This document shows positions 1 to 64,000 of a stretch of DNA of 64,000 nt, in pieces. The position numbers and the translations under genes were made by a program. The DNA comes from Flavobacteriaceae bacterium. Lineage in GTDB: Bacteria; Bacteroidota; Bacteroidia; Flavobacteriales; Flavobacteriaceae. The notes under the pieces are model-generated. The model was not told the DNA's origin. It was given only the letters and a program-made list of their open reading frames with translations, and did not search any database. Location: the NCBI GenBank assembly GCA_947483075.1, contig CANKLE010000008.1, positions 62,001-126,000 of the forward strand. Reading direction: 5' to 3'. Within the stretch, counting starts at the first letter, position 1. Every line of letters begins with the position of its first letter.

Positions 1-325
1 CAGTGAATGTGATGGAGCCTGTATCGGAAAAATTGATGCCGAGACCTACAATGCCCGAGTACACGATTTTATTGCTAAAAACAATTTTTATTCCAAAACC
101 TTTGGCATCGTAGATCGCGGTAGAAAAACGGGGGAACGCAGTGTCGTACTGCTCGAAAACGGCATCTACAAAGGCTATGCTTTTGTGGGGTTGAATTACC
201 AAATTACCAACTTGGAAATCCTAAAAAATATTTTGATTCCGATGCAAAATAACCGCGATACCCAAACCATTATACAAGGCTATTTGCGCCGTAATCCCAA
301 CTTAAGACTCATTCAATATTCATGA
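1..325 (+). CDS. GIY-YIG/exonuclease-type protein, C-terminal fragment
   Basis: The window opens inside this gene; about 107 codons are visible before the TGA at 323-325. The fragment contains CDGACIGK followed by YNARV, a block like the one that follows the GIY-YIG nuclease domain in UvrC/Cho-type proteins. In flavobacteria this C-terminus usually belongs to a fusion of about 450 aa that joins a DnaQ-like 3'-5' exonuclease to a GIY-YIG nuclease; that part is family knowledge, because the N-terminus is outside the window. The stop overlaps the miaA start (ATGA at 322-325), suggesting translational coupling. The function call is moderate because neither catalytic domain can be seen. Confidence 0.6.
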   Translation, partial: SECDGACIGKIDAETYNARVHDFIAKNNFYSKTFGIVDRGRKTGERSVVLLENGIYKGYAFVGLNYQITNLEILKNILIPMQNNRDTQTIIQGYLRRNPNLRLIQYS

Positions 326-1242
326 ATTACTTGCTTGTTTTGGTGGGTCCAACTGCAGTAGGCAAAACAGCGCACAGCATTGCTTTGGCGCAAGCCCTGC
401 AATGTGAAATTGTTTCCTGCGATAGCCGTCAATTTTACAAAGAAATGAGCCTAGGAACAGCGGTTCCGGAAGTGCACGAATTGGCAGCCGCACCGCATCA
501 CTTCATTCAACATAAATCTATTCATGAAACCTATAATGTAGGAATGTATGAAAAAGAGGCGCTAGCCAAATTGGATGAACTTTATACCAAATCAAATACA
601 GCCATTTTGGTAGGTGGTTCGGGCTTGTATGTAGATGCCGTATTGAATGGAATGGATGCTTTTCCTCCTATTGAAGCAGCCATCCGAGAGTCAATTCAAG
701 CGCACTATGCAGCACACGGAATTGAATACTTGCAAAACGAATTGAAACGCTTGGACCCTGCATATTACCATACTATACAAACTGAAAATCCCCAAACCCT
801 TCAAAACCCCCAGCGGTTGATGCGATTTGTAGAGGTGTGTGTCGGGACTACCAAACCTTATTCGAGTTTTTTACAAAAATCAAAAGTTATTCGAAACTTT
901 ACCCCAATTCTCATCGGACTCGAGGCAGCTCGAGAAATGCTGTATGAACGCATCAATTTGCGCGTGGATCAGATGATGGAAAAAGGATTGGTACAAGAAG
1001 TTAAAACGCTTCAAAACGAACAGGACAATAACGCTTTACAAACCGTAGGCTATAAAGAATTGTTTGCCCATCTAAATGGAAACTGTACGTTGGTCGAAGC
1101 CGTAGAGGCCATCAAACAAAATACGCGACGCTATGCCAAACGGCAACTCACTTGGTTTAAACGCAATCCCAACACCCAATGGTTTAATTACCAAACGTCA
1201 ACTTCAACTCTTTTGGAGTATATTAATTCAAAGAGACTATAA
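322..1242 (+). CDS. miaA: tRNA dimethylallyltransferase
   Basis: MiaA transfers a dimethylallyl group from DMAPP to A37 of tRNAs that read codons starting with U; it is cytoplasmic. The 306-aa length is normal for the family. Visible motifs are the P-loop GPTAVGKT (residues 9-16), DSRQFYKEM (34-42), which carries the catalytic Asp that contacts A37, GGSGLYVDA (98-106), and the C-terminal TVGYKEL and RRYAKRQLTWFKRN blocks. The start overlaps the preceding gene by 4 bp, and the acyl-ACP thioesterase starts 4 bp after its stop, so the three genes look co-transcribed. Identification is secure. Confidence 0.96.
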   Translation: MNYLLVLVGPTAVGKTAHSIALAQALQCEIVSCDSRQFYKEMSLGTAVPEVHELAAAPHHFIQHKSIHETYNVGMYEKEALAKLDELYTKSNTAILVGGSGLYVDAVLNGMDAFPPIEAAIRESIQAHYAAHGIEYLQNELKRLDPAYYHTIQTENPQTLQNPQRLMRFVEVCVGTTKPYSSFLQKSKVIRNFTPILIGLEAAREMLYERINLRVDQMMEKGLVQEVKTLQNEQDNNALQTVGYKELFAHLNGNCTLVEAVEAIKQNTRRYAKRQLTWFKRNPNTQWFNYQTSTSTLLEYINSKRL

Positions 1243-1246
1243 TAAG

Positions 1247-1990
1247 ATGCCCATCGCTGCCAATTTTACTGCTGTATTCCAAAAAGAATGGATCATCAAT
1301 TTTACCCTTTGTGATCCATTCGGAAATCTTAAATACCCAGATTTGTGCAATTTGTTGCAACTTACTGCTGCAGAACATGCCGAATTGGGCGGAATTAGCT
1401 TTACCGATATGCAAGCACATCATCAGGCATGGGTGCTGAGCAGAATGCGGATTGAAATTGACAAAATGCCCCGTTGGAAAGATAAAATTTACCTCAAAAC
1501 TTGGATCGTGTCTTTAGAAAATTCTAGATCCATTCGGGCGATGGAAGTGTACCTTAATGGTGAAAAAATAATTGGAGTAGAAAGTTATTGGGCCGTATTT
1601 AATACCCAATCCCGAAGACCAGAAAACTTAATCTTAGCACACGAACATTTCGAAAAATTCGAACAACTAAGAGGAACTCAACTGCCGTTTGCTAAAATTG
1701 ATAGCCCGAAGGATTCAAAAATAGTAGGTACTCGAACTGTTCAATGGTCAGACTTAGATATCGTCAATCATGCAAACAACGTGAAATACTTAGAATGGTG
1801 TTTGGATACGGTATCCGATCAATTCAGCAAATCAGAGGGAATAGCCGTTTTGGAAATGAATTTTTTGAATGAATTGAACTTACACGACAAGGTAGAAATT
1901 CTGTTTGCTCAATCAAAACAAAATCAACATACCTTTTCGATTTCCAAAGCTCAAAAAGTCTGCTACTTGGCTCAACTAGATTGGAAATAA
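1247..1990 (+). CDS. acyl-ACP thioesterase
   Basis: This 247-aa protein hydrolyses acyl-ACP to release free fatty acid. The sequence fits the bacterial acyl-ACP thioesterase family of double hotdog proteins. The second hotdog has the typical segment WSDLDIVNHANNVKYLEWCLD-like (around residues 166-186) with the conserved Asn and His of the active site; the first hotdog carries HHQAWVLSRMRIEID. An open frame extends upstream to 1133, but that part lies inside miaA, so I take the ATG at 1247, 4 bp after the miaA stop. Substrate chain length cannot be read from the sequence. A bidirectional terminator follows. Confidence 0.88.
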   Translation: MPIAANFTAVFQKEWIINFTLCDPFGNLKYPDLCNLLQLTAAEHAELGGISFTDMQAHHQAWVLSRMRIEIDKMPRWKDKIYLKTWIVSLENSRSIRAMEVYLNGEKIIGVESYWAVFNTQSRRPENLILAHEHFEKFEQLRGTQLPFAKIDSPKDSKIVGTRTVQWSDLDIVNHANNVKYLEWCLDTVSDQFSKSEGIAVLEMNFLNELNLHDKVEILFAQSKQNQHTFSISKAQKVCYLAQLDWK

Positions 1991-1992
1991 AA

Positions 1993-2018
1993 AAAGGGCT
2001 CCATTGCTGAAGCCCTTT
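1993..2018. terminator. bidirectional terminator between convergent genes
   Basis: The arms AAAGGGCT (1993-2000) and AGCCCTTT (2011-2018) form an 8-bp stem with a 10-nt loop. It sits between the thioesterase (+) and the response regulator (-). An A-run lies on the left and T-rich sequence on the right, so it can serve both strands. Confidence 0.8.
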
Positions 2019-2022
2019 CGTT

Positions 2023-2733
2023 TTATAAGTTGTTTTTTACAACCAATCTAAATCCTTCTCCGTGAATATTTAGAATCTCGACACTTTCGTCTAATTTTAA
2101 ATATTTACGCAATTTAGCAATATAGACATCCATACTTCTTGAAGTAAAATAATTGTCGTCGCGCCAAATCTTGGTCAAGGCCATTTCTCTAGGCATTAAA
2201 TCGTTTTCAAACTGGGCCAACATTTTAAGCAACTCGTTTTCTTTGGGAGATAATTTTATGGGCTCTTCATTCTTAAAAGTCAAATAGCGCAACTTTGAAT
2301 TCAAATGGAAGGAACCAATTACAAATTCAAATTTAGCCGGTTCAGATTTCACATCGGTAGATTTACGTTGAATTATAGCTTTAATTTTTAGCAACAATAC
2401 CTCTGAATCGAAGGGTTTATTCAAATAATCATCGGCACCAACCTTATAGCCTTTCAACACATCTTCCTTCATGGATTTGGCGGTCAAGAAAATGATAGGC
2501 ACTTCTTTGTTTTTTTCGCGGATCTCTTTGGCCAAAGTATATCCGTCTTTATAAGGCATCATGACATCGAGGATACATAGGTCGTAGGTGTCTTTTTTGA
2601 ATTTCTCGAAGCCTTCCATGCCGTTTTTAGCCAAAACAACATCAAAGTCATTGAGCATTAAGTAATCTTTTAAGATGGCTCCAAAATTTTGATCATCTTC
2701 GACCAATAGAATTTTTTTATTTGCCGTTTCCAT
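2023..2733 (-). CDS. OmpR-type response regulator (RprY-like)
   Basis: This is a 236-aa two-component response regulator. The receiver domain (about 1-125) has the acidic pair EDD at 12-14, the phospho-acceptor Asp56 in CILDVMMP, and the conserved Lys in YLNKPFD. The C-terminal half (about 135-232) is a winged-helix DNA-binding domain of the OmpR/PhoB type (LSPKENELLKML, TSRSMDVYIAKLRKYL). It lies 11 bp downstream of the sensor kinase gene, so the two form a cognate pair. The arrangement and length resemble RprXY of Bacteroides; that specific orthology is inference. Confidence 0.92.
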   Translation of the reverse strand: METANKKILLVEDDQNFGAILKDYLMLNDFDVVLAKNGMEGFEKFKKDTYDLCILDVMMPYKDGYTLAKEIREKNKEVPIIFLTAKSMKEDVLKGYKVGADDYLNKPFDSEVLLLKIKAIIQRKSTDVKSEPAKFEFVIGSFHLNSKLRYLTFKNEEPIKLSPKENELLKMLAQFENDLMPREMALTKIWRDDNYFTSRSMDVYIAKLRKYLKLDESVEILNIHGEGFRLVVKNNL

Positions 2734-2744
2734 AGTAGTATAAT

Positions 2745-4325
2745 TTAATTTATTAAGGGGATTTTAATGATAAATGTGCTTCCTTTTCCTTTTTCGCTTT
2801 CGACGAAAATGTGTGCGTTGTGATCGTCTAGGATGCTTTTTACATAAGCCAATCCCAATCCGTGTCCTTTTACATTGTGTATATCTCCCGTATGTTCACG
2901 GTAGAATTTTTCGAATATTCGTTTCTGTGCTGCCTTACTCATTCCCAATCCTTTGTCGGATATTTTCACAATTACAAAGTCGTTTACGTTCTCGGTAACA
3001 ATCGTTATTTCTGGCTGACTGGTTGAATATTTGATGGCATTATCTAAAATATTTACCAAAACATTGGTGAAATGAACATCGTTTACCAAAGCCGTTGTTC
3101 GTATCGCCTTTAGATCAGTTGTAATAACTCCTTCCCGGTCTTCTATAATTAAATGAACGTGTTCGATCGCTTCGTTGATGAGCTCGTGAATATTGTTGTT
3201 TTCTTTTTTTATATCCAATTCCCGTTTTTCTAAACGGGATATACGCAACACGTTTTCAACTTGGGCGTGCATGCGTTTGTTTTCATCTCGAATCATTTGC
3301 AAATAGCGGGCAACCTTTTCGCTATCGTTAATCACCTTTGGATTCTTTATCGCATCCAAGGCCAAATTGATGGTGGCGATGGGCGTCTTGAACTCGTGCG
3401 TCATGTTGTTGATGAAATCGGTTTTGATTTCTGAAATCTGGCGCTGACGAATCAATTGATTTAACGCACTGCTATAGGCGATAATGATGATTAATGTGAA
3501 TATGATCGACAACAACGTAATTCCAACCAATTCAGAAAACAAGAATTTTACTTTGTGCGGAAAAGAAACCAGTAACTGGTATTTGTTTGTGCCTTCGTTA
3601 TCCGAAAAAACCGGAATCTCGTAGGTGTCATGCTTTTTATATCGAAAGCGTTCCGACTGAATTTTGGTGGCCAATCCGTTGCTGTAAACGGCAAATTCAA
3701 AAGGGGTTTTTACATCGTACTGCGCTAATTCTTCTGCTAGCAGCTGTTTTAATTTTTCGTTTGTCACCCGATCTTGCAAGGGCTTTAAACTGGCAATGTC
3801 TTTAAAAAATATTTCAAATTGGGCATTATCCAAAATAGCCAATTTGCCTGATTTTTCGAATTTCATATCGGGTTCAGCATGTTGTTGCAAACCTGATTTA
3901 TCGATTGTTCCGTTAAAGACCTCCGTAACTCGTTTGGCTGAAAAATTCTTGAGTTTTAGGCTGTCTTTTTTATTGTCAAAGAGCGAAGAATTAATGGTGA
4001 AATCTTCAGAAATAATATTGTTAGAATAGATAATCGTTTCTTTGGTCCTCGAGTCATGTTGGTAATAGGCAAATTCTAAAAAATCACTTTTCTGAGGTTC
4101 TTTACCAATACTGTCTTTGAGTTTTTTGTATTTGTCTATAAAGGTAAACGCTTCTTCTTTTTGCAATTTATCGGCTACATTACCGATTACTTGCTTTACG
4201 TGAAACCCAAATTGCTCTTCACTGTTTTTGAATGAGGTGTTAAACCAATACACCTGAACAAGTATAATCCCAATGAGAGAAAGACTCATCAAAACTACTA
4301 ACAGGCGGAAAAACAGTTTATTCAT
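2745..4325 (-). CDS. membrane sensor histidine kinase
   Basis: This 526-aa inner-membrane sensor is the partner of the adjacent OmpR-type regulator. It has a TM segment at about 7-28, a periplasmic sensor region of about 230 aa, and a second TM at about 261-285. The HisKA domain follows, with the phospho-acceptor His310 in MTHEFKTPIA. The HATPase domain shows the N-box NILDNAIKYS, DKGLGM, an F-box-like IFEKFYREH, and GHGLGLAYVKS. There is no HAMP or PAS domain that I can see. A TAnnTTTG-like box sits right at the start codon (plus strand 4331-4338), so the transcript may have almost no leader, although read-through from coaE is also possible. Confidence 0.93.
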   Translation of the reverse strand: MNKLFFRLLVVLMSLSLIGIILVQVYWFNTSFKNSEEQFGFHVKQVIGNVADKLQKEEAFTFIDKYKKLKDSIGKEPQKSDFLEFAYYQHDSRTKETIIYSNNIISEDFTINSSLFDNKKDSLKLKNFSAKRVTEVFNGTIDKSGLQQHAEPDMKFEKSGKLAILDNAQFEIFFKDIASLKPLQDRVTNEKLKQLLAEELAQYDVKTPFEFAVYSNGLATKIQSERFRYKKHDTYEIPVFSDNEGTNKYQLLVSFPHKVKFLFSELVGITLLSIIFTLIIIIAYSSALNQLIRQRQISEIKTDFINNMTHEFKTPIATINLALDAIKNPKVINDSEKVARYLQMIRDENKRMHAQVENVLRISRLEKRELDIKKENNNIHELINEAIEHVHLIIEDREGVITTDLKAIRTTALVNDVHFTNVLVNILDNAIKYSTSQPEITIVTENVNDFVIVKISDKGLGMSKAAQKRIFEKFYREHTGDIHNVKGHGLGLAYVKSILDDHNAHIFVESEKGKGSTFIIKIPLIN

Positions 4326-4390
4326 GCAAACAAAGTTATCGTTTTAACATTTGGGCACTTGAGGATTAACCAAATATTAACATATCTATT

Positions 4391-4978
4391 TTATTCAGAT
4401 TTTTGTACCCATTCTAGTATACTTTTTACTTGATTTGGCAATGATGCAAGGCTCGTATTTTGGATAATAAAATCACTTTTTGATGCGCGCATTTCATCGG
4501 TCCATTGGTGCTGCATGCGTTGCAAAACTTGTTCTTTTGTGGTGTTGTCTCGGTGCATCACGCGACGAATTCGTTCGGATTCTTCCGCTTCAACTGCAAT
4601 CACATAATCACAATCGGCCGCACGCCCACTTTCGAATAAAATGGCTGCTTCCTTAATTACAATCGGGTGATTAGAATGAAAAGCCAACCAGCCTTTAAAA
4701 TGTTCCTGAACGCGGGGATGCACAATGGCATTAAGTTGTTCCAAAAGAGCCGAGTTAGAAAACACCAATTGGGCTAACTTTTGTTTATTGAGTTGAGCTC
4801 CATCAAATACAGCAGAACCAAATGTAGTTTTTAGTAAATCTTGAACTTCTGCCGTTTCCATTATTATTTTGGCTTCGTCATCGGCATAATAAACAGGAAT
4901 TCCCTTAGAAAAAAATTCTTTTGCTACGGTTGATTTACCACTGCCAATTCCGCCGGTTAGTCCTATTATTTTGGTCAT
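4391..4978 (-). CDS. coaE: dephospho-CoA kinase
   Basis: CoaE phosphorylates dephospho-CoA at the 3'-OH of its ribose, the last step of coenzyme A synthesis. At 195 aa it has the family's usual length. The P-loop GGIGSGKST begins at residue 9; YYADDEAK, the HPRV motif and KEAAILFESG are conserved family blocks. The ATG overlaps the stop of the upstream glycosyltransferase gene (4975-4978), so the two are probably translated from one message. Another CoA gene, coaBC, is elsewhere in the window at 12378-13604. Confidence 0.96.
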   Translation of the reverse strand: MTKIIGLTGGIGSGKSTVAKEFFSKGIPVYYADDEAKIIMETAEVQDLLKTTFGSAVFDGAQLNKQKLAQLVFSNSALLEQLNAIVHPRVQEHFKGWLAFHSNHPIVIKEAAILFESGRAADCDYVIAVEAEESERIRRVMHRDNTTKEQVLQRMQHQWTDEMRASKSDFIIQNTSLASLPNQVKSILEWVQKSE

Positions 4979-5973
4979 TGATTAAAAAATAAAGAAGGAA
5001 AGGCTTGCTCAGGCTTTTGTTTAAGCAAATTTATTTTTATAAAGGATTCCAAAAATCCATGGCCATAACCCTGAAACTGCTTCCAAACAGCAATAGCTGC
5101 TAAATAGCCAATGTAGAGACTTTTGTTTTGGTAACTGGCCACTATAAAAACAAGTAAAAAGTAACTGAAATAGCACTTTAATAAAAAATCTTGAGCAAAC
5201 AGCAACAAAAACCAAGACAAGTAAAAGCCAAGTATAAATAGCGTTGGAAAATAGTAGGTGGGCTTAGCAAAAGTAGGGTGCCAAGCGTTTAATATGGGGC
5301 GAGCTTTTCCGAATTTAGTAACCTGAACCTGAAACTTTTCCCAATCAATGCGGCGCTTGTGGTATACAAAGGCTTTAGAAAATAAACGCGTTTCAAAGCC
5401 CAATTGCCATAAGCGAATGGCTAAGTCGGGATCTTCGCCTGGGTGTATATTTCCGAATCCGTGGGAAGCCTCAAATGCATTTTTGGAAATGCCCATATTA
5501 AAACTGCGCGGTTGAAATTTTGATATCGCTTCCGATCCGCCACGTACACCACCAGTAGTGAGCACTGAAGTCATCGCAAAATTAATGGCTTTTTGAACCG
5601 GAGAAAACGACTTTAAGGCTTGGTCTGGCCCGCCAAAACAATCGACATATTGGGTTTCTAATTCGAGCATAACTTCGTTCAAATAGCCTGCTGGAATAAT
5701 ACAATCGGAATCAAAAATCAAGAAGTACTCCCCTTTTGCGCGTTGCATGCCGTAATTTCGAGAAGCACCAGGGCCCGAATTTTCTTTATCATAATAAGAA
5801 ATCGAAAGCTTGGACTGAAACTGATCGACTACAGATTTGCAAGAAATACTCGAACCGTCTTCTACAATAACCACTTCAAAAGGGAATTTATAGGTGGTTT
5901 GGGTAAGACTCGTTAGTAATTCGCTGATTTCATCAGGACGATTATACACGGGAATAACGATCGAAAAAAACAT
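4975..5973 (-). CDS. family 2 glycosyltransferase with C-terminal membrane segments
   Basis: This is a 332-aa GT-A-fold glycosyltransferase. The N-terminal domain (about 1-230) starts SIVIPVYNRPDEI, has VVIVEDGSS, the segment NSGPGASRNYGM and the metal-binding LIFDSDCII (DxD-like). The C-terminal third carries two or three hydrophobic segments (about 245-300), which place the enzyme on the inner membrane. The sugar donor and acceptor are unknown; a role in cell-surface polysaccharide or lipid glycosylation is family-level inference. It overlaps coaE by 4 bp. The upstream gene on the same strand is separated by a terminator, so this is probably the first gene of its operon. Confidence 0.88.
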   Translation of the reverse strand: MFFSIVIPVYNRPDEISELLTSLTQTTYKFPFEVVIVEDGSSISCKSVVDQFQSKLSISYYDKENSGPGASRNYGMQRAKGEYFLIFDSDCIIPAGYLNEVMLELETQYVDCFGGPDQALKSFSPVQKAINFAMTSVLTTGGVRGGSEAISKFQPRSFNMGISKNAFEASHGFGNIHPGEDPDLAIRLWQLGFETRLFSKAFVYHKRRIDWEKFQVQVTKFGKARPILNAWHPTFAKPTYYFPTLFILGFYLSWFLLLFAQDFLLKCYFSYFLLVFIVASYQNKSLYIGYLAAIAVWKQFQGYGHGFLESFIKINLLKQKPEQAFPSLFFNQ

Positions 5974-6013
5974 AACTAAACTTTGCGTAAAGATACTCGA
6001 TTATAAAAACAAA

Positions 6014-6035
6014 AAAACCACCCGAAAGTGGTTTT
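6014..6035 (-). terminator. intrinsic terminator of the T9SS protein gene
   Basis: The arms AAAACCAC (6014-6021) and GTGGTTTT (6028-6035) enclose a 6-nt loop. Read on the minus strand the hairpin is followed by a T-rich tract, and it lies 16 bp after the stop of the 6051-8438 gene. Confidence 0.8.
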
Positions 6036-6050
6036 AGGTCCTTGGTAAAA

Positions 6051-8438
6051 TTATTTTTTAATAAAGGGTACCACTTGGGATTGAGACGTTGATTCTATTT
6101 TCATCCAGTAGGTTCCCGGTGCCAACTGGTTGACAGAAAACTGAATGCTGCTGGAATCAAATTGGGAGGAAAAAATGGTTTCACCCAATACCGAATAAAT
6201 TGTAATTTTTTGAATTGGATTTGCGTAGGAAACATTCATCGAATCTGTTGCCGGATTGGGGTAATACTTTAAACTGGTTTGGTCAAATGCTGTTGAAGCC
6301 AGAGCCGTACTCCAGGCCGAAACCTGAAATGTTCCAAAGGTATCATTGGCGTATTCCCACACTCGGGCATAAATGGTTGAACCCGGTGTGAGTCCGGTTA
6401 AGGATAACCTAGAAAAGGAAGAAGTACCAATATCATCGCTACAGCCTAAGGTGGTTAAGGCCAAACAATCCCCCGAAAAAACGGTGAGTCCTGTGTCTTG
6501 TAGCAGAGAGCCTGGGTCTTGTTGAGTTTCTATGGTGATCGCTCCGTCAGCCGGCACTACAGTGCTGAACCAAACATCACCACCAAATCCAAAAATAGCA
6601 CAAGTGGGTGCAGGTGCTCCTATTGATTTGGTCGCACCCAGATTGGTAGCCACAACTGCATGTTCTTGAAAGGTGCCTCCGGGTATTAACGGAATAGCAT
6701 TCGCACATTCGTCATTGGCAACCGCTAAGGGTAAAGTAGAAAATAAAAAGGCAGTTGACCAATCGCTTTGGCCATTTGTTCCGCAATTGGCTCTCACGTA
6801 AAATTCATAGGCTGTAAATGGCGTAAGTCCTGTTACTAAAAATGGGCTGGTCACGTTGGTGTATATTGGACTTGTAGGAATACCTCCGCCAGCAGGGCCA
6901 AGATAAACATCCCAGGATTGATGACCACATCCGGTTTCCCAACTCAAGAGTGCAGAATTGGTGTTTATTCCGGTTACCCCTAATCCAAATGGGGCTAAAC
7001 AGCCTGCAAATCCATCAATTGAAATGTCATAATCTTCGGTTTCTCCATAACCATAATTGGCACAGGGATCAATAATCGATGCCTCAGTGTTCCAAACATC
7101 TCGAACACGCATGCGGTGCAAACCGGCTGGAGCTGTACAATCTAATAATATAGTAAAAGTACCGGTGCCATTTGAACCGATTTCAGCTAAACTATAGCCC
7201 ACTCGCTCATTGGGACTAAATACGTAATCGTCGTTGTAATCGATCCAAACCGCTACATTTTGCTGCTGGTAGGCTCCCACAGTAACATTGATTTCATATA
7301 GAATACCGGGCAGTAAAGTTGCTGTGTAATTGGGTTGCCCAATGAAATGCGTATAAGCCGGATTTACTGGAGTTGTTCCAGTAGAATTGACTAATGTTGT
7401 TCCTGTGATGGTAATGTTTGAAATTAAATCGCCATCGGTTTTACCATAGGTATATGTGGGCACGCAATAACAAACGGAGGGCGATGTAGCCGAAACTAAA
7501 ACAGGCGTACTGGTCTGAGAAAATGCGCCACAGGAAACCACGCAGCGGTACCAATGTGATCCAAATTGGGTTGTGGTTAAATATTCAGAAAAACCATTCG
7601 CTATCGGATTGTAAATGAGCCCGTCGGTAGAGGATTCCCATTGGTAGGATACCCCAAATTCATTTGTTGTATTTTCAAGTTGTAAATCAAATTGTATCCC
7701 GTCACATAAAGTTGCATAAGAAGAACTAGTAGCCCCTGGATTGGGAATCCCACTGCAATAGGGTTGCGGAGTGAAAATAAATTTCTTGCCCAATACAAAT
7801 TGAGTACTCGTAATCGTGTTATTGGCAATACTCGAAGAAACAGTAGCTACTGCTGAATTGGGCGATACACTAGAGAATGAAGTTGCATCCAATAATCCGA
7901 TCGAGGCGGTTAATCCACCGGGACTAGTCATTGTGGCACCGTATACAAACTCAATAATACCAGAAGTTTCGTAAAGCTTCATCTTGAATGAAGCAAAATC
8001 AGTAGCATTTACTGCTCCCCCATTTCCTATGTTTATATTGTCCCAGCCTATTTCCATGTACCGGTTGGGTGCCGTGCCGCCCATCAGGTATTGTATGGAT
8101 CCGGTAGTCCGGTTGTGGTCATCCCAAAAAGCTGCAATTAAGGGGTTTTGACTATTTCCTACGGCTATATTATTTACCCATGATTGCCCATTTACATCCC
8201 CGCCCAATCGAATCCATCCGTTGGTACTGAGACTAAACGTAGAATAAATTAGGCCACCATAATTAAATGGAAAACCAAAAGCAATACCGTTTTGCACCCC
8301 ATCATCTCCCACTGCGGTAGAATTGGTTCCCACTACAGGAACATAGGTTTCTGTACTTTGTGAAAATAAATAACCCGAAACGGTTTGAGAATAAGCATGT
8401 GCCGATAGAAGCAAAAGTGTGAGTAGTATTCTTTTCAT
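6051..8438 (-). CDS. secreted T9SS protein with GEVED and fibronectin type III domains
   Basis: This is a large extracellular protein of about 795 aa. Starting at the ATG ending at 8438 gives the signal peptide MKRILLTLLLLSAHAYSQ; an ATG three codons earlier is also in frame. The N-terminal third contains a nidogen-like region (FGFPFNYGG, GLIYSTFSLSTNGW, FWDDHN). The middle has a GEVED-type domain (VWIDYNDDYVFSPNERVG ... YGETEDYDI), then a fibronectin type III module (SALLSWETGC ... YEFYVRANC). A type A T9SS sorting domain ends the protein (YYPNPATD ... GTYWMKIES). A surface adhesin or matrix role is likely but cannot be specified. It stands alone between terminators. Confidence 0.85.
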   Translation of the reverse strand: MKRILLTLLLLSAHAYSQTVSGYLFSQSTETYVPVVGTNSTAVGDDGVQNGIAFGFPFNYGGLIYSTFSLSTNGWIRLGGDVNGQSWVNNIAVGNSQNPLIAAFWDDHNRTTGSIQYLMGGTAPNRYMEIGWDNINIGNGGAVNATDFASFKMKLYETSGIIEFVYGATMTSPGGLTASIGLLDATSFSSVSPNSAVATVSSSIANNTITSTQFVLGKKFIFTPQPYCSGIPNPGATSSSYATLCDGIQFDLQLENTTNEFGVSYQWESSTDGLIYNPIANGFSEYLTTTQFGSHWYRCVVSCGAFSQTSTPVLVSATSPSVCYCVPTYTYGKTDGDLISNITITGTTLVNSTGTTPVNPAYTHFIGQPNYTATLLPGILYEINVTVGAYQQQNVAVWIDYNDDYVFSPNERVGYSLAEIGSNGTGTFTILLDCTAPAGLHRMRVRDVWNTEASIIDPCANYGYGETEDYDISIDGFAGCLAPFGLGVTGINTNSALLSWETGCGHQSWDVYLGPAGGGIPTSPIYTNVTSPFLVTGLTPFTAYEFYVRANCGTNGQSDWSTAFLFSTLPLAVANDECANAIPLIPGGTFQEHAVVATNLGATKSIGAPAPTCAIFGFGGDVWFSTVVPADGAITIETQQDPGSLLQDTGLTVFSGDCLALTTLGCSDDIGTSSFSRLSLTGLTPGSTIYARVWEYANDTFGTFQVSAWSTALASTAFDQTSLKYYPNPATDSMNVSYANPIQKITIYSVLGETIFSSQFDSSSIQFSVNQLAPGTYWMKIESTSQSQVVPFIKK

Positions 8439-8514
8439 ATAATCCAATTTTAATCAATTAAAAATCACCCTAAAGTAAGCAAAATTTGAAAAGAGTTACA
8501 ATAAGTAATAAAAA

Positions 8515-8535
8515 AAGCCACCTGAGTGGTGGCTT
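8515..8535 (-). terminator. intrinsic terminator of fabV
   Basis: The arms AAGCCACC (8515-8522) and GGTGGCTT (8528-8535) enclose a 5-nt loop. On the minus strand a run of T follows. It lies about 30 bp after the fabV stop. Confidence 0.85.
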
Positions 8536-8563
8536 AAATATAATGCATCTACTACTATTTGTT

Positions 8564-9751
8564 CTAAATGCTGCTTATTCCTACATTTTCATTGGCCTCA
8601 GTAGTGTAATCTACTTCAGGGAAATCAAAGCCAAACAAGTTGTAGAAATCTTTACGGTATCCGGCTAAATCGCCTATTTCGGCTAAATTCTCGGTGGTAG
8701 CCTGCTCCCATAATTCGGCAACTTTGGCTTGTACGTCGGGGCGCATTTCCCAATCGTCAATTCGGATTCTACCTTGCTCGTCTACAGGAACCGGTTTGCC
8801 CGTAAACAAACGGTCTTGGTATAAACGTTGTATTTGTTCTATGCATCCTTCGTGAATTCCTTCGGCTTTCATGATTTTGTATAATAAAGAAATATACAAG
8901 GGTATTACCGGAATAGCCGAACTAGCTTGGGTAACCAAGGCTTTATTGACAGAGACATAGGCTTTTCCTTGAAGAGCATCCAATTCTTTGGTAATACTAA
9001 AAGCCGTAGCTTCCAAATGATCTTTTGCACGCCCAATAGTTCCTTTTCTGTATACAGGCTCGGTTAATGCAGGCCCGATATACGAATAGGCAATGGTTTG
9101 AATTCCTGGGGCTAACAAATTTTCAGCTTTTAGAGCCGCTATCCACATGGCCCAATCTTCACCTCCCATTACAGCGACTGTATTTTCGATGTCGTCACCC
9201 GCACAAGGATCAATAGAAACACTAGATACATTTCCAGAATGAAAATCAACGGTTTTGTTGGTATAAACTTGTCCAATCGGTTTGAGAACCGAACGATGCA
9301 ATACACCTGTTTTAGGGTGCATGCGTACTGGAGAAGCCAAACTGTAAATAACCAAATCTACTTGTCCTAAATCTTGTTTGATCAACTGAATTGTTTGCGC
9401 TTTTATTTCGTCTGAAAAGGCATCGCCATTGATGCTTTTGGCATACAAACCCGCTTGATGCGCTTCGTTTTCGAAGGCGGCAGAATTGTACCAACCTGGA
9501 GAAGCTGTTTTGCCATCAACAGGTGGTTTTTCGAAAAAAACACCAATAGTGGCGGCATCTGATGCAAATGCACTGCTAATTCGAGAAGCCAAACCAAAAC
9601 CAGTTGAGGCGCCAATTACTAACACTTTTTTTGCTCCGGCAATTGCTCCTTTTGATTTTACGTATTCAATCTGATTCTTTACATTTTGGGCAGCACCATC
9701 AGGGTGAGCGGTAAGGCAGATGAATCCACGCATTCTTGGTTCTATAATCAT
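8564..9751 (-). CDS. fabV: trans-2-enoyl-ACP/CoA reductase
   Basis: FabV reduces trans-2-enoyl-ACP with NADH, the last step of each fatty-acid elongation cycle. It replaces FabI in some bacteria. The 395-aa length fits. Visible features are the N-terminal IIEPRMRGFICLTAHP, the Rossmann motif VLVIGASTGFGLASR (about 45-60), and the active-site YSYIGPALTEPVYRKG, a Tyr-x8-Lys spacing characteristic of FabV. It has its own promoter inside the 3' end of recN and its own terminator, so it is monocistronic. Identification is secure. Confidence 0.95.
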   Translation of the reverse strand: MIIEPRMRGFICLTAHPDGAAQNVKNQIEYVKSKGAIAGAKKVLVIGASTGFGLASRISSAFASDAATIGVFFEKPPVDGKTASPGWYNSAAFENEAHQAGLYAKSINGDAFSDEIKAQTIQLIKQDLGQVDLVIYSLASPVRMHPKTGVLHRSVLKPIGQVYTNKTVDFHSGNVSSVSIDPCAGDDIENTVAVMGGEDWAMWIAALKAENLLAPGIQTIAYSYIGPALTEPVYRKGTIGRAKDHLEATAFSITKELDALQGKAYVSVNKALVTQASSAIPVIPLYISLLYKIMKAEGIHEGCIEQIQRLYQDRLFTGKPVPVDEQGRIRIDDWEMRPDVQAKVAELWEQATTENLAEIGDLAGYRKDFYNLFGFDFPEVDYTTEANENVGISSI

Positions 9752-9806
9752 ACTGTTGAAATTATTTGGTAAGGTGTATGTCTTTTTAATACTCTAATTA
9801 AGGCCA

Positions 9807-9837
9807 CAAATATACTTTCTTTGTTTAGTTCAACAAA
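9807..9837 (-). promoter_or_regulatory. promoter of fabV
   Basis: Reading the minus strand, TTTG (9837-9834) is followed after 19 nt by TATATTTG (9814-9807), matching the Bacteroidota -33/-7 consensus TTTG-N19-TAnnTTTG. The expected start of transcription is about 50 nt before the fabV ATG. The -33 element lies inside the recN stop region. Confidence 0.7.
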
Positions 9838-11477
9838 GCTTTTGCATGATTTATAGCAGATGCTGCAGGGTCTTTCCCGGATAACATTTCTGCCAATTCG
9901 AGAACACGTTCTTCGTAGGTAAGTTGCTTCAGTTGGGTTTGCGTACTCGCTGCTTGGGCCACTTTGTACACTTTATAATGCGTTTGTCCTTTGGCAGCAA
10001 TTTGAGGCAAATGGGTAATCGCAAATACCTGTCTGTTTGTACTCATTTGTTCCATAATCAAGGCCATCTTGGTAGCGATTTCGCCCGAAACACCGGTGTC
10101 AATTTCATCAAAAATTAAGGTGGGTAACTGGGTGTAATTGGCTATAATCGATTTGGTCGCCAACATAATGCGAGACATTTCACCCCCCGAGGCTACTTTT
10201 TTCAACAAGCCCAATTCACTGCCTTTATTAGCCGAAAATAAAAATTGTAAACTTTCTTTTCCGTTGTGCAAATAGGAATCTTTGGGCAACAAACTAATAT
10301 CAAAACGCACAGCCGGCATGCCCAAATCGGCAAGCAGGGTTGTCCATTGACTCACCAAAAGTGGAATAGCTTTTATTCTATTGGCGTGCAAGGTGTGAGC
10401 AAGTAAATCTAATTCTGTTTCTAGCTTGGCTTTGTGAGTGGCCAAACGAATTAAGTTTTCATCCAAGTGCGCTGCCGAACTAACTTTGGCTTCTAAGGCG
10501 TCGCGAATGGCGCACAATTCGGGCAAAGAATTTACTTGGTGTTTTTTTTGTAACGTAAACAGTTGTTGCAACAGTTGTTGAATCGATTCTAAAGCCGCAG
10601 GATCTTCATTCACCATTTCTGCCGCAGCTTCGATTTCGGCTACCACATCTTTGATTTCGATATACGACGCGTTGATGCGTTCAAAAAGTTGGTTGTATAA
10701 CTCAGAAAATCCAACAATGCGTTGCAAAACGGTTTTCATCTCGGCCAATTGCGCCAGCACTCCTACACCATCTTGATCGGCTAGCGCATGCGATTTAGCT
10801 AAATTTTCTTTGATGCTAGACACATTCGAAAGTGCTTGGGCTTTTACTTCTAATTCTTCTACATCCAATTGGTCTAAAGGAATAGCTTGTAATTCTGTGA
10901 GTAAAAAAGCATGGTAATCTTGTTCTTTCAACAAGTTGTTTTTTTGATCGTCTAAAGTGCTTATTTCGGCGAGTGTTGCTTTGTAGTTCTTTAATAACTG
11001 CTGGTAGGCTTCTAAAACCGATTGGTTTTGGGACACGGCGTCAATAATTCGAAATTGCGTTTTCTCTTCTGATAACTCTTGGGTTTCGTTTTGCGAATGG
11101 ATATCCAACAAAAACTCGCTCAATTCTTGCAATTCTTGCAAATTTACCGGAGTATCATTTACAAAGGCACGCGATTTGCCCGAAGGTAAAATTTCTCGCC
11201 GAATGATGGTGTGTGCTTCGTAATCGAGATTGGCTTCGTCAAAAAAGGCCTGTAAATTATAATTGCCAATGGCAAAATGCGCCTCAATTACACATTTTTC
11301 TTCCTTGTTTTTTAAGGATGACAAATCGGCACGTTTGCCTAATACCAATCCTAAGGCGCCCAATAATATAGATTTCCCTGCTCCTGTTTCGCCGGTAATA
11401 CTGGTAAATCCACCCGAAAAATCGATGGACAATTTCTCGATCAACGCATAATTATTGATGGATAAGGAAGTAATCAA
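9825..11477 (-). CDS. recN: DNA repair protein RecN
   Basis: RecN is an SMC-like ATPase that acts early in recombinational double-strand break repair. The 550-aa protein has the Walker A motif GETGAGKS (29-36), a long coiled-coil middle (about 150-370), the ABC signature SGGEMSRIMLA and the Walker B DEIDTGVSG. The start is a TTG at 11477-11475: an in-frame TAA lies three codons upstream and the protein begins at the usual family position (MITSLSINNYALIEKL). It is the last gene of the bamD-rpoZ-coaBC-porD-recN run. Confidence 0.95.
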   Translation of the reverse strand: MITSLSINNYALIEKLSIDFSGGFTSITGETGAGKSILLGALGLVLGKRADLSSLKNKEEKCVIEAHFAIGNYNLQAFFDEANLDYEAHTIIRREILPSGKSRAFVNDTPVNLQELQELSEFLLDIHSQNETQELSEEKTQFRIIDAVSQNQSVLEAYQQLLKNYKATLAEISTLDDQKNNLLKEQDYHAFLLTELQAIPLDQLDVEELEVKAQALSNVSSIKENLAKSHALADQDGVGVLAQLAEMKTVLQRIVGFSELYNQLFERINASYIEIKDVVAEIEAAAEMVNEDPAALESIQQLLQQLFTLQKKHQVNSLPELCAIRDALEAKVSSAAHLDENLIRLATHKAKLETELDLLAHTLHANRIKAIPLLVSQWTTLLADLGMPAVRFDISLLPKDSYLHNGKESLQFLFSANKGSELGLLKKVASGGEMSRIMLATKSIIANYTQLPTLIFDEIDTGVSGEIATKMALIMEQMSTNRQVFAITHLPQIAAKGQTHYKVYKVAQAASTQTQLKQLTYEERVLELAEMLSGKDPAASAINHAKALLN

Positions 11478-11497
11478 AATTAATTAGTTTTAAGAGG

Positions 11498-12385
11498 CTA
11501 GAACTTAATGGTTGCCCATTTAGAGGCATTTATGGGCGAAACTTGATTTAACGTATTGATTAAATCAGCTATATTCATTTTGGGTCCGCCCGAGTAAATC
11601 GAAACAATTTCGTCTACTTTGGCGTCAAAAAACACCCGAATTAAAAAGGCGTTGGGCCGAATTTTATAGATGTCGGCAATGTTTTTTATTGCTTCGGTCA
11701 TTATGTCTTTGGCTCCTTTTGCATCTTGGTGCATGGTATCCATTCCGTCAAAATGATAATGAAATTGGGCTTCGCGATAAGCCGAATAGGTTTGAGACAA
11801 CAAATCGGTGAGTAAGAAATAACGGTTTTGGTTGCCGTCGCCTTGGTTCCACCCTTTGTAATTGCTTCCTTGGGCAGTCGTCATGATTTCACGAGCGTTT
11901 TCTAGGTAATTGGAACCGCCATTGAGCGCAAAAGTGTCGGCGTCTAAACCAATGATGATAAAACTATAAAAAGAAATTACCGAAACCAAATTGGAATCGA
12001 AGGTGGTGGGCGTAAACGTTAAATTTTGGAATTCGATGTAATCAAAACTAAATTCTTTGTCGTTGTAATTGAAAACAGGAGAAGAATAAGTTGAATTATA
12101 AACCGGACGAGACGATTCTACTTGTATGGAAGCTTTAAAATGGTTGGAATCGTATTCGGTCACATTGATGTTCATCGAACAATTGATGCGTTCATTGGAT
12201 TTGTATTCTTGTCCCGTCCATTCGGTTTTGTTTACAAAATCATTCAAGGATTTTTCTAAGGTGGAAAAGATTTGCTTATTGGTGCCTGCAATTTTTTCTG
12301 CATTGACTTTTACGATGCAATTCAGCTCCTGCGCATCCATAAATGCAACAAAAAATAAACCAACCAGCAACACATATTTACGCAT
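11498..12385 (-). CDS. PorD-like protein (DUF4835), secreted
   Basis: This is a 295-aa protein with the signal peptide MRKYVLLVGLFFVAFMDAQ when started at the ATG ending 12385, which overlaps the end of coaBC by 8 bp. The mature part begins ELNCIVKVNAEKIAGTNKQ and runs through conserved segments such as FNYNDKEFSFDYIEFQNLTF and FYSFIIIGLDADTFALNGG. It matches my memory of the DUF4835 family, found next to coaBC and recN in flavobacteria and named PorD, a T9SS-associated protein, in some annotation schemes. The T9SS role is knowledge of the family, not visible here. Confidence 0.75.
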   Translation of the reverse strand: MRKYVLLVGLFFVAFMDAQELNCIVKVNAEKIAGTNKQIFSTLEKSLNDFVNKTEWTGQEYKSNERINCSMNINVTEYDSNHFKASIQVESSRPVYNSTYSSPVFNYNDKEFSFDYIEFQNLTFTPTTFDSNLVSVISFYSFIIIGLDADTFALNGGSNYLENAREIMTTAQGSNYKGWNQGDGNQNRYFLLTDLLSQTYSAYREAQFHYHFDGMDTMHQDAKGAKDIMTEAIKNIADIYKIRPNAFLIRVFFDAKVDEIVSIYSGGPKMNIADLINTLNQVSPINASKWATIKF

Positions 12386-13604
12386 AGTATTTTGCAATTA
12401 AGGTGTTTAGTATATCCTCGGCAACTGCTTCTTTAGATTGTAACGGAAAAGGCGTGATTTTTAGGGCGCCATCGATAAAAGTAACTTTATTGGTGGGTTT
12501 GCCAAAACCTGCTCCGTCGTCTTGAAGCGAATTCAAAACAATCAAATCTAAGTTTTTTTTCTGAATTTTGGCTATTGCGTTATCAATTTCATTTTCGGTT
12601 TCTAAAGCAAAGCCTACCAAAACTTGATGTGATTTTTGTTGACCTAAAGCTGCAAGAATATCTTGTGTTTTTTCGAGGGTTAAACTCAAATCATCTTCGT
12701 TTTTTTTAATTTTCTGCGTAGCAATGAGAGTGGGACGATAGTCTGCCACCGCGGCAGCGCATATGGCAACATCTACCGCTGAATAATACTGCATGCAAGC
12801 GGCATACATTTGGGCAGCTGATACCACCCGAATTAGGGTACAAGCTGCGTCTTGTAAATCGAACTGTGTAGGTCCGGAAACTAAAATAACCTGGGCTCCT
12901 TTTTGAATTGCGGCACGCGCAATATCAAATCCCATTTTACCACTAGAATGATTTCCGATAAAACGAACGGGGTCAATGGCTTCGTAGGTGGGTCCTGCCG
13001 TAATTAAAATTGTTTTGCCTTTCAATGGCATTTGATTGGCAATATCGGCTTCGATAAAAGCGAAGATATTCTCGGGTTCTGACATACGCCCTTCTCCCGA
13101 TAATCCACTGGCTAGTTCACCCGATTCGGCCGGAATTAGAGTATTTCCAAACGAAGTTAAGGTGTCGAAATTAGCCAAGGTAGTTGGGTGCTTGTACATA
13201 TCCAAATCCATGGCTGGAGCAAAATAAACCGGGCATTTAGCCGACAAGTAGACCGCCATCAATAAATTATCGCAACTGCCTTGTGCCATTTTTGCCAAAG
13301 TATTGGCCGTAGCGGGTGCAATGAGCATATAATCGGCCCAAAGGGCTATATCAACATGGTTGTTCCAAGTGGGATGATCTTGCTGAAGTTCCGTCTCGGC
13401 TTGATTGTAAAAGGAAGAAAAAACTGGCCTTTTAGAAAGCGTTGCCAAGGTGAGCGGCGTGACAAAATCTAAAGAAGCAGGCGTCATGATCACTTGGACC
13501 TCGGCGCCTGCTTTTATGAAAAGACGAACCAATGAAGCAGTTTTATATGCGGCAATGCCACCAGAAATTCCTAGTACTATTTTTTTTCCGCGTAAAACTG
13601 ACAT
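12378..13604 (-). CDS. coaBC: bifunctional phosphopantothenoylcysteine decarboxylase/synthase
   Basis: This enzyme couples cysteine to 4'-phosphopantothenate (CoaB) and decarboxylates the product (CoaC), the middle steps of coenzyme A synthesis. The 408-aa protein has the CoaC flavoprotein domain first (GISGGIAAYKTASLVR; the active-site His in WNNHVDIALWAD; APAMDLDMY) and the CoaB domain from about residue 190 (ITAGPTYEAIDPVRFIGNHS, AAVADYRP, KIKK). It lies 12 bp after rpoZ and overlaps the porD-like gene. Confidence 0.96.
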   Translation of the reverse strand: MSVLRGKKIVLGISGGIAAYKTASLVRLFIKAGAEVQVIMTPASLDFVTPLTLATLSKRPVFSSFYNQAETELQQDHPTWNNHVDIALWADYMLIAPATANTLAKMAQGSCDNLLMAVYLSAKCPVYFAPAMDLDMYKHPTTLANFDTLTSFGNTLIPAESGELASGLSGEGRMSEPENIFAFIEADIANQMPLKGKTILITAGPTYEAIDPVRFIGNHSSGKMGFDIARAAIQKGAQVILVSGPTQFDLQDAACTLIRVVSAAQMYAACMQYYSAVDVAICAAAVADYRPTLIATQKIKKNEDDLSLTLEKTQDILAALGQQKSHQVLVGFALETENEIDNAIAKIQKKNLDLIVLNSLQDDGAGFGKPTNKVTFIDGALKITPFPLQSKEAVAEDILNTLIAKYYA

Positions 13605-13616
13605 CAGTCTCGGATA

Positions 13617-13934
13617 TTATTTAGTACCTTCTCTGTGGTAGATTTTACCATCCATCCACTCTTGCACAGCCAAAGCGTGTGGTTTTGGTAATTTTTCGTA
13701 AAACTTAGACACTTCTATTTGTTCTTTGTTTTCGAAAACTTCTTCCAAACTGTCGTTGTAGGTAGCAAATTCTTCTAATTTTTCTGTCAATTCTTTTTTG
13801 ATCTCCGAATTGATTTGGTTGGCGCGTTTGGCCATAATGGTAATTGCTTCGTACACATTTCCAGTAGGCTCTTCAATTACCGTTTTGTTGTAGGTAATTG
13901 TGTTTACTGGCGCATTGGTTTTCTTTAAATCCAT
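13617..13934 (-). CDS. rpoZ: RNA polymerase omega subunit (RpoZ family)
   Basis: This 105-aa protein is of the Bacteroidota RpoZ/omega type, which stabilises the beta' subunit of RNA polymerase. The conserved segment NVYEAITIMAKRANQINSEI (about 26-45) corresponds to the omega motif where family members have ALxxIAxRAxQI. The tail after residue 70 is typical of flavobacterial omega proteins. It lies between bamD and coaBC; an rpoZ-coaBC neighbourhood is common across bacteria and supports the call. Confidence 0.82.
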   Translation of the reverse strand: MDLKKTNAPVNTITYNKTVIEEPTGNVYEAITIMAKRANQINSEIKKELTEKLEEFATYNDSLEEVFENKEQIEVSKFYEKLPKPHALAVQEWMDGKIYHREGTK

Positions 13935-13942
13935 GACTTTAT

Positions 13943-14737
13943 TTATTTAGCGAATTGTTGTAATTCAGTTTCAATTTTAGCCAACATTTCATCGGCTTTG
14001 GTTCTGTACTTGGTATTCTCGTTGAATTTGAGTAAAACGGTATAGGCCGTTTTGGCATTTTGTAAACGCTCTTGCATTTTGGACGACACACTATTTATGG
14101 CTAAATAATAGGCCGAGTCCAATCTGTAATACAAAGCATCTTCTTTGAATTTGGTGCCCGGATAATCATCTATAAAATTATCTAAAGCAATTAATGCCGA
14201 TTTGTAATCGGAAATCGTATTGTATTGTTTAGCGTTTTCGAACACCTTTTTCTCTACTTTATCGGTAAGAATTCGTAACACTGCATTGGCTTCAGCGAGA
14301 TCAGCAGAGTTTGGGAAGTCATCGATAAACGCTTGTAATTTATTGATCGCTTTAAAGGTATCTGCTTGATCTAAGCTGTATACTGGCGATAATTTCGAAT
14401 AACATTTGGCACTCAAAAAAGAGGCTTCTTCTAGCTTCTCGCTTTTGGGATAGCTGGAAGCAAAATTCTCAAATTGATACCCTGCCAAATAATATTGTTC
14501 TGTTTTATAATACGCCTGAGAAAAAAGGTAAAACATCTTCTCGGCTTGGGGTTTTCCGCGGTAGCTGGGTGCAATTTGTTCAAACAAACGAATGGCTTTG
14601 TTGTATTTGCCTTTGTCGTATTGTTTGGTGGCCATATCAAATTTTACAGCAACGTCTTCTGTTTTCAATGCTTTTTGATAAGGACTACACGAAAAAAGTG
14701 CAACCGTAACCAGCCATAAAACAAGGATTTTTTTCAT
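13943..14737 (-). CDS. bamD: outer membrane assembly lipoprotein BamD
   Basis: BamD is the essential lipoprotein partner of BamA in inserting outer-membrane beta-barrels. The 264-aa protein starts with a lipoprotein signal peptide ending in LFSC (Cys17) and then carries TPR-like helix pairs: YDKGKYNKAIRLFEQIAPSY, FLFSQAYYKTEQYYLAGYQF-type repeats, and ALIALDNFIDDYPGTKFKEDA. The length and lipobox match the family. It is the first gene of the run towards recN and follows a well-formed promoter. Confidence 0.9.
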   Translation of the reverse strand: MKKILVLWLVTVALFSCSPYQKALKTEDVAVKFDMATKQYDKGKYNKAIRLFEQIAPSYRGKPQAEKMFYLFSQAYYKTEQYYLAGYQFENFASSYPKSEKLEEASFLSAKCYSKLSPVYSLDQADTFKAINKLQAFIDDFPNSADLAEANAVLRILTDKVEKKVFENAKQYNTISDYKSALIALDNFIDDYPGTKFKEDALYYRLDSAYYLAINSVSSKMQERLQNAKTAYTVLLKFNENTKYRTKADEMLAKIETELQQFAK

Positions 14738-14794
14738 TTAGTTGAATCGGGTATTATTGATTTACAAGCCGTTGTATCGCTCGAAAACGAAGGG

Positions 14795-14824
14795 CAAATT
14801 TAGTTATTAATTACGGATTACAAA
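14795..14824 (-). promoter_or_regulatory. promoter of the bamD-rpoZ-coaBC-porD-recN operon
   Basis: On the minus strand TTTG (14824-14821) is followed after 18 nt by TAAATTTG (14802-14795), a full match to the Bacteroidota promoter pattern. The predicted leader is about 50 nt. Confidence 0.7.
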
Positions 14825-14862
14825 ATATTTTTTTTACGCCTAAAAACAGCCTAAAACAGCAG

Positions 14863-15747
14863 CTAATTCAAGGCTAAATTTTTAGTAAAATCGGCCAATC
14901 TATTCCGCAATGTCTGGTCTACATTTACTAAGGGCAATCGTACTGTGTTTTCAGAAAGCCCAAGAATATGAAACACTTCCTTGATTCCTGCCGGATTTCC
15001 TTGTTCAAAGATCAGGTCTATCGCATCGGCCAATTGGTAATGCAGCGCATAGGCTTCATCTACTTTGCGGGCTAAACCCAAGCGCACCATAGCCGAAAAC
15101 TGTTTGGGAAAACCCTCGCCAATTACAGAAATTACGCCACTTCCACCGGCTAAAATCATGGGCAAGGTAATCATGTCGTCGCCCGAGATCACATGAAATC
15201 CTTCGGGTTTGTGTTGCAACAATTTCATGGCTTGCACAAGATCGCCGGCCGCTTCTTTGATGGCAACAATGTTATCAAAATCATTGGCCAACCTTATTAC
15301 AGTTGCAGGCAACATATTACTGGCCGTTCTTCCGGGCACGTTGTATAAGATAATTGGTTTGGGCGAAGCCAAGGCAATGGCTTTAAAATGTTGGTAAATG
15401 CCTTCTTGAGTAGGTTTGTTGTAGTAGGGAGAAACAGAAAGGATTGCCACAAAAGAAGCTAAATCACGCGATTGTAATTCGTGTATCACCTTGGCGGTAT
15501 CGTTTCCGCCAACGCCCAAAACCAAGGGCAATCTTCCGTTATTGGCCTTCACTATGGTTTGAATAACCAGCTGCTTTTCATCTGGCGAAAGTGTAGCGCT
15601 TTCTGCAGTTGTTCCTAAAACTACTAAATAATCGATTCCATTGTCAATTTGAAAATTCACGATGCGGGTTAAGGCATCGACATCAACTGAAAAATCTTTT
15701 TTGAAAGGCGTTACCAAAGCAACTCCAGTACCTATTAATGCTTGCAT
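14863..15747 (-). CDS. dapA: 4-hydroxy-tetrahydrodipicolinate synthase
   Basis: DapA condenses pyruvate with aspartate semialdehyde, the first committed step of lysine and diaminopimelate synthesis. The 294-aa TIM barrel shows GTTAES (44-49), the catalytic Tyr in [12 protein letters not shown] and the Schiff-base Lys in [11 protein letters not shown], all at the expected positions. It ends about 125 bp before the bamD start and is preceded by a DUF6913-like gene 3 bp upstream, so the two are probably co-transcribed. Confidence 0.96.
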
Positions 15748-15750
15748 CTG

Positions 15751-16269
15751 TTATAGTTTGTTTAGTATTTTTAAATATTTAATTAACTCGGACAGGAAAA
15801 CCGAATAATTTTCGGCCGTGGTGTTGATCATGAAATGATTTAGCTTTTTATCAATCGAAGCAAAGCCAACTTTAAACAGGGCTTTCGATTGGCCAGTCAC
15901 CACCAATAAAGGCGATTTAGGGATGTCGTAATAACTAATCAACAAATCAAATCGTTGACCCATAAATTCTTTTACTTCAGAGTTTTCGAAGGTGGCGGTC
16001 CAACTCAGGTCTTTGTGGCTGAAGGTGGGGTACTCAAATGTCTCGTTTTTTTTGATTGCATTTTTAAATACCAAAATCCGAATGTTTTCGGGAGGGATTC
16101 CAACAGCTATAAGTTCTTGAACTAGGGCTTCTTTTTCGGTAAAATAACTTTCGTCAAAAAGGATACCAACCGTTTTTATCTTTGCATCGGTACTGGATAA
16201 TTTAACATTAGCCATGTTTTTATTGACCAATTTTAACGTAAAAAAATCCTTTATATAATTTAAAAACAT
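15751..16269 (-). CDS. conserved hypothetical protein (DUF6913-like)
   Basis: This 172-aa soluble protein has no recognised catalytic motif. It resembles the flavobacterial family DUF6913, which sits next to dapA; the name is from memory. The sequence alternates short beta and alpha segments (IKTVGILFDESYF, IRILVFKN, FDLLISYYDIP, VGFASIDKKLNHFMINT), which suggests a Rossmann-like alpha/beta fold. An alternative start at the ATG ending 16215 would remove a basic N-terminal stretch. A -7 box just upstream (16289-16296) supports the longer form. Confidence 0.7.
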   Translation of the reverse strand: MFLNYIKDFFTLKLVNKNMANVKLSSTDAKIKTVGILFDESYFTEKEALVQELIAVGIPPENIRILVFKNAIKKNETFEYPTFSHKDLSWTATFENSEVKEFMGQRFDLLISYYDIPKSPLLVVTGQSKALFKVGFASIDKKLNHFMINTTAENYSVFLSELIKYLKILNKL

Positions 16270-16288
16270 AGTACTTTTACTTGGGTAA

Positions 16289-16296
16289 CAAATTTA
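16289..16296 (-). promoter_or_regulatory. -7 box upstream of the DUF6913-like gene and dapA
   Basis: On the minus strand this reads TAAATTTG (TAnnTTTG), 20 bp before the ATG. No -33 element at standard spacing was found, so this is a weaker promoter call. Confidence 0.5.
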
Positions 16297-16317
16297 CATA
16301 ATTCAGAAGCAAAACCG

Positions 16318-17097
16318 ATGGTAAAACTAAAAAAGTATAACGGCCTTATTTGCCATTTTGTTTTATTCTTAACATTTATTTTTCTCTTTTCTTGCCAGAC
16401 CAAAAAATTGGGGGTAACCAAAATCGAAGGAAAGGAAATCCAATTAGCCGCCAGTTTTAAAGAAGACCCCTTCATCACCAAACTCATAGCTCCCTACAAA
16501 GACTCTATAGACAAAGACTTGAGCAAAGTTTTGGCCTATGCTCCAGAAACCATAGACAAAGTTGGGGAATGGCAAACGCCGATGGGGAACTTTTTTGCCG
16601 ATGTGAGTTACCAAAAAGCGGCGGTGCTTTTGCAAGAAAAGTACCAATTGCAGTTGGATTTGGTCTTGTTAAACAGCGGTGGAATTCGCACGGTAATTCC
16701 CAAAGGCGATGTAACCGCTCGCAATGCCTATGAAATTATGCCCTTTGAAAATAACCTGACGGTGATTGCCTTTAAGGGAGATCAGCTGATGGAATTAATC
16801 AATTACTTTATTTCGGAACACAAACCGCACCCCCTCTCCGGAATTACTTTTACAATTACCAAAGCACAAAAAGCAACCAATATCAAAATACAAGGAAAAG
16901 ATTTTGACCCAACGGCCACCTACACCGTTGCCACCAATGATTATTTGGCCAACGGCGGAGATAATATGCTGTTCTTTAAAAAAGGGATTCAGCGCTATGA
17001 CCTTAATTTTAAACTTCGGGATGTACTGATAGATTATTTTATAGCCGTAGATACTATAACCGCTCAAAAAGACCAACGCGTTTTTATAGAAAATTAA
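16318..17097 (+). CDS. 5'-nucleotidase C-terminal domain lipoprotein
   Basis: This 259-aa protein is the substrate-binding half of a UshA-like nucleotidase made as a separate protein. A lipoprotein signal ends in FLFSC (Cys23). The body has the family blocks GEWQTPMGNFFAD, LVLLNSGGIRTVIPKGDVT, EIMPFENNLTVI and TYTVATNDYLANGGD, the last being part of the nucleotide-binding surface. The metallophosphatase half is encoded 15 bp downstream, so the two proteins probably act together in the periplasm on nucleotides or related phosphoesters. Confidence 0.87.
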   Translation: MVKLKKYNGLICHFVLFLTFIFLFSCQTKKLGVTKIEGKEIQLAASFKEDPFITKLIAPYKDSIDKDLSKVLAYAPETIDKVGEWQTPMGNFFADVSYQKAAVLLQEKYQLQLDLVLLNSGGIRTVIPKGDVTARNAYEIMPFENNLTVIAFKGDQLMELINYFISEHKPHPLSGITFTITKAQKATNIKIQGKDFDPTATYTVATNDYLANGGDNMLFFKKGIQRYDLNFKLRDVLIDYFIAVDTITAQKDQRVFIEN

Positions 17098-17112
17098 TTC
17101 CAAAAAGCTGCC

Positions 17113-18018
17113 ATGAAAAGAAGAGAATTTATAGAAAAAACAACTGCAAGTGCTGCATTGGTTGGCCTTGGTTTTGCCACTTCTAGCTTTAAAACTAAAA
17201 ACCTAAAAAAATTGACAATCCTGCACACCAATGATGTGCACAGCTATATTGAACCCTTTGCGGCCAATCATCCAAAATTCCCAAACATGGGTGGTGTAGC
17301 CCGAAGAGCGGCCTTGATAGAACAAATACGAAGCACCAACGAAAATGTACTTTTGCTTGATTCGGGGGATATTTTTCAAGGGACGCCCTATTTTAATTAT
17401 TTTGGAGGCGCCCTAGAGTTTAAGTTAATGAGCAAAATGAAGTACGATGTAGCTACCCTAGGGAATCATGATTTTGACAACGGAATAGACGGTTTTCATA
17501 AACAACTGCCCTTGGCCAGTTTTTCATTTGTATCGGCCAATTATGATTTTAAAAATACTGTTTTAGAAGGCTTGATAGCCCCGTACAAAATTATCGTAAA
17601 AGATGGCCTCAAAATAGGGGTTTTTGGGCTGGGAATTGATTTTGATGGTTTGGTTGATAAAAAAAACTACAAGGAAACAAAATACTTAGACCCGGTCGAA
17701 ATAGCGAATGATACAGCCTCAAAACTCAAGCAAGTTGAAAAATGTGACTTGATTATCTGTTTATCGCATTTGGGTTATTCCTATAAAGAAGATAAAATAA
17801 GCGACCTAAAATTGGCCACTCAAACAAAAGACATAGATTTAATACTGGGTGGACATACCCATACTTTTTTGGACAAACCCACTTTGGTGAAAAACCGAGA
17901 CGGAAATGAGGTGTTGGTAAACCAAGCGGGCTGTTATGGTGTCCTTATGGGGCAAGTCGATTTTTATTTTGATGAACTTTCTAAAACAACACACTCTAGC
18001 AAAACCATAGTGGTTTAG
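17113..18018 (+). CDS. periplasmic metallophosphatase (5'-nucleotidase N-terminal domain)
   Basis: This 301-aa calcineurin-like phosphoesterase is the catalytic half of a UshA-type nucleotidase. It starts with a Tat-like signal (KRREFIEK followed by a hydrophobic stretch to about residue 28). Metal-binding motifs are LHTNDVHSY (DxH), LLDSGDIFQG (GD), LGNHDFDNG (GNHD), CLSHLGY and GGHTHTF (GHTH). It lacks the C-terminal domain, which the upstream gene supplies. Both genes are intact, with separate export signals, so this is a real split and not a frameshift. Confidence 0.9.
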   Translation: MKRREFIEKTTASAALVGLGFATSSFKTKNLKKLTILHTNDVHSYIEPFAANHPKFPNMGGVARRAALIEQIRSTNENVLLLDSGDIFQGTPYFNYFGGALEFKLMSKMKYDVATLGNHDFDNGIDGFHKQLPLASFSFVSANYDFKNTVLEGLIAPYKIIVKDGLKIGVFGLGIDFDGLVDKKNYKETKYLDPVEIANDTASKLKQVEKCDLIICLSHLGYSYKEDKISDLKLATQTKDIDLILGGHTHTFLDKPTLVKNRDGNEVLVNQAGCYGVLMGQVDFYFDELSKTTHSSKTIVV

Positions 18019-18741
18019 TTAGTCGTTTTTGGGGCTCACGTTAATATTAAACGAATCGTGGTGTCGGCGTCGTCTTTCATCCACCACCAAGAAACGGCAG
18101 AATAAATAGTGGGCTAAGTAAAAGAAAAATAAGCCCACTGCCTCAAAATTGCCGTTAAACACGATGCCTAATACCTGATCAAAAATAAGAAAGACTACCG
18201 CAATGAGTAAATAGACGCTAGATCTGCGGCTTTTATTGAAGAAATTAGCCATGGCATAAGCGCCTAAAATTACAAATATCACACATTGAGAAATGTATAA
18301 GAAAAATAAATCTTCAACAGACTTATAGATGATTATGGTAATAAGTACATAAAACAAGATGAACGGCACAGCACTAACTAGAATAGGAAATAGCGTTTTC
18401 ATTTTGAGCGACGAGTTTACGATGTGAATGAAAAACACTTTGTAAATCATCAAAAATAATGTACCAACAACCAAGGGGAAAATCAAATTCGAATTGGCAA
18501 AAAGATTTGCTAACCAAACGGCAGCTAATGCAAAAATGTATATCGTATTAATTCTGCGGGTAGAGCACCAGTATAAAAACAACAAACAGGGAATAACTGT
18601 GGGCTTCACCAAATTTAACAATTGCTTGTCTTTAAAAAACTCTAAAATTACCGCCAGAATAGCCACAAACAAATAGGCAATGGCAACGGTATTTACAAAA
18701 CGACTTTTTCTGAAAAACGAATTTTTGGACGATGATTTCAT
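18019..18741 (-). CDS. multi-pass membrane protein, YhhN-like
   Basis: This 240-aa integral membrane protein has about eight hydrophobic segments (for example AIAYLFVAILAVILEF, IYIFALAAVWLANLF, FILFYVLITIIIY, LLIAVVFLIFDQVLGIV). The segment LVKPTVIPCLLFLYW looks like the conserved KP-x-x-x-P-L block of YhhN proteins, some of which are lysoplasmalogenases that cleave vinyl-ether lysolipids. The enzymatic role is inference. It starts 18 bp after the ligA stop and so probably shares its transcript. Confidence 0.6.
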   Translation of the reverse strand: MKSSSKNSFFRKSRFVNTVAIAYLFVAILAVILEFFKDKQLLNLVKPTVIPCLLFLYWCSTRRINTIYIFALAAVWLANLFANSNLIFPLVVGTLFLMIYKVFFIHIVNSSLKMKTLFPILVSAVPFILFYVLITIIIYKSVEDLFFLYISQCVIFVILGAYAMANFFNKSRRSSVYLLIAVVFLIFDQVLGIVFNGNFEAVGLFFFYLAHYLFCRFLVVDERRRRHHDSFNINVSPKND

Positions 18742-18759
18742 AAGTAAGCTGTATTTATC

Positions 18760-20772
<2,013 letters not shown>

Positions 20773-20825
20773 TTAGTCTGATTTAATTTTGCACTAAAAT
20801 AGGGAAATTTTGCGGGTATAAAAAC

Positions 20826-21299
20826 TTAGGATAAAATTATAGAAAGGATTTGCGCATATAATTTACCGTCACTCAAAATCGCTCCTTGTTGAATGAGTGC
20901 AAAGAGATCTGCATTTCGTTCAGTTGCATATTTTTTAGTCCCTTGTTGCATGTCAACCAATTCTGTAAACAAGTGATCGCTCAACCAATGTAAGCCCTCT
21001 TTGGTTAAAAAATCAATTGCTGGATTTGTTGATTTGAGCACAATAGATTCAATTTGATCTGCTTTGCAATCAAATAAAAACACGTGATTTTTAGAAAAAT
21101 ATTCCAAATAGGAAGCGCGCGTTAAAACTCCTTCCCAAATTAAGTCAGAGAACACATCCAATTCTTGCTCAGCAACCTCAGGCTTATTTGCTTTGATGCT
21201 GTCCCATTCGGTTTTATCTATCGATTGGGTTGCTAAAAAATTGATAAATTCCGGATGCAGTTCTTCAAATTGTTCTTTAGTTAGTCGGGCGTATTTCAT
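20826..21299 (-). CDS. conserved hypothetical protein (DUF6495-like)
   Basis: This 157-aa acidic, soluble, helix-rich protein has no catalytic motif that I can identify. The start KYARLTKEQFEELHPEFINFL and the block DVFSDLIWEGVLTRASYLE match my memory of a Flavobacteriia-specific family named DUF6495. It is located between the rplI terminator and ligA on the same strand. The function is unknown. Confidence 0.65.
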   Translation of the reverse strand: MKYARLTKEQFEELHPEFINFLATQSIDKTEWDSIKANKPEVAEQELDVFSDLIWEGVLTRASYLEYFSKNHVFLFDCKADQIESIVLKSTNPAIDFLTKEGLHWLSDHLFTELVDMQQGTKKYATERNADLFALIQQGAILSDGKLYAQILSIILS

Positions 21300-21335
21300 C
21301 TGATTAGAAATTGATGAATTAATAAATTAAAAAAA

Positions 21336-21357
21336 AATCCCGACTTTCATCGGGATT
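21336..21357 (-). terminator. terminator of the rpsF-rpsR-rplI operon
   Basis: The arms AATCCCGA (21336-21343) and TCGGGATT (21350-21357) enclose a 6-nt loop. On the minus strand a run of T follows. It lies 22 bp after the rplI stop. Confidence 0.88.
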
Positions 21358-21378
21358 CTTATATTATTAGAGAAAAAA

Positions 21379-21822
21379 TTATGCTTTTTCAGCTACAATT
21401 TCATATCCTAATTCTACAATAACTTCGCGGTGTAGACGAACCGTAGCAGAATATTTTCCGGTACGTTTCACAATTCCGCTGGTGATGAATTTACGATCAA
21501 TTTCGTGACCAGCTTTGCCTAAGGCTTCCGCAATATCACTATTGGTGATTGATCCAAATAATTTCTCACCACCTGCTTTTGCAGTAAGTTTAATTTCAAG
21601 CGCTTTCAGAGCTTCAGCCAAAGTTTTGGCATCATTTACGATTTTAGCTTCTTTGTGTGCTTTTTGTTTCAAGTTCTCAGCCAATACTTTTTTAGCTGAA
21701 GGTGTTGCCAATTGAGCAAACCCTTGTGGAATTAAAAAGTTTCTGCCGTAACCAGGTTTAACCGCTACCACATCATCTTTAAAACCTAAATTCTGTACGT
21801 CTTTCTTTAATATAAGTTCCAT
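21379..21822 (-). CDS. rplI: 50S ribosomal protein L9
   Basis: L9 is a 147-aa large-subunit protein with two domains joined by a long helix. The N-terminal signature LKKDVQNLGFKDDVVAVKPG and GYGRNFLIPQGFA is intact, the middle helix is charged and Ala/Lys rich, and the C-terminal domain includes GGEKLFGSITNSDIAEAL. It is third in the rpsF-rpsR-rplI operon and is followed by a strong terminator. Confidence 0.97.
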   Translation of the reverse strand: MELILKKDVQNLGFKDDVVAVKPGYGRNFLIPQGFAQLATPSAKKVLAENLKQKAHKEAKIVNDAKTLAEALKALEIKLTAKAGGEKLFGSITNSDIAEALGKAGHEIDRKFITSGIVKRTGKYSATVRLHREVIVELGYEIVAEKA

Positions 21823-21837
21823 AATTACGCTTCTTTA

Positions 21838-22134
21838 TTATTTTAGTAAATCAGCCACATATGGCATTAACGCTAAATGTCTTGCTCTTTTCACTGCCAC
21901 AGACACTTTTCTTTGGTACTTTAATGAAGTTCCTGTAAGACGACGTGGTAAAATTTTACCTTGCTCGTTTACAAATTTCAATAAGAAGTCGGCATCTTTG
22001 TAATCAATGTATTTGATTCCAGATTTTTTGAAACGACAATATTTTTTAGTTTTATTGGTTTCAATATTCAAAGGCGTAAGATATCTGATATCTCCGTCTT
22101 TTTTTCCTTTTGCTGATTGTTCGATTGTAGCCAT
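21838..22134 (-). CDS. rpsR: 30S ribosomal protein S18
   Basis: S18 is a 98-aa small-subunit protein that pairs with S6 on the platform. Conserved parts are [38 protein letters not shown] and [13 protein letters not shown]. The N-terminal extension ([21 protein letters not shown]) is usual in Bacteroidota. It lies 5 bp after rpsF. Confidence 0.97.
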
Positions 22135-22139
22135 GATAC

Positions 22140-22481
22140 TTACGCTTTAGATGCTTTTAATTTAGTTCTTCTTCTCTCAGCCCATGAAATTGCGTGTTTG
22201 TCTAAACTTACAGTTAAGAAACGCATAATTCTTTCGTCACGTCTAAATTCAGTTTCGAAGGCGATTAAAACCTCTCCAGCAACTTTGAATTCGAATAAAT
22301 GGTAAAAACCACTTTTTTTGTTTTGGATTTCGTAGGCCATTTTTTTCAAGCCCCAATCCTCTTTAGATACCATTTCTGCTCCTCTGGATGTAAGAAATTC
22401 TTCGAATTTGCTCACTGTTTCCTTTACCTGAACATCAGATAAAACGGGATTTAAAATGAAAACAGTTTCATAATGATTCAT
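22140..22481 (-). CDS. rpsF: 30S ribosomal protein S6
   Basis: S6 is a 113-aa small-subunit protein that binds S18 and 16S rRNA. It starts [15 protein letters not shown] and has the block [22 protein letters not shown] and the C-terminal [18 protein letters not shown]. It is the first gene of the operon, behind a well-formed promoter. Confidence 0.97.
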
Positions 22482-22511
22482 AAATAATTATTTAAATTAA
22501 TAAAATGTGTG

Positions 22512-22541
22512 CAAAAGTATATAAATTATTTAGAAACACAA
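22512..22541 (-). promoter_or_regulatory. promoter of the rpsF-rpsR-rplI operon
   Basis: On the minus strand TTG (22541-22539) is followed after 19 nt by TACTTTTG (22519-22512), matching TTG-N19-TAnnTTTG. The leader would be about 25 nt. Confidence 0.7.
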
Positions 22542-22646
22542 GTAAAATGCAAATTTTATCGGTAAAAGGTAAAAAAATCCGATTAAAATTAGTTTTTATG
22601 ATTTTTACTCCTACTTTTACCGCACCAAATCTATAATAAAATAATT

Positions 22647-23342
22647 ATGAAACTAAATTGTGTAGTTGTTGATGACAGCTCCATCCAACGGATGATCATC
22701 GCAAAATTAGTGAATAATCACCCTAACTTACACTTACTAGGTGATTTTTCAAGTGCAATTGAAGCTAAAAATTGCATGACAGTTCACGCAGTGGACTTGA
22801 TTTTCTTAGACGTCGAAATGCCCGTCATTAACGGATTCGATTTTTTAGACGGATTAAAACAAAAACCCCAAATTGTTTTTATCACCTCTAAAGCCGAATA
22901 CGCTTTGAAAGCTTTCGATTATGACGCAACCGATTACCTACAAAAACCAATTGCGTTAGATCGTTTTAATGCCTCTGTAAAAAGAGCGATTGATTTTCAT
23001 TTGCTTAAAAATGACAACTCCGATGAAGATGCTGAACACATCTTTATTAAAAGTAATCTGAAAAAGCTGAAAATCTTTACTTCAAAAATTAAATGGATAG
23101 AAGCCTTTGGCGACTACGTAAAAGTGGTAACCGAAGAAGACAGCAACTTAGTGTTGTCTACAATGAAATCCTTCGAGAAAGATTTATCAAAAGATAAATT
23201 TATTCGTGTACACAAATCCTATATCATTAATATTGATAAAGTGGAGCGTTTTAACAGCAAATACGCCGAAATTGGCGTGACTAAAATCCCATTGAGCCGA
23301 AACAAGAAAGAAGATCTTGTGCGTGCCTTATCAATTGCTTAA
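22647..23342 (+). CDS. LytTR-family response regulator
   Basis: This is a 231-aa two-component regulator. The receiver (about 1-120) has the acidic pair in VVVDDSS, the phospho-acceptor Asp in LIFLDVEMPV, FITSKAEYAL and the Lys in YLQKPI. The C-terminal LytTR DNA-binding domain (about 130-230) has KIKWIEAFGDYVKVVTEE, the block FIRVHKSYIINIDKVERFNS and KIPLSRNKKE. No kinase gene is adjacent. Its transcript ends at a strong hairpin located inside the convergent priA gene. Unlike the LytTR protein at 53130-53843, its receiver is complete. Confidence 0.93.
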   Translation: MKLNCVVVDDSSIQRMIIAKLVNNHPNLHLLGDFSSAIEAKNCMTVHAVDLIFLDVEMPVINGFDFLDGLKQKPQIVFITSKAEYALKAFDYDATDYLQKPIALDRFNASVKRAIDFHLLKNDNSDEDAEHIFIKSNLKKLKIFTSKIKWIEAFGDYVKVVTEEDSNLVLSTMKSFEKDLSKDKFIRVHKSYIINIDKVERFNSKYAEIGVTKIPLSRNKKEDLVRALSIA

Positions 23343-25789
23343 TAATGATCGACATTTAAGGCTACTTTGATGGCTTTATATTGTCCAACCCTTTCAAAAC
23401 TGTCCAGAATTTTCTGGACAGTTTTTTTTGTGGCAGCCAAGGATGTTTTTTCTGGAATTTTTATCAAAATCACGCGCAAGTATTCGTTTCGGATTCGACT
23501 AATTACCGGTTCTTCTGGCCCCAAGACAGGCAGAGGCAAATTTTGTTTGGCCATTTGATACAACCACATCGATCCTTGTTTGAGCTTGTCGTAGTCTCGG
23601 TGCTTCAGGGTGATTTTAATTAGCTTATAAAAAGGTGGATATTGAAACACCTGACGTTCTTTGATTTGTTCGGCATACATACCCAAATAATCATTTTGGC
23701 ACACTTGCTGAATAATTGGGTGCTGGGTGTTGTAGGTTTGAATAATTACCTTTCCTTCTTTCTCTGATCGACCGGATCGGCCTGCCACTTGTGTCATCAA
23801 CTGAAAACTGCGTTCAAAAGCCCTAAAATCTGGATGATATAACATGGCATCGGCATTCATGATGCCCACCAAACTCACATGCGAAAAATCCAAGCCTTTG
23901 GCCAACATTTGTGTACCCACCAATATGTCAATTTCTCTGTTTTGGAATTTATCTAATAAATTTTCGAAGCCAAATTTTCCACTGGTCGTGTCTTGATCCA
24001 TTCGGCCAATTTTGGTGTCCGGAAATAACAGTTGTAATTCTTGTTGAATTTGTTCGGTGCCAAATCCTTTGGTCGTCAGGTGGGTACTGGAGCAAGCATG
24101 GCAACTTGTGGGATTGGCCATAGAAAATCCGCAGTAATGACAACGCAGCTGGTTTTTATGTTTGTGGTAGGTTAAACTCACATCACATTGAATGCAATGC
24201 GGCACGTGACCGCAAGTTTCACAGCTAATTATCGGTGAAAACCCCCGCCGATTTTGAAATAAAATCACCTGTTCATGAGCTGCAAGTGCCGTACTTATTG
24301 ATTCGATCAGTTGTGCGCTAAAATGTCCGTTCATTTTTTTCCGGAAATAGGCGTCTTTTAAATCAACCAATTCGATGTGTGGTAAGCGAGCATTTCCGAA
24401 GCGTTCGTTTAAAACTACTTTACCAAACTTCCCTTTTTCGGCATTATAATACGATTCTAAACTAGGCGTGGCCGAACCAAGCACCACTTTGGCTTGCTGT
24501 GCTTTTGCCAAAACAATGGCCGCATCTCGCGCATGGTAACGCGGAGCTGGATCCTGTTGTTTGAAGGTCTGCTCGTGTTCTTCGTCGACCAAAACCAAAC
24601 CCAAATTTGAGAAAGGCAAAAACAAAGCCGATCGAGCGCCAATGACAATTTGTGCTTTTTCGGACTGCTCCAAGACTTGGTTCCATACTTCTACGCGCTC
24701 GTTGTTGGAGTATTTGGAATGAAATACAGCCACCTTATTGCCAAAATAGGCTGTCAATCGAGCAACCAATTGCGTGGTTAAGGCAATTTCGGGAACTAAA
24801 AAAACAATTTGTTTATTCTGAATCAAATAGGATTCGATGAGTTTAATGTACAATTCGGTTTTCCCGCTCCCCGTTATGCCGTGCAACAATACCACATCTT
24901 GCTCGATTAATGCGTGCTGAATTTGGGCAAAGGCCAGTTCTTGGGCATCACTGAGTAGGAGTTGCAAATCCTGCTGATTTGATGCAAACGAAACCCGATC
25001 GGCTTGCAGGTAATATTCTTCAAAAATGCCCTTTTCTACCAATGACTTTACTAAAGCCAAAGTAGCTCCACTGCTCGCCGTGAGTTGCTTAACCGTTATA
25101 GAATTAGGATGGGTTGCTTGCAACTGAAAATAACACAAAAGCACTTCTTTTTGTTTGGTGGCTTTTTGCAAAGAATCCAATAAACTTACTAATTGCGATT
25201 CCTCCTGGTAGCATTCAGCCAAACGAACATACCGAATGAGTTTGGGTTTGTAGGAGGCTGTAATCTCTTCATTAATTGCAATTACTTGTTTTTGCAGGAG
25301 CGATTGCAAAACAGGAAGTACATTTTTTTTATGGGTGATTTTAGCAATCTCCTCGATCTTCAATACCGCCTGATTTTGCAAGGCTTCATAGATTAAATAT
25401 TCTTCATCTGTAAGCTGAAGTGGCTCTAGAGGCGGTGTTTTATGTGTAGAAATGATTGTTTCACTTTCTAATAAAAATGCACTAGGTACTGCACAACGAT
25501 ACACTTCGCCGAGTGTGCACATATAATAGGACGCAATCCATTCCCAATGGGCCAGCTGAAATGCATTCACCAAAGGTTTTTCGTCAATGATTTGGTGTAT
25601 GTCTTTGGCTTCATAGAGCAAGGGTTCGTTTTGATGTAAACCCACTACCAAACCCGTATACATTTTACTTTTGCCAAACGGAACAGCCACGCGCATACCC
25701 GCTTGCAAGTAGGCGAATTCTGCTTCAGATACCCGATAGGTGAAGTTTTGCGGAAGCGCTAAAGGCAGAATTACATCTATAAAATGCAT
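23339..25789 (-). CDS. priA: primosomal replication-restart helicase PriA
   Basis: PriA reloads the replicative helicase at stalled forks. The 816-aa protein has an N-terminal DNA-binding domain, Walker A GITGSGKTELY, the DEEH box in VLVDEEHEQTFKQQ, GSATPSLES, the zinc-binding cysteine cluster between the two helicase lobes (CETCGHVPHCIQCD, CHYCGF, CHAC), and the late motifs RMDQDTT, DILVGTQMLAKGLDF and QVAGRSGR. It is the last gene of the nadC-yihY-priA run and overlaps the LytTR gene end by 4 bp. A strong intrinsic terminator for the opposite strand is embedded in codons near its C-terminus. Confidence 0.96.
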   Translation of the reverse strand: MHFIDVILPLALPQNFTYRVSEAEFAYLQAGMRVAVPFGKSKMYTGLVVGLHQNEPLLYEAKDIHQIIDEKPLVNAFQLAHWEWIASYYMCTLGEVYRCAVPSAFLLESETIISTHKTPPLEPLQLTDEEYLIYEALQNQAVLKIEEIAKITHKKNVLPVLQSLLQKQVIAINEEITASYKPKLIRYVRLAECYQEESQLVSLLDSLQKATKQKEVLLCYFQLQATHPNSITVKQLTASSGATLALVKSLVEKGIFEEYYLQADRVSFASNQQDLQLLLSDAQELAFAQIQHALIEQDVVLLHGITGSGKTELYIKLIESYLIQNKQIVFLVPEIALTTQLVARLTAYFGNKVAVFHSKYSNNERVEVWNQVLEQSEKAQIVIGARSALFLPFSNLGLVLVDEEHEQTFKQQDPAPRYHARDAAIVLAKAQQAKVVLGSATPSLESYYNAEKGKFGKVVLNERFGNARLPHIELVDLKDAYFRKKMNGHFSAQLIESISTALAAHEQVILFQNRRGFSPIISCETCGHVPHCIQCDVSLTYHKHKNQLRCHYCGFSMANPTSCHACSSTHLTTKGFGTEQIQQELQLLFPDTKIGRMDQDTTSGKFGFENLLDKFQNREIDILVGTQMLAKGLDFSHVSLVGIMNADAMLYHPDFRAFERSFQLMTQVAGRSGRSEKEGKVIIQTYNTQHPIIQQVCQNDYLGMYAEQIKERQVFQYPPFYKLIKITLKHRDYDKLKQGSMWLYQMAKQNLPLPVLGPEEPVISRIRNEYLRVILIKIPEKTSLAATKKTVQKILDSFERVGQYKAIKVALNVDHY
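23396..23428 (+). terminator. terminator of the LytTR gene, inside priA
   Basis: A near-perfect hairpin has arms 23396-23409 and 23412-23425 (core ACTGTCCAG / CTGGACAGT) and is followed by a run of eight T on the plus strand. It lies 54 bp after the LytTR stop and within the priA coding region. Confidence 0.85.
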
Positions 25790-25800
25790 GTGTCAATCAA

Positions 25801-26742
25801 TTAAGAAACCAGTTTTTGTTTCGATTCATTGGCTTTTTTTAAGCTGGCAATTGCCGCATCTAATTCAAAGCCCAACAACAAAATCATGCAATTGATCCAG
25901 ATGTAAAACATCATGATGAGTAAAGTGCCAATTGAGCCGTACAATTCGTTGTATTTGGAAAATTTAATGACCCAAATTCCAAAACCATATGAACTCAGAA
26001 TAATTAATATGGTAGTAAACACAGAACCGATCGATATAAAGGCCCGATTTTTTTGACGTTTGGTGCCGAATTTAAATAAAATAGAAGTGGTGATGAGCAC
26101 CATCAAAACCACAAAAACCAATCGGCCCATAATAATGAGTGGGATCTGGTCGCTGACCACATTTTGTATAGCCGACTGCTGAATGAATACCTCAAACACT
26201 ACGATGATGGCTACCGTAAACAACAACAAAAAAGACAGCACCAATGAGATGCCCAAAGCCACCAGATATTGCCTGAAAAAGCCGCGTTTGATGCTCACAA
26301 ACATAGAGGTTTCAAAGCCACCCAGAATGGCATTCAACCCATTGGCCATCAAGAAAATAGACAACATAAAACCAGAAGACAACAAGCCCGAATGGCTGTT
26401 GTTTAATATATCATTGACTATCGAAGCAATGGCGTCGTAGGTATTGGGGGGAACACTTTGCGAGACAAACTCTAGAAAATCTTTTTGAAAGCCGTCTATT
26501 GGGATGTAGGGTATTAAATTTAAGATGAATAAAGCAAAAGGAAATAAGGCCATAAAAAAGCTAAACGCAATGGCCGCTGCACGGTAACTCAACGCGCCTT
26601 CTACAATTCCGATAAGGTACAACTCGAGCAAATCATAGAACGAAAGCCCTTGTAACCAGGGCAGTTTGATGCGCTTACAGCCGCGGGCCAAGTTGCGAAC
26701 AACAGGAATTTTTTCTAAACTATTTTCTACAATTTCACTCAT
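25801..26742 (-). CDS. YihY/BrkB-family inner membrane protein
   Basis: This 313-aa integral membrane protein belongs to the YihY/virulence factor BrkB family. It has about six TM segments, the conserved start of the domain LSYRAAAIAFSFFMALFPF (about 53-71), the IPYIPIDGF segment, and YGSIGTLLIMMFYIWINCMI near the end. Family members were once called RNase BN, which is now considered wrong; the real function is unknown. It abuts nadC with no gap and ends 12 bp before priA, so it is in that operon. Confidence 0.88.
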   Translation of the reverse strand: MSEIVENSLEKIPVVRNLARGCKRIKLPWLQGLSFYDLLELYLIGIVEGALSYRAAAIAFSFFMALFPFALFILNLIPYIPIDGFQKDFLEFVSQSVPPNTYDAIASIVNDILNNSHSGLLSSGFMLSIFLMANGLNAILGGFETSMFVSIKRGFFRQYLVALGISLVLSFLLLFTVAIIVVFEVFIQQSAIQNVVSDQIPLIIMGRLVFVVLMVLITTSILFKFGTKRQKNRAFISIGSVFTTILIILSSYGFGIWVIKFSKYNELYGSIGTLLIMMFYIWINCMILLLGFELDAAIASLKKANESKQKLVS

Positions 26743-27600
26743 TTATACCGCTTTAAGACTTAAATCTAGGTTGTAAACCGAATGGGTTAAGGCACCCGAA
26801 GAAATGTAATTGACACCGCATTCGGCATACGCACGCAGGGTGTTTTCGTTGATGTTTCCTGAGGATTCGGTGAGGCATTGGTTGCCAATTAAGGCTACGG
26901 CTTTTCGGGTCGTTTCAAAATCAAAATTATCTAGTAAAATGCGAAAAACTCCCCCAGCATCGAGAATTTCTTGCACTTCCTGCAGGTTTCTTGCTTCAAC
27001 TATAATTTGCAAATCCAAGTGGTTCGCTTGCAAATACCGTTTCGTTTTTTCGATGGCGTGAGCAATTCCTCCGGCAAAATCGAGGTGATTGTCTTTGAGC
27101 ATGATCATGTCATACAAGGCAAAGCGATGATTGGCCCCTCCGCCTATCGTAACCGCCCATTTTTCGGGCGCTCTAAATCCGGGTGTGGTTTTGCGCGTAT
27201 CGAGTAATTGGGCGCCCGTGCCGGCAATCAGTTGAACATATGAATTCGTTTTTGTGGCTATGGCCGACATGCGTTGCATGGAATTGAGCACTACTCGTTC
27301 GGCTTTTAATATGGATTGGGATGATCCCGTAACATGAAAAACCACATCACCCGGAACTACCGCCGTGCCATCTGGAATAAATAGTTGCAATTGAAGTGCA
27401 GGGTCTACATAATGAAATATTTGTTCGGCAAACGCCACGCCAGCTATTATTCCTTGTTCTTTAACCAAAAGTTTTGCTGTACCTGAAGCCGTTTCCGGAA
27501 TACAAGCCAATGAACTGTAATCGCCAGGCCCCACGTCTTCGCGAATGGCGTTTTGAATGCAATGTTCTAATTCCTCTTGAAATTGTTCTAAACTTATCAT
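26743..27600 (-). CDS. nadC: nicotinate-nucleotide diphosphorylase (carboxylating)
   Basis: NadC makes nicotinate mononucleotide from quinolinate and PRPP in NAD synthesis. The 285-aa protein (ATG ending at 27600; the codon two positions upstream is only a TTG) shows EDVGPGDYSSLACIP, LNSMQRMSAIATKT, the PRPP-binding LLDTRKTTPGFR and KWAVTIGGGANHRF, plus VEARNLQEV and SGNINENTL. All active-site basic residues are in place. Its stop abuts the yihY start. Confidence 0.95.
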   Translation of the reverse strand: MISLEQFQEELEHCIQNAIREDVGPGDYSSLACIPETASGTAKLLVKEQGIIAGVAFAEQIFHYVDPALQLQLFIPDGTAVVPGDVVFHVTGSSQSILKAERVVLNSMQRMSAIATKTNSYVQLIAGTGAQLLDTRKTTPGFRAPEKWAVTIGGGANHRFALYDMIMLKDNHLDFAGGIAHAIEKTKRYLQANHLDLQIIVEARNLQEVQEILDAGGVFRILLDNFDFETTRKAVALIGNQCLTESSGNINENTLRAYAECGVNYISSGALTHSVYNLDLSLKAV

Positions 27601-27749
27601 GTTCAAAATTTGATGTGCTAAAGTACCATTTATTTTCTCGAAAGTAAAACCGTACAGCTGTAAATTGGACTTGAACTACTGCTCAATATTTTTTAACAAA
27701 AACCACCAAATTCTAGTATTTTTACGGCTGATAATTTGCCTTGTAAAAC

Positions 27750-27962
27750 ATGAAAAAACTACTCCTCATCACCAATATGCAACTGCTTGTCTTATTCATT
27801 ATTGGCCTGGTCGTAACCCTTTGTGGTGCCTTTATGAAACTGAACAGCAGTCCGGAAGCTTCTTTATTTCTAATCGTGGGCATGACATTTGAAGCCGTGG
27901 CTTTGGTGTTGTTGATTGTCAAATTGATGCAAAAAAATAACCAATCTTTTCTAGATAGCTAA
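27750..27962 (+). CDS. small two-TM membrane protein, GldL N-terminus-like
   Basis: This 70-aa protein has two TM helices (about 10-27 and 39-61) and a short basic tail. The loop GAFMKLNSSPEASLFLIVGMTFEA resembles the N-terminal membrane part of GldL (GAxxKxxHWPGASxxLxVGLxxEA), the T9SS/gliding motor protein. It lacks the long cytoplasmic region of GldL, so it is not GldL itself. It lies 10 bp upstream of rlmH, probably on one transcript. Its role is unknown; the GldL likeness is my own reading. Confidence 0.65.
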   Translation: MKKLLLITNMQLLVLFIIGLVVTLCGAFMKLNSSPEASLFLIVGMTFEAVALVLLIVKLMQKNNQSFLDS

Positions 27963-27972
27963 TTACAAGAGC

Positions 27973-28446
27973 ATGAATATCAAACTCATTGCCATCGGAA
28001 AAACCGACGATTCCAATTTGCAGCAGCTCATCGATCGCTACCTGAAACGCCTGAGTCATTATGTGAAATTTGAGTTGGAACTCCTACCCGACCTCAAAAA
28101 CGCCAAGCATTTATCTGAAGCCGAACAAAAAGAAAAAGAAGGCGAATTACTCCTGGGTAAATTGCAAGCCACTGACTTTTTGTGGTTATTAGACGAAAAC
28201 GGAAAATCGTATAGCAGTCTAGGATTTGCCGATGAATTGCAAAAAAAGATGAATGCCGGCACCAAAACCTTGGTGTTTTTTATTGGCGGACCTTATGGGT
28301 TTTCTCCCGCCGTTTATGCCAAAGCACAAGGCAAATTGGCGCTTTCACAACTCACCTTTTCCCACCAAATGGTGCGCTTATTTTTTATAGAACAGCTGTA
28401 CCGTGCGTTTACCATACTCAAAAACGAACCCTACCATCACCAGTAA
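27973..28446 (+). CDS. rlmH: 23S rRNA (pseudouridine1915-N3)-methyltransferase
   Basis: RlmH methylates Psi1915 in helix 69 of 23S rRNA on the assembled ribosome, using SAM. The 157-aa length is exact for the family. The SPOUT methyltransferase motifs are present: LLDENGKSYSSLGFA, the knot segment FFIGGPYGFS, and the C-terminal block LSQLTFSHQMVRLFFIEQLYRA ending in PYHH. Confidence 0.96.
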   Translation: MNIKLIAIGKTDDSNLQQLIDRYLKRLSHYVKFELELLPDLKNAKHLSEAEQKEKEGELLLGKLQATDFLWLLDENGKSYSSLGFADELQKKMNAGTKTLVFFIGGPYGFSPAVYAKAQGKLALSQLTFSHQMVRLFFIEQLYRAFTILKNEPYHHQ

Positions 28447-29067
28447 TTAGTTGATCCATTGGGTGTCGGAAAGTAAGTTGGGGCATACTTTTTCTAGCAT
28501 TAGTTTGGTACGCAAATAGGTCTCAAAATTCATGGATGCATCAAAAGAAAGTTGAATTTTTTGTGCGCTATGCAGAACTAAAGCTTTGATTTCTTGGATC
28601 GAACATGGCTTAGAATCGAATAGTAAATTTCCGTTTTTCGTTACTTCAATCTTCACGAAATTAGGCTGCAAGGCTGTTTTGCTGCTGCTATACACCACAT
28701 TAGTAAAGGGCGTAAAGGCGAGTGTTTGGAGCGAATCATTGGCATAAGCAAAATAATTTTGAGCCGTTTCACTTTTGTGTGCACTGCTGGCTTTTTTGGC
28801 TTGTAAGATTTGAATTTGCGGAATAACCAAGCGCAAAGGCAATCGTTTATCTATAGAGAATATCCAATTGGTCGAACTGATCGAATTTTTGCGGTTCACT
28901 TCGACAACTGTGTCTTTTCCCTTTTTGGCAAAGAAGAAATAAATGGGCGAATGATCTTGCACCTCGCTGAGAACAGAAAAAGTGGCCTTTGGCAACTGAA
29001 TCTCTTTTTTCCCTTCGCAAGAAAACAACCCAACACAAAGCAGAGCCAAAAGCAGTCTTAGGTTCAT
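28447..29067 (-). CDS. hypothetical lipoprotein
   Basis: This is a 206-aa protein starting at the ATG ending 29067, which overlaps the folP stop (ATGA). The open frame extends a few codons further, but that part lies in folP and would bury the signal peptide. The signal MNLRLLLALLCVGLFSC ends in a lipobox with Cys17. The mature part is beta-rich with pairs such as IYFFFAKKGKDTVVEV and NWIFSIDKRLPLRLVIP. I do not recognise a family. The overlap suggests co-translation with folP, but a functional link is not evident. Confidence 0.7.
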   Translation of the reverse strand: MNLRLLLALLCVGLFSCEGKKEIQLPKATFSVLSEVQDHSPIYFFFAKKGKDTVVEVNRKNSISSTNWIFSIDKRLPLRLVIPQIQILQAKKASSAHKSETAQNYFAYANDSLQTLAFTPFTNVVYSSSKTALQPNFVKIEVTKNGNLLFDSKPCSIQEIKALVLHSAQKIQLSFDASMNFETYLRTKLMLEKVCPNLLSDTQWIN

Positions 29068-29888
29068 AAACCTTGCAATTTTTGAAAAAGGGTTACACAC
29101 TCAACCGCTTCTTTTATATCATGTACACGAAGTATCTTAGCGCCTTTACTCAAGGCTATGCCATGCAAAAATGTGGTGCCGTTTAAGGCCAATTCGGGTG
29201 TGGTATTGAGCGTTTTATAAATCATAGATTTTCGAGATATCCCGGCTAGTAGTGGTGCATCTACAACTTGAAATTGCTCTAAATGCTGCAGCAGTTCAAA
29301 ATTTTGTTCGGAGGTTTTTGCAAACCCAAAACCTGGGTCAATTAGGTAATCGGAAATACCGGCTGCCTTTACTTGTTGTATTTTCTCAGCAAAATAATAA
29401 ATCAAGTCCTGCATTAGATTTTCATACTGTGTGAAGGCAGTCATGGTTTGTGGGGTGCCACGCATGTGCATTAGGATATAAGGTACTTGGTAACCCGCCA
29501 CCACCGAGAGCATGTTAGCATCTGCGCCAGCGCTAATGTCGTTCACCATCCCCACACCTTCATCTAATGCGGCTTTAGCCACCGCAGATCGAAAAGTATC
29601 AACCGAAAGAATTGCGGAGGGGAAGGAGTTACGCAAGGCTTTCACAACGGGCACAACGCGTTGCAATTCTTCGGCCTCAGCTACCTCGACTGCATGTGGT
29701 TTGGAGGAATATCCACCAATATCAATACAATCAGCTCCTGCCTCCAACATGCTTTCAACTTGTTTAAGTACAGCGGGAAGTGAAGGGTATTTGCCACCGT
29801 CAAAAAAAGAATCTGGGGTTACATTGAGAATCCCCATTACTTTAGGAACAGTAAGATCTAATAATTTTCCTTGGCAGTTTACGGTCAT
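29064..29888 (-). CDS. folP: dihydropteroate synthase
   Basis: FolP joins p-aminobenzoate to the pterin diphosphate in folate synthesis and is the target of sulfonamides. The 274-aa TIM-barrel protein has the signature MGILNVTPDSFFDGGKY (18-34), ADCIDIGGYSSKP, ILSVDTF, MVNDISAG, YILMHMRGTPQTM, the pterin-loop LIDPGFGFAKT and LLAGISRKSMI, and RVHDIKEA at the end. It overlaps the downstream lipoprotein gene by 4 bp. Confidence 0.96.
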   Translation of the reverse strand: MTVNCQGKLLDLTVPKVMGILNVTPDSFFDGGKYPSLPAVLKQVESMLEAGADCIDIGGYSSKPHAVEVAEAEELQRVVPVVKALRNSFPSAILSVDTFRSAVAKAALDEGVGMVNDISAGADANMLSVVAGYQVPYILMHMRGTPQTMTAFTQYENLMQDLIYYFAEKIQQVKAAGISDYLIDPGFGFAKTSEQNFELLQHLEQFQVVDAPLLAGISRKSMIYKTLNTTPELALNGTTFLHGIALSKGAKILRVHDIKEAVECVTLFQKLQGL

Positions 29889-29976
29889 GAATAACGGCGT
29901 TTTAAAACAGATTTACAGACTATTTGTAATCTAAATTAGATTTAAAAATCGGGGCAAAATTTCCAAAAAAATGTAC

Positions 29977-29984
29977 TATTTTTG
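29977..29984 (+). promoter_or_regulatory. -7 box of the DUF1599 gene
   Basis: TATTTTTG matches TAnnTTTG. The expected transcript start near 29991 lies downstream of the more upstream in-frame start at 29982, which is the reason for choosing the ATG at 30015. No clear -33 element. Confidence 0.5.
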
Positions 29985-30014
29985 AAAAAATTTGAACACA
30001 AATATACACCAATA

Positions 30015-30554
30015 ATGAATACGACTTCTGCGGCTTATGATTCGGTTATTGCTACCTGTAGATCTCTTTTTTCTAAAAAAATGAAAGACTACGGTTGTGC
30101 CTGGCGAATCTTGCGTTTGCCTTCCTTGACCGATCAAATTTTTATCAAAGCGCAACGCATTCGCAGTCTCCAAGAAAATGAGGTGCGGAAAGTTGATGAA
30201 GGAGAAGCCGGAGAATTTATCGGGATCATCAATTATTCGATCATGGCACTAATTCAGTTGGAATTGGGTGTGGCCGATCAACCGGATTTAACTGACGAAG
30301 TAGCAGCCACTTGGTATGATGCAAAAGTGAAGGAAACCAAAGAATTGATGGAAAACAAAAACCACGATTACGGCGAAGCTTGGCGGGACATGCGCGTGAG
30401 TTCCTTGACCGATTTGATTATTCAAAAATTATTGCGTGTAAAACAGATCGAAGACAACAAAGGCAAAACCTTGGTTTCAGAAGGCATTGATGCCAATTAC
30501 CAAGACATGATCAATTATGCCATTTTTGCCTTGATTTTAATGAATGAATCGTAA
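30015..30554 (+). CDS. DUF1599 protein with two tandem modules
   Basis: This 179-aa protein is of the Bacteroidota DUF1599 family, described as a nucleotide-modification-associated domain; the biochemical role is not known to me. It is visibly an internal duplication: KKMKDYGCAWRILRLPSLTDQ (about 22-42) matches NKNHDYGEAWRDMRVSSLTDL (about 110-130), and each is followed by a basic helix and an INYxIxALI segment. The conserved Asp/Tyr/Gly and Trp in both copies suggest two equivalent sites. It starts the DUF1599-BT_3928 gene pair common in flavobacteria. Confidence 0.85.
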   Translation: MNTTSAAYDSVIATCRSLFSKKMKDYGCAWRILRLPSLTDQIFIKAQRIRSLQENEVRKVDEGEAGEFIGIINYSIMALIQLELGVADQPDLTDEVAATWYDAKVKETKELMENKNHDYGEAWRDMRVSSLTDLIIQKLLRVKQIEDNKGKTLVSEGIDANYQDMINYAIFALILMNES

Positions 30555-30565
30555 TTGAACAGAAC

Positions 30566-31669
30566 ATGAAAAAAATAGCGGTACACTTTTCACGAATTTT
30601 TGTCGGACTTTTATTTATAATATCGGGCTTGATAAAGCTCAACGATCCGGTGGGCATGTCCTATAAACTGGTTGAGTATTTTAGCGAACCGGTGCTAAAC
30701 CTGCCTTTTTTGACTCCTTATGCGCTGGCCTTTGCCCTTTTTATTGTGATTTTAGAAACCGTTTTGGGTGTATTCTTATTGGTAGGATTCCAAAAGAAAT
30801 ACACCTTATGGAGTTTAGTCGGGCTGATCGTTTTCTTTACCTTTTTAACTTTCTATGCGGCCTATTTCAATAAAGTAAGCGACTGTGGTTGCTTTGGCGA
30901 TGCCTTAAAATTGACACCTTGGCAATCTTTTTCTAAAGATATTGTCTTGCTGGTGTTTATTTTGTTTTTAACTTTCAACAGCAAGCACATCACTCCTATT
31001 TTCACTGATTCTCTACAAAAAATAATAGCTGCAACAGCTTTGTTTTTGAGTTGTTTTATGGGGTATTGGGTGCTCAATCATTTGCCGCTCAAAGATTTTA
31101 GGGCTTATAAAGTAGGGACCAACATCAGCAAAGCCATGGAGATCCCCGAAGGCGCTCCCAAATCTGTAGTAGAAATGGTTTTTGTGTATAAAGTAAATGG
31201 CGTAAACAAGAATTATACCGAGAAAGATTTAATGAATTTGCCTGCCGGTGCCACTTTTGTAGATCGCATTGACAAAGTAATTAGCGAGGGCTACAAACCG
31301 CCCATCCACGATTTCTCGATGGAATTGGAGGGATCAGACTACAAAGACGAACTCTTACTCGAACCAAAGTTACTTGTTTTTGTTGCCTATGACTTAGAAA
31401 AAGCGAGTGCTGCTGGCTTGCAAGTATTAGAGGGCTTGCATCAAAAAGCACTAAAAAAAGGCTATAAAGTAATTGCGATGACAGCTTCTGATGCGGCATT
31501 AATTGCGAAAACAAAAAAACAATACGGCTGTACGTTTGACTTTTATTTTTGCGACGGCACAACACTCAAAACAATTGAACGCGCAAACCCAAGTATTGTA
31601 GTCCTGCATCGAGGGACCATCATGCAAAAGCTTCATTACAACGACAGCAATCAATTAATTTTGAATTAA
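30566..31669 (+). CDS. BT_3928-like DoxX-type membrane protein
   Basis: This is a 367-aa protein. The N-terminal part (about 1-170) has four or five TM segments of the DoxX/MauE type (IFVGLLFIISGLIKLNDPVG, FALFIVILETVLGVFLLVG) and the motif KVSDCGCFGDALKLTPW with a CGC cysteine pair, as in MauE-like proteins tied to disulfide chemistry. The C-terminal part is periplasmic or soluble and thioredoxin-like in layout (LLEPKLLVFVAYDLEKA, GYKVIAMTAS, YGCTFDFYFCDGTTLKTI) but without a CxxC. It is probably the BT_3928 family; a redox or quinone-linked role is inference. Confidence 0.8.
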   Translation: MKKIAVHFSRIFVGLLFIISGLIKLNDPVGMSYKLVEYFSEPVLNLPFLTPYALAFALFIVILETVLGVFLLVGFQKKYTLWSLVGLIVFFTFLTFYAAYFNKVSDCGCFGDALKLTPWQSFSKDIVLLVFILFLTFNSKHITPIFTDSLQKIIAATALFLSCFMGYWVLNHLPLKDFRAYKVGTNISKAMEIPEGAPKSVVEMVFVYKVNGVNKNYTEKDLMNLPAGATFVDRIDKVISEGYKPPIHDFSMELEGSDYKDELLLEPKLLVFVAYDLEKASAAGLQVLEGLHQKALKKGYKVIAMTASDAALIAKTKKQYGCTFDFYFCDGTTLKTIERANPSIVVLHRGTIMQKLHYNDSNQLILN

Positions 31670-31670
31670 T

Positions 31671-31931
31671 ATGAAAGACGCAAAATCCAAAGGAAAAAGC
31701 ACGTACTTTCTACTCAAAATAGTTGCTTCAATCCTGCTTAATGCCTTGGGTTATTTCCTTTTTATTGAAGTTTCTACACGATACAATCCAAAATTTGGAA
31801 ATACCTTTTACATCATTCTAGGGTGCACACTCATTGCTTTGGGAAGTATTTATTTTTTGATGCTCATGAAAGCTAGGTTTTTTCGTGAAAAAAAATCCAA
31901 ACGAACAAAGGCTGTCTTTTTAAAAAAATAG
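31671..31931 (+). CDS. small two-TM membrane protein
   Basis: This 86-aa protein has two TM segments (about 12-32 and 45-64) and strongly basic ends (KDAKSKGKS, REKKSKRTKAVFLKK). It begins 1 bp after the BT_3928-like gene, so it is in the same transcript. No family recognised. The convergent CotH gene ends 5 bp further on. Confidence 0.65.
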   Translation: MKDAKSKGKSTYFLLKIVASILLNALGYFLFIEVSTRYNPKFGNTFYIILGCTLIALGSIYFLMLMKARFFREKKSKRTKAVFLKK

Positions 31932-31936
31932 CTGCA

Positions 31937-34003
31937 TCAATGCATGACCACCACTTTATGGGTTTCTGTTGATGCATCTTCTCCCTTAATTTGAATGAAA
32001 TACATTCCATTTGATAATTGGCTCGTATCATAGAGCCAAATTTCGCCAACTGTTTGTTCTGAACGAATCACTTTTCCTAAACTATCCGTTAAGGTGATTT
32101 GAGTTATTCCAGTGGTTGCAGTAACGGTAAGTAGATTGGATACGGGATTTGGGTAAATACGAAATCGCGGTTGTTCGGATGGGAAAGAAACGCCTAATGC
32201 ACAACCCTCCGTAGTTCCGGGAATATTAGCATCCAACCAGGCTAAACGCAAATTGATCCAATTTTTAAATTTAGTAATTTGGCCTTCAAAGCTCGCCGGA
32301 TCAGCATCTACTTCTGGAGTTCCGGTGCTGATTCCCAAATTACCCCATTTTTCGAAATGACGCGCTTGAGCATCATCCAAATATAAGGCAGTTTGGTCTA
32401 TAAAGGTATTGAGCGCGGCATCACTCATCGAATTAGATCTAAAATACGCCCAACGGCAGCGAAGTCGATTCTGAAAATTGGGATCTTGCAACAAACGAAT
32501 ATACCAACCGGGAGAATTTACATCGGGATTACAATCATTGATGTGGTGCGCCCAGCCAGATCCATCAGTGGCTGCAAAAATGGCACATTCGGGTATGTTT
32601 TTCCAAGCCCAATCAAAATCCCAAACCGGCCCCGCATAGAGCTTACCTAAACTGGTGGTGGTGTCTTTGGTTTTATAAAAATAACTGCTCTTTTTAAACC
32701 CATCGTTATTGCGCGAAAGTTCATTGACAATAAAATAATCTATAAACGAATCTACGTCGATATACCGCTCATAACCAACCAATGGATCAGCATAATTGGC
32801 CCCATACAAAGCCGTTTCAAATTGATCCACAAAGGTTTGGATGTATGTTTTTTGCTCGGGCACAATCACACTGGGCTTAGGGTAATCGTAGACCAAATTT
32901 ACATTGAAATTGGGGTGGTCTATGGGATGGTAATTGAGTGGCCAACTGTTGGAAGCGTCAAAGTAGTCGTTTTTAATAATATAGCCGCCAGTAACAGTAA
33001 TTCCTGCAATTTCGGTGGGATCTAAGCGTGAAATATTGACTCGATTGTTGTCGCGTTTGATGGTTTCCATGAGCATATATATCCCTTGGTAACTTCCGTT
33101 TAGTACCACTTCGCAATACTGACTGCGGGTCGCGTAGTGGCCCATGTCGGTAAACAATTTGTAAGAAAGCGTATTGCGCATAAACACTTTGTCGTTGTAG
33201 TTGGATATCAAACACCAATTGTGTTCGAGCGGCATTCCCAACAAAGGCACATTGAGTTCTAAATTGGCCGCATCGCGTAATTCGATGGCATAGGGTTTCT
33301 GTGGCAGCGATTGTGAATAATTCCCGCGGTATTGTATCGCAACATTGCCGTTGTACTCATTGGGCACATCGGTCACGCTATTTAGTGCGCCTACTCCGTT
33401 GTAAATAATTCCCATATTGGCAATAATTGAGGGGGAATCTACTATGGTTTGTCCGGCTGTATTTATCGTTACAATAGGTAAATTAGAACTAGTAAAAACA
33501 AACGGAGCTGCAGCATTGGGACCAAAAGTAACAGACCAATTGAGTACAGTTCCCGCATCGGCGGCATACACGTCATAGATACGTAAAATCCATTGCCCTA
33601 AACTGCTGTTTCCGTTATTGAAATTTCCGATAGATTCCTGCGGTTTAAACACTGCATTAAATGGGGCTGCACCAACATTTATTGAGGTAGAAGCAGCTTG
33701 GTTTAAACAGGTATTGCTAAAATTATCGCCACTACCTCCCACACCAGAAAATAAATTGACCAGCGTGCCATCGGGTGAAATTAATTGCACAACCAGATCG
33801 GAGTCATAGGTATGATTGATGGTCATGCACACTTGCGTGAGCCCATAACTAGCACTCAACGGATTGGCAAGTCCGGAAACAGTTGCCGTAAAATCATTGG
33901 CTTGGCCATCATCAGACACCGCTCCTACAGCTCCCGAAAAGGTTTGCGAATGAGCTAAAAAAGCAACAAAAACAAATAAAAGAGCGTATATTTTTCTCCT
34001 CAT
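31937..34003 (-). CDS. secreted CotH-family protein with T9SS sorting domain
   Basis: This is a 688-aa surface protein. After the signal peptide (RRKIYALLFVFVAFLAHSQ) comes a proprotein-convertase-type P domain (about 35-165: TVCMTINHTYDSDLVV-like, WILRIYDVYAADAGTVLNWSV), then a CotH kinase-like domain (about 180-590) with YRGNYSQSLPQKPYAIELRD, HNWCLISNYNDKVFMRN, YQGIYMLMETIKRD and VWDFDWAWKN. A type A sorting domain ends it (RIYPNPVSN ... GMYFIQIKGE). CotH proteins are atypical secretory kinases; the substrate here is unknown. Confidence 0.9.
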   Translation of the reverse strand: MRRKIYALLFVFVAFLAHSQTFSGAVGAVSDDGQANDFTATVSGLANPLSASYGLTQVCMTINHTYDSDLVVQLISPDGTLVNLFSGVGGSGDNFSNTCLNQAASTSINVGAAPFNAVFKPQESIGNFNNGNSSLGQWILRIYDVYAADAGTVLNWSVTFGPNAAAPFVFTSSNLPIVTINTAGQTIVDSPSIIANMGIIYNGVGALNSVTDVPNEYNGNVAIQYRGNYSQSLPQKPYAIELRDAANLELNVPLLGMPLEHNWCLISNYNDKVFMRNTLSYKLFTDMGHYATRSQYCEVVLNGSYQGIYMLMETIKRDNNRVNISRLDPTEIAGITVTGGYIIKNDYFDASNSWPLNYHPIDHPNFNVNLVYDYPKPSVIVPEQKTYIQTFVDQFETALYGANYADPLVGYERYIDVDSFIDYFIVNELSRNNDGFKKSSYFYKTKDTTTSLGKLYAGPVWDFDWAWKNIPECAIFAATDGSGWAHHINDCNPDVNSPGWYIRLLQDPNFQNRLRCRWAYFRSNSMSDAALNTFIDQTALYLDDAQARHFEKWGNLGISTGTPEVDADPASFEGQITKFKNWINLRLAWLDANIPGTTEGCALGVSFPSEQPRFRIYPNPVSNLLTVTATTGITQITLTDSLGKVIRSEQTVGEIWLYDTSQLSNGMYFIQIKGEDASTETHKVVVMH

Positions 34004-34019
34004 AAATAAGCGGTATTTT

Positions 34020-34052
34020 TTTGAAGTAGGCTGTAAAAATTAAGTATTTTTG
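34020..34052 (+). promoter_or_regulatory. promoter of the TlpA-like/tpiA/prmA/clpS run
   Basis: TTTG (34020-34023) is followed after 21 nt by TATTTTTG (34045-34052), matching the Bacteroidota consensus. The leader to the ATG at 34097 would be about 38 nt. Confidence 0.65.
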
Positions 34053-34096
34053 CCGGTGTTCAAATATATCAATTTATTAAGCTGATTCTGTTTTTT

Positions 34097-34594
34097 ATGA
34101 AAAAATCAATCTTCGCTTTGGCACTCACCATCAGTATGTTTTCGTGTAGTAAAGCCCAAAAAACAAGCTTTTCTGCTGCTGCACTTCCAATCAAGTTAAC
34201 TACAACCGCTGGAGATAGCAAAGCCTTTTCAGAAATTTTAGCCGCACACAAAGGCAAAGTAACCTTGGTAGAAGTTTGGGCATCTTGGTGTGGTGACTGT
34301 GTAAAAGCAATGCCAAAAATCAAAGCGATTCAAGCCGAATTTCCTGGCGTAGATTATGTGTTTATCTCGGCCGATAAAACCGCCGATAAATGGGCCGAAG
34401 GAATTGCCAAACACGAATTAACCGGAGCACATTATATGATGACTGATGGGATGAAAGGAGCCTTTGGACAAGCCATCGACCTCGATTGGATTCCTCGCTA
34501 TATTATTTTGGATGCACAAGGAAAGATCATCACCTACCGCGCCATTGAAACTGACTTTGAAACGATACAAACTACATTAAAATCCCTAAACTAA
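34097..34594 (+). CDS. TlpA-like thioredoxin lipoprotein
   Basis: This 165-aa periplasmic thioredoxin-fold protein has a signal ending in the lipobox SMFSC (Cys17). The active site is WASWCGDCVKAMP, a CxxC with Gly-Asp between the cysteines. VDYVFISADKTADKW and the cis-Pro region DLDWIPRYIILDAQGKII are as in TlpA/ResA proteins. It probably reduces or rearranges disulfides of exported proteins. The stop shares one base with the tpiA start. Confidence 0.88.
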   Translation: MKKSIFALALTISMFSCSKAQKTSFSAAALPIKLTTTAGDSKAFSEILAAHKGKVTLVEVWASWCGDCVKAMPKIKAIQAEFPGVDYVFISADKTADKWAEGIAKHELTGAHYMMTDGMKGAFGQAIDLDWIPRYIILDAQGKIITYRAIETDFETIQTTLKSLN

Positions 34595-35346
34595 TGAGAA
34601 CTAAACTTGTTGCCGGAAATTGGAAAATGCATAAAAATGCTGAGGAAACAGAAGATTTATTAAACGAATTAATCAACCAACTGCCTACAGACAAAGAAGT
34701 TGAAATTGTGGTCGCCCCTACTTTTGTGAATTTAGCTTCGGCAGTGCAGCATGTTCAATTTACGAATATACAAGTGGCGGCTCAAAATATGCACCAAGCA
34801 GAAAATGGTGCCTATACTGGTGAAATTTCGGCCGATATGTTAAAAAGCATAGGCGTTGAAACCGTTATCTTAGGACATTCTGAGCGTAGAGCCTATTTTC
34901 ATGAATCGGATGAACTCATCAATACCAAAGTAAAAACCGCGTTGAAACACGAAATGCGGGTTATTTTCTGTTTTGGCGAAGAACTAAAAGACCGCAAAGC
35001 TGAGCAACATTTTGCTGTGGTAGAATCCCAATTAAAAGCCGGTTTATTCAATTTGGAATCAGCCGCTTGGGAACAAATTGTGTTGGCTTACGAACCCGTT
35101 TGGGCAATCGGAACCGGCGAAACAGCCAGTCCGGAGCAAGCTCAAGAAATGCATGCCTTTATTCGTGCAACCGTTCGCGAAGCCTATGGTGAACACCTGG
35201 CCAACCAAGTAAGTATTTTATACGGGGGCAGTGTAAAACCCGATAATGCACAAGAAATATTTTCAAAGCCCGATGTGGATGGCGGATTAATTGGCGGTGC
35301 TGCCTTGAAAGCTGCTGATTTTGCTGCAATTGTATCGGCTATTTAA
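34594..35346 (+). CDS. tpiA: triose-phosphate isomerase
   Basis: TpiA interconverts DHAP and glyceraldehyde-3-phosphate in glycolysis. The 250-aa TIM barrel has the active-site residues in VAGNWKMHKN (Asn, Lys), VILGHSERRAYF (His), VLAYEPVWAIGTGETAS (Glu) and the phosphate loop LYGGSVKPDN ... GGLIGGAALK. It overlaps the thioredoxin gene by one base and is followed 9 bp later by prmA. Confidence 0.97.
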   Translation: MRTKLVAGNWKMHKNAEETEDLLNELINQLPTDKEVEIVVAPTFVNLASAVQHVQFTNIQVAAQNMHQAENGAYTGEISADMLKSIGVETVILGHSERRAYFHESDELINTKVKTALKHEMRVIFCFGEELKDRKAEQHFAVVESQLKAGLFNLESAAWEQIVLAYEPVWAIGTGETASPEQAQEMHAFIRATVREAYGEHLANQVSILYGGSVKPDNAQEIFSKPDVDGGLIGGAALKAADFAAIVSAI

Positions 35347-35355
35347 CACCCAACT

Positions 35356-36195
35356 ATGTCATCAATTTATTTAGGTTATCATTTTACAATTGAACCCAAA
35401 GAACTGGGCTCTGAAATTTTAGTGGCTGAGTTGGGCGAATTGCCTTTTGAAAGCTTTGTCGAAAGCGAATTTGGCCTTACCGCCTATATTCAAAAAGAGT
35501 TGTGGCATACCCACATTTTGGACGATTTATTTGTGCTTGAATCGCCCGAATTTAATATCAGTTATACGATCGAGGAAATTGAACAAGTAAATTGGAACGA
35601 AGAATGGGAAAAGAATTTTGAGCCGATTGAGGTAGATGGACTCTGTCACGTTCGAGCCCCCTTTCACCCAAAAACGGATGCAACTTATGACATTGTCATC
35701 GAACCTAAAATGAGTTTTGGTACCGGACATCATGAAACTACCCACATGATGATCCAGCAGTTGCTGCAAATGGATGTGCAGAACAAAAAAACCTTGGACA
35801 TGGGCTGTGGCACGGCAATTTTAGCCATTTTGGCCGAGATGAAAGGCGCACAACCCATCGATGCCATTGACATCGACAACTGGTGTTATTTGAATTCGAT
35901 CGAAAATGCAGCGCGCAACAATTGCCAACACATAACGGTCTACGAAGGCGACGCCCGAATGCTCATCAATCAAAAATACGACCTGATCATCGCCAACATC
36001 AACCGCAACATCTTGTTGGCCGACATACCTGCCTACACCAACTGCTTATTAGCCAACGGCAGCTTACTTTTGAGTGGATTTTATGAAGAAGACATTCCCT
36101 TCTTGGAAGCGGCATGTTCCGATAACGGATTGCAATTTGTGTCAAAATTGCAACGCAACAATTGGGTTTCCCTAAACTTTAAAAAACTCGTTTAG
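35356..36195 (+). CDS. prmA: ribosomal protein L11 methyltransferase
   Basis: PrmA trimethylates ribosomal protein L11. This 279-aa protein has the N-terminal substrate-recognition domain and a C-terminal Rossmann methyltransferase domain with FGTGHHETTHMM, the SAM-binding LDMGCGTAILAILAEMKGA, AIDIDNWCYLNSIENA and LIIANINRNIL. Length and gene order (tpiA-prmA-clpS) are typical of flavobacteria. Confidence 0.95.
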   Translation: MSSIYLGYHFTIEPKELGSEILVAELGELPFESFVESEFGLTAYIQKELWHTHILDDLFVLESPEFNISYTIEEIEQVNWNEEWEKNFEPIEVDGLCHVRAPFHPKTDATYDIVIEPKMSFGTGHHETTHMMIQQLLQMDVQNKKTLDMGCGTAILAILAEMKGAQPIDAIDIDNWCYLNSIENAARNNCQHITVYEGDARMLINQKYDLIIANINRNILLADIPAYTNCLLANGSLLLSGFYEEDIPFLEAACSDNGLQFVSKLQRNNWVSLNFKKLV

Positions 36196-36212
36196 CTTAA
36201 TTAGTGCGCAAC

Positions 36213-36488
36213 ATGAGTACGCAAGAACAAGTACAAGAAGCTGTAGTGACAGAAAATCAAGTAGGTAATTTACATGAAATTGTGCTTTACAATGATGATG
36301 TAAATACCTTCGATCACGTGATTGAAACACTCATTCGGGTTTGCGAACATACTGCCGAACAAGCCGAACAGTGTGCCTTACTCGTGCACTACAAAGGAAA
36401 ATGCACCGTAAAAACAGGCGATTTAACTAAATTAAAGCCGCAATGTGCTGCCCTGCTAGAAGCCGGTCTTAGCGCAGAACTTATTTGA
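36213..36488 (+). CDS. clpS: ATP-dependent Clp protease adaptor ClpS
   Basis: ClpS delivers N-degron substrates to ClpAP/ClpCP. The 91-aa protein (ATG at 36213; the codon three positions upstream is a GTG) has the core HEIVLYNDDVNTFDHVIETL, which holds the substrate-pocket residues, and HYKGKCTVKTGDLTKLKP. It overlaps the convergent HMA protein gene by 8 bp. Confidence 0.94.
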   Translation: MSTQEQVQEAVVTENQVGNLHEIVLYNDDVNTFDHVIETLIRVCEHTAEQAEQCALLVHYKGKCTVKTGDLTKLKPQCAALLEAGLSAELI

Positions 36489-36762
36489 TGCTTTTGTGAT
36501 TCATTTTGCCTATTGCACAGCTCACATACGATTGGGCTTTGGTAGTCAATGGGTTGTTATCCCCAACTTGAGGATAACCCAGCCTGCGCAAGGCCTCTAA
36601 AACAATCGGTAAATTGTCTTCTTGTTCGTAGATAACTTCAACGGTGCTATGATCTACATCGACGGCTACACTATGCACAAAATCAAGGTCAGTTAATTTG
36701 GCGGTTATAGTAGAAGCACAGCCGTTGCATTTTAAATTTTGGATAACCAATTGGGATTTCAT
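36481..36762 (-). CDS. heavy-metal-associated (HMA) domain protein
   Basis: This 93-aa small metallochaperone-like protein has the HMA fold (ferredoxin-like) with the metal-binding loop LKCNGCAST (CxxC at 12-15), a second strand VHSVAVDVDHSTVEVIY, and LEALRRLGYPQ. It probably binds Cu(I) or another soft metal. Downstream on the same strand, but not in sequence order, is a YeeE/YedE pair; a joint role in sulfur or metal handling is only a neighbourhood hint. Confidence 0.85.
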   Translation of the reverse strand: MKSQLVIQNLKCNGCASTITAKLTDLDFVHSVAVDVDHSTVEVIYEQEDNLPIVLEALRRLGYPQVGDNNPLTTKAQSYVSCAIGKMNHKSIK

Positions 36763-36832
36763 GGGGTAATTTTTAGTAAAGGTAGCAGAGCGTTTCCCGT
36801 ACTTCTATGACATAAGTCACTTTATTACCAAA

Positions 36833-37249
36833 TTAGTGAGGCAAATGATCTTTCAGAAGACCATAGATAAAGGTTCCGGCTAGTGCGCCAACTAAGACTA
36901 TAATTAACGGAAAATATCCGGCACTCAACAAAATAAAAATAGGTCCAGGACAAGCCCCGACTATGGCCCAACCCAACCCAAATAACAAACCACCTATCCA
37001 ATACCGAAAGGATCCTTTCTCCTTGGCAGGAATCACGATGGGGCTTCCTGTGTTGGTTTTAATGTTTTTGAATTTAATGATTTGCAGGCCTATTATTCCG
37101 GTGAGGATCGCCGTACCAATAATGCCATACATATGAAACGATTGAAACTGAAACATCTCATAGATTCTATACCAAGAAACCGCCTCTGACTTGGTTAACA
37201 CCAGGCCAAATACAAATCCAATCGCGATATACCTTAATGCACTTTTCAT
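36833..37249 (-). CDS. YeeE/YedE-family transporter subunit, second half
   Basis: This 138-aa membrane protein has about four TM segments. The motif AIVGACPGPIFILLSAG places a conserved Cys in a TM helix, as in YeeE/YedE (TsuA-like) proteins that pass thiosulfate or sulfane sulfur across the inner membrane. It corresponds to the second half of the usual single-chain transporter. The start overlaps the end of the first-half gene by 4 bp, so the two are co-translated and probably form one transporter. Confidence 0.85.
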   Translation of the reverse strand: MKSALRYIAIGFVFGLVLTKSEAVSWYRIYEMFQFQSFHMYGIIGTAILTGIIGLQIIKFKNIKTNTGSPIVIPAKEKGSFRYWIGGLLFGLGWAIVGACPGPIFILLSAGYFPLIIVLVGALAGTFIYGLLKDHLPH

Positions 37250-37806
37250 GAAAATAGTAAAGGAAAAATAAAATGAGCCATAATTAATCCACCCACAAAA
37301 AAGCCAATTACCGCTTTGATCGATTGGCGTTGCAAATTGCTAATCCCGGCAATTGCATGACCGGAAGTACAGCCACCGGCATAGCGCGAACCAAATCCTA
37401 TCAACAAACCTCCAACCAGCAATAAAAGGATGTTTTTGGGCGACCGAAATGAGGCGTTTCCGAATAATGCATTGGGTTCTAGTTTACCATTGGGCGCATC
37501 AAAACCAAGTTGTTTCAATTGAACTAGGGTAGCAGGATTTAAACTCACATTCGTGGGGGCACTCAAAAAATGTACGGCAACCCATCCTCCAAGCATGGAG
37601 CCGAGTACTACGAGTAAATTCCAGCGTTGTGATTTCCAATCAATAGCAAAAAAATCACTGTGCTTATTGGCGCCCATAAGGGTGCACATGGTTCTTAAAT
37701 TGGAGGAAATACCAAAATCTTTTCCATAATAATTGAGCAGCAACATGACTGACGCAATTAAAAAGCCAGAAATAGACCACGGCCAGGTTTGAAAAAGAAA
37801 ATCCAT
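37246..37806 (-). CDS. YeeE/YedE-family transporter subunit, first half
   Basis: This 186-aa membrane protein has about five TM segments. Conserved features are LLVVLGSMLGGWVAVHFL, and IGFGSRYAGGCTSGHAIAG with the conserved GGCTSGH motif whose Cys is central to sulfur relay in TsuA-like proteins. The partner half follows with a 4-bp overlap. A -7-like box (TATTTTTG on the minus strand, 37831-37824) precedes it. Confidence 0.87.
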   Translation of the reverse strand: MDFLFQTWPWSISGFLIASVMLLLNYYGKDFGISSNLRTMCTLMGANKHSDFFAIDWKSQRWNLLVVLGSMLGGWVAVHFLSAPTNVSLNPATLVQLKQLGFDAPNGKLEPNALFGNASFRSPKNILLLLVGGLLIGFGSRYAGGCTSGHAIAGISNLQRQSIKAVIGFFVGGLIMAHFIFPLLFS

Positions 37807-37911
37807 AGGGAACTTATTTAGGGCAAAAATACTAATTCCAATTATTTTAACTCCTACTTTGTACAGACTAAAAATAATGAATTAATTTTGAAACTAAAAT
37901 AACTAATATAC

Positions 37912-38412
37912 ATGATGAAATCTTTTTACATCGAACTCAAATGGGCTATCAATTTTGGCATAGCTTTTTTGATCTGGATGATCATCGAAAAAAGTAGCGG
38001 CTTACACGACCAGCGAATCGCCGAATATTCTATTTACACCAATGTGTTTATTTTGATTACCATTGGCATCTACTTTTCTGCCTTGTTGGATAAAAAAAAA
38101 TCGATCTATTCTGGGCAAATGAGCCAAAGCCAAGGATTTATATCTGGCATTTTACTCACCTTGTTTATAGGCATGCTCACCCCTTTTTTGTTGCGCATTT
38201 CGCTTGCATACATTAGCCCTCACTTTTTTGAAACGATGAAAACCTATATGCTCAACTCGAAAAGAATGACTTTGGCACAAGTAAACTTATATTACACATT
38301 TCGCAGTTTTTTACTGCAAACCTTATTTTTGAATTTTTCATTGGGAATACTAAGCTCGGCCTTATTGTCGTTTGCATTACGTAATAAAAATACGCCTACT
38401 TATGAAAAATAA
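37912..38412 (+). CDS. DUF4199-like membrane protein
   Basis: This 166-aa protein has four TM segments (about 10-26, 44-60, 75-97, 132-156). It resembles DUF4199 family proteins of Bacteroidota in layout (ELKWAINFGIAFLIWMIIEK at the N-terminus, QGFISGILLTLFIGMLTPF in the middle). The function is unknown. The next gene overlaps its end by 11 bp. Confidence 0.7.
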   Translation: MMKSFYIELKWAINFGIAFLIWMIIEKSSGLHDQRIAEYSIYTNVFILITIGIYFSALLDKKKSIYSGQMSQSQGFISGILLTLFIGMLTPFLLRISLAYISPHFFETMKTYMLNSKRMTLAQVNLYYTFRSFLLQTLFLNFSLGILSSALLSFALRNKNTPTYEK

Positions 38413-38851
38413 TCGCTTTTTGTTTTTGGGGCTTAGCCTGTTCCTACTGTCCTGTGGAGGTTCTGTCTTGGTTATTAAAAATTGTGACGAGAAAACGCCT
38501 ACGCCAAAATTATCGGCCCAAAATACTTTTATACTAAGCGAATACAGCAAAGAAAAGCGCTACGGAACCGAAAAAGAATACCCCATCAATGTATTTTATG
38601 GTTCGGCCAAAAATGACAGCATCAATGTGCTGCGTTTTTTGAATGCTTTAGTCGGTCCTCATGGGGAAACACTGGCTTATACCAAAGTAAAAAGCTGTTG
38701 TCCTTTTACCAGCAAACATTCAGAAATGGGTGTAGGCCTTTTAGAACAATATGAAGTGCGCTGGGAAAATCAAAAAAAACCCTTGCTGTTGTATTTTAAT
38801 AACTACGAAAAAGGTCCTTTGTTGGTGCCTGTAGGCTTGCGGCTTAAATAG
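38402..38851 (+). CDS. hypothetical lipoprotein
   Basis: This is a 149-aa protein starting at the ATG at 38402 inside the end of the DUF4199-like gene. The open frame runs further upstream but would place the signal peptide internally. The signal ends in FLLSC (Cys18) followed by GG. The mature protein has a conserved-looking CC pair in KVKSCCPFTSK and ends in short beta strands. I do not recognise a family. Tight overlap implies co-translation with the membrane protein. Confidence 0.65.
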   Translation: MKNNRFLFLGLSLFLLSCGGSVLVIKNCDEKTPTPKLSAQNTFILSEYSKEKRYGTEKEYPINVFYGSAKNDSINVLRFLNALVGPHGETLAYTKVKSCCPFTSKHSEMGVGLLEQYEVRWENQKKPLLLYFNNYEKGPLLVPVGLRLK

Positions 38852-38907
38852 TTGGTTTAAACTCAATATAAATTACGAAAGCAAGCGCTAATTTCGTCTT
38901 GTATAAT

Positions 38908-38915
38908 TATCTTTG
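38908..38915 (+). promoter_or_regulatory. -7 box of kdsA
   Basis: TATCTTTG (TAnnTTTG) 19 bp before the ATG at 38934. An in-frame TTG at 38913 overlaps this box and cannot be the start of a transcript-borne gene, which supports the ATG at 38934. Confidence 0.55.
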
Positions 38916-38933
38916 CGGCAGCAAACTAGACCT

Positions 38934-39752
38934 ATGAATATAGCAGCAATTCCTCAAATTAAACATACCGAAAGCGGCAATTTCTTTTTATTGGCCGGTC
39001 CTTGTGCCATTGAAGGCGAAGAAATGGCCCTGCGCATAGCCGAAACCTTAGTTGGTATTAGCGACAAATTAGAAATACCCTTGGTGTTTAAAGGCTCATT
39101 CAAAAAAGCCAACCGTTCCCGTATTGATAGTTTTTCGGGGATAGGCGACGAAAAAGCCCTTAAAATTTTACGCAAAGTTTCTGAAACGTTCCTTGTACCT
39201 ACGGTTACCGATATTCACACCAACGAAGATGCTGAACGCGCAGCTCAATATGTAGATGTATTGCAAATCCCTGCCTTTTTGGTGCGTCAAACCGACTTAG
39301 TAGTTGCAGCGGCCAACACCGGCAAAACTGTCAACCTCAAAAAAGGACAATTCATGAGTCCTGAAAGCATGAAACATGCGGTACAAAAAGTATTGGATTG
39401 CCACAATCAAAATGTCATGGTTACCGATCGAGGTACCATGTTTGGCTACCAAGACATGGTTGTAGATTTTCGCGGAATTCCAACCATGCAACAATATGCA
39501 ACCACGGTATTAGATGTAACCCACTCCCTTCAACAACCCAACCAAACCATTGGGGTAACAGGCGGAAGACCCGATATGATTGAAACCATCGCCCGCGCCG
39601 GAATATCAGTAGGTGTAGATGGTTTATTTATTGAAACCCATTTTGATCCAGCCAATGCCAAAAGTGATGGAGCCAATATGCTGCATTTAGATTATTTTGA
39701 GGGGCTGATGACCCGCTTGGTTGCCATCCGCAAAACAATTGCTAGTTTCTAA
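38934..39752 (+). CDS. kdsA: 3-deoxy-8-phosphooctulonate synthase (KDO-8-P synthase)
   Basis: KdsA condenses PEP with arabinose-5-phosphate in KDO (lipopolysaccharide core) synthesis. The protein is 272 aa from the ATG at 38934. Conserved blocks are FFLLAGPCAIEGEEMA, PLVFKGSFKKANRSR, SFSGIG, LQIPAFLVRQTD, VNLKKGQFMSPESM, VTDRGTMFGYQDMVVDFRGI and IETHFDPANAKSDGANM. The Asn in KKANRS and the residues near the C-terminus should decide metal dependence but I did not analyse them. An outer-membrane-type gene follows 12 bp later. Confidence 0.96.
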   Translation: MNIAAIPQIKHTESGNFFLLAGPCAIEGEEMALRIAETLVGISDKLEIPLVFKGSFKKANRSRIDSFSGIGDEKALKILRKVSETFLVPTVTDIHTNEDAERAAQYVDVLQIPAFLVRQTDLVVAAANTGKTVNLKKGQFMSPESMKHAVQKVLDCHNQNVMVTDRGTMFGYQDMVVDFRGIPTMQQYATTVLDVTHSLQQPNQTIGVTGGRPDMIETIARAGISVGVDGLFIETHFDPANAKSDGANMLHLDYFEGLMTRLVAIRKTIASF

Positions 39753-39764
39753 TAAATCCCAAAT

Positions 39765-40628
39765 ATGAAAAGATCCTTGTTTTATGTACTAGCTGGCCTA
39801 TTGTTAGTTATAAGTGGTGCTTATGCGCAAGAAACAGTTAAATTACAAGATAAATATACGGCACACAACAAAGGAAAGTACTTTGTGTCCTGGGGTGGAA
39901 ATAGAGAAACGTTTACCAACTCTGATATCCATTTTACAGGTGAAAATTACGATTTTACTGTACATGCTGCAGCAGCTCACGATAAACCCAAAGGATGGCA
40001 TATCGATTATCTGAACCCCAGTAGAATTACGATCCCGCAAACCAATTTTAAAATGGGGTATTTCTTTTCCGATCATTACTGTGTAACAATTGGGGTTGAC
40101 CACATGAAATACGTGATGACACAAGAGCAAACTGCTTTAGTTTCTGGAACAATTAATTTACCTGCCGGTGAGCAAGGGGCAATTCATAATGGCCTTTATG
40201 ACAATACTCCAGTCGATTTTTCTGATGGTACTTTTTTGAAATTTGAACACACCGACGGACTAAATTACCTCAATACCGAAGTATCTCGTTTTGCTGATTT
40301 ATCGGATTGGTTGGGAATTACAAACACCGATAAAATTCAAGTTAATTTTACCGAAGGTCTTGGCGCCGGTATATTGTATCCCAAAACCAATACGACTTTG
40401 TTGGGCAAAGCCCGCCACGATGATTTTCATGTTTCGGGTTATGGTATTTCAGCCAAAGCAGGACTTAATGTGACTTTTTTCAAACATTTCTATGTACAAG
40501 GCGAATTCAAATACGGTTATATCAACATGAATGACATTCGCACCACCCAAAGTGCCGCCGATAAAGCCAGTCAACATTTTAACTTTTTTGAACGAATCGT
40601 CGCGGTTGGTGGGATTTTTAAAATCTAA
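39765..40628 (+). CDS. predicted outer-membrane beta-barrel protein
   Basis: This 287-aa protein has a signal peptide (KRSLFYVLAGLLLVISGAYAQ). Alternating hydrophobic residues and aromatic girdle-type segments are spread through it (FKMGYFFSDHYCVTIGVDHM, HVSGYGISAKAGLNVTFFKH, FYVQGEFKYGYINM), and it ends IVAVGGIFKI, a typical barrel terminus. It looks like a porin- or OmpW-sized barrel; no named family recognised. It follows kdsA closely and overlaps the convergent peptidase gene by 4 bp. Confidence 0.7.
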   Translation: MKRSLFYVLAGLLLVISGAYAQETVKLQDKYTAHNKGKYFVSWGGNRETFTNSDIHFTGENYDFTVHAAAAHDKPKGWHIDYLNPSRITIPQTNFKMGYFFSDHYCVTIGVDHMKYVMTQEQTALVSGTINLPAGEQGAIHNGLYDNTPVDFSDGTFLKFEHTDGLNYLNTEVSRFADLSDWLGITNTDKIQVNFTEGLGAGILYPKTNTTLLGKARHDDFHVSGYGISAKAGLNVTFFKHFYVQGEFKYGYINMNDIRTTQSAADKASQHFNFFERIVAVGGIFKI

Positions 40629-41989
40629 TTCGTTTTATCCCACAAATACATCAACGAAGTCATCGCTGCAGCGCCCAATTCCAATTCCCGTTTATTTACA
40701 GCATCAAATCGATCATTGGCCGCGTGGTGGTAATCGAAGTAGCGTTGCGAATCGGGCTGAAGTCCTATTTTTACTATATTGGGATCGTTTAAGGGACCAA
40801 TGTCGGTGCCTGAATGTCCTTTGCTGAAAATATGAATTAAATAAGGTTCAAATAAGGTTTCCCAGGCTTTAATTTGAGCAACTTGAGTGTCATTGGCTTC
40901 GATAGAAAATCCTCTGGGTGAGAATCCTCCCGAATCACTTTCTAAAGCGAATACATGTTGTTCCTTGTTTTTGACGGCCATTTCTTGGTATTTCGTTCCG
41001 CCCTTCACGCCGTTTTCTTCGTTCATAAATAAGACCGTTCTCAAAGTGTGTCTGGGTTTGTACTTGAGATTTTTGAGCAGTTCTAAAACCGCCATACTTT
41101 GCACACAGCCCGCTCCATCATCTTGCGAACCGTCACCCAAATCCCAAGAATCCAAATGTCCGCCCACCACCATAATTTGGTTAGGGAATTCAGTGCCTGT
41201 AATTTCGCCCACCACATTATAGGAAGTCACGTCGGCAAAGGTTTGACAAGATTGTTTAAAGTAAAAAGTAGCCGTTGGGTTTTCTTTGAGCAAACTACTC
41301 AATTGATTGGCGCCTAAAGTAGAAATAGCGGCAGTTGGGATGCGTTGCGCCACCGGTGTATCGCCGTAGTTGGTCATGCCGGTATGCGGTAAATCATCCA
41401 ATCTCAAATTCATAGAACGAACGATAACCCCTATAGCTCCCAATTTTCCGGCTTCTCGTGCGCCAGAGGAACGCTGATCGACACAGCTGCCATAGGCGTG
41501 AAAAGTTTCGATAAATTCGGGATTCATCGGTCTGTTAAAAAAAACTATTTTACCTTTTATTGCCGCTTCTCCCAATTGTGTCAATTCGTCTAATCCATGC
41601 ACTTCGATCACATTTGCCGAAAGTCCTGTTGGCGGAGTTGCCACCGACATGCCCAAAGCACAAATCGAAAAAGGAATTTTCTTGCCTTCCAATTGCAAAT
41701 AAGCTTGCTCCTTGTCGCCGCGCACCCACTTGGGCACTTTTACTTCTTGCAAATAAACCTTGTCTACACCCAATTTATTCAATTGCGATTGGGTATAGGC
41801 TACGGCCAATTCGGCACCTTTTGAACCAGACAAACGTTGGCCAATTTTATTTGACAAATCATCGAGCCAAGAATAACAGCTCGATTGAGTTAAGGCCGAA
41901 GAATAAATTTGTTTCAAGAATAGTTCGTCTGGCGTTTGTGCAACTAGCAACGAAGACTGTAAAAGCAATAGTAAGCCGATTTTTTTCAT
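40625..41989 (-). CDS. secreted M28-family peptidase
   Basis: This 454-aa zinc aminopeptidase/carboxypeptidase of the M28 family is like plasma glutamate carboxypeptidase. It has a signal peptide (KKIGLLLLLQSSLLVAQ), a PA-type insert (about 130-230: GKIVFFNRPMN ... GAIGVIVRS), and the two-zinc catalytic domain with GGHLDSWDLGDGSQDDGAG (His, Asp), the Glu pair in MNEENGVKGG, SDSGGFSPRG, HSGTDIGPL and a final YFDYHHAANDRFD. All metal ligands are present. It probably digests extracellular peptides in the periplasm or outside. Confidence 0.92.
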   Translation of the reverse strand: MKKIGLLLLLQSSLLVAQTPDELFLKQIYSSALTQSSCYSWLDDLSNKIGQRLSGSKGAELAVAYTQSQLNKLGVDKVYLQEVKVPKWVRGDKEQAYLQLEGKKIPFSICALGMSVATPPTGLSANVIEVHGLDELTQLGEAAIKGKIVFFNRPMNPEFIETFHAYGSCVDQRSSGAREAGKLGAIGVIVRSMNLRLDDLPHTGMTNYGDTPVAQRIPTAAISTLGANQLSSLLKENPTATFYFKQSCQTFADVTSYNVVGEITGTEFPNQIMVVGGHLDSWDLGDGSQDDGAGCVQSMAVLELLKNLKYKPRHTLRTVLFMNEENGVKGGTKYQEMAVKNKEQHVFALESDSGGFSPRGFSIEANDTQVAQIKAWETLFEPYLIHIFSKGHSGTDIGPLNDPNIVKIGLQPDSQRYFDYHHAANDRFDAVNKRELELGAAAMTSLMYLWDKTN

Positions 41990-42062
41990 AGGATTTGAAT
42001 AGAATTCAAAAGTAAATTAAATTGTATATACCACCGCTATTTGCTCAAGTTCTTGCATAAAA

Positions 42063-42091
42063 AAACTCCGAAAGAAATTCCTTCGGAGTTT
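42063..42091 (-). terminator. terminator of the sugar transporter gene
   Basis: The arms AAACTCCGAA (42063-42072) and TTCGGAGTTT (42082-42091) enclose a 9-nt loop. On the minus strand seven T follow. It lies 24 bp after the transporter stop. Confidence 0.85.
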
Positions 42092-42114
42092 AAAAATTGC
42101 ATTATGGCCTTAGA

Positions 42115-43551
42115 CTAGTGTCCGCCGCTTATTTTTTTATCAAAATCAATTCCTTGACTTTTAAGGATTCCGCTCACTTTCCATCCATAAAAAGCCAAAT
42201 AAGCAAAACAAAATACCCCAACAATATAACTGGATTGAATTCCGATTGAATCGGCAACAGTGCCTTGTAACCAACTTACAATTCCTCCACCCATGATCAT
42301 CATGATCAAGAAACTACTTCCTTGACTGGTGTGTTTGCCTAATCCGCTTACCGCTAAGGTAAAGATACAAGGCCATAAAGTACTGCAGAACAATCCAACA
42401 CTAATGAAGGCATACACAGATACCATTCCGCTGGTGGCCATCCCTGTAATTAAAGCTACTGTTCCTAATACAGAAAAAATGAGCAACATACGTGCCGGAT
42501 TTCCTTTACTGGCCATGTCGGCGGCAATTAATACTAATATGATCACCGCATAAATGTAAAATACGCTCAAATCGTGTTCGGCAACCGCATTGACAAATAA
42601 AAACACGCCAAAGGCCAAATAGGGCGCAATGAATCGCAATATTTTTTGCAAACTCATGTTGTCGGTAAAAGCTTCAACCGCTCCGGTCCAACGACCTATC
42701 ATTAAACTGGCCCAATACAATGAAATATAGGGCGCAATGTCTTTGGTTAAAAAGCCCAAATGTTTTTCCATATAAGCCGGCAAATTACTGGCTGTAGAAA
42801 CTTCAACGCCCACGTAAATAAAAATGGCGATCATGCCCAACACCAATTGCGGGTATTTTAAAGCCGATGATTTGGCAGTACTCGAATCTTCTACAGATTC
42901 ATCAATTGCAGCGGGGTGCTCCGGAAGAGAAGACAACTTCAATAAAATTGCCACGAGTAAAAAGGCTACTCCTAAAACCAAGTAAGGAATTTTAACGCTT
43001 TCGATACTCATTTCGGTATTGGCTGAAGATGCTGAACCAAAAATGGCAAAGCTCACAATTAGTGGACCAATCGTAGTTCCTAAATTATTGATTCCGCCCG
43101 CCAAAGTGAGACGTTGCGATCCTGTTGTAATAGGACCCAATGCAATAGCTAAGGGATTGGCGACCGTTTGTTGCAACGAAAATCCAAGCGCAACCGTAAA
43201 TAAACCGGATAACATTAAAGGAAATGAGTGCATATTAGCAGCAGGGTAAAACAACAAAGTCCCCAAGGCCGAAATAGTAAGCCCCAAGGCTAGCCCATTT
43301 TTGTAGCCGATTTTATTCACCAAATCCTTCCCTATAGCAAGAGAAACAAGCATGTAAATAATAGACCCAACCGTATAAGCAATATAAAAAGCCACCGACA
43401 CCAATTGACTTTGGCCTTGCGTTAAATCAAATGCTTTTTTAAATACGGGAATCAAAATATCATTGCTGGCGGCCACAAATCCCCAAAAGAAGAAAACGGT
43501 AACGAGCGGAATGAATTGTGCCCAATTGGTTTTAGTTTGTACTGAATTCAT
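42115..43551 (-). CDS. sugar MFS transporter (FucP/GluP-like)
   Basis: This 478-aa major facilitator protein has 12 TM segments, of the FucP/GluP sugar:proton symporter group common in Bacteroidota. Features are VTVFFFWGFVAASNDILIPVFKKAF at the N-terminus, LFTVALGFSLQQTVANPLAIALG, LAGGINNLGTTIGP, VEVSTASNLPAYM, WASLMIGRWTGAVEA and SQGSSFLIMMIMGGG. The GH97 gene lies upstream on the same strand, so import of glucose or a disaccharide released from alpha-glucans is likely; the substrate is inference. Confidence 0.88.
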   Translation of the reverse strand: MNSVQTKTNWAQFIPLVTVFFFWGFVAASNDILIPVFKKAFDLTQGQSQLVSVAFYIAYTVGSIIYMLVSLAIGKDLVNKIGYKNGLALGLTISALGTLLFYPAANMHSFPLMLSGLFTVALGFSLQQTVANPLAIALGPITTGSQRLTLAGGINNLGTTIGPLIVSFAIFGSASSANTEMSIESVKIPYLVLGVAFLLVAILLKLSSLPEHPAAIDESVEDSSTAKSSALKYPQLVLGMIAIFIYVGVEVSTASNLPAYMEKHLGFLTKDIAPYISLYWASLMIGRWTGAVEAFTDNMSLQKILRFIAPYLAFGVFLFVNAVAEHDLSVFYIYAVIILVLIAADMASKGNPARMLLIFSVLGTVALITGMATSGMVSVYAFISVGLFCSTLWPCIFTLAVSGLGKHTSQGSSFLIMMIMGGGIVSWLQGTVADSIGIQSSYIVGVFCFAYLAFYGWKVSGILKSQGIDFDKKISGGH

Positions 43552-43745
43552 AAGTAATTTTTTAAGTTGGTTTTGGTTAATTTTTTTTTGAATAGCCAGA
43601 ACAAGTTCCTTTTGTTCAAAATTTTCATAAATATAGGTTTAATATAAAATGACGACCTAAAATTCGTGAATAGTTATTAACGAAATCGATTTCATTGCAC
43701 TAAAGTTGCTTGTAATACAACGTTTGCGAAACACCCTATTCCAAT

Positions 43746-45842
43746 CTACTGAATCGGCTCAAAACTAATGGCTGTTCCCCCACCCGCGACTAAATTCAAT
43801 TCGATTTTAGATTTTGCCGTAACGGTAAGCGTTTTAATTTCATAGGCTTTGGGATTGGTTTCCCAATGGGCTGTTTTTGCGTCTTGGTAAATAATCGCCT
43901 TGTATTTTTGCCCTTTGGTTAAAAAGTCTAAAGTCAAGGTTGTTTTACGTGCATTTTCGTCGGTTATTGCGCCCAAAAACCATTTTTCTGAATTCTTGGC
44001 TTTCCGCACTACCGTGAGGTAATCGCCGGGTTCGGCTTCCAAATACTTGCTGTCTTGCCAATCTACCGCCACGTCTTTGATGAACTGAAAAGCATCGGGG
44101 TATTTCTCATAATTATCGGGCAAATCGGCCGCCATTTGGATGGGCGAGTACATCGTAACATAGAGCGCCAATTGCTTTGCCAAAGTAGTATGTACTTGTT
44201 CTTTTTTGTTTTTGTCGTAGACATTCATTTTGATCTCAAAAATCCCTGGGGTATAATCCATAGGGCCTCCCAACAAGCGGGTAAACGGCAAAATGGTTTC
44301 GTGCATAGGCGGATTGCCCATACTCCAGGCATTGAACTCATTTCCGCGGGCGGCTTCGGCGGCTATGTAATTGGGATAAGTTCGGTTGTAGCCGGTTAGG
44401 TGAGAACTTTCGTGCGAATTGACCATCAGTTTGAAATCGGCGGCGCGTTGGGCTACAAAATTATAATGATTCACCATGGTTTGTCCGTCGTGGAATTCAC
44501 CCCGCGGGATGATGCGTCCTACATAACCTGTTTTTACAGCAGGATAGCCATATTTAACCATGTTTTCGAAGGCGCGATCCAAGTGTCTTTCGTAATTGGC
44601 TACCGATCCCGAAGTTTCGTGGTGCATGATCATTTTGATGTTTTTGGCTTTGGCGTAGGCCGAAATTTCGGCAATATCAAAATCAGGGTAAGGCGTAGTA
44701 AAATCAAACACATCTTCTTTCCAGTTGCCAAACCAATCTTCCCAGCCGGTATTCCATCCTTCAACCAACACGCCGTCAAAGCCATTTTTGGCAGCAAAAT
44801 CAATGTATTTTTTGGTTTTGGCAGTAGTAGCACCGTGTCTGCCAGAAGGAATTAAATTGCCTGCCGCATTTTGGGCATTTTGCGAACCAGAATAATCCCA
44901 GGTCGCAACGCCCACATGCATTTCCCACCATATCCCAACGTATTTCATGGGTTTTATCCAAGAAGTATCGTCGAGTTTACAAGGTTCATTGAGGTTGAAA
45001 ATCATTTTGGAACCCACAATATCACGGGCATCATCACTCACCATTATCGTTCTCCAAGGCGATGCAAAAGGAGTGCGCAAATAGGCTTTATCTCCCAACG
45101 CATTGGGAACCAAATTGGAGGTAAATTTAAATTCAGCAGGCACTACATCGAGATGCATTACCGGGTAATTATTTACCGCGGCTTCAAATAGATTAATGTA
45201 CAAGCCGTCGGCCGATTTGAGTTGCAAAGGCGTTTGCACGCGGAATTTATTTTGAATCGATTTTAAGGCAATGCCGTTGTTTTTATTTACCAGATCGGTA
45301 TTGATTTGAGATATTTTTGATTCGGTATACGGGTATTCTTGGCTGTCGTAATCGCCGGGCAACCAAAAGGCTTTGTGATCGCCAGCCAGGTTAAATTCGG
45401 ATTTCTCTTCAGAGATCACAAAATAAGATAAATTGGCTTGCTTAGGAACTTCGTAACGAAACGCAACGCCTTCATTAAATACGCGAAAAATCAAATTCAG
45501 TTTGCGATCCGTAGCCATTTGCGTCAAGGAAATGACCAACTCATTGTATTGATTAAGGTATTCGGATTTTTCCCCTAGGACTGGCTTCCAACTTTCGTTC
45601 ACGCTGCTAGTTTTGGTGTCCGATACGGTAAAATGTGAAGCCAAATCGGCATTGTCTTTCAGGTAAATTCCCAACAAACTCCTTAATACAACCGGCTTAT
45701 TTTTGTAAGCAACGGTATAAGTTGGTGTCCCTTTTTCGGCCAATTGAAACGAAAGTGTACAATTGTGATTGGGCGATTGAACTTGTTGTGCAATAGAATT
45801 TAAGGCAACACTAAGCAATAGGATAAGCGTGATTTTTTTCAT
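43746..45842 (-). CDS. GH97 family alpha-glucosidase/alpha-galactosidase
   Basis: This 698-aa secreted glycoside hydrolase is of family GH97 (SusB-like). It has a signal peptide (KKITLILLLSVALNSIAQ), an N-terminal beta-sandwich (ESWKPVLGEKSEYLNQYNEL, FRVFNEGVAFRYEVP), a central TIM barrel with YVGIWWEMHVG, DGVLVEGWNTGWEDWFG, KMIMHHETSGS, and VNSHESSHLTGYNRTYPN ... EAARGNEFNAW, and a C-terminal domain. The Glu in HHET and in the ARGNE block suggest the inverting SusB type, but I could not align it to settle retaining versus inverting. It probably acts on starch-derived oligosaccharides. Confidence 0.92.
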   Translation of the reverse strand: MKKITLILLLSVALNSIAQQVQSPNHNCTLSFQLAEKGTPTYTVAYKNKPVVLRSLLGIYLKDNADLASHFTVSDTKTSSVNESWKPVLGEKSEYLNQYNELVISLTQMATDRKLNLIFRVFNEGVAFRYEVPKQANLSYFVISEEKSEFNLAGDHKAFWLPGDYDSQEYPYTESKISQINTDLVNKNNGIALKSIQNKFRVQTPLQLKSADGLYINLFEAAVNNYPVMHLDVVPAEFKFTSNLVPNALGDKAYLRTPFASPWRTIMVSDDARDIVGSKMIFNLNEPCKLDDTSWIKPMKYVGIWWEMHVGVATWDYSGSQNAQNAAGNLIPSGRHGATTAKTKKYIDFAAKNGFDGVLVEGWNTGWEDWFGNWKEDVFDFTTPYPDFDIAEISAYAKAKNIKMIMHHETSGSVANYERHLDRAFENMVKYGYPAVKTGYVGRIIPRGEFHDGQTMVNHYNFVAQRAADFKLMVNSHESSHLTGYNRTYPNYIAAEAARGNEFNAWSMGNPPMHETILPFTRLLGGPMDYTPGIFEIKMNVYDKNKKEQVHTTLAKQLALYVTMYSPIQMAADLPDNYEKYPDAFQFIKDVAVDWQDSKYLEAEPGDYLTVVRKAKNSEKWFLGAITDENARKTTLTLDFLTKGQKYKAIIYQDAKTAHWETNPKAYEIKTLTVTAKSKIELNLVAGGGTAISFEPIQ

Positions 45843-45873
45843 GGTATACTACAATTACTGAAATACTATTTGG

Positions 45874-47076
45874 TTATTTTTCATTTACATACTCTTGCAA
45901 ATAGGCAAATCGCGGCGTTAATTTTCCCTGAGCAGTGAGTTGTGCGCGAGCCAACAATTGGTCTTGGTCGTTATTAAAAAAAGCAGGAATTACGTGCGTT
46001 AAAAAAGTTTCGCCAAAACCCACACTGGCGTCGTTGGGCAATTCGCAAGGCAAATTATCAACCGACATCACGACAATAGCAGCCGGATGCATATAGGGAA
46101 CTTCTTGGTGTTCGCTGGGCAAATACCCAAAAAACGGATCGGCGATGGTTGAGGCACGCAGCGTGCAAGCAATGGGGCCATCTACATCACAGGAGATATC
46201 GGCCACCACGCGAATATTGTTATCCGATGCTTTCAGCATTTCTCTCGTGAGAATCGCAGGCGCATCATTGCCATAAAAATGCCCGGCCATAAATAGGTCG
46301 GCTACTTTCGAGAAACGTTCAAAATCAGAAATATAATCAGTGGGATTAGCGTAAAAATCCGCTTTAGACGAAGGGGTTCCGTCTTGGCGTTTGTTGTAAT
46401 CCAATACATCAATTTGCGTAAATACAGGCTCGGAATAGATTTTGGTTAAGAAATCGGTGGCACTCACTTCTTTGATTTTCATGCCGTCCAAAATTTCTTT
46501 GGCTCCCATGGCCACTTTGCCTTTTCCGGTCAATACAATTTTGATGGGTGGCAAGATTTGGCGTTTAAGTTTGGCAATGAGTGCGTCTTTGCCACTTAAG
46601 GTTTCGGCCTTGGGGATGTTGAATAATTCGTATTTCAATCCAAAGCCACGCAGGCCATTGTAAGCGCCGACAATTCCGGCGTAACGCCCAAAACCAATGA
46701 GGCGTTTGTATTGTGCATCTACAATGGTTTCGTGGTCGTATAGATCGATATTTTGGGCTAAAATGGCTTGCAACAATTTTCGGTTGTAGGGCTGTTTTTT
46801 GATGGTGTGCGAAAAGAAAAAATATTTTTTATTGGGAATCAAGGCGTCTACTGGCACTTCTTTCACACCAAATAACACGTCGCAATCGGATAAATCGGTG
46901 GTTACTTCAAACCCGGCTTGCTGGTATTCTTCGTCTGTAAACACACGGATATCAGACGATTCGACTTTGATCTCGGCTTGAGGAAATTGATTTTTTAGTT
47001 CGACTAAGGCTTGTGGAGAAAAAACCACTCGGCGATCTGGCGGGGTCTTGCGTTCTTTGATGATTCCGAATTTCAT
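45874..47076 (-). CDS. alanine dehydrogenase/LYS1-like NAD(P)-dependent oxidoreductase
   Basis: This 400-aa protein is of the alanine dehydrogenase / transhydrogenase / saccharopine-dehydrogenase superfamily. It starts KFGIIKERKTPPDRRVVFSP (conserved substrate-binding N-terminus) and has FFSHTIKKQPYNR, GFGRYAGIVGAYNGLRG and the Rossmann segment IKIVLTGKGKVAMGAKEIL; VVADISCDVDGPI is conserved. The ATG ending 47076 is chosen over an upstream start at 47103 because a promoter -7 box lies between them. Exact substrate not determinable; in flavobacteria it is usually annotated as a generic NAD(P)-dependent oxidoreductase. Confidence 0.82.
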   Translation of the reverse strand: MKFGIIKERKTPPDRRVVFSPQALVELKNQFPQAEIKVESSDIRVFTDEEYQQAGFEVTTDLSDCDVLFGVKEVPVDALIPNKKYFFFSHTIKKQPYNRKLLQAILAQNIDLYDHETIVDAQYKRLIGFGRYAGIVGAYNGLRGFGLKYELFNIPKAETLSGKDALIAKLKRQILPPIKIVLTGKGKVAMGAKEILDGMKIKEVSATDFLTKIYSEPVFTQIDVLDYNKRQDGTPSSKADFYANPTDYISDFERFSKVADLFMAGHFYGNDAPAILTREMLKASDNNIRVVADISCDVDGPIACTLRASTIADPFFGYLPSEHQEVPYMHPAAIVVMSVDNLPCELPNDASVGFGETFLTHVIPAFFNNDQDQLLARAQLTAQGKLTPRFAYLQEYVNEK

Positions 47077-47100
47077 ATTCCTTTTTGGATTTGATGGTCC

Positions 47101-47131
47101 CAAAGGTACATTTTTACGACAACCTTTTCAA
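47101..47131 (-). promoter_or_regulatory. promoter of the alanine-dehydrogenase-like gene
   Basis: On the minus strand TTG (47131-47129) is followed after 20 nt by TACCTTTG (47108-47101). The transcript would start near 47094, about 18 nt before the ATG. Confidence 0.6.
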
Positions 47132-47252
47132 CCTCAATTTTTCGAAAACTGGAAATACACGAATTCCTGAAAGTCAAAACATTAGCGCAAATAGTTAATA
47201 AAAACAGGCTCTTCGTTAATAAGTTACAGCCAACTGCCCTAATGCGTTTCGC

Positions 47253-47260
47253 TATATTTG
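47253..47260 (+). promoter_or_regulatory. -7 box of the serine hydrolase gene
   Basis: TATATTTG (TAnnTTTG) 17 bp before the ATG at 47278. It lies inside the longer open frame beginning at 47242, so that start is unlikely. Confidence 0.6.
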
Positions 47261-47277
47261 AATTTTTAAGATGCCAA

Positions 47278-48474
47278 ATGCGTAAATTTATACTACTCAC
47301 ACTCCTGTTGCTCTCCGTATTTATTTTACGGCCTTGGGCTTGTTCCAAGCAAGAACGAATAGGTTCTGAGGGTTCGGATATGATTGAGGGTCGTATTCCT
47401 ATATTACTTCCTTCTGAAATAAATTACCCCAAATTATCCCGCAATTATATTGCCGATAAACGGTATGCGATTGATAAATTTTGTTCCAAGTTTTGGAGCA
47501 GCGACCAATCCAATTTGAGTTTCTTGGTGGCCAAAAACGGACAAATTATTTACGAGCGTTACCAAGGATTAGGCAAACGGGAAACCCAAACGCCTATCAC
47601 GGCTGAGACTCCCTTGCACATTGCCTCGGTGAGTAAAGTCGTTACCGCCACGGCCGTGTTGTTGTTGGTGAATAAAAACCAGATTAGTCTAGACCAAAAA
47701 GTAAACAGCATCTTGCCGAGTTTTCCGTATCCCGAAGTGACCATCCGGAGTTTGTTGGCACACCGCAGTGGTATGCGCAATTACGCCTATTTTACCGAAG
47801 ATCCTGGCGTGTGGGACCGAAACCAAACCTTGAGCAACGAAGACGTGTTGCGCTTGCTCGGCGAAAAAAACATCCAATTGGAAAGCCCCTCCAACAGCCA
47901 TTTTAGTTACTGCAACACCAATTACGCCATCTTGGCTTTGGTGATCGAAAAAATTACGGGAATGCCTTATCCCGAAGCCATCCAGAAAATGATTTTTACT
48001 CCCTTGGGCATGAACCATAGTTTTGTATTTGAATTAGAAAAAGACAAAGAAACCGCCATGCCATCCTACAAAGGCAACAACATCCGTTTGGCCTACGATT
48101 ATTTGGATGCGGTCTATGGGGATAAGAACATTTACAGTACGCCCCGCGATTTATTGAAATTTGATCTAGCTCGAAAATCGGATCAGTTTGTGAGCCCGGA
48201 ACTGCGCAAACAAATTTACCAGGGCTACAGCAACGAGCACAAAGGCGTAAAAAATTATGGCTTGGGCATCCGCATGATGGAATGGGAAAACGGCAAAAAC
48301 TTTTACTTTCACAACGGCTGGTGGCACGGCAGCACCTCGACCTACATTACGCTGTTGGATGAAAATGTCACCATTATTGGCATCTCGAATAAATTTACCA
48401 AAAATGTCTACGCCAGCCGAAAACTCGCTTCCTTGTTTGGAGATTATCCGTTTGAAATGGAGGAGGATGAATAA
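47278..48474 (+). CDS. class C beta-lactamase-like serine hydrolase
   Basis: This is a 398-aa exported serine hydrolase of the beta-lactamase/penicillin-binding protein class C fold. It has an N-terminal signal (RKFILLTLLLLSVFIL ... WACSKQE, possibly a lipoprotein). The catalytic triad motifs are SVSK (SxxK in HIASVSKVVTATAVLL), YCN (YxN in FSYCNTNYAIL) and HNGWWHGSTS (HxG region). Family members include esterases, peptidases and true beta-lactamases; nothing here points to antibiotic resistance. Its stop lies at the edge of a MITE-like element. Confidence 0.88.
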   Translation: MRKFILLTLLLLSVFILRPWACSKQERIGSEGSDMIEGRIPILLPSEINYPKLSRNYIADKRYAIDKFCSKFWSSDQSNLSFLVAKNGQIIYERYQGLGKRETQTPITAETPLHIASVSKVVTATAVLLLVNKNQISLDQKVNSILPSFPYPEVTIRSLLAHRSGMRNYAYFTEDPGVWDRNQTLSNEDVLRLLGEKNIQLESPSNSHFSYCNTNYAILALVIEKITGMPYPEAIQKMIFTPLGMNHSFVFELEKDKETAMPSYKGNNIRLAYDYLDAVYGDKNIYSTPRDLLKFDLARKSDQFVSPELRKQIYQGYSNEHKGVKNYGLGIRMMEWENGKNFYFHNGWWHGSTSTYITLLDENVTIIGISNKFTKNVYASRKLASLFGDYPFEMEEDE

Positions 48475-48479
48475 TTAAA

Positions 48480-48720
48480 AATTAATAATTAATAATGAAA
48501 AATTGGGGTGTGCTGAAAAAGTGCATCTAGCCCTGATGGAAGCGGCATCCTTTTGGGGCGGCGTTCGACACAAAAGATACAGCGAACAGCAGGTTCCCGG
48601 CTCCTCCATCAACTAATTTTGGAAACAATTTGTTTTTAACGCTTCGCTAAGAAAACCAACGCACACTTTATCGTTATATTTGCAGCCTAATTATTAATTT
48701 TTCATTATTAATTATTAATT
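48480..48720. mobile_element. MITE-like element with perfect 25-bp terminal inverted repeats
   Basis: The segment 48480-48504 (begins AATTAATAATTAATAATG) is an exact 25-bp inverted repeat of 48696-48720. They enclose about 190 bp of more GC-rich sequence (48505-48695) that contains no open frame and several short inverted arms, for example CTTTTG/CAAAAG around 48552 and 48575. It starts 5 bp after the serine hydrolase stop and ends 5 bp before the mature tmRNA 5' end. The centre resembles a repeat I remember as abundant between genes in Flavobacterium, so it may be a dispersed non-autonomous element. Confidence 0.55.
48675..48682 (+). promoter_or_regulatory. -7 box of ssrA
   Basis: TATATTTG (TAnnTTTG) 44 bp before the mature tmRNA 5' end. 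No -33 element at standard spacing. The right terminal repeat of the MITE-like element lies between this box and the tmRNA. Confidence 0.5.
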
Positions 48721-48725
48721 AAACT

Positions 48726-49120
48726 GGGGTCGACTGGTTTTGACAGCAAGTCGAATTGAACAGTAAGCACGTCGAGATATGAGGCCGTTCTCGTAAAAAA
48801 TAGCTTCAAAACTATACACGGCGAAGGAAACTACGCTCTAGCTGCATAATCTGAATTAAAGTAAGATTAGCCTCGTCCTACTAGGTAGGAAAGCCAGATT
48901 CACCTCGAAAGCCCTGATTCTAGGCGGTCGATACAGGTGAATCGTAAATTAGAATCTAAGAACAGTTGCGCTTTGAGGCTGTTACGAAAACCAAAGAAGC
49001 TAAGGAATTGGTGGTTGTTTCTGACCGAGCCGATTAACGAAAATCCATTCAGAAAATAAACGTGTAGAAAGCTCTTTAGTTGCTTGTTTGGACGGGAGTT
49101 CGACTCTCCCCGACTCCACA
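48726..49120 (+). ncRNA. ssrA: transfer-messenger RNA (tmRNA)
   Basis: tmRNA rescues stalled ribosomes. The 5' end GGGGTCGACTGGTTTTGACA and the 3' end CGACTCC form the 7-bp acceptor stem (with one G-U pair); the T arm is GGGAGTTCGACTCTCCC. The tag reading frame is at 48820-48849 and encodes GEGNYALAA followed by TAA, close to flavobacterial tags. The terminal CCA is only partly encoded. A terminator follows at 49143. The tyrosine integrase gene starts 247 bp downstream, and the 3' end of ssrA is a classic integration site for islands. Confidence 0.95.
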
Positions 49121-49142
49121 TTTAACTTTTCAAAGTAAAGCA

Positions 49143-49179
49143 AAAGCCTGTAAATCTTAGGATTTACGGGCTTTTTCAT
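49143..49179 (+). terminator. terminator of ssrA
   Basis: A 14-bp stem (49143-49156 with 49161-49174, core GTAAATC/GATTTAC and one T-G pair), loop TTAG, then a run of T. Confidence 0.88.
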
Positions 49180-49267
49180 TTTACCTACCTTTCAAATTAT
49201 TCATTAAATCTCATAAAATAGGTGGTAAAATCGGTTACCCAAAAAAATCAAAAAAAAAGGTAACCGA
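49179..49267. repeat. two nested inverted repeats between ssrA and the integrase
   Basis: Pair 1: TTTTACCTACCT (49179-49190) and AGGTGGTAAAA (49220-49230), inverted with one base missing. Pair 2: TCGGTTACC (49231-49239) and GGTAACCGA (49259-49267), a perfect 9-bp inverted pair with a 19-nt spacer. Their location between ssrA and int suggests recombinase-binding or attachment-site DNA. Confidence 0.5.
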
Positions 49268-49367
49268 ATTTCACGCGAAGCCAATGATAGCAAGCAGTTC
49301 AAAAGATGAACATCTTGACAAAAAAGGATAAAATAAGTAATTTGTATAACAAAAAAGTCACCACAAA

Positions 49368-50615
49368 ATGAAACACAAAATGACCATTCTTTTCTACGTG
49401 AAAAGTTCAAAAGCATCAAGAAATGGCCTATTACCCATTTACCAAAGAATAACAATCAATGGAGGCCGTATCGAACTAAGCACTTCAAGGTATGTTGAAA
49501 AAGCAAAATGGAACACCGCAGCAGGCAAAATCAAAGGAAATTCAGAAGAAGCTAGATTAATAAATAGCCATCTAGACCAGCTCAAAAACAAAGTATACGA
49601 AACAGAAAAATGGTTGATCAATAACGACCAGGAAATAAACGTGTCAACCTTCAAAAACAAACTGATTGGCATAGAAGAAAACCAAAGAATGCTACTCGTA
49701 ATCTTTGAAGACCATAACAAGCGAATGAACGATTTGGTAGGAAAAGAATTCTCCATCAATACCTACAAAAGATACGAAACAGCATTAAAACACACCAGAG
49801 AATTTCTCAAAAGCCAATACCGCAGCAACGATATAGCCATAAGCAAAGTTGACATAGCGTTTGTCAACGACTTTGATTTTTACCTTAGAAACAATAAAAA
49901 CTGCAACAACAATTCCACCATCAAATACATCAGAAACTTTGGCAAAATAATCAAACAGAGCTATGTAAATGGTTGGCTAGAAAAAGACCCTTTTTTAAGT
50001 TACAAGGGAAAAGTTAGAGAAGTTGAACGCGTTTATTTAAGTCAAGAAGAAATTGAGACAATCATAAACAAAGAGCTAGCAATCAAACGCCTAGAACTCG
50101 TAAGAGATATGTTTGCGTTCAGTTGTTTCACCGGCTTGGCCTATATAGATGTTTTCAACCTATCAAAAGCCAATATCATTATTGGAATAGACGGCGAAAA
50201 ATGGATTTCAACCCACCGTCAAAAAACAGAATCAGCCTCCAAAATCCCAATCCTACCCGTCACACAAATGATAATCGAAAAATACCAAAACCACCCACAA
50301 TGCCTCAGCAATAACAAGTTACTACCAATACTTTCAAACCAAAAAATGAACGCCTATTTAAAAGAGCTAGCCGATCTCTGCAACATAAACAAAGAACTCA
50401 CCTTTCACATTGCCAGACACACATTTGCAACCACAGTGACACTCACAAACGGCGTGCCAATAGAAAGCGTGAGCAAAATGTTGGGGCACAAAGACCTGCG
50501 CACCACACAACACTATGCAAAAGTGCTCGATAAAAAAGTAAGCGAAGACATGAAAATTCTAAAAGATAAATTGGTGTTCCAGGATCTAAGAGTAAAAAAA
50601 TCGGGAGTATTATAA
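49368..50615 (+). CDS. tyrosine recombinase/integrase
   Basis: This 415-aa site-specific integrase is of the Bacteroidota mobile-element type. It has an arm-binding N-terminal domain (about 1-90), a SAM-like core-binding domain (about 105-205) and a catalytic domain from about 215. The catalytic residues seen are Lys near STHRQKTESASKIP, HIARHTFATTV (HxxR), MLGHKDLRTTQHYAKV with the nucleophile Tyr. The first catalytic Arg is absent: the usual TGLR is TGLA. A second in-frame ATG lies at 49380. Its place just after ssrA suggests it catalysed integration of the downstream DNA. It overlaps the convergent kinase gene by 6 bp. Confidence 0.92.
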   Translation: MKHKMTILFYVKSSKASRNGLLPIYQRITINGGRIELSTSRYVEKAKWNTAAGKIKGNSEEARLINSHLDQLKNKVYETEKWLINNDQEINVSTFKNKLIGIEENQRMLLVIFEDHNKRMNDLVGKEFSINTYKRYETALKHTREFLKSQYRSNDIAISKVDIAFVNDFDFYLRNNKNCNNNSTIKYIRNFGKIIKQSYVNGWLEKDPFLSYKGKVREVERVYLSQEEIETIINKELAIKRLELVRDMFAFSCFTGLAYIDVFNLSKANIIIGIDGEKWISTHRQKTESASKIPILPVTQMIIEKYQNHPQCLSNNKLLPILSNQKMNAYLKELADLCNINKELTFHIARHTFATTVTLTNGVPIESVSKMLGHKDLRTTQHYAKVLDKKVSEDMKILKDKLVFQDLRVKKSGVL

Positions 50616-52628
50616 ACTTCTGATTTTCACTTTCATCAAAATAAAAGTACCTTCATGCGGGGTACTACGTATAGTAAGTTGTGCCTTAATCGTTTTAGCC
50701 CTTTCTTGCATATTCGTTAAGCCAATGCCCGGTTTGGTGGCCAGCATATCAAAACCAATACCATCATCTTGTATTTGCAATATCAAGTTATTATCTACGA
50801 TGGTAATAGTTACCTTACATTCTTTAGCATTTGCATGTTTAGTCGCATTTAAAAGGCATTCTTGCACGATCCTAAATAGATTAATTTTTAGGACACTATC
50901 TATTGTATCCCAATCAATTTCACTCGGCGTTTCAAATACAAAAACAGTTGCTCCAATTTCATTTTGCAGTTGAATCATATTGTAAAGTAAGCTCATAAAA
51001 TCAAGCTGATTGTCAACAATTTCATTGCGTAAGTCATGCGAGATAGATCTAATTTCGCGTTCTATTTCTTGTAGCAAGTCAACATATATCAACCGTTTTT
51101 CCTTGGCTTCTTTGGTATCGCTTTCATTCCAAATACCCAACTGCATGCGGGCGCCATATAGCTTATTCATAACACCATCATGCAACTCCTTTGATATGCG
51201 ATTTTGCTCCAGTTCTTTGGTAATACTGAGCTTGAGTTGGTACTCTTTAAGCAATTCAAAAATTTCCTCTTCGGCTTTTTGTTGTGCTATTCTAAACTCA
51301 ATTTCTCTTTTCTGATTTTGTATATACCGGTAAATAAGCACTAATACCAAGGCAAAAATAATTAGCAATGCCCCAAAAAGTATATAGTTAATCTTGGTAC
51401 TCAATACCTTATTCTCCTCCTCTACCGCTGCTGTTTCATATTCTATTCGAGCATATTTATTGCGGCTTATGCGTTGGGCTTTTGCCAAACTATCGGTTAT
51501 AGAAATATATCTTTTATCATAAACAGCCGCATTCTCATGGTCTATTTGAGATAACAATTGCAACGATTTCTTGGTTTCTTCCCCCATCTTCAGCTTTTCA
51601 GCCAATGCAAGTGCTTGTTTTAAATATGAAGTTGAAAGTAAGGTGTCTTTTTTAATTGAATAGTATTCCCCAAGATTTTTATATTGGTAAACCATTTTAT
51701 CTTTAAAATCGTTTTTAATAGCTATTGAAAGCGCTTCATTAATATACTTTACGGCCCATTTTACATCTCCAGTCTTCATTTTAGAATAACCTAAATTGCC
51801 AATAGTAGTTACATATCCCTGTAACCATTTTTCTTTTAAACCGAGTTTTAATACGGTTTGTAACTCGAGTATAGATTTGTTGTATTGATGTTTTTTTTCA
51901 TAAACATTTGAAAGGTTTACAGAAACGGATACACTATTTTGCAATTGTGTTTGTATAGTTGAATTCGATGTGTATAAATCATTTAAAACACGTTTTGCTT
52001 GTAAGTGATATTTTAAGGCATCATCATACTCTTCCAGTTTTTCAAAATTACATCCAAGTAAGGTATAAGAAGTAAATAGCATTTCTAAATCATGGCCTTT
52101 TTTAAGATATAGTAATGCGTTAGACACTTGTATTTCACTTTCTAAATAATTGCCTTCATAAAATAAAATGTATGCTTTTTTTACTAATTCAATTCCAATC
52201 CGATCTTTGTTGTTAAGTAATCTGTATAATTTCTCGGATTGTTGATGATAATAATAGGCGCTGTCTTTTTGAGAAAATTCATACGTATCTCCCAAATGAG
52301 AATAGGCTCTTGCTAGTGAAAAAGTATCTTTGGCAATACTTGATAATTGAATATTTATTTTGCTTACTTCCGAAGATTTTGAAAATTGATTCAGATAGTA
52401 ATATTCACTTGATAAATCAAATAGAAAATGCCTACATACAGTATCATTTGGGATCTTATTTGAAATTTCAAAAAGTGAGTCTAAATAATTCAACTTAAAT
52501 TTTAAGTTGTTTTTCTTGTAACGTTCATTTAAAAACAATTTAGAGTTTAGCCCTTCAACTTTGTGTTGGTTGCAAGCTATTACTAAAAAACAAATAGTGA
52601 ATACAATTAAAATTTTAGGTTTATTCAA
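50610..52628 (-). CDS. TPR-domain sensor histidine kinase (NarX/LytS-like HisKA_3)
   Basis: This 672-aa sensor starts at a TTG (52628-52626): an in-frame TGA lies four codons upstream and no ATG occurs before the signal region. The N-terminus is a signal peptide or lipobox (ILIVFTICFLVIAC, Cys19). TPR repeats fill about 60-370 in the periplasm (for example YSHLGDTYEFSQKDSAYYY, LGYSKMKTGDVKWAVKYINE). One TM helix (about 414-434) leads to a coiled coil, HisKA_3 with RISKELHDGVMNKLYG (phospho-acceptor His) and HATPase_c (LLNATKHANAKE, QIQDDGIGFD). Such kinases pair with LuxR-type regulators like that at 53955. Confidence 0.9.
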   Translation of the reverse strand: MNKPKILIVFTICFLVIACNQHKVEGLNSKLFLNERYKKNNLKFKLNYLDSLFEISNKIPNDTVCRHFLFDLSSEYYYLNQFSKSSEVSKINIQLSSIAKDTFSLARAYSHLGDTYEFSQKDSAYYYHQQSEKLYRLLNNKDRIGIELVKKAYILFYEGNYLESEIQVSNALLYLKKGHDLEMLFTSYTLLGCNFEKLEEYDDALKYHLQAKRVLNDLYTSNSTIQTQLQNSVSVSVNLSNVYEKKHQYNKSILELQTVLKLGLKEKWLQGYVTTIGNLGYSKMKTGDVKWAVKYINEALSIAIKNDFKDKMVYQYKNLGEYYSIKKDTLLSTSYLKQALALAEKLKMGEETKKSLQLLSQIDHENAAVYDKRYISITDSLAKAQRISRNKYARIEYETAAVEEENKVLSTKINYILFGALLIIFALVLVLIYRYIQNQKREIEFRIAQQKAEEEIFELLKEYQLKLSITKELEQNRISKELHDGVMNKLYGARMQLGIWNESDTKEAKEKRLIYVDLLQEIEREIRSISHDLRNEIVDNQLDFMSLLYNMIQLQNEIGATVFVFETPSEIDWDTIDSVLKINLFRIVQECLLNATKHANAKECKVTITIVDNNLILQIQDDGIGFDMLATKPGIGLTNMQERAKTIKAQLTIRSTPHEGTFILMKVKIRSL

Positions 52629-52658
52629 TTTTTTTATTCAAAAATAATCAAAAAAAAA

Positions 52659-52677
52659 CCATGTTATAATAACATGG
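52659..52677 (-). terminator. terminator of the 53-aa lipoprotein gene
   Basis: The arms CCATGTTA (52659-52666) and TAACATGG (52670-52677) have a 3-nt loop. On the minus strand eight T follow. It lies 10 bp after the lipoprotein stop. Confidence 0.8.
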
Positions 52678-52686
52678 CTTAAGTCT

Positions 52687-52848
52687 TTACTTTCTTGGAG
52701 GAGGTATCAATGGATCCCCATCTTTGGCGGTAAGGCTTGTATCGGTTTGCGCTGTAGGATTGGAAATTAGTTCGTCTAAAGTGCAAGAGTTTAAAGACAC
52801 ACAAACAATAGTCAATAAAAATAGTTTTACTAAAAAATTAGGTTTCAT
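52687..52848 (-). CDS. short lipoprotein, 53 aa
   Basis: This short gene has an ATG at 52848-52846 and a TAA at 52689-52687. The product has a clear lipoprotein signal (KPNFLVKLFLLTIVCVSLNSC, Cys22), followed by about 31 polar, unstructured residues rich in Thr, Asp and Pro, ending IPPPRK. The signal peptide, clean termini and a terminator 10 bp downstream argue that it is real. It lies between the TPR kinase and the LytTR regulator, both on the same strand. No family recognised; a role as a small signal or sensor partner is only a guess. Confidence 0.65.
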   Translation of the reverse strand: MKPNFLVKLFLLTIVCVSLNSCTLDELISNPTAQTDTSLTAKDGDPLIPPPRK

Positions 52849-52948
52849 AAAAAATCAGATTAAAAATTAGAAATAGATGTTCTGTCATGTCCTCTGGACA
52901 CAACTACTCAATTGATTTTTCTGAAAAGAAGGGAAGTCTTTCTCAGCC

Positions 52949-53097
52949 GTGTTTTAAGGTCATATCCCTACCTTAAAACACACAGTAAAGCTTTACTATT
53001 CCGTATTTGGAACAGTCAAATTTATAGAGACTAACCCATTAACAACCATAGTTTTAACTGGGTTTAGTAACTCGTATACCGGCAAGAGTAACCGGTA
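52949..53097. other. intergenic region with three consecutive hairpins
   Basis: The 281-bp gap between the 53-aa lipoprotein and the LytTR gene holds three inverted repeats: a perfect 12-bp stem GTGTTTTAAGGT (52949-52960) with 52970-52981; ACTAACCCA with TGGGTTTAGT (about 53032-53068, one bulge); and TACCGG (53077-53082) with CCGGTA (53092-53097). None has a T-run suitable for a terminator on either strand. It could be a structured leader of the lipoprotein gene, a 3' UTR of the LytTR gene, or a small RNA. Confidence 0.45.
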
Positions 53098-53129
53098 GTG
53101 TTTTGAGAATAAGTCAACAAATCTTGCGT

Positions 53130-53843
53130 CTAAGAGATGCGTAGAATTATCGTATCAATATTTATTTTGTAGGTTCTAGAAAAAGGAAGTAGGATTTCAT
53201 TGTTTTGCAAATAGCAACTGTTTTTGCCTAAGTTTATTCGGCTTACGTATTGAATATTAATCACATAGCCGTGGTGTATTCTAAAAAAGTAAAACGGCAG
53301 TAATTTCTCAAAATACTTTAGGGTTTTATAGGCCGAGATTACTTTACCCGAGGCCATATAAAAATCGGTGGTATTATTATCTGCTTTTAGATAAACAATC
53401 TCACTAGATCGAATAAAATTATAATCGCCATTTGATTTTATAGAAATAGTATCGGCAAATAAGGCTTTGTGTGTTTTTTGGTAGCGCATCAAGCATTTGC
53501 GCAATTCATTCGGGTCAATTGGAGTAAGCAAAAAACCCGTTACTCCCCGCTGATAGGCTTCATAAGCGGTCTCTTTTCCCTCGCTCAAAATAATTATAGT
53601 AGGCAACTCGTCCAAAAACTCATGCAATTCACTCAAAATAGACAAGGAAATAGCATCCGATTCTTTTTCTATCTTTTTAATAGTTATAAATACAACATTG
53701 GGTTTTAATTCCAAAATTCTATTAATCGCCTCTGTTCTGGTTTTACATACCGCCACACACAAAAAATCGTCATATTCTTTCAGGAGGTCCAATGTAGAAT
53801 CCAACCCAACAGAACTATCAACAAGTATATACGAAAACTGCAT
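53130..53843 (-). CDS. LytTR-family regulator with degenerate receiver
   Basis: This is a 237-aa regulator. The C-terminal LytTR DNA-binding domain (about 135-235) is well kept: ISIKSNGDYNFIRSSEIVYLKADNNTT, the FFRIHHGYVINIQYVSRI block and ILLPFSRTYK. The N-terminal half has a receiver-like layout, but the phospho-acceptor position reads VVFITIKKI instead of FLDxxMP, and the first acidic pair is VDSS instead of VDD; the conserved Lys position reads LLTPIDP. It probably cannot be phosphorylated in the usual way. Divergent from the LuxR-type regulator with a shared palindromic site between them. Confidence 0.88.
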   Translation of the reverse strand: MQFSYILVDSSVGLDSTLDLLKEYDDFLCVAVCKTRTEAINRILELKPNVVFITIKKIEKESDAISLSILSELHEFLDELPTIIILSEGKETAYEAYQRGVTGFLLTPIDPNELRKCLMRYQKTHKALFADTISIKSNGDYNFIRSSEIVYLKADNNTTDFYMASGKVISAYKTLKYFEKLLPFYFFRIHHGYVINIQYVSRINLGKNSCYLQNNEILLPFSRTYKINIDTIILRIS

Positions 53844-53882
53844 TTTTTTTATTGCAATGTATACTGGGCTTAAAAACTCATT

Positions 53883-53927
53883 TTACGGTAAAACCGTAAT
53901 TCTATTCCTATTTTTTAAGTAGTTTTG
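53883..53927 (+). promoter_or_regulatory. palindromic ACCGTAA site and promoter of the LuxR-type regulator
   Basis: TTACGGT-AAA-ACCGTAA (53883-53899) is a 7-bp inverted repeat. A -7 box TAGTTTTG (53920-53927) starts 27 bp after the start of the ACCGTAA half-site (53893). On the minus strand a TACATTG sequence begins at 53861, 28 bp from the inverse half-site, suggesting a divergent promoter for the LytTR gene. The same half-site recurs at two other promoters in this island. Confidence 0.6.
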
Positions 53928-53954
53928 GTTAAATTTATTAATGTAAAGCTGAAA

Positions 53955-54638
53955 ATGGATACATCAATTCATCCAAAAAGAACTATTTTGATTGTTGACG
54001 ACCATCCTATCACAGTAGACAGCTACCAATCACTTTTGGCTACAATAGAGTCAAACAAGCAGGCCAATTACCTTGTCGCTTTTACTTGTGAACAAGCCTA
54101 CAATACCATAAACAGCAATCATCTAGAAAATCAACCCATACATTTTGCGTTTATAGACATCAGTCTACCGGTCTATAAAGAAAAAAATATGTACTCGGGT
54201 ATTGACATAGCCTTACATGTCCAAAAACTATTTCCTCAATGTAAAATAGTTATCATTACTATGTACAAAGAACCGTTGTGGGTAAATCAAATATTTAAAG
54301 GGCTCAATCCAGAAGGCTTTATTGCCAAAAGCGACATAAACTTCAAAAGCTTTCCCGAAATATTTCAAAGCATAGAAAAAAATGAAGTATACATTAGTCT
54401 ATCCATAAAATTGGCACAAAAAATATTGATCCAAAACAATATAAATTGGGATGATTACGACAGCAAAATACTGCATTACATTACCCAAGGAATCAAAACA
54501 ATCAATCTTCCCGATTACATTCCGCTTTCCTTAAGCACCATAGAAAAAAGAAAAGCAAACATCAAAAAACAGCTTATACTCACCACCGGTTCAGACAAAG
54601 AACTAATAGATGTAGCACGGAAATTAGGCTTTATATAA
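53955..54638 (+). CDS. LuxR/NarL-type response regulator
   Basis: This is a 227-aa two-component regulator from the ATG at 53955; the upstream in-frame start is only a TTG that overlaps the promoter. The receiver (about 8-150) has the acidic pair in LIVDDHPI, the phospho-acceptor Asp in FAFIDISLPV, Thr in IVIITMY and Lys in GFIAKSD. The C-terminal part (about 165-220) is a LuxR-type helix-turn-helix (DSKILHYITQGIKTINLPDYIPLSLSTIEKRKANIKKQL is the relevant region). It likely answers to the TPR kinase at 50610-52628, since such kinases typically partner NarL-type regulators. Confidence 0.88.
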   Translation: MDTSIHPKRTILIVDDHPITVDSYQSLLATIESNKQANYLVAFTCEQAYNTINSNHLENQPIHFAFIDISLPVYKEKNMYSGIDIALHVQKLFPQCKIVIITMYKEPLWVNQIFKGLNPEGFIAKSDINFKSFPEIFQSIEKNEVYISLSIKLAQKILIQNNINWDDYDSKILHYITQGIKTINLPDYIPLSLSTIEKRKANIKKQLILTTGSDKELIDVARKLGFI

Positions 54639-54659
54639 ACCAGAACTTCCTACACATAA

Positions 54660-54691
54660 AAAATAGCCTCTAATTTGTTAGAGGCTATTTT
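54660..54691 (+). terminator. terminator of the LuxR-type regulator gene
   Basis: A perfect 14-bp stem (54660-54673 with 54678-54691, core TAGCCTCTAA) with loop TTTG, 21 bp after the stop. The symmetric A and T ends allow function on both strands. Confidence 0.88.
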
Positions 54692-54760
54692 AGTTTATAT
54701 ATTTTCTACAGGTAGTTTCTTAGTACACACTACTCCTATACTACTCTACTTTTTTACTCA

Positions 54761-54820
54761 AAACCGTAAAAAAAAGCCCAAAAAACCGTAATCACATACT
54801 CATTAATCAGTTTAATTTTG
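54761..54820 (+). promoter_or_regulatory. repeated ACCGTAA promoter module, copy 1
   Basis: A 31-bp sequence (54761-54791) is identical to 58602-58632. It has ACCGTAA half-sites at 54763 and 54785, 22 bp apart, separated by A-rich DNA with GCCC in the centre. A -7 box TAATTTTG (54813-54820) starts 28 bp after the second half-site and has no -33 element, as in an activator-dependent promoter. It drives the beta-helix gene at 54951 with a leader of about 125 nt. Together with the terminator at 54660, this describes the 312-bp gap 54639-54950; the rest is AT-rich without other signal. Confidence 0.65.
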
Positions 54821-54950
54821 GGATGCTTTAATATAATTTATACAAATATATTTAGATTTTGACTATGATGTAATTAACATTCAAATTACTATCATAAATA
54901 ATTTATTAGCAAATAATTACCAAAAAAATAAACTTATAAAATGTAAAAAA

Positions 54951-56660
54951 ATGATTGAATTAGTGAATTTAAATGAATTAAAAAACTATCAACCAGTAGG
55001 AGGTTTTTATAACGGATTAACTGTATTTGTAAAAGGTCATACAAACTTAGGAGATGGAGGTGGCGGTATATTTATGTGGAGAACAGATGATATATTTAAA
55101 ACAACAAATCCACCTCCAAGTGTATCACCTGGCATTTATAGTGTAGATAATAATGGAACTATAATTCAAAGTCAAAATAATTTAATTCTAAACGATTCGG
55201 GCAGATGGGTAAGGCAATATGATGGTTATATTAATGTATTGTATTTTGGTGCGTTTGGAACAGAAATTGTTGACTATTCACCTCAAATACAAGCTGCTAT
55301 TGATTTTGCTAGTTTAAATGCAACAAATTATTCACCAATAAAGGGTTCCACAGTTTTCATTCCAAATGGCGACTATTTAGTTTCGAATTTAACATTAAAA
55401 ACAGGAGTTAGCATTTTAGGAGAATCAATTTCAAAAACATATTTCAATACAACAAATGACGATAATACTTATTTATTTGAAATTGAAAAGGGCCAAGTCT
55501 ACATAAATATATCTAATTTTAATATTAACCTTGTTGGAACCATTACTGAAAAACAAATTCCTAAAGGATGTTTCCATTTTAAATCTGAAATTGGCCCTTA
55601 TGGTGATGGGGGGTTATGGTATTCTACTTTCAAAAACATAAGAATTAACAATTTTTATGGTAATGGTATTTATTTAGAAACAGGAACAAGTGGTTTTATA
55701 ACCCCAAATCAATTCAATATTTTTGAAAACGTTAGGGTTTTTAAAAATAATGACGAAAACTTCAGTTTTTTTTATAACGCACTAAAAATGACAGGTGAAA
55801 ATGGGCAATATAGTTTTATCAATTGTGAATTTAATGGTGTCAAAAGGCATAATTCTGTAAAAAATGAGTATTATTTTGACAAATGGCATGTTATTTCAAT
55901 CGAAAATAATAGTCCAGATATTGATAGTTATTCAACATCAAATGTTATTACGTTTTTAAATTGTACAATCCAAAATTCAGATTATGGTGTTTACATTAAT
56001 TATGGCGAAAACATAACATTTGATAATTGCTGGTTTGAAGATTTAGGAGTTGCAATTACTATAAATGGAGAAACAGTAATTTCAAAAAGTATTAATATCA
56101 TAAATAATAGATTTGCTAATGCCGCCGGATTTGGTTCAACTGTTGCACCAAATAATATAAAAGATGGCCAATGTGTTTCGGTCAATAAATCTGTGGCAAA
56201 CATTTATAATAACTATGTAACTGCATCTTATCCTGATCTTGTAGATGCTGGGAGTTCTTTTGTTCTTGGTTTTCCGGGTAATTCAGGTATTAATCTCTAC
56301 GCAAATACGTTTAGAGATGACAATAAAAAATTAAGTAAAACCTATGGAGTAATGCAATACATAGAAATCGAATCTAATAATTCGATTAATTGTAAGTCTA
56401 ATAAATTAGTTTTTGTTAATAAATCACCCAATAATTACATTATTAAAAATATTACATCATCAATAAATGCAGGGGAATTACTTACTGTAAGAGCAAATGG
56501 GGGGCAAATTAATTTTATATCGACTGGAGGAAATGTATTTTTAACAAATAGAGCTAATTTTTCACTTCAAAATGGTGAAATAGCTACCTTTATAAAAATT
56601 GATATTGGAGCTAGTTTTGAAACATACCAACTGGTATCATTTACTAAATCAACCCCATAA
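54951..56660 (+). CDS. right-handed parallel beta-helix protein (pectate-lyase-3-like)
   Basis: This 569-aa protein has no signal peptide that I can see. The N-terminal region (about 5-95) contains YNGLTVFVKGHTNLGDGGGGIF and DSGRWVRQYDGYINVLYFGAFG, the pattern of phage tail-spike and polysaccharide-acting beta-helix proteins. QIQAAIDFAS and the repeats VFIPNGDYLVSNLTL, GVSILGES and ITFLNCTIQNS, ITFDNCWFED, INIINNRFAN show the coils of a parallel beta helix (about 120-450). A small C-terminal domain follows. Enzyme activity is not provable from the sequence. The gene is AT-rich compared with the core. Its promoter carries the repeated island site. Confidence 0.8.
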   Translation: MIELVNLNELKNYQPVGGFYNGLTVFVKGHTNLGDGGGGIFMWRTDDIFKTTNPPPSVSPGIYSVDNNGTIIQSQNNLILNDSGRWVRQYDGYINVLYFGAFGTEIVDYSPQIQAAIDFASLNATNYSPIKGSTVFIPNGDYLVSNLTLKTGVSILGESISKTYFNTTNDDNTYLFEIEKGQVYINISNFNINLVGTITEKQIPKGCFHFKSEIGPYGDGGLWYSTFKNIRINNFYGNGIYLETGTSGFITPNQFNIFENVRVFKNNDENFSFFYNALKMTGENGQYSFINCEFNGVKRHNSVKNEYYFDKWHVISIENNSPDIDSYSTSNVITFLNCTIQNSDYGVYINYGENITFDNCWFEDLGVAITINGETVISKSINIINNRFANAAGFGSTVAPNNIKDGQCVSVNKSVANIYNNYVTASYPDLVDAGSSFVLGFPGNSGINLYANTFRDDNKKLSKTYGVMQYIEIESNNSINCKSNKLVFVNKSPNNYIIKNITSSINAGELLTVRANGGQINFISTGGNVFLTNRANFSLQNGEIATFIKIDIGASFETYQLVSFTKSTP

Positions 56661-56987
56661 AAATAAAGCATTTTTTTTCATTACTTAATAATAAAATCAT
56701 TACTGAATTCCAGTTGCAGTATTTTGTTTTAAAATTGTTTTATTTTTTTTTATTGAAAATAACATCTTTTAAATCTAAATAAAAACCAAAAAAAATGTAT
56801 TAATTCTAATTTGATTTTAACAATATCCAAGAATAAATAACTAAAAATGAACATAAACGATTTAAAATTCCTAAAAAAATAAATCATGAAAAATCTACTT
56901 CTTTATTCGTTTTTCTTGCCGCCGTTTGCCTCAGGAAAATGCTTTACTCAATATTCTACCGATTTTGTCCAAGAGGATAAAGGAGTT

Positions 56988-58508
56988 ATGAATTGGTTTT
57001 TAGAAATAAAAATCAAAAATATTTTAATGGCCATTCTACTCGTTCTTTGTACTTCTTTTCTTTATAGTCAAAACTTGATTCGGGATAATTCGTTTGGAAA
57101 CGCAGGGGTTGTAAACACCAACTATGCATATAGTAATAATATTATTCGTACAACAATGTTGTTAGAGGATCATAAATTCATGGCATTTGGTGCTTCAAGA
57201 ATGGTCCGATATAATGAAAATGGCTCGGTCGATAACACTTTTGGCGTAAATGGTGAGTTTGTTTTTCCATCATTAACAGGCGTGAATAAAATCAGTTTAA
57301 TAAATGGTTCTTTTTATGTAATAGGGAAAAAATATTTTAGTGCTCCAAACTATGGCGACGTATTTATTTTAAAAGTGACTTATGATGGATTATTAGATAC
57401 AAGTTTTGGTGATAATGGAGTATTTATTTATAATATAAATGAAGATGAAGAGCTATTTAATTTAAAAATAACTTCTGACAATAAAATAATAGGTGCTGGC
57501 ATAAAAAAATCAGGTATTTGGCAAAAATTATTTCTAATTAGGTTGAATGCTAATGGGACTATTGACAATACTTTTCAAAATAATGGATATAAGGAAGTAT
57601 TTGTTTTTCCAATTGAAACATCAGCAGTGCAAGCCATGTCAGAAATTGAAGGAGGCAAGTTTATTGTAGCTTGTAGTGGCAGAATGGAATTAAACAGTAC
57701 CTCAGTAAATCGACTTGCATTAATTAAATTAAATACTGATGGTGATTATGACCTAACTTTTAATTCAACGGGTAATTATTTATTACCTGAATTACCCTAT
57801 TATATCCATAGTGTAAGTTTTAAGGATAATCATTTATATTTATGTTATGGTGTTAATCAATTGTATGACCTTAATTATAATGCCTATTTATATAATATTG
57901 ATTTAAACACTTTTATTTCTCAATATACTGTTATTGATAGAGATACAAGCTATTATATAATAAATCCAGATTCAAGTATTATAACTTTAAGTATGAATAG
58001 AGATTTAGTCAATGTTAATCCAAATAGAAATTTATTTATTAAAAAGTATAATTCAAATGGAAACTTAGACACAAGCTTTTGTAATACGGGTTCGTTTGAA
58101 TTTAATTTAAGTGATATTAATAATTATCAAACGGATGATGTACCTAATAATTTAATAATCTATGATGATAAATTTTTAGTGCTTGGTCAGTCTCAAATCC
58201 CTCATTCAGGTATATCAACATACAAAGCTACGTTCACCAGATTTAATGCGGTTCCACTAGCTGCTGATACATTTAAAATGGATAAATTTAAAGTATACCC
58301 CAACCCAACCGCTGCATTGCTTACGATTCAAAATGAAGGCAATTTGCCCATTCAACATATTGCAATAATCGATCAATTGGGCAAAGTAGTCTTGGAACAA
58401 TTCAATGATTTTACAACAGTAAACCTCGCATCACTACAAAATGGATTCTATATGTTGCAAATCACTACTGATAGGGAGAAGTTGGTGTATAAGGTGGTGA
58501 AGAGGTAG
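56988..58508 (+). CDS. secreted delta-60-repeat protein with T9SS sorting domain
   Basis: This is a 506-aa protein from the ATG at 56988, which is preceded by AAAGGAG, an unusually good Shine-Dalgarno for this phylum, and is followed by a signal peptide (KNILMAILLVLCTSFLYSQ). The frame is open upstream to an ATG at 56886, which would add 34 aa with a second hydrophobic stretch. The body has delta-60-type repeats with DNSFGNAGV, DNTFGVNGEF, DTSFGDNGVF, DNTFQNNGY and DTSFCNTGSF, forming a beta-propeller-like chain. It ends in a type A T9SS domain (VYPNPTAALLTI ... FYMLQITT). A surface role is probable. Confidence 0.85.
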   Translation: MNWFLEIKIKNILMAILLVLCTSFLYSQNLIRDNSFGNAGVVNTNYAYSNNIIRTTMLLEDHKFMAFGASRMVRYNENGSVDNTFGVNGEFVFPSLTGVNKISLINGSFYVIGKKYFSAPNYGDVFILKVTYDGLLDTSFGDNGVFIYNINEDEELFNLKITSDNKIIGAGIKKSGIWQKLFLIRLNANGTIDNTFQNNGYKEVFVFPIETSAVQAMSEIEGGKFIVACSGRMELNSTSVNRLALIKLNTDGDYDLTFNSTGNYLLPELPYYIHSVSFKDNHLYLCYGVNQLYDLNYNAYLYNIDLNTFISQYTVIDRDTSYYIINPDSSIITLSMNRDLVNVNPNRNLFIKKYNSNGNLDTSFCNTGSFEFNLSDINNYQTDDVPNNLIIYDDKFLVLGQSQIPHSGISTYKATFTRFNAVPLAADTFKMDKFKVYPNPTAALLTIQNEGNLPIQHIAIIDQLGKVVLEQFNDFTTVNLASLQNGFYMLQITTDREKLVYKVVKR

Positions 58509-58544
58509 TGGTATGATTAACGATCCCAGCATAAAAATTCCCCG

Positions 58545-58578
58545 AAAAACTACAACAATACAGTTGTAGTTTTTTTTT
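58545..58578 (+). terminator. terminator of the delta-60 protein gene
   Basis: The arms 58545-58556 and 58563-58574 (core ACTACAAC/GTTGTAGT) with a 6-nt loop, followed by a T-run to 58578. It lies 36 bp after the stop. Confidence 0.88.
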
Positions 58579-58601
58579 GTGGCTAAAACGGGCAAGAAAT
58601 T

Positions 58602-58661
58602 AAACCGTAAAAAAAAGCCCAAAAAACCGTAAAACCATAATAAGCAAGCAAGGTATTTTTG
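58602..58661 (+). promoter_or_regulatory. repeated ACCGTAA promoter module, copy 2
   Basis: The same 31 bp as at 54761-54791, here 58602-58632, with half-sites at 58604 and 58626. The -7 box TATTTTTG (58654-58661) starts 28 bp after the second half-site, the same spacing as copy 1, although the DNA between differs. The leader to the ATG at 58707 is about 40 nt. Confidence 0.65.
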
Positions 58662-58706
58662 AAATATACTGCTGCCTAGCAGGATGTATGTATCAAAAGA
58701 GCACCA

Positions 58707-59537
58707 ATGATCTTAAAAGTAGGAAAATGGGAAGTCGAAAGTAAAACCTTCATTCGTTTGGAGCGGCATAAAGCATTTCCTAAACTAATACTTCATGAGA
58801 AATTTGAAGGTAAAGTAAAGTGGACCCTTAGAATTTTTACCCTTATTGGTATTGGGACAAGTTTAGTTTCACTAGCACCACTATCTAGTTTGTTTATTTC
58901 AATTGCACTTGTATTGATAGAGCTTTTTCTAGAAAAAATACTGTTTGAATACACTGTATTTATCCTCCCACCTTTCACCGACTTTGAGATCGAATACAAC
59001 CAATGGCTCACAAATGGATATTTATTTCCTGTTCCTGGAGAAAAAAACAATTTCGAACAATGTATTCATTTTGGTCCTGCCTACAATTCAAAAGTCTATG
59101 CCATTAAATTTTTCAGTTATTTAAAATCGTGGAATCAAGGAAACCTTGAAGACACAGAAAACAACATTTGCTTGTCATTTGTACTTGAAGACAACAACTC
59201 CTACTCCACCTATTTGTATGCAAACCCGAAGCGAAAATGGCTAGACACGGTATTTCACCAATATCGCGAAGAAATGAAACATGAGAACTATGGTAAAGCG
59301 CAACAATCATTGGTCATGCAAATGATCTATTGGAAAAATCTAGCGTTACATGAGACATCGCTCTTTTCAAAATTTCTGCAAGACCAGCCTCAAAACGGTA
59401 AGTTTTATTTTCTTCCATTTTATATAGTCAATGAACAACCAATTCCCATACTAGAGCTTAAAATTACTAAATACGAATACCAAATAAAACACAGAAAAGA
59501 CCTGACAAAAAATGATGTTGAATATTATCACCGATAG
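58707..59537 (+). CDS. unknown membrane-associated protein
   Basis: This is a 276-aa protein. A hydrophobic hairpin of two TM segments lies at about 41-60 and 63-90 (TLRIFTLIGIGTSLVSLAPL, SSLFISIALVLIELFLEKIL); the rest is soluble and charged (IHFGPAYNSKVYAIKFFSYLKSW, NSYSTYLYANPKRKWLDTVF). I do not recognise any family and see no catalytic motif. It has its own regulated promoter (copy 2 of the island module), so it is likely controlled together with the beta-helix gene at 54951. The N- and C-terminal parts would both face the cytoplasm if the hairpin spans the inner membrane. Confidence 0.6.
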   Translation: MILKVGKWEVESKTFIRLERHKAFPKLILHEKFEGKVKWTLRIFTLIGIGTSLVSLAPLSSLFISIALVLIELFLEKILFEYTVFILPPFTDFEIEYNQWLTNGYLFPVPGEKNNFEQCIHFGPAYNSKVYAIKFFSYLKSWNQGNLEDTENNICLSFVLEDNNSYSTYLYANPKRKWLDTVFHQYREEMKHENYGKAQQSLVMQMIYWKNLALHETSLFSKFLQDQPQNGKFYFLPFYIVNEQPIPILELKITKYEYQIKHRKDLTKNDVEYYHR

Positions 59538-59633
59538 AGGTTCTGCAAATAGATTAAATTAAGAGATCATAACTACTTATATATATGCCCATTGCGTAAC
59601 AAATATTGTAATAACCAATTTAAAAAATGAATT

Positions 59634-62600
59634 ATGAAAACAAAAAAAATCCTAACTATTTTATTCTTTCTTGTGCTACAAATTTCACTTTATGGTCAAG
59701 AGAATAACTACTATTATTACAATGATAAAAAGATTCCATTAGAGATTGACACCAAATTTGTAAACATTATTTATAATTCAAATTTTCAATTTTCAACACT
59801 TTCTAGTTTAAATGTAACCTACAACACATTGGATGCTTTAAGTTGTAATCCAGGAGAAGTTGAGGGTAGAATAGCTAAAATTGAATTTGTAATAAAACCC
59901 AGCCAGATTGAATTTATACAAATGATAAATTCACTTAAGAATATAAATGGCATAAACTCTGTATGCTTGTACTATAAAAAATCAAATACAGAATCTGTAG
60001 GAACTTCCAATATTCTATATGTAAAACTTAAAAACAGTAATGACGTATTATTTCTAAATCAAAAATCAATTGAGAAAAAATTTATAGTTAATTACTCAAA
60101 TAATTTTATGCCTTTATGGTATAAGCTTTCTTTAAAAAAGGAAAGCTTGGACACTTCAATAGAGCTATCCAATTATCTATACGAAACTGGGTTATTTGAT
60201 GCAGTTGACCCTGCATTTATGATTAATTTTAAATCTAGTGCAACAATAGCTGATCCTCAATGTGCAAATGATGAAAATTTTAATTATTTATGGGGTTTAA
60301 ATAACAGCAATAATCCAAACATCGACATGAATGCATGTCAAGCTTGGACAATATCAGAAGGCGCTGGAATCAATGTAGCAGTTATTGACACCGGTATCCA
60401 AAAAGACCATATTGATTTATACTCAAATATTCATCCTTTAAGTTTTGATACATGCTTCGGTCAAGGTTCATCTCCAAGCCAAAATTATTTTCCTCACGGT
60501 ACAATGGTTGCTGGAACAATTGGAGCAATAAAAAACAATGGTATTATGGTTACTGGTATTGCCCCTCAAGCCAAATTAATGGATATTAGCAACAAACTAT
60601 CAGGTTCTGTTAATCAGTCTGAACAACTTGCAAACGGGATCAATTGGGCTTGGCAAAATGGTGCACATATTATAAACAATTCGTGGGGTGATCAAGGAGG
60701 TCAAGATTATGATATGCTACATAGCTTTATATTAGAAGATGCTATTCGAAACGCCCTAACGCTAGGCAGAAATGGCCTAGGTTGTATAGTTAATTTTACA
60801 TCGGGGAATCACACAAATATTGATTATCCTGCTTATGTTTATCCCGAAATATTAACTGTTGGGGGTACTGATGCAAATGGGTTAAGAACATTTGATTCGT
60901 CACTACCTGTTTCTTCAGCTTACGGTCCATCATTGGATATTGTGGGTCCTGGAACGTATATAGTATCTACAACAAATGGTGATGATTTTGATGTAATGAC
61001 AGGCACATCGCTAGCCTCTCCCTATGTAGCAGGAGTTGCAGCATTAATGTTATCTATAAATCCTTGTTTAAGCGGAAAGCAGGTACGCGATATTATCGAA
61101 AAAACTGCGCAAAAAGTTGGAAATTATAATTACTCTGAACAACCCGATAGACCAAATGGTACCTGGAACAATGAAATGGGCTATGGTTTGGTTGACGCCT
61201 ATGCGGCTGTGCAGTTAGCACAAGCAATGAACTCTCCTACTCTTGATTTAATGGTTCGCGACAGCTACGATGATTTTGGAATTGAGCCAAACACTTCTGG
61301 TCAAACTGTTTGGAATAGCCCAGATATTTGGGTTAGAAACCAAAATGATGGAGTTCAAATCCAAGAACATCAAAATCCAAAATATTTTAGCAACGGGAAC
61401 CTAAACTACATTTATGTGCGTGTCACAAACAAAAGCTGTACTGTTTCTAATGAAACTGATCTATTAAAAGTATATTTTGCTCTCAATAGACTATGGCTTA
61501 ATTGGCCAAACAGCTGGAATCCTATTTTACCTATTGAGCAAATAACTATCCCTCAAATTCAACCCGGACAGGAAGCCATTTTATCAATTCCTTGGAATGT
61601 ACCAAACCCAAATAGTTTTCCATCAAATTCACTAACCTTCGATGGAAGTAATAACTTCTCACTACTTACACGCATTGAATCAAGCACCGATACAATGACA
61701 TTTCCTGAGACCGGAAATGTATCTGGTGTAACCAATAATGCAAAACTACGATTTGCAGCCAATGTTCGTAACAACAACAACATTGCTTGGAAAAATGTGG
61801 TAACGATAGAGGTGGCTAACAGAAATAATACTGTTATTGCGCTAAAAAATCTATCCAACGAAACCCAAAATTCTTATTTAGAATTAGTGAAAGAGAATAA
61901 TGAAAATGGCAAACCTATATACCAAGAAGCTGAGGTGAGCATTAAAATGGATGATATTTTGTATAGTGCATGGGAAAGAGGTGGTAAATTAGCCGAACAA
62001 TTAAATTCAACATCCGATGTAAAAAAGAAACTTGTTCAAGGCAACAATGTAATTCTAGATAACATATCATTAAACCCGAATGAAATTGGTACCTTACAAG
62101 TATCATTTAATTTCTTAACAAAAGAAGTTACAGACAAGAACACGTTTATTTATCATGTTATTCAAAGAGACAAAGCAACTGGCGAAATTATTGGTGGAGA
62201 AACAATTACCATTATAAAAAATCAAAGAGATATTTTTACAGCCGATGCAGGAGAATCTATAAAAGTTGATATAAATGAACCAATTACTATAAGTGCTGCA
62301 CAAATAAGCGAACCCGTGATTTATAATTGGTATGATACAAATGGTAATTTAATTTTCTCAGGTAAAGATTTAACTATCGCAACAGCTGCCGCTACAAGAT
62401 ATAAATTAGAAGTAATTGCAACAGCAGATGGATTTAAAGATTATTCAGAAGTTGAAGTAAAATTAAACCCAAGTGAACTTAGTTTAATTGCACCAAATCC
62501 GGCAACCAATAACGTAACAATCAATTACAAAGTGAATGAAACTGGTACAGCCTATCTAATGATCATCAGCAGTTACGGCACATCAAATTCTTCAAACAAT

Positions 62601-62726
62601 TATATACTAAACACAAATAGTTCAGAAACAAACATCGACATTTCAAACTACCCTATTGGCTTTTACACGGTAGCTTTGGTTTGCAATGGTCAGATTGTGG
62701 ATGCTAAAACCTTAATTAAAAATTAA
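59634..62726 (+). CDS. secreted subtilisin-like protease (S8) with T9SS sorting domain
   Basis: This is a 1030-aa exported protease. A signal peptide (KTKKILTILFFLVLQISLYGQ) is followed by a propeptide region (about 25-205), then the S8 catalytic domain (about 215-540) with all parts of the triad: Asp in VAVIDTGIQKDH, His in FPHGTMVAGTIGA and Ser in MTGTSLASPYVAGVAALM; the oxyanion Asn is in FTSGNH. A beta-sandwich region with a PKD-like stretch follows, and a T9SS domain closes the protein (LSLIAPNPATNN ... GFYTVALVCNG). It probably digests extracellular proteins or matures surface proteins. A small T9SS protein gene starts 5 bp later. Confidence 0.92.
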   Translation: MKTKKILTILFFLVLQISLYGQENNYYYYNDKKIPLEIDTKFVNIIYNSNFQFSTLSSLNVTYNTLDALSCNPGEVEGRIAKIEFVIKPSQIEFIQMINSLKNINGINSVCLYYKKSNTESVGTSNILYVKLKNSNDVLFLNQKSIEKKFIVNYSNNFMPLWYKLSLKKESLDTSIELSNYLYETGLFDAVDPAFMINFKSSATIADPQCANDENFNYLWGLNNSNNPNIDMNACQAWTISEGAGINVAVIDTGIQKDHIDLYSNIHPLSFDTCFGQGSSPSQNYFPHGTMVAGTIGAIKNNGIMVTGIAPQAKLMDISNKLSGSVNQSEQLANGINWAWQNGAHIINNSWGDQGGQDYDMLHSFILEDAIRNALTLGRNGLGCIVNFTSGNHTNIDYPAYVYPEILTVGGTDANGLRTFDSSLPVSSAYGPSLDIVGPGTYIVSTTNGDDFDVMTGTSLASPYVAGVAALMLSINPCLSGKQVRDIIEKTAQKVGNYNYSEQPDRPNGTWNNEMGYGLVDAYAAVQLAQAMNSPTLDLMVRDSYDDFGIEPNTSGQTVWNSPDIWVRNQNDGVQIQEHQNPKYFSNGNLNYIYVRVTNKSCTVSNETDLLKVYFALNRLWLNWPNSWNPILPIEQITIPQIQPGQEAILSIPWNVPNPNSFPSNSLTFDGSNNFSLLTRIESSTDTMTFPETGNVSGVTNNAKLRFAANVRNNNNIAWKNVVTIEVANRNNTVIALKNLSNETQNSYLELVKENNENGKPIYQEAEVSIKMDDILYSAWERGGKLAEQLNSTSDVKKKLVQGNNVILDNISLNPNEIGTLQVSFNFLTKEVTDKNTFIYHVIQRDKATGEIIGGETITIIKNQRDIFTADAGESIKVDINEPITISAAQISEPVIYNWYDTNGNLIFSGKDLTIATAAATRYKLEVIATADGFKDYSEVEVKLNPSELSLIAPNPATNNVTINYKVNETGTAYLMIISSYGTSNSSNNYILNTNSSETNIDISNYPIGFYTVALVCNGQIVDAKTLIKN

Positions 62727-62731
62727 TTACC

Positions 62732-63394
62732 ATGAAATCACTATTCACATTTTTATTCTTTATTGGAATAATTCAAAATTCACATGCTTTACTAATTCAG
62801 GAAATAACTGTTTCAAACACAGATGGTGTTGATATTAACATCCATACAAGAGTTAGTGATGGATATTATTTTGAGTATTACAATCATAACTTTAGTGTAG
62901 TTGAAAATGTAATTACCTTAAATATTTGCTACTCTCCATATTTGATGCCGGTAGGTACCATTAAAGAAAATGACTTTGTAATACCCAACGTTAATATAGA
63001 TACCCAAAATTATACCCTGGTAGTCAACGTATACAAGAGAAGGAATGTCAATGGTGTTTTAGTATGTGATAATCCCGTTGGTTCAGATTCTGAAACGTTG
63101 CAGTTCTCCACACCACTCAATGGCTTAATCGCTCTATCTAGCACCAATTTCAATACACAGGCTAGTAAGCAAGTAACGCTTTTTCCCAATCCCACCCGTG
63201 GTTTACTAACCATTGCCAGTAAAGATGCTATTACGGCTTTTCACGTATTTGACCATTTAGGTCGAAAAGTAAACCAGTACAACGCAATTCAAAACAACCA
63301 AATCGATTTGTCTCATTTAGAAGATGGAATATATTTTGTAGAGATTATAAGTGCAGAGAGAAAGGTGGTTCAGAAATTAATATTAAAAAAATAA
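62732..63394 (+). CDS. small secreted T9SS-sorted protein
   Basis: This is a 220-aa protein with a signal peptide (KSLFTFLFFIGIIQNSHA), a short unique domain of about 120 aa (ITVSNTDGVDINIHTRVSDGY, NICYSPYLMPVGTIKEND, VNVYKRRNVNG) and a type A T9SS sorting domain (LFPNPTRGLLTIAS ... GIYFVEIISA). The unique domain is not a family I know. It starts 5 bp after the subtilase stop, so it is co-transcribed and may be a partner, substrate or inhibitor of the protease; that is inference from position only. Confidence 0.78.
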   Translation: MKSLFTFLFFIGIIQNSHALLIQEITVSNTDGVDINIHTRVSDGYYFEYYNHNFSVVENVITLNICYSPYLMPVGTIKENDFVIPNVNIDTQNYTLVVNVYKRRNVNGVLVCDNPVGSDSETLQFSTPLNGLIALSSTNFNTQASKQVTLFPNPTRGLLTIASKDAITAFHVFDHLGRKVNQYNAIQNNQIDLSHLEDGIYFVEIISAERKVVQKLILKK

Positions 63395-63629
63395 GTACGC
63401 TAATAGCTGATCAAACGGAAGATGTAATTCAAAGACTACATTATACGTAAATAGTGGAAGAAATTATTTTGATAAATTATTAAAATTTTGCTACAAAGTA
63501 GTGCATATAAAACCAGATAAAGGGGGTATGTGATTCTTTAAAGTACTTATATGCAAGTTAGCTGCAACTGTAAGGACGACTTTTCAATTATATGCCCTGG
63601 AACTATAAATCTGACAATTAAGTGACTAA

Positions 63630-64000
63630 ATGAGTAAGAAATTTTTTACTGAAATAAAAAACATTCGCAACGCTATTGACACAAACAAGTTGGTTGTGTT
63701 TGCAGGGGCAGGTATTTCGGTTGATGCAGGTATTCCTAACTGGGGAACTTTAATTGATGAAATGAAATCTGAAATTGCAATTCCACCAAATGAAGCGGAC
63801 TATTTGAGGATTGCTCAGATGTTTTACAACGAAAGGCAGCAGAAAGAATATATTGATAAAATTCGCTCTGTTCTCAAACACAAGAAAGTTAAATACAATG
63901 AAATTCATGAGTGGGTTTTCAAGTTGAATTCTGAACACATCTTGACAACGAACTATGATGATTTGCTTGAACAGGTAATCAAAAAAGAATCACTCCCTTT
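63630..64000 (+). CDS. SIR2-family NAD-dependent protein, N-terminal part
   Basis: The gene starts at the ATG at 63630 and runs off the window after about 123 codons. It has the SIR2-like NAD-binding signature VVFAGAGISVDAGIPNWGTL (GAGIS at residues 26-30) and the second motif LTTNYDDLLE. This variant (NYDD in place of the deacetylase TQNID) is typical of SIR2 domains in anti-phage systems, where the protein destroys NAD upon infection. Whether a partner (helicase, Argonaute-like, TIR or other domain) follows cannot be seen. The anti-phage role is family inference. Confidence 0.8.
   Translation, partial: MSKKFFTEIKNIRNAIDTNKLVVFAGAGISVDAGIPNWGTLIDEMKSEIAIPPNEADYLRIAQMFYNERQQKEYIDKIRSVLKHKKVKYNEIHEWVFKLNSEHILTTNYDDLLEQVIKKESLP

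Follow-up and report, generated by a model that had tools for sequence, protein, structure and literature searches.

The agr, com and bacteriocin systems are peptide-pheromone two-component regulons, and housekeeping promoters of Bacteroidetes carry a −7 element, TAnnTTTG, together with a −33 TTTG element. Among described operators, the Gram-positive LytTR sites of bacteriocin and competence genes resemble the promoter module reported here in their direct repeats about two helical turns apart, their near-fixed distance to the promoter and their competition cargo; in the portion of PMC6193735 on which we rely, the repeats are mostly 12 bp apart, with a minority at 11 or 13 bp, and several sites begin with ACC. 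The present module differs in that it is also found without a LytTR gene nearby, that its half-site also makes a 6-5-6 palindrome, and that the half-site itself is different. DegU, a member of the NarL/FixJ family that includes NarL and RcsB, uses a single motif both as an inverted and as a direct repeat, according to an excerpt of the published work (PMC2245950). The same two arrangements occur here, with binding predicted; however, the excerpt gives 0–2 nt between the direct repeats of aprE and bpr, whereas 15 nt separate the heptamers of our module.

The window, the whole stretch of 64,000 nucleotides analysed here, contains a 31-bp sequence that is exactly identical at 54,761–54,791 and 58,602–58,632, with zero such identities expected in shuffled sequence even when 3 mismatches are allowed. 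It includes the predicted direct-repeat operators ACCGTAA-N15-ACCGTAA, one upstream of a beta-helix gene (operator 1, 54,763–54,791, forward strand) and one upstream of genes for a 276-aa two-TM protein and a subtilase (operator 2, 58,604–58,632, forward strand). In both, the half-sites have a period of 22 bp, start to start, and a −7-type box on the same strand, TAATTTTG (54,813–54,820) or TATTTTTG (58,654–58,661), begins 28 nt downstream of the first base of the second half-site. The duplication, the 22-bp spacing and the two boxes are thus as an earlier note on this sequence had reported them. A third site, overlooked there, is located on the same contig 5.9 kb beyond the window end (G000 C8:131904), and its box at 28, TATAATTG, has one mismatch to the TAnnTTTG type. 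Throughout the 2.4-Mb genome, the exact pattern was found three times on the forward and zero times on the reverse strand, against 0 and 1 for a reversed-pattern control; the three sites lie on one strand of one contig, span 15.2 kb, and two of them are inside the window. Dispersal of the 31-bp sequence at random positions, which the earlier note had named as one outcome that would overturn its proposal, is therefore rejected: the only exact sites form one cluster, and the module is present in relatives. The ACCGTAA 7-mer alone is mildly enriched in the window (13 against 6.8 expected).

The search of related genomes that the note had proposed revealed the module in other members of Flavobacterium; of 199 genomes, 21 carry it, our own included, with 41 sites. 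For the box count, 31 of these sites were used, leaving out the gcgggAAACCGTAA-form sites in L027, L029, L031 and L042, the three from outside the genus (L026, L044 and L045), two contig-end sites and one site without a locus. The strict box was found at offset 28 in 19 of these 31 distinct sites, compared with 0.13 expected per position, and the bases A at +29 (30/31) and T at +33 (28/31) were conserved, in agreement with the suggestion that the site-to-box spacing is selected. A TTTG starting at offsets 3–12 from the second half-site occurred in none of the 31 sites, and hence the claimed lack of a −33 element holds, while the −7 sequence is of the Bacteroidetes housekeeping type. All seven genomes other than our own with a LytTR orthologue (63–99% identity) contain the motif, six of them on the same contig as the LytTR gene, and in core-type loci, other genera included, 11 of 23 close pairs are at 22 bp, of which 7 have TA--TTT at 28 (5 strict). 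Against this, the strict box was absent from 10 of the 31 sites, including both sites of G089; three genomes with one site each (G039, G081 and G028) gave no regulator match at 1e-10; and in G093, whose regulator is 98% identical, the sole exact site is on another contig and has no box, although a second site with one letter changed is beside the module. The loci are related to one another, so that these counts are not independent. Overall, the results support the view that an activator-type promoter module has been duplicated here, that the distance from site to box is under selection, and that relatives carry the module.

Our analysis also revealed a palindrome overlooked in the earlier note, TTACGG-N5-CCGTAA (TTACGGTAAAACCGTAA, 53,883–53,899), in the divergent promoter region between a LytTR gene (53,130–53,843, reverse strand) and a LuxR/NarL-type response-regulator gene (53,955–54,638, forward strand). 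The LytTR box, TACATTGC (53,854–53,861, reverse strand), is 28 nt from the palindrome half-site directed at that gene, and the same distance was observed in 12 of 15 loci. The LytTR gene itself therefore looks like a target of the circuit; its product, which has a receiver-like domain (alignment A2) and a LytTR domain (Pfam E 1.4e-14), is a probable target or auxiliary. On the other side, the box of the response-regulator gene, TAGTTTTG (53,920–53,927, forward strand), has an offset of 27; across loci this offset is 25–28 or 14 where a LytTR gene is present and 14–16 where it is not. With up to 2 mismatches, the palindrome lies upstream of the regulator in all eight LytTR-less loci of the named set, at a near-constant place in seven, and in none of the 63 loci that are core-type or unassigned. 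Each of 16 LytTR-less loci has a TnnnTTTG at 28 towards the small-protein gene, although this box has T in place of the consensus A. Further exact palindromes were observed in G119, G080 (C9), G033 (C2) and G191, with two extra in G115.

The response regulator (227 aa) is, on the basis of Pfam, model and co-occurrence, the most likely binder of ACCGTAA. All 19 members of its family contain Pfam Response_reg (the window member is 0.3 bits under the cut-off), and the phospho-acceptor Asp, D68, is invariant in alignment A1. The predicted model is closest in fold to RcsB, LiaR and DesR; the protein thus appears to share with the NarL/FixJ family a receiver and a C-terminal helical DNA-binding domain, as well as a HisKA_3-type partner kinase, which is encoded at 50,610–52,628 (reverse strand; TPR repeats, HisKA_3, HATPase_c). 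In contrast to that family, the C-terminal domain is hardly recognised by Pfam GerE (1 of 19 members, E 0.17); DUF5932 gives weak matches in 7 of the 19 (E up to 1), one of which, that of L108 in the C-terminal region, exceeds the cut-off, and a fixed 28-nt distance leads to a Bacteroidetes-type −7 box. Regulators of CCGTAA loci have the recognition helix PLS[LM]S[TA]IEKRK, while LTTSAIQKR is found in 3 of 5 rows of clade C, whose loci carry another palindrome. We consider it very probable, judging from sequence, that this neighbouring NarL/RcsB-type regulator, which would activate the cargo and tune its own circuit, uses the 31-bp module as its operator. A regulator family with a DNA-binding domain almost invisible to Pfam would thereby gain an operator that can be searched for exactly: CCGTAA repeats with a 22-bp period and a box at 28.

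The earlier note had assigned the geometry to LytTR-type activators, with the neighbouring LytTR protein as the binder and the LuxR-type regulator as the second candidate. The geometry itself fits, since a period of 22 bp corresponds to 9-bp repeats with a 13-bp spacer, inside the reported 11–13 bp, and several published sites likewise start with ACC (excerpt of PMC6193735). Binding by the LytTR protein, as in Gram-positive bacteriocin regulons, with the LuxR-type protein acting elsewhere, would also explain why the LytTR gene is next door and why the sites cluster near LytTR orthologues, and LytTR-domain proteins that could act in trans are encoded elsewhere in all 15 genomes tested, including G089 (4). 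We nevertheless regard this reading as quite unlikely, because the period and the box distance recur in loci where no LytTR gene is close by, the palindrome also precedes the LuxR-type gene in loci that lack LytTR, and the regulator recognition helix differs in the clade without the CCGTAA palindrome. In 18 LytTR-less loci with a kinase and a LuxR-type regulator, which were fetched by their regulator and not chosen for sites, 13 of 16 CCGTAA pairs within 60 bp have the 22-bp period; they are spread over 10 loci, and all 13 have TA[AT]TTT at 28. However, only 4 of these 13 match the strict box set, 2 of them TAnnTTTG, and the remaining 8 loci have no 22-bp pair within the fetched stretch. When G089 was added, 15 of 18 pairs had the 22-bp period, compared with 20 of 22 in the LytTR-containing set, most of whose loci other than L105–L110 had been fetched because of their sites; inverted pairs have a gap of 5 in 13/13 and 9/11 cases. 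Eight LytTR-containing loci fetched by regulator gave only 3 of 5 pairs at 22, and L105–L110 have the palindrome with no 22-bp direct repeat nearby. A direct-repeat scan of the divergent LytTR loci L105–L120 found the motif in none, with one generic match. In G089, two sites lie beside the LuxR-type gene, and there was no LytTR orthologue match at 1e-10. Of the two candidates, the LuxR-type regulator therefore fits better. Joint use of the half-site by the two proteins, or their cooperation at the promoters of cargo genes, is also unlikely. Such an arrangement would suit the LytTR-containing loci, where the LytTR gene, placed between the palindrome and the kinase operon, has retained the 28-nt geometry in its promoter, and the genomes richest in exact ACCGTAA sites (G014, G092, G106 and G064) all have the LytTR gene; yet one heptamer for two unrelated DNA-binding folds would be unusual, and LytTR-less loci manage without LytTR.

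The 31-bp repeat might instead be a tract of recombination or homology by which promoters spread among cargo genes, with regulation secondary. Spacers differ less within than between genomes (15 positions, 29 sites; 3.16 versus 5.58, 0 of 2000 permutations), the upstream flank is slightly more alike within genomes (8.14 versus 9.03, p 0.004), and a tyrosine recombinase adjoins the module in three genomes, here at 49,368–50,615 (forward strand; Arm-DNA-bind_5, Phage_int_SAM_5) and in G093 and G106. The downstream flank of the 29 sites showed no excess likeness within genomes (p 0.16). Since the 28-nt box distance is fixed, the half-sites are kept across deep divergence, and sites are found upstream of regulator genes, we judge this explanation to be very unlikely. 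A chance or low-complexity A-rich repeat has almost no probability: the spacer is indeed A-rich, and with 2 mismatches our genome gave 12 forward and 12 reverse matches and the reversed control 16 and 24, showing no excess and making loose matching useless, but the exact genome-wide counts refute chance, and the shuffle test, the presence in relatives, the strict box at 28 and the 22-bp pair counts also speak against it.

If the NarL/RcsB-type regulator is the binder, the membrane kinase with its TPR sensor would, as inferred from its family, answer a cue and phosphorylate the regulator, which would then bind CCGTAA half-sites. On cargo promoters, where the direct repeats are two helical turns apart and the second half-site is observed 28 nt before the −7 box, the regulator may occupy the −33 position and recruit RNA polymerase. 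In the divergent regulator promoters, the palindrome built from this half-site may adjust the circuit itself: it would drive the LytTR gene in the window and, in LytTR-less loci, the operon of small protein and kinase; both distances are 28 nt, and the direction of control is presumed.

The cue may be a peptide. Beside the kinase gene, as in peptide-pheromone systems, lies a small ORF for a lipoprotein-like protein of 53 aa ending in DGDPLIPPPRK (52,687–52,848, reverse strand; no NCBIfam family), a candidate signal precursor or kinase partner, and a comparable ORF was found in 29 of 30 loci of the first survey. Using a home-made signal-peptide rule, we found small secreted-protein ORFs upstream of 52 of 59 kinases compared with 68 of 364 other ORFs, and tandem repeats in 14 of the kinase-upstream small proteins compared with 1 of 68 in the control, which suggests peptide signalling. 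Candidate precursors of the core version often have 2–4 tandem units terminating at or close to the C-terminus, as in a multi-copy pheromone precursor. These proteins look like candidate signal peptides. In the NCBIfam search, two G014 peptides matched TIGR04149 below the cut-off (E 8e-5 and 4e-4), and no match was obtained for the G089 and G017 peptides, the 53-aa ORF of the window or a 73-aa repeat ORF. The locus resembles the agr, com and bacteriocin regulons in combining a small secreted protein, a kinase and a regulator, in its apparent feedback promoter and, in some genomes, in its bacteriocin-like targets; it differs in the 2–4 tandem units of some candidate precursors, in the TPR-containing kinase and in a NarL-type instead of a LytTR regulator. 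We tentatively propose, at somewhat less than even probability, that the module is a peptide cell–cell signalling system of Flavobacteriaceae, in which a secreted precursor is sensed by the periplasmic TPR kinase and the NarL-type regulator uses a single fixed promoter geometry to switch on its own circuit and exchangeable genes of the anti-phage, bacteriocin-like, RHS and peptide-synthetase types. The titles and abstract beginnings among the literature matches listed described neither this system nor a peptide-signalling system for Bacteroidota, and the hypothesis becomes directly testable for that phylum.

The regulated genes of the window would belong to an island that is linked to a recombinase and encodes secreted proteins, an RHS protein and anti-phage functions; SIR2/Old defence genes are on the same island. 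Predicted target 2, the 276-aa protein (58,707–59,537, forward strand), has no Pfam or PADLOC family, and PADLOC likewise gave no match for the RHS protein, the beta-helix protein and one G106 protein. It is followed by the subtilase, with a weak T9SS tail (59,634–62,726, forward strand); in G064, a homologue with 47% identity to this subtilase immediately follows a site. The cargo activated through the direct repeats would comprise RHS, TIR-like and bacteriocin-like genes and peptide synthetases. Defence genes, together with bacteriocin-like and antibiotic-type ones, are probably activated by this conserved switch, which would bring the defence-like, bacteriocin-like and peptide-synthetase genes found in Flavobacteria under common control. 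Predicted target 1 is the pectate-lyase-like beta-helix protein (54,951–56,660, forward strand), adjoined by a DUF5122 beta-propeller protein with a T9SS tail (56,886–58,508, forward strand); a 47% identical homologue of target 1 is found behind a site in L069. A similar-looking pair, judged by eye, was observed behind a site in L202.

The 2.4 Mb genome contains three ACCGTAA-N15-ACCGTAA sites, direct repeats of two half-sites 22 bp apart that were located by exact pattern search, all on the + strand of contig CANKLE010000008.1 (C8): site 1 at C8 116763 (window 54763), site 2 at C8 120604 (window 58604) and site 3 at C8 131904, past the window end. The opposite strand holds no exact site, and reversed-pattern controls in this genome gave 0 and 1 matches. 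An earlier note described a 31-bp promoter repeat with a fixed box distance: its copies are exactly identical, and in all three sites a -7-type box (TAATTTTG, TATTTTTG and TATAATTG) begins 28 nt downstream of where the second half-site starts, which is also the prevailing offset in relatives. The promoter module is real and functional-looking. Behind site 3 lies a gene for a protein of 1143 aa that contains an RHS repeat (E 1.2e-5, which passes the cut-off).

A search of this genome and its relatives revealed that both the paired half-site and the box recur. The exact pattern was present in 21 of 199 genomes, our own counted, with 41 sites in total, including four on one strand of contig C21 in G106, three on one strand of C2 in G064, three each on C20 and C21 in G014 (one strand each), and five over five contigs in G092. 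Seven other genomes (G093, G106, G064, G014, G116, G092 and G002) encode orthologues of the window's LytTR protein (53130-53843) at 63-99% identity; all seven carry the motif, on the same contig as the LytTR gene in 6/7 (exception G093). We aligned 31 distinct sites and set aside the other 10 of the 41 (those of loci L027, L029, L031 and L042, those of outside-genus loci L026, L044 and L045, two at contig ends and one without a locus). AAA[AC] precedes each half-site in most aligned sites, and most also share a box, which has A at +29 in 30/31 and T at +33 in 28/31. Strict boxes, namely TANNTTTG, TANNNTTG or TANNTTG, begin at offset 28 in 19/31 sites and at 27 in 2/31, the expectation being 0.13 per position. 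In agreement with the earlier note, no conservation is seen in the stretch separating site from box, and TTTG occupies the -33 place in 0/31 sites. Spacer similarity within genomes suggests that promoter modules were copied or homogenised along with their cargo.

The LytTR protein had been proposed as the binder, a guess that follows from the similar geometry of LytTR operators, as described in PMC6193735; however, co-occurrence with a LytTR regulator, a defining feature of those operators, does not hold for the module as a whole. Repeat and box geometry recur in loci without a LytTR gene nearby (LytTR-less loci). The conserved neighbourhood unit comprises a kinase (50610-52628), a small ORF (52687-52848), the LytTR gene and a divergent LuxR-type regulator (53955-54638), whose closest named locus is in a Flavobacterium MAG (98% identity). 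Further genomes hold regulator orthologues of about 45-55% identity, mostly kinase-adjacent, with the LytTR gene absent from the fetched stretch. Among 18 such loci fetched by regulator, 13/16 same-strand CCGTAA pairs within 60 bp were spaced 22 bp, spread over 10 loci (15/18 pairs when the locus of G089, retrieved on account of its sites, is added), and TA[AT]TTT lay at 28 in 13/13, only 4 of which match the strict box set. G089 has two sites: in one, TAATTTAG stands at 28, and the second has no box. The spacing was 22 bp in 20/22 pairs from 19 LytTR-containing stretches, mostly fetched for their sites, and in 3/5 pairs from eight LytTR-containing loci fetched by regulator. LytTR-domain proteins are encoded in trans in 15/15 genomes tested, so the case against LytTR as binder is strong, not absolute. 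Judged from these comparisons, the LytTR assignment of the site is probably wrong.

The palindrome TTACGGTNNNACCGTAA sits between the LytTR and regulator genes. It occurs exactly in 14/199 genomes, within this intergenic region in 10 of the 14. In the named set, it was found at up to 2 mismatches in 8/8 LytTR-less loci, at a near-constant place in seven (elsewhere in L196), and in 0/63 core-type (paralogous) or unassigned loci. Inverted CCGTAA pairs had a gap of 5 in 13/13 and 9/11 cases in two locus sets. For DegU, one motif is reported to serve as inverted and as direct repeat (PMC2245950), and the combined arrangement therefore has NarL-family precedent.

The predicted regulator fold (pLDDT 84) resembles RcsB (in its DNA-bound form), LiaR, DesR and EvgA. 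Nearly all aligned CCGTAA loci share the recognition helix [IV]PLS[LM]S[TA]IEKRK, the exceptions being L060 and L064 (PLCLS) and L061 (IDLSLSSIEKRK). Clade C (L112, L116, L117, L118 and L120) has altered helices (LTTSAIQKRI, n=3; LSLSAIQRRI and LSKSAIQKRI, n=1 each), and the CCGTAA palindrome was not found in its loci. Another palindrome, TGYAG-N5-CTRC, was read by eye 5' of the LuxR-type gene in L112, L116 and L120. The five aligned core paralogues have a similar helix (PLSLSA[IV]EKRK or SLSLSAIEKRK in three, other variants in two). In the 63 core-type or unassigned loci, 11/23 close CCGTAA pairs were at 22 bp, just 3' of the regulator, with TA--TTT at 28 in 7/11 and strict TAnnTTTG in five; Xanthomarina, Mariniflexile, Algibacter and Gelidibacter also carry core-type pairs with the 28-nt box. 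Directly 3' of a core LuxR-type gene in L027, L029, L031 and L042 (G119, G082 and G100) is an element, ttacgggAAACCGTAA...gcgggAAACCGTAA, that could be an operator or a hairpin.

From the LytTR-ward palindrome half-site, with TANNTTGC and TANNTTTA also admitted, a box lies at 28 in 12/15 loci; of the remaining three, L105 has its box at 27, and at L107 and L110 the boxes found at 28 are weaker. The regulator-ward distance is 25-28 or 14 in LytTR-containing loci and 14-16 in LytTR-less loci, where TnnnTTTG (T replacing A) lies 28 nt after the half-site facing the small ORF and kinase in 16/16. The regulator would thus activate the LytTR gene where one is present and, in LytTR-less loci, its own signalling operon. 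By our reading of the alignment, the receiver-like domain of LytTR has no Asp aligned at the usual place. In G116, a truncated second LytTR copy (L071:1852-2241) adjoins the intact one.

Cargo in LytTR-containing genomes comprises a beta-helix protein, a 276-aa protein and a subtilase in the window, an RHS/FG-GAP protein in G092 whose gene is the second behind a site, a TIR-like protein in G002 that scores as ThsB, and a GYF_2 protein in G106. Peptides with a GG-type leader occur in G014 (TIGR04149 match below cut-off) and, by eye, in G089. In LytTR-less genomes, the genes behind sites encode a peptide synthetase (AMP-binding, Condensation) in L175, a NusG-like protein in L177 and, in L172, a type II-like thioesterase accompanied by an ABC transporter. 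At the G017 regulator locus (41% identity), a site with one altered letter precedes a C39-peptidase ABC transporter and bacteriocin-like peptides, the latter read by eye with no family match. Further along contig C8, past the window end, the same island carries genes for a ThsA/Dsr1-like SIR2 protein, a PDC-S31 candidate and an Old-type ATPase (L004:1631-7654); these are situated between sites 2 and 3 and may be driven by their own promoters. The Lutibacter locus L258 has three exact TTACGGTTTNACCGTAA palindromes, at positions 735, 2279 and 6596 counted from the start of the matched regulator, around genes read by eye as GYF-like, TIR-like and SIR2-like. A tyrosine recombinase (49368-50615) adjoins the module in the window, as in G093 and G106; none was seen beside the other LytTR-containing modules examined, and in G014 a partial recombinase is located on a different contig. 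The module may move as part of an island.

In 29/30 loci, the stretch between kinase and LytTR or regulator holds an ORF of about 50-87 aa that is lipoprotein-like; a G[DE]P-P-rich tail closes it in many of the island and LytTR-less types. When a home-made signal-peptide rule was applied, under which a few of the 52 calls look spurious, a small secreted ORF lay 5' of 52/59 kinases in named loci versus 68/364 other ORFs (50/59 versus 90/423 with a shorter length limit). Tandem repeats occur in 14/52 kinase-side ORFs versus 1/68 control ORFs, and end at the C-terminus or within one residue of it in 10/14; none were found in the window's 53-aa ORF. L260 has four copies of LIGSGSIGGNKKVD and L242 four of AVGSGSTGGSKRLD; secreted proteins with 2-4 tandem units 5' of the kinase were also observed in L245, L257, L264, L266, L248, L254, L255 and L256. 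Our own genome encodes a 73-aa ORF with four near-identical EIGGQESRNGKFS-type units adjoining a core LytTR gene (L269:94-315, - strand). The tandem-unit proteins look like multi-copy signal precursors, and the small secreted proteins hint at peptide signalling without proving it. A record titled Klebsiella pneumoniae MAG (L244) holds a Flavobacteriaceae-like locus and is probably a mislabelled bin.
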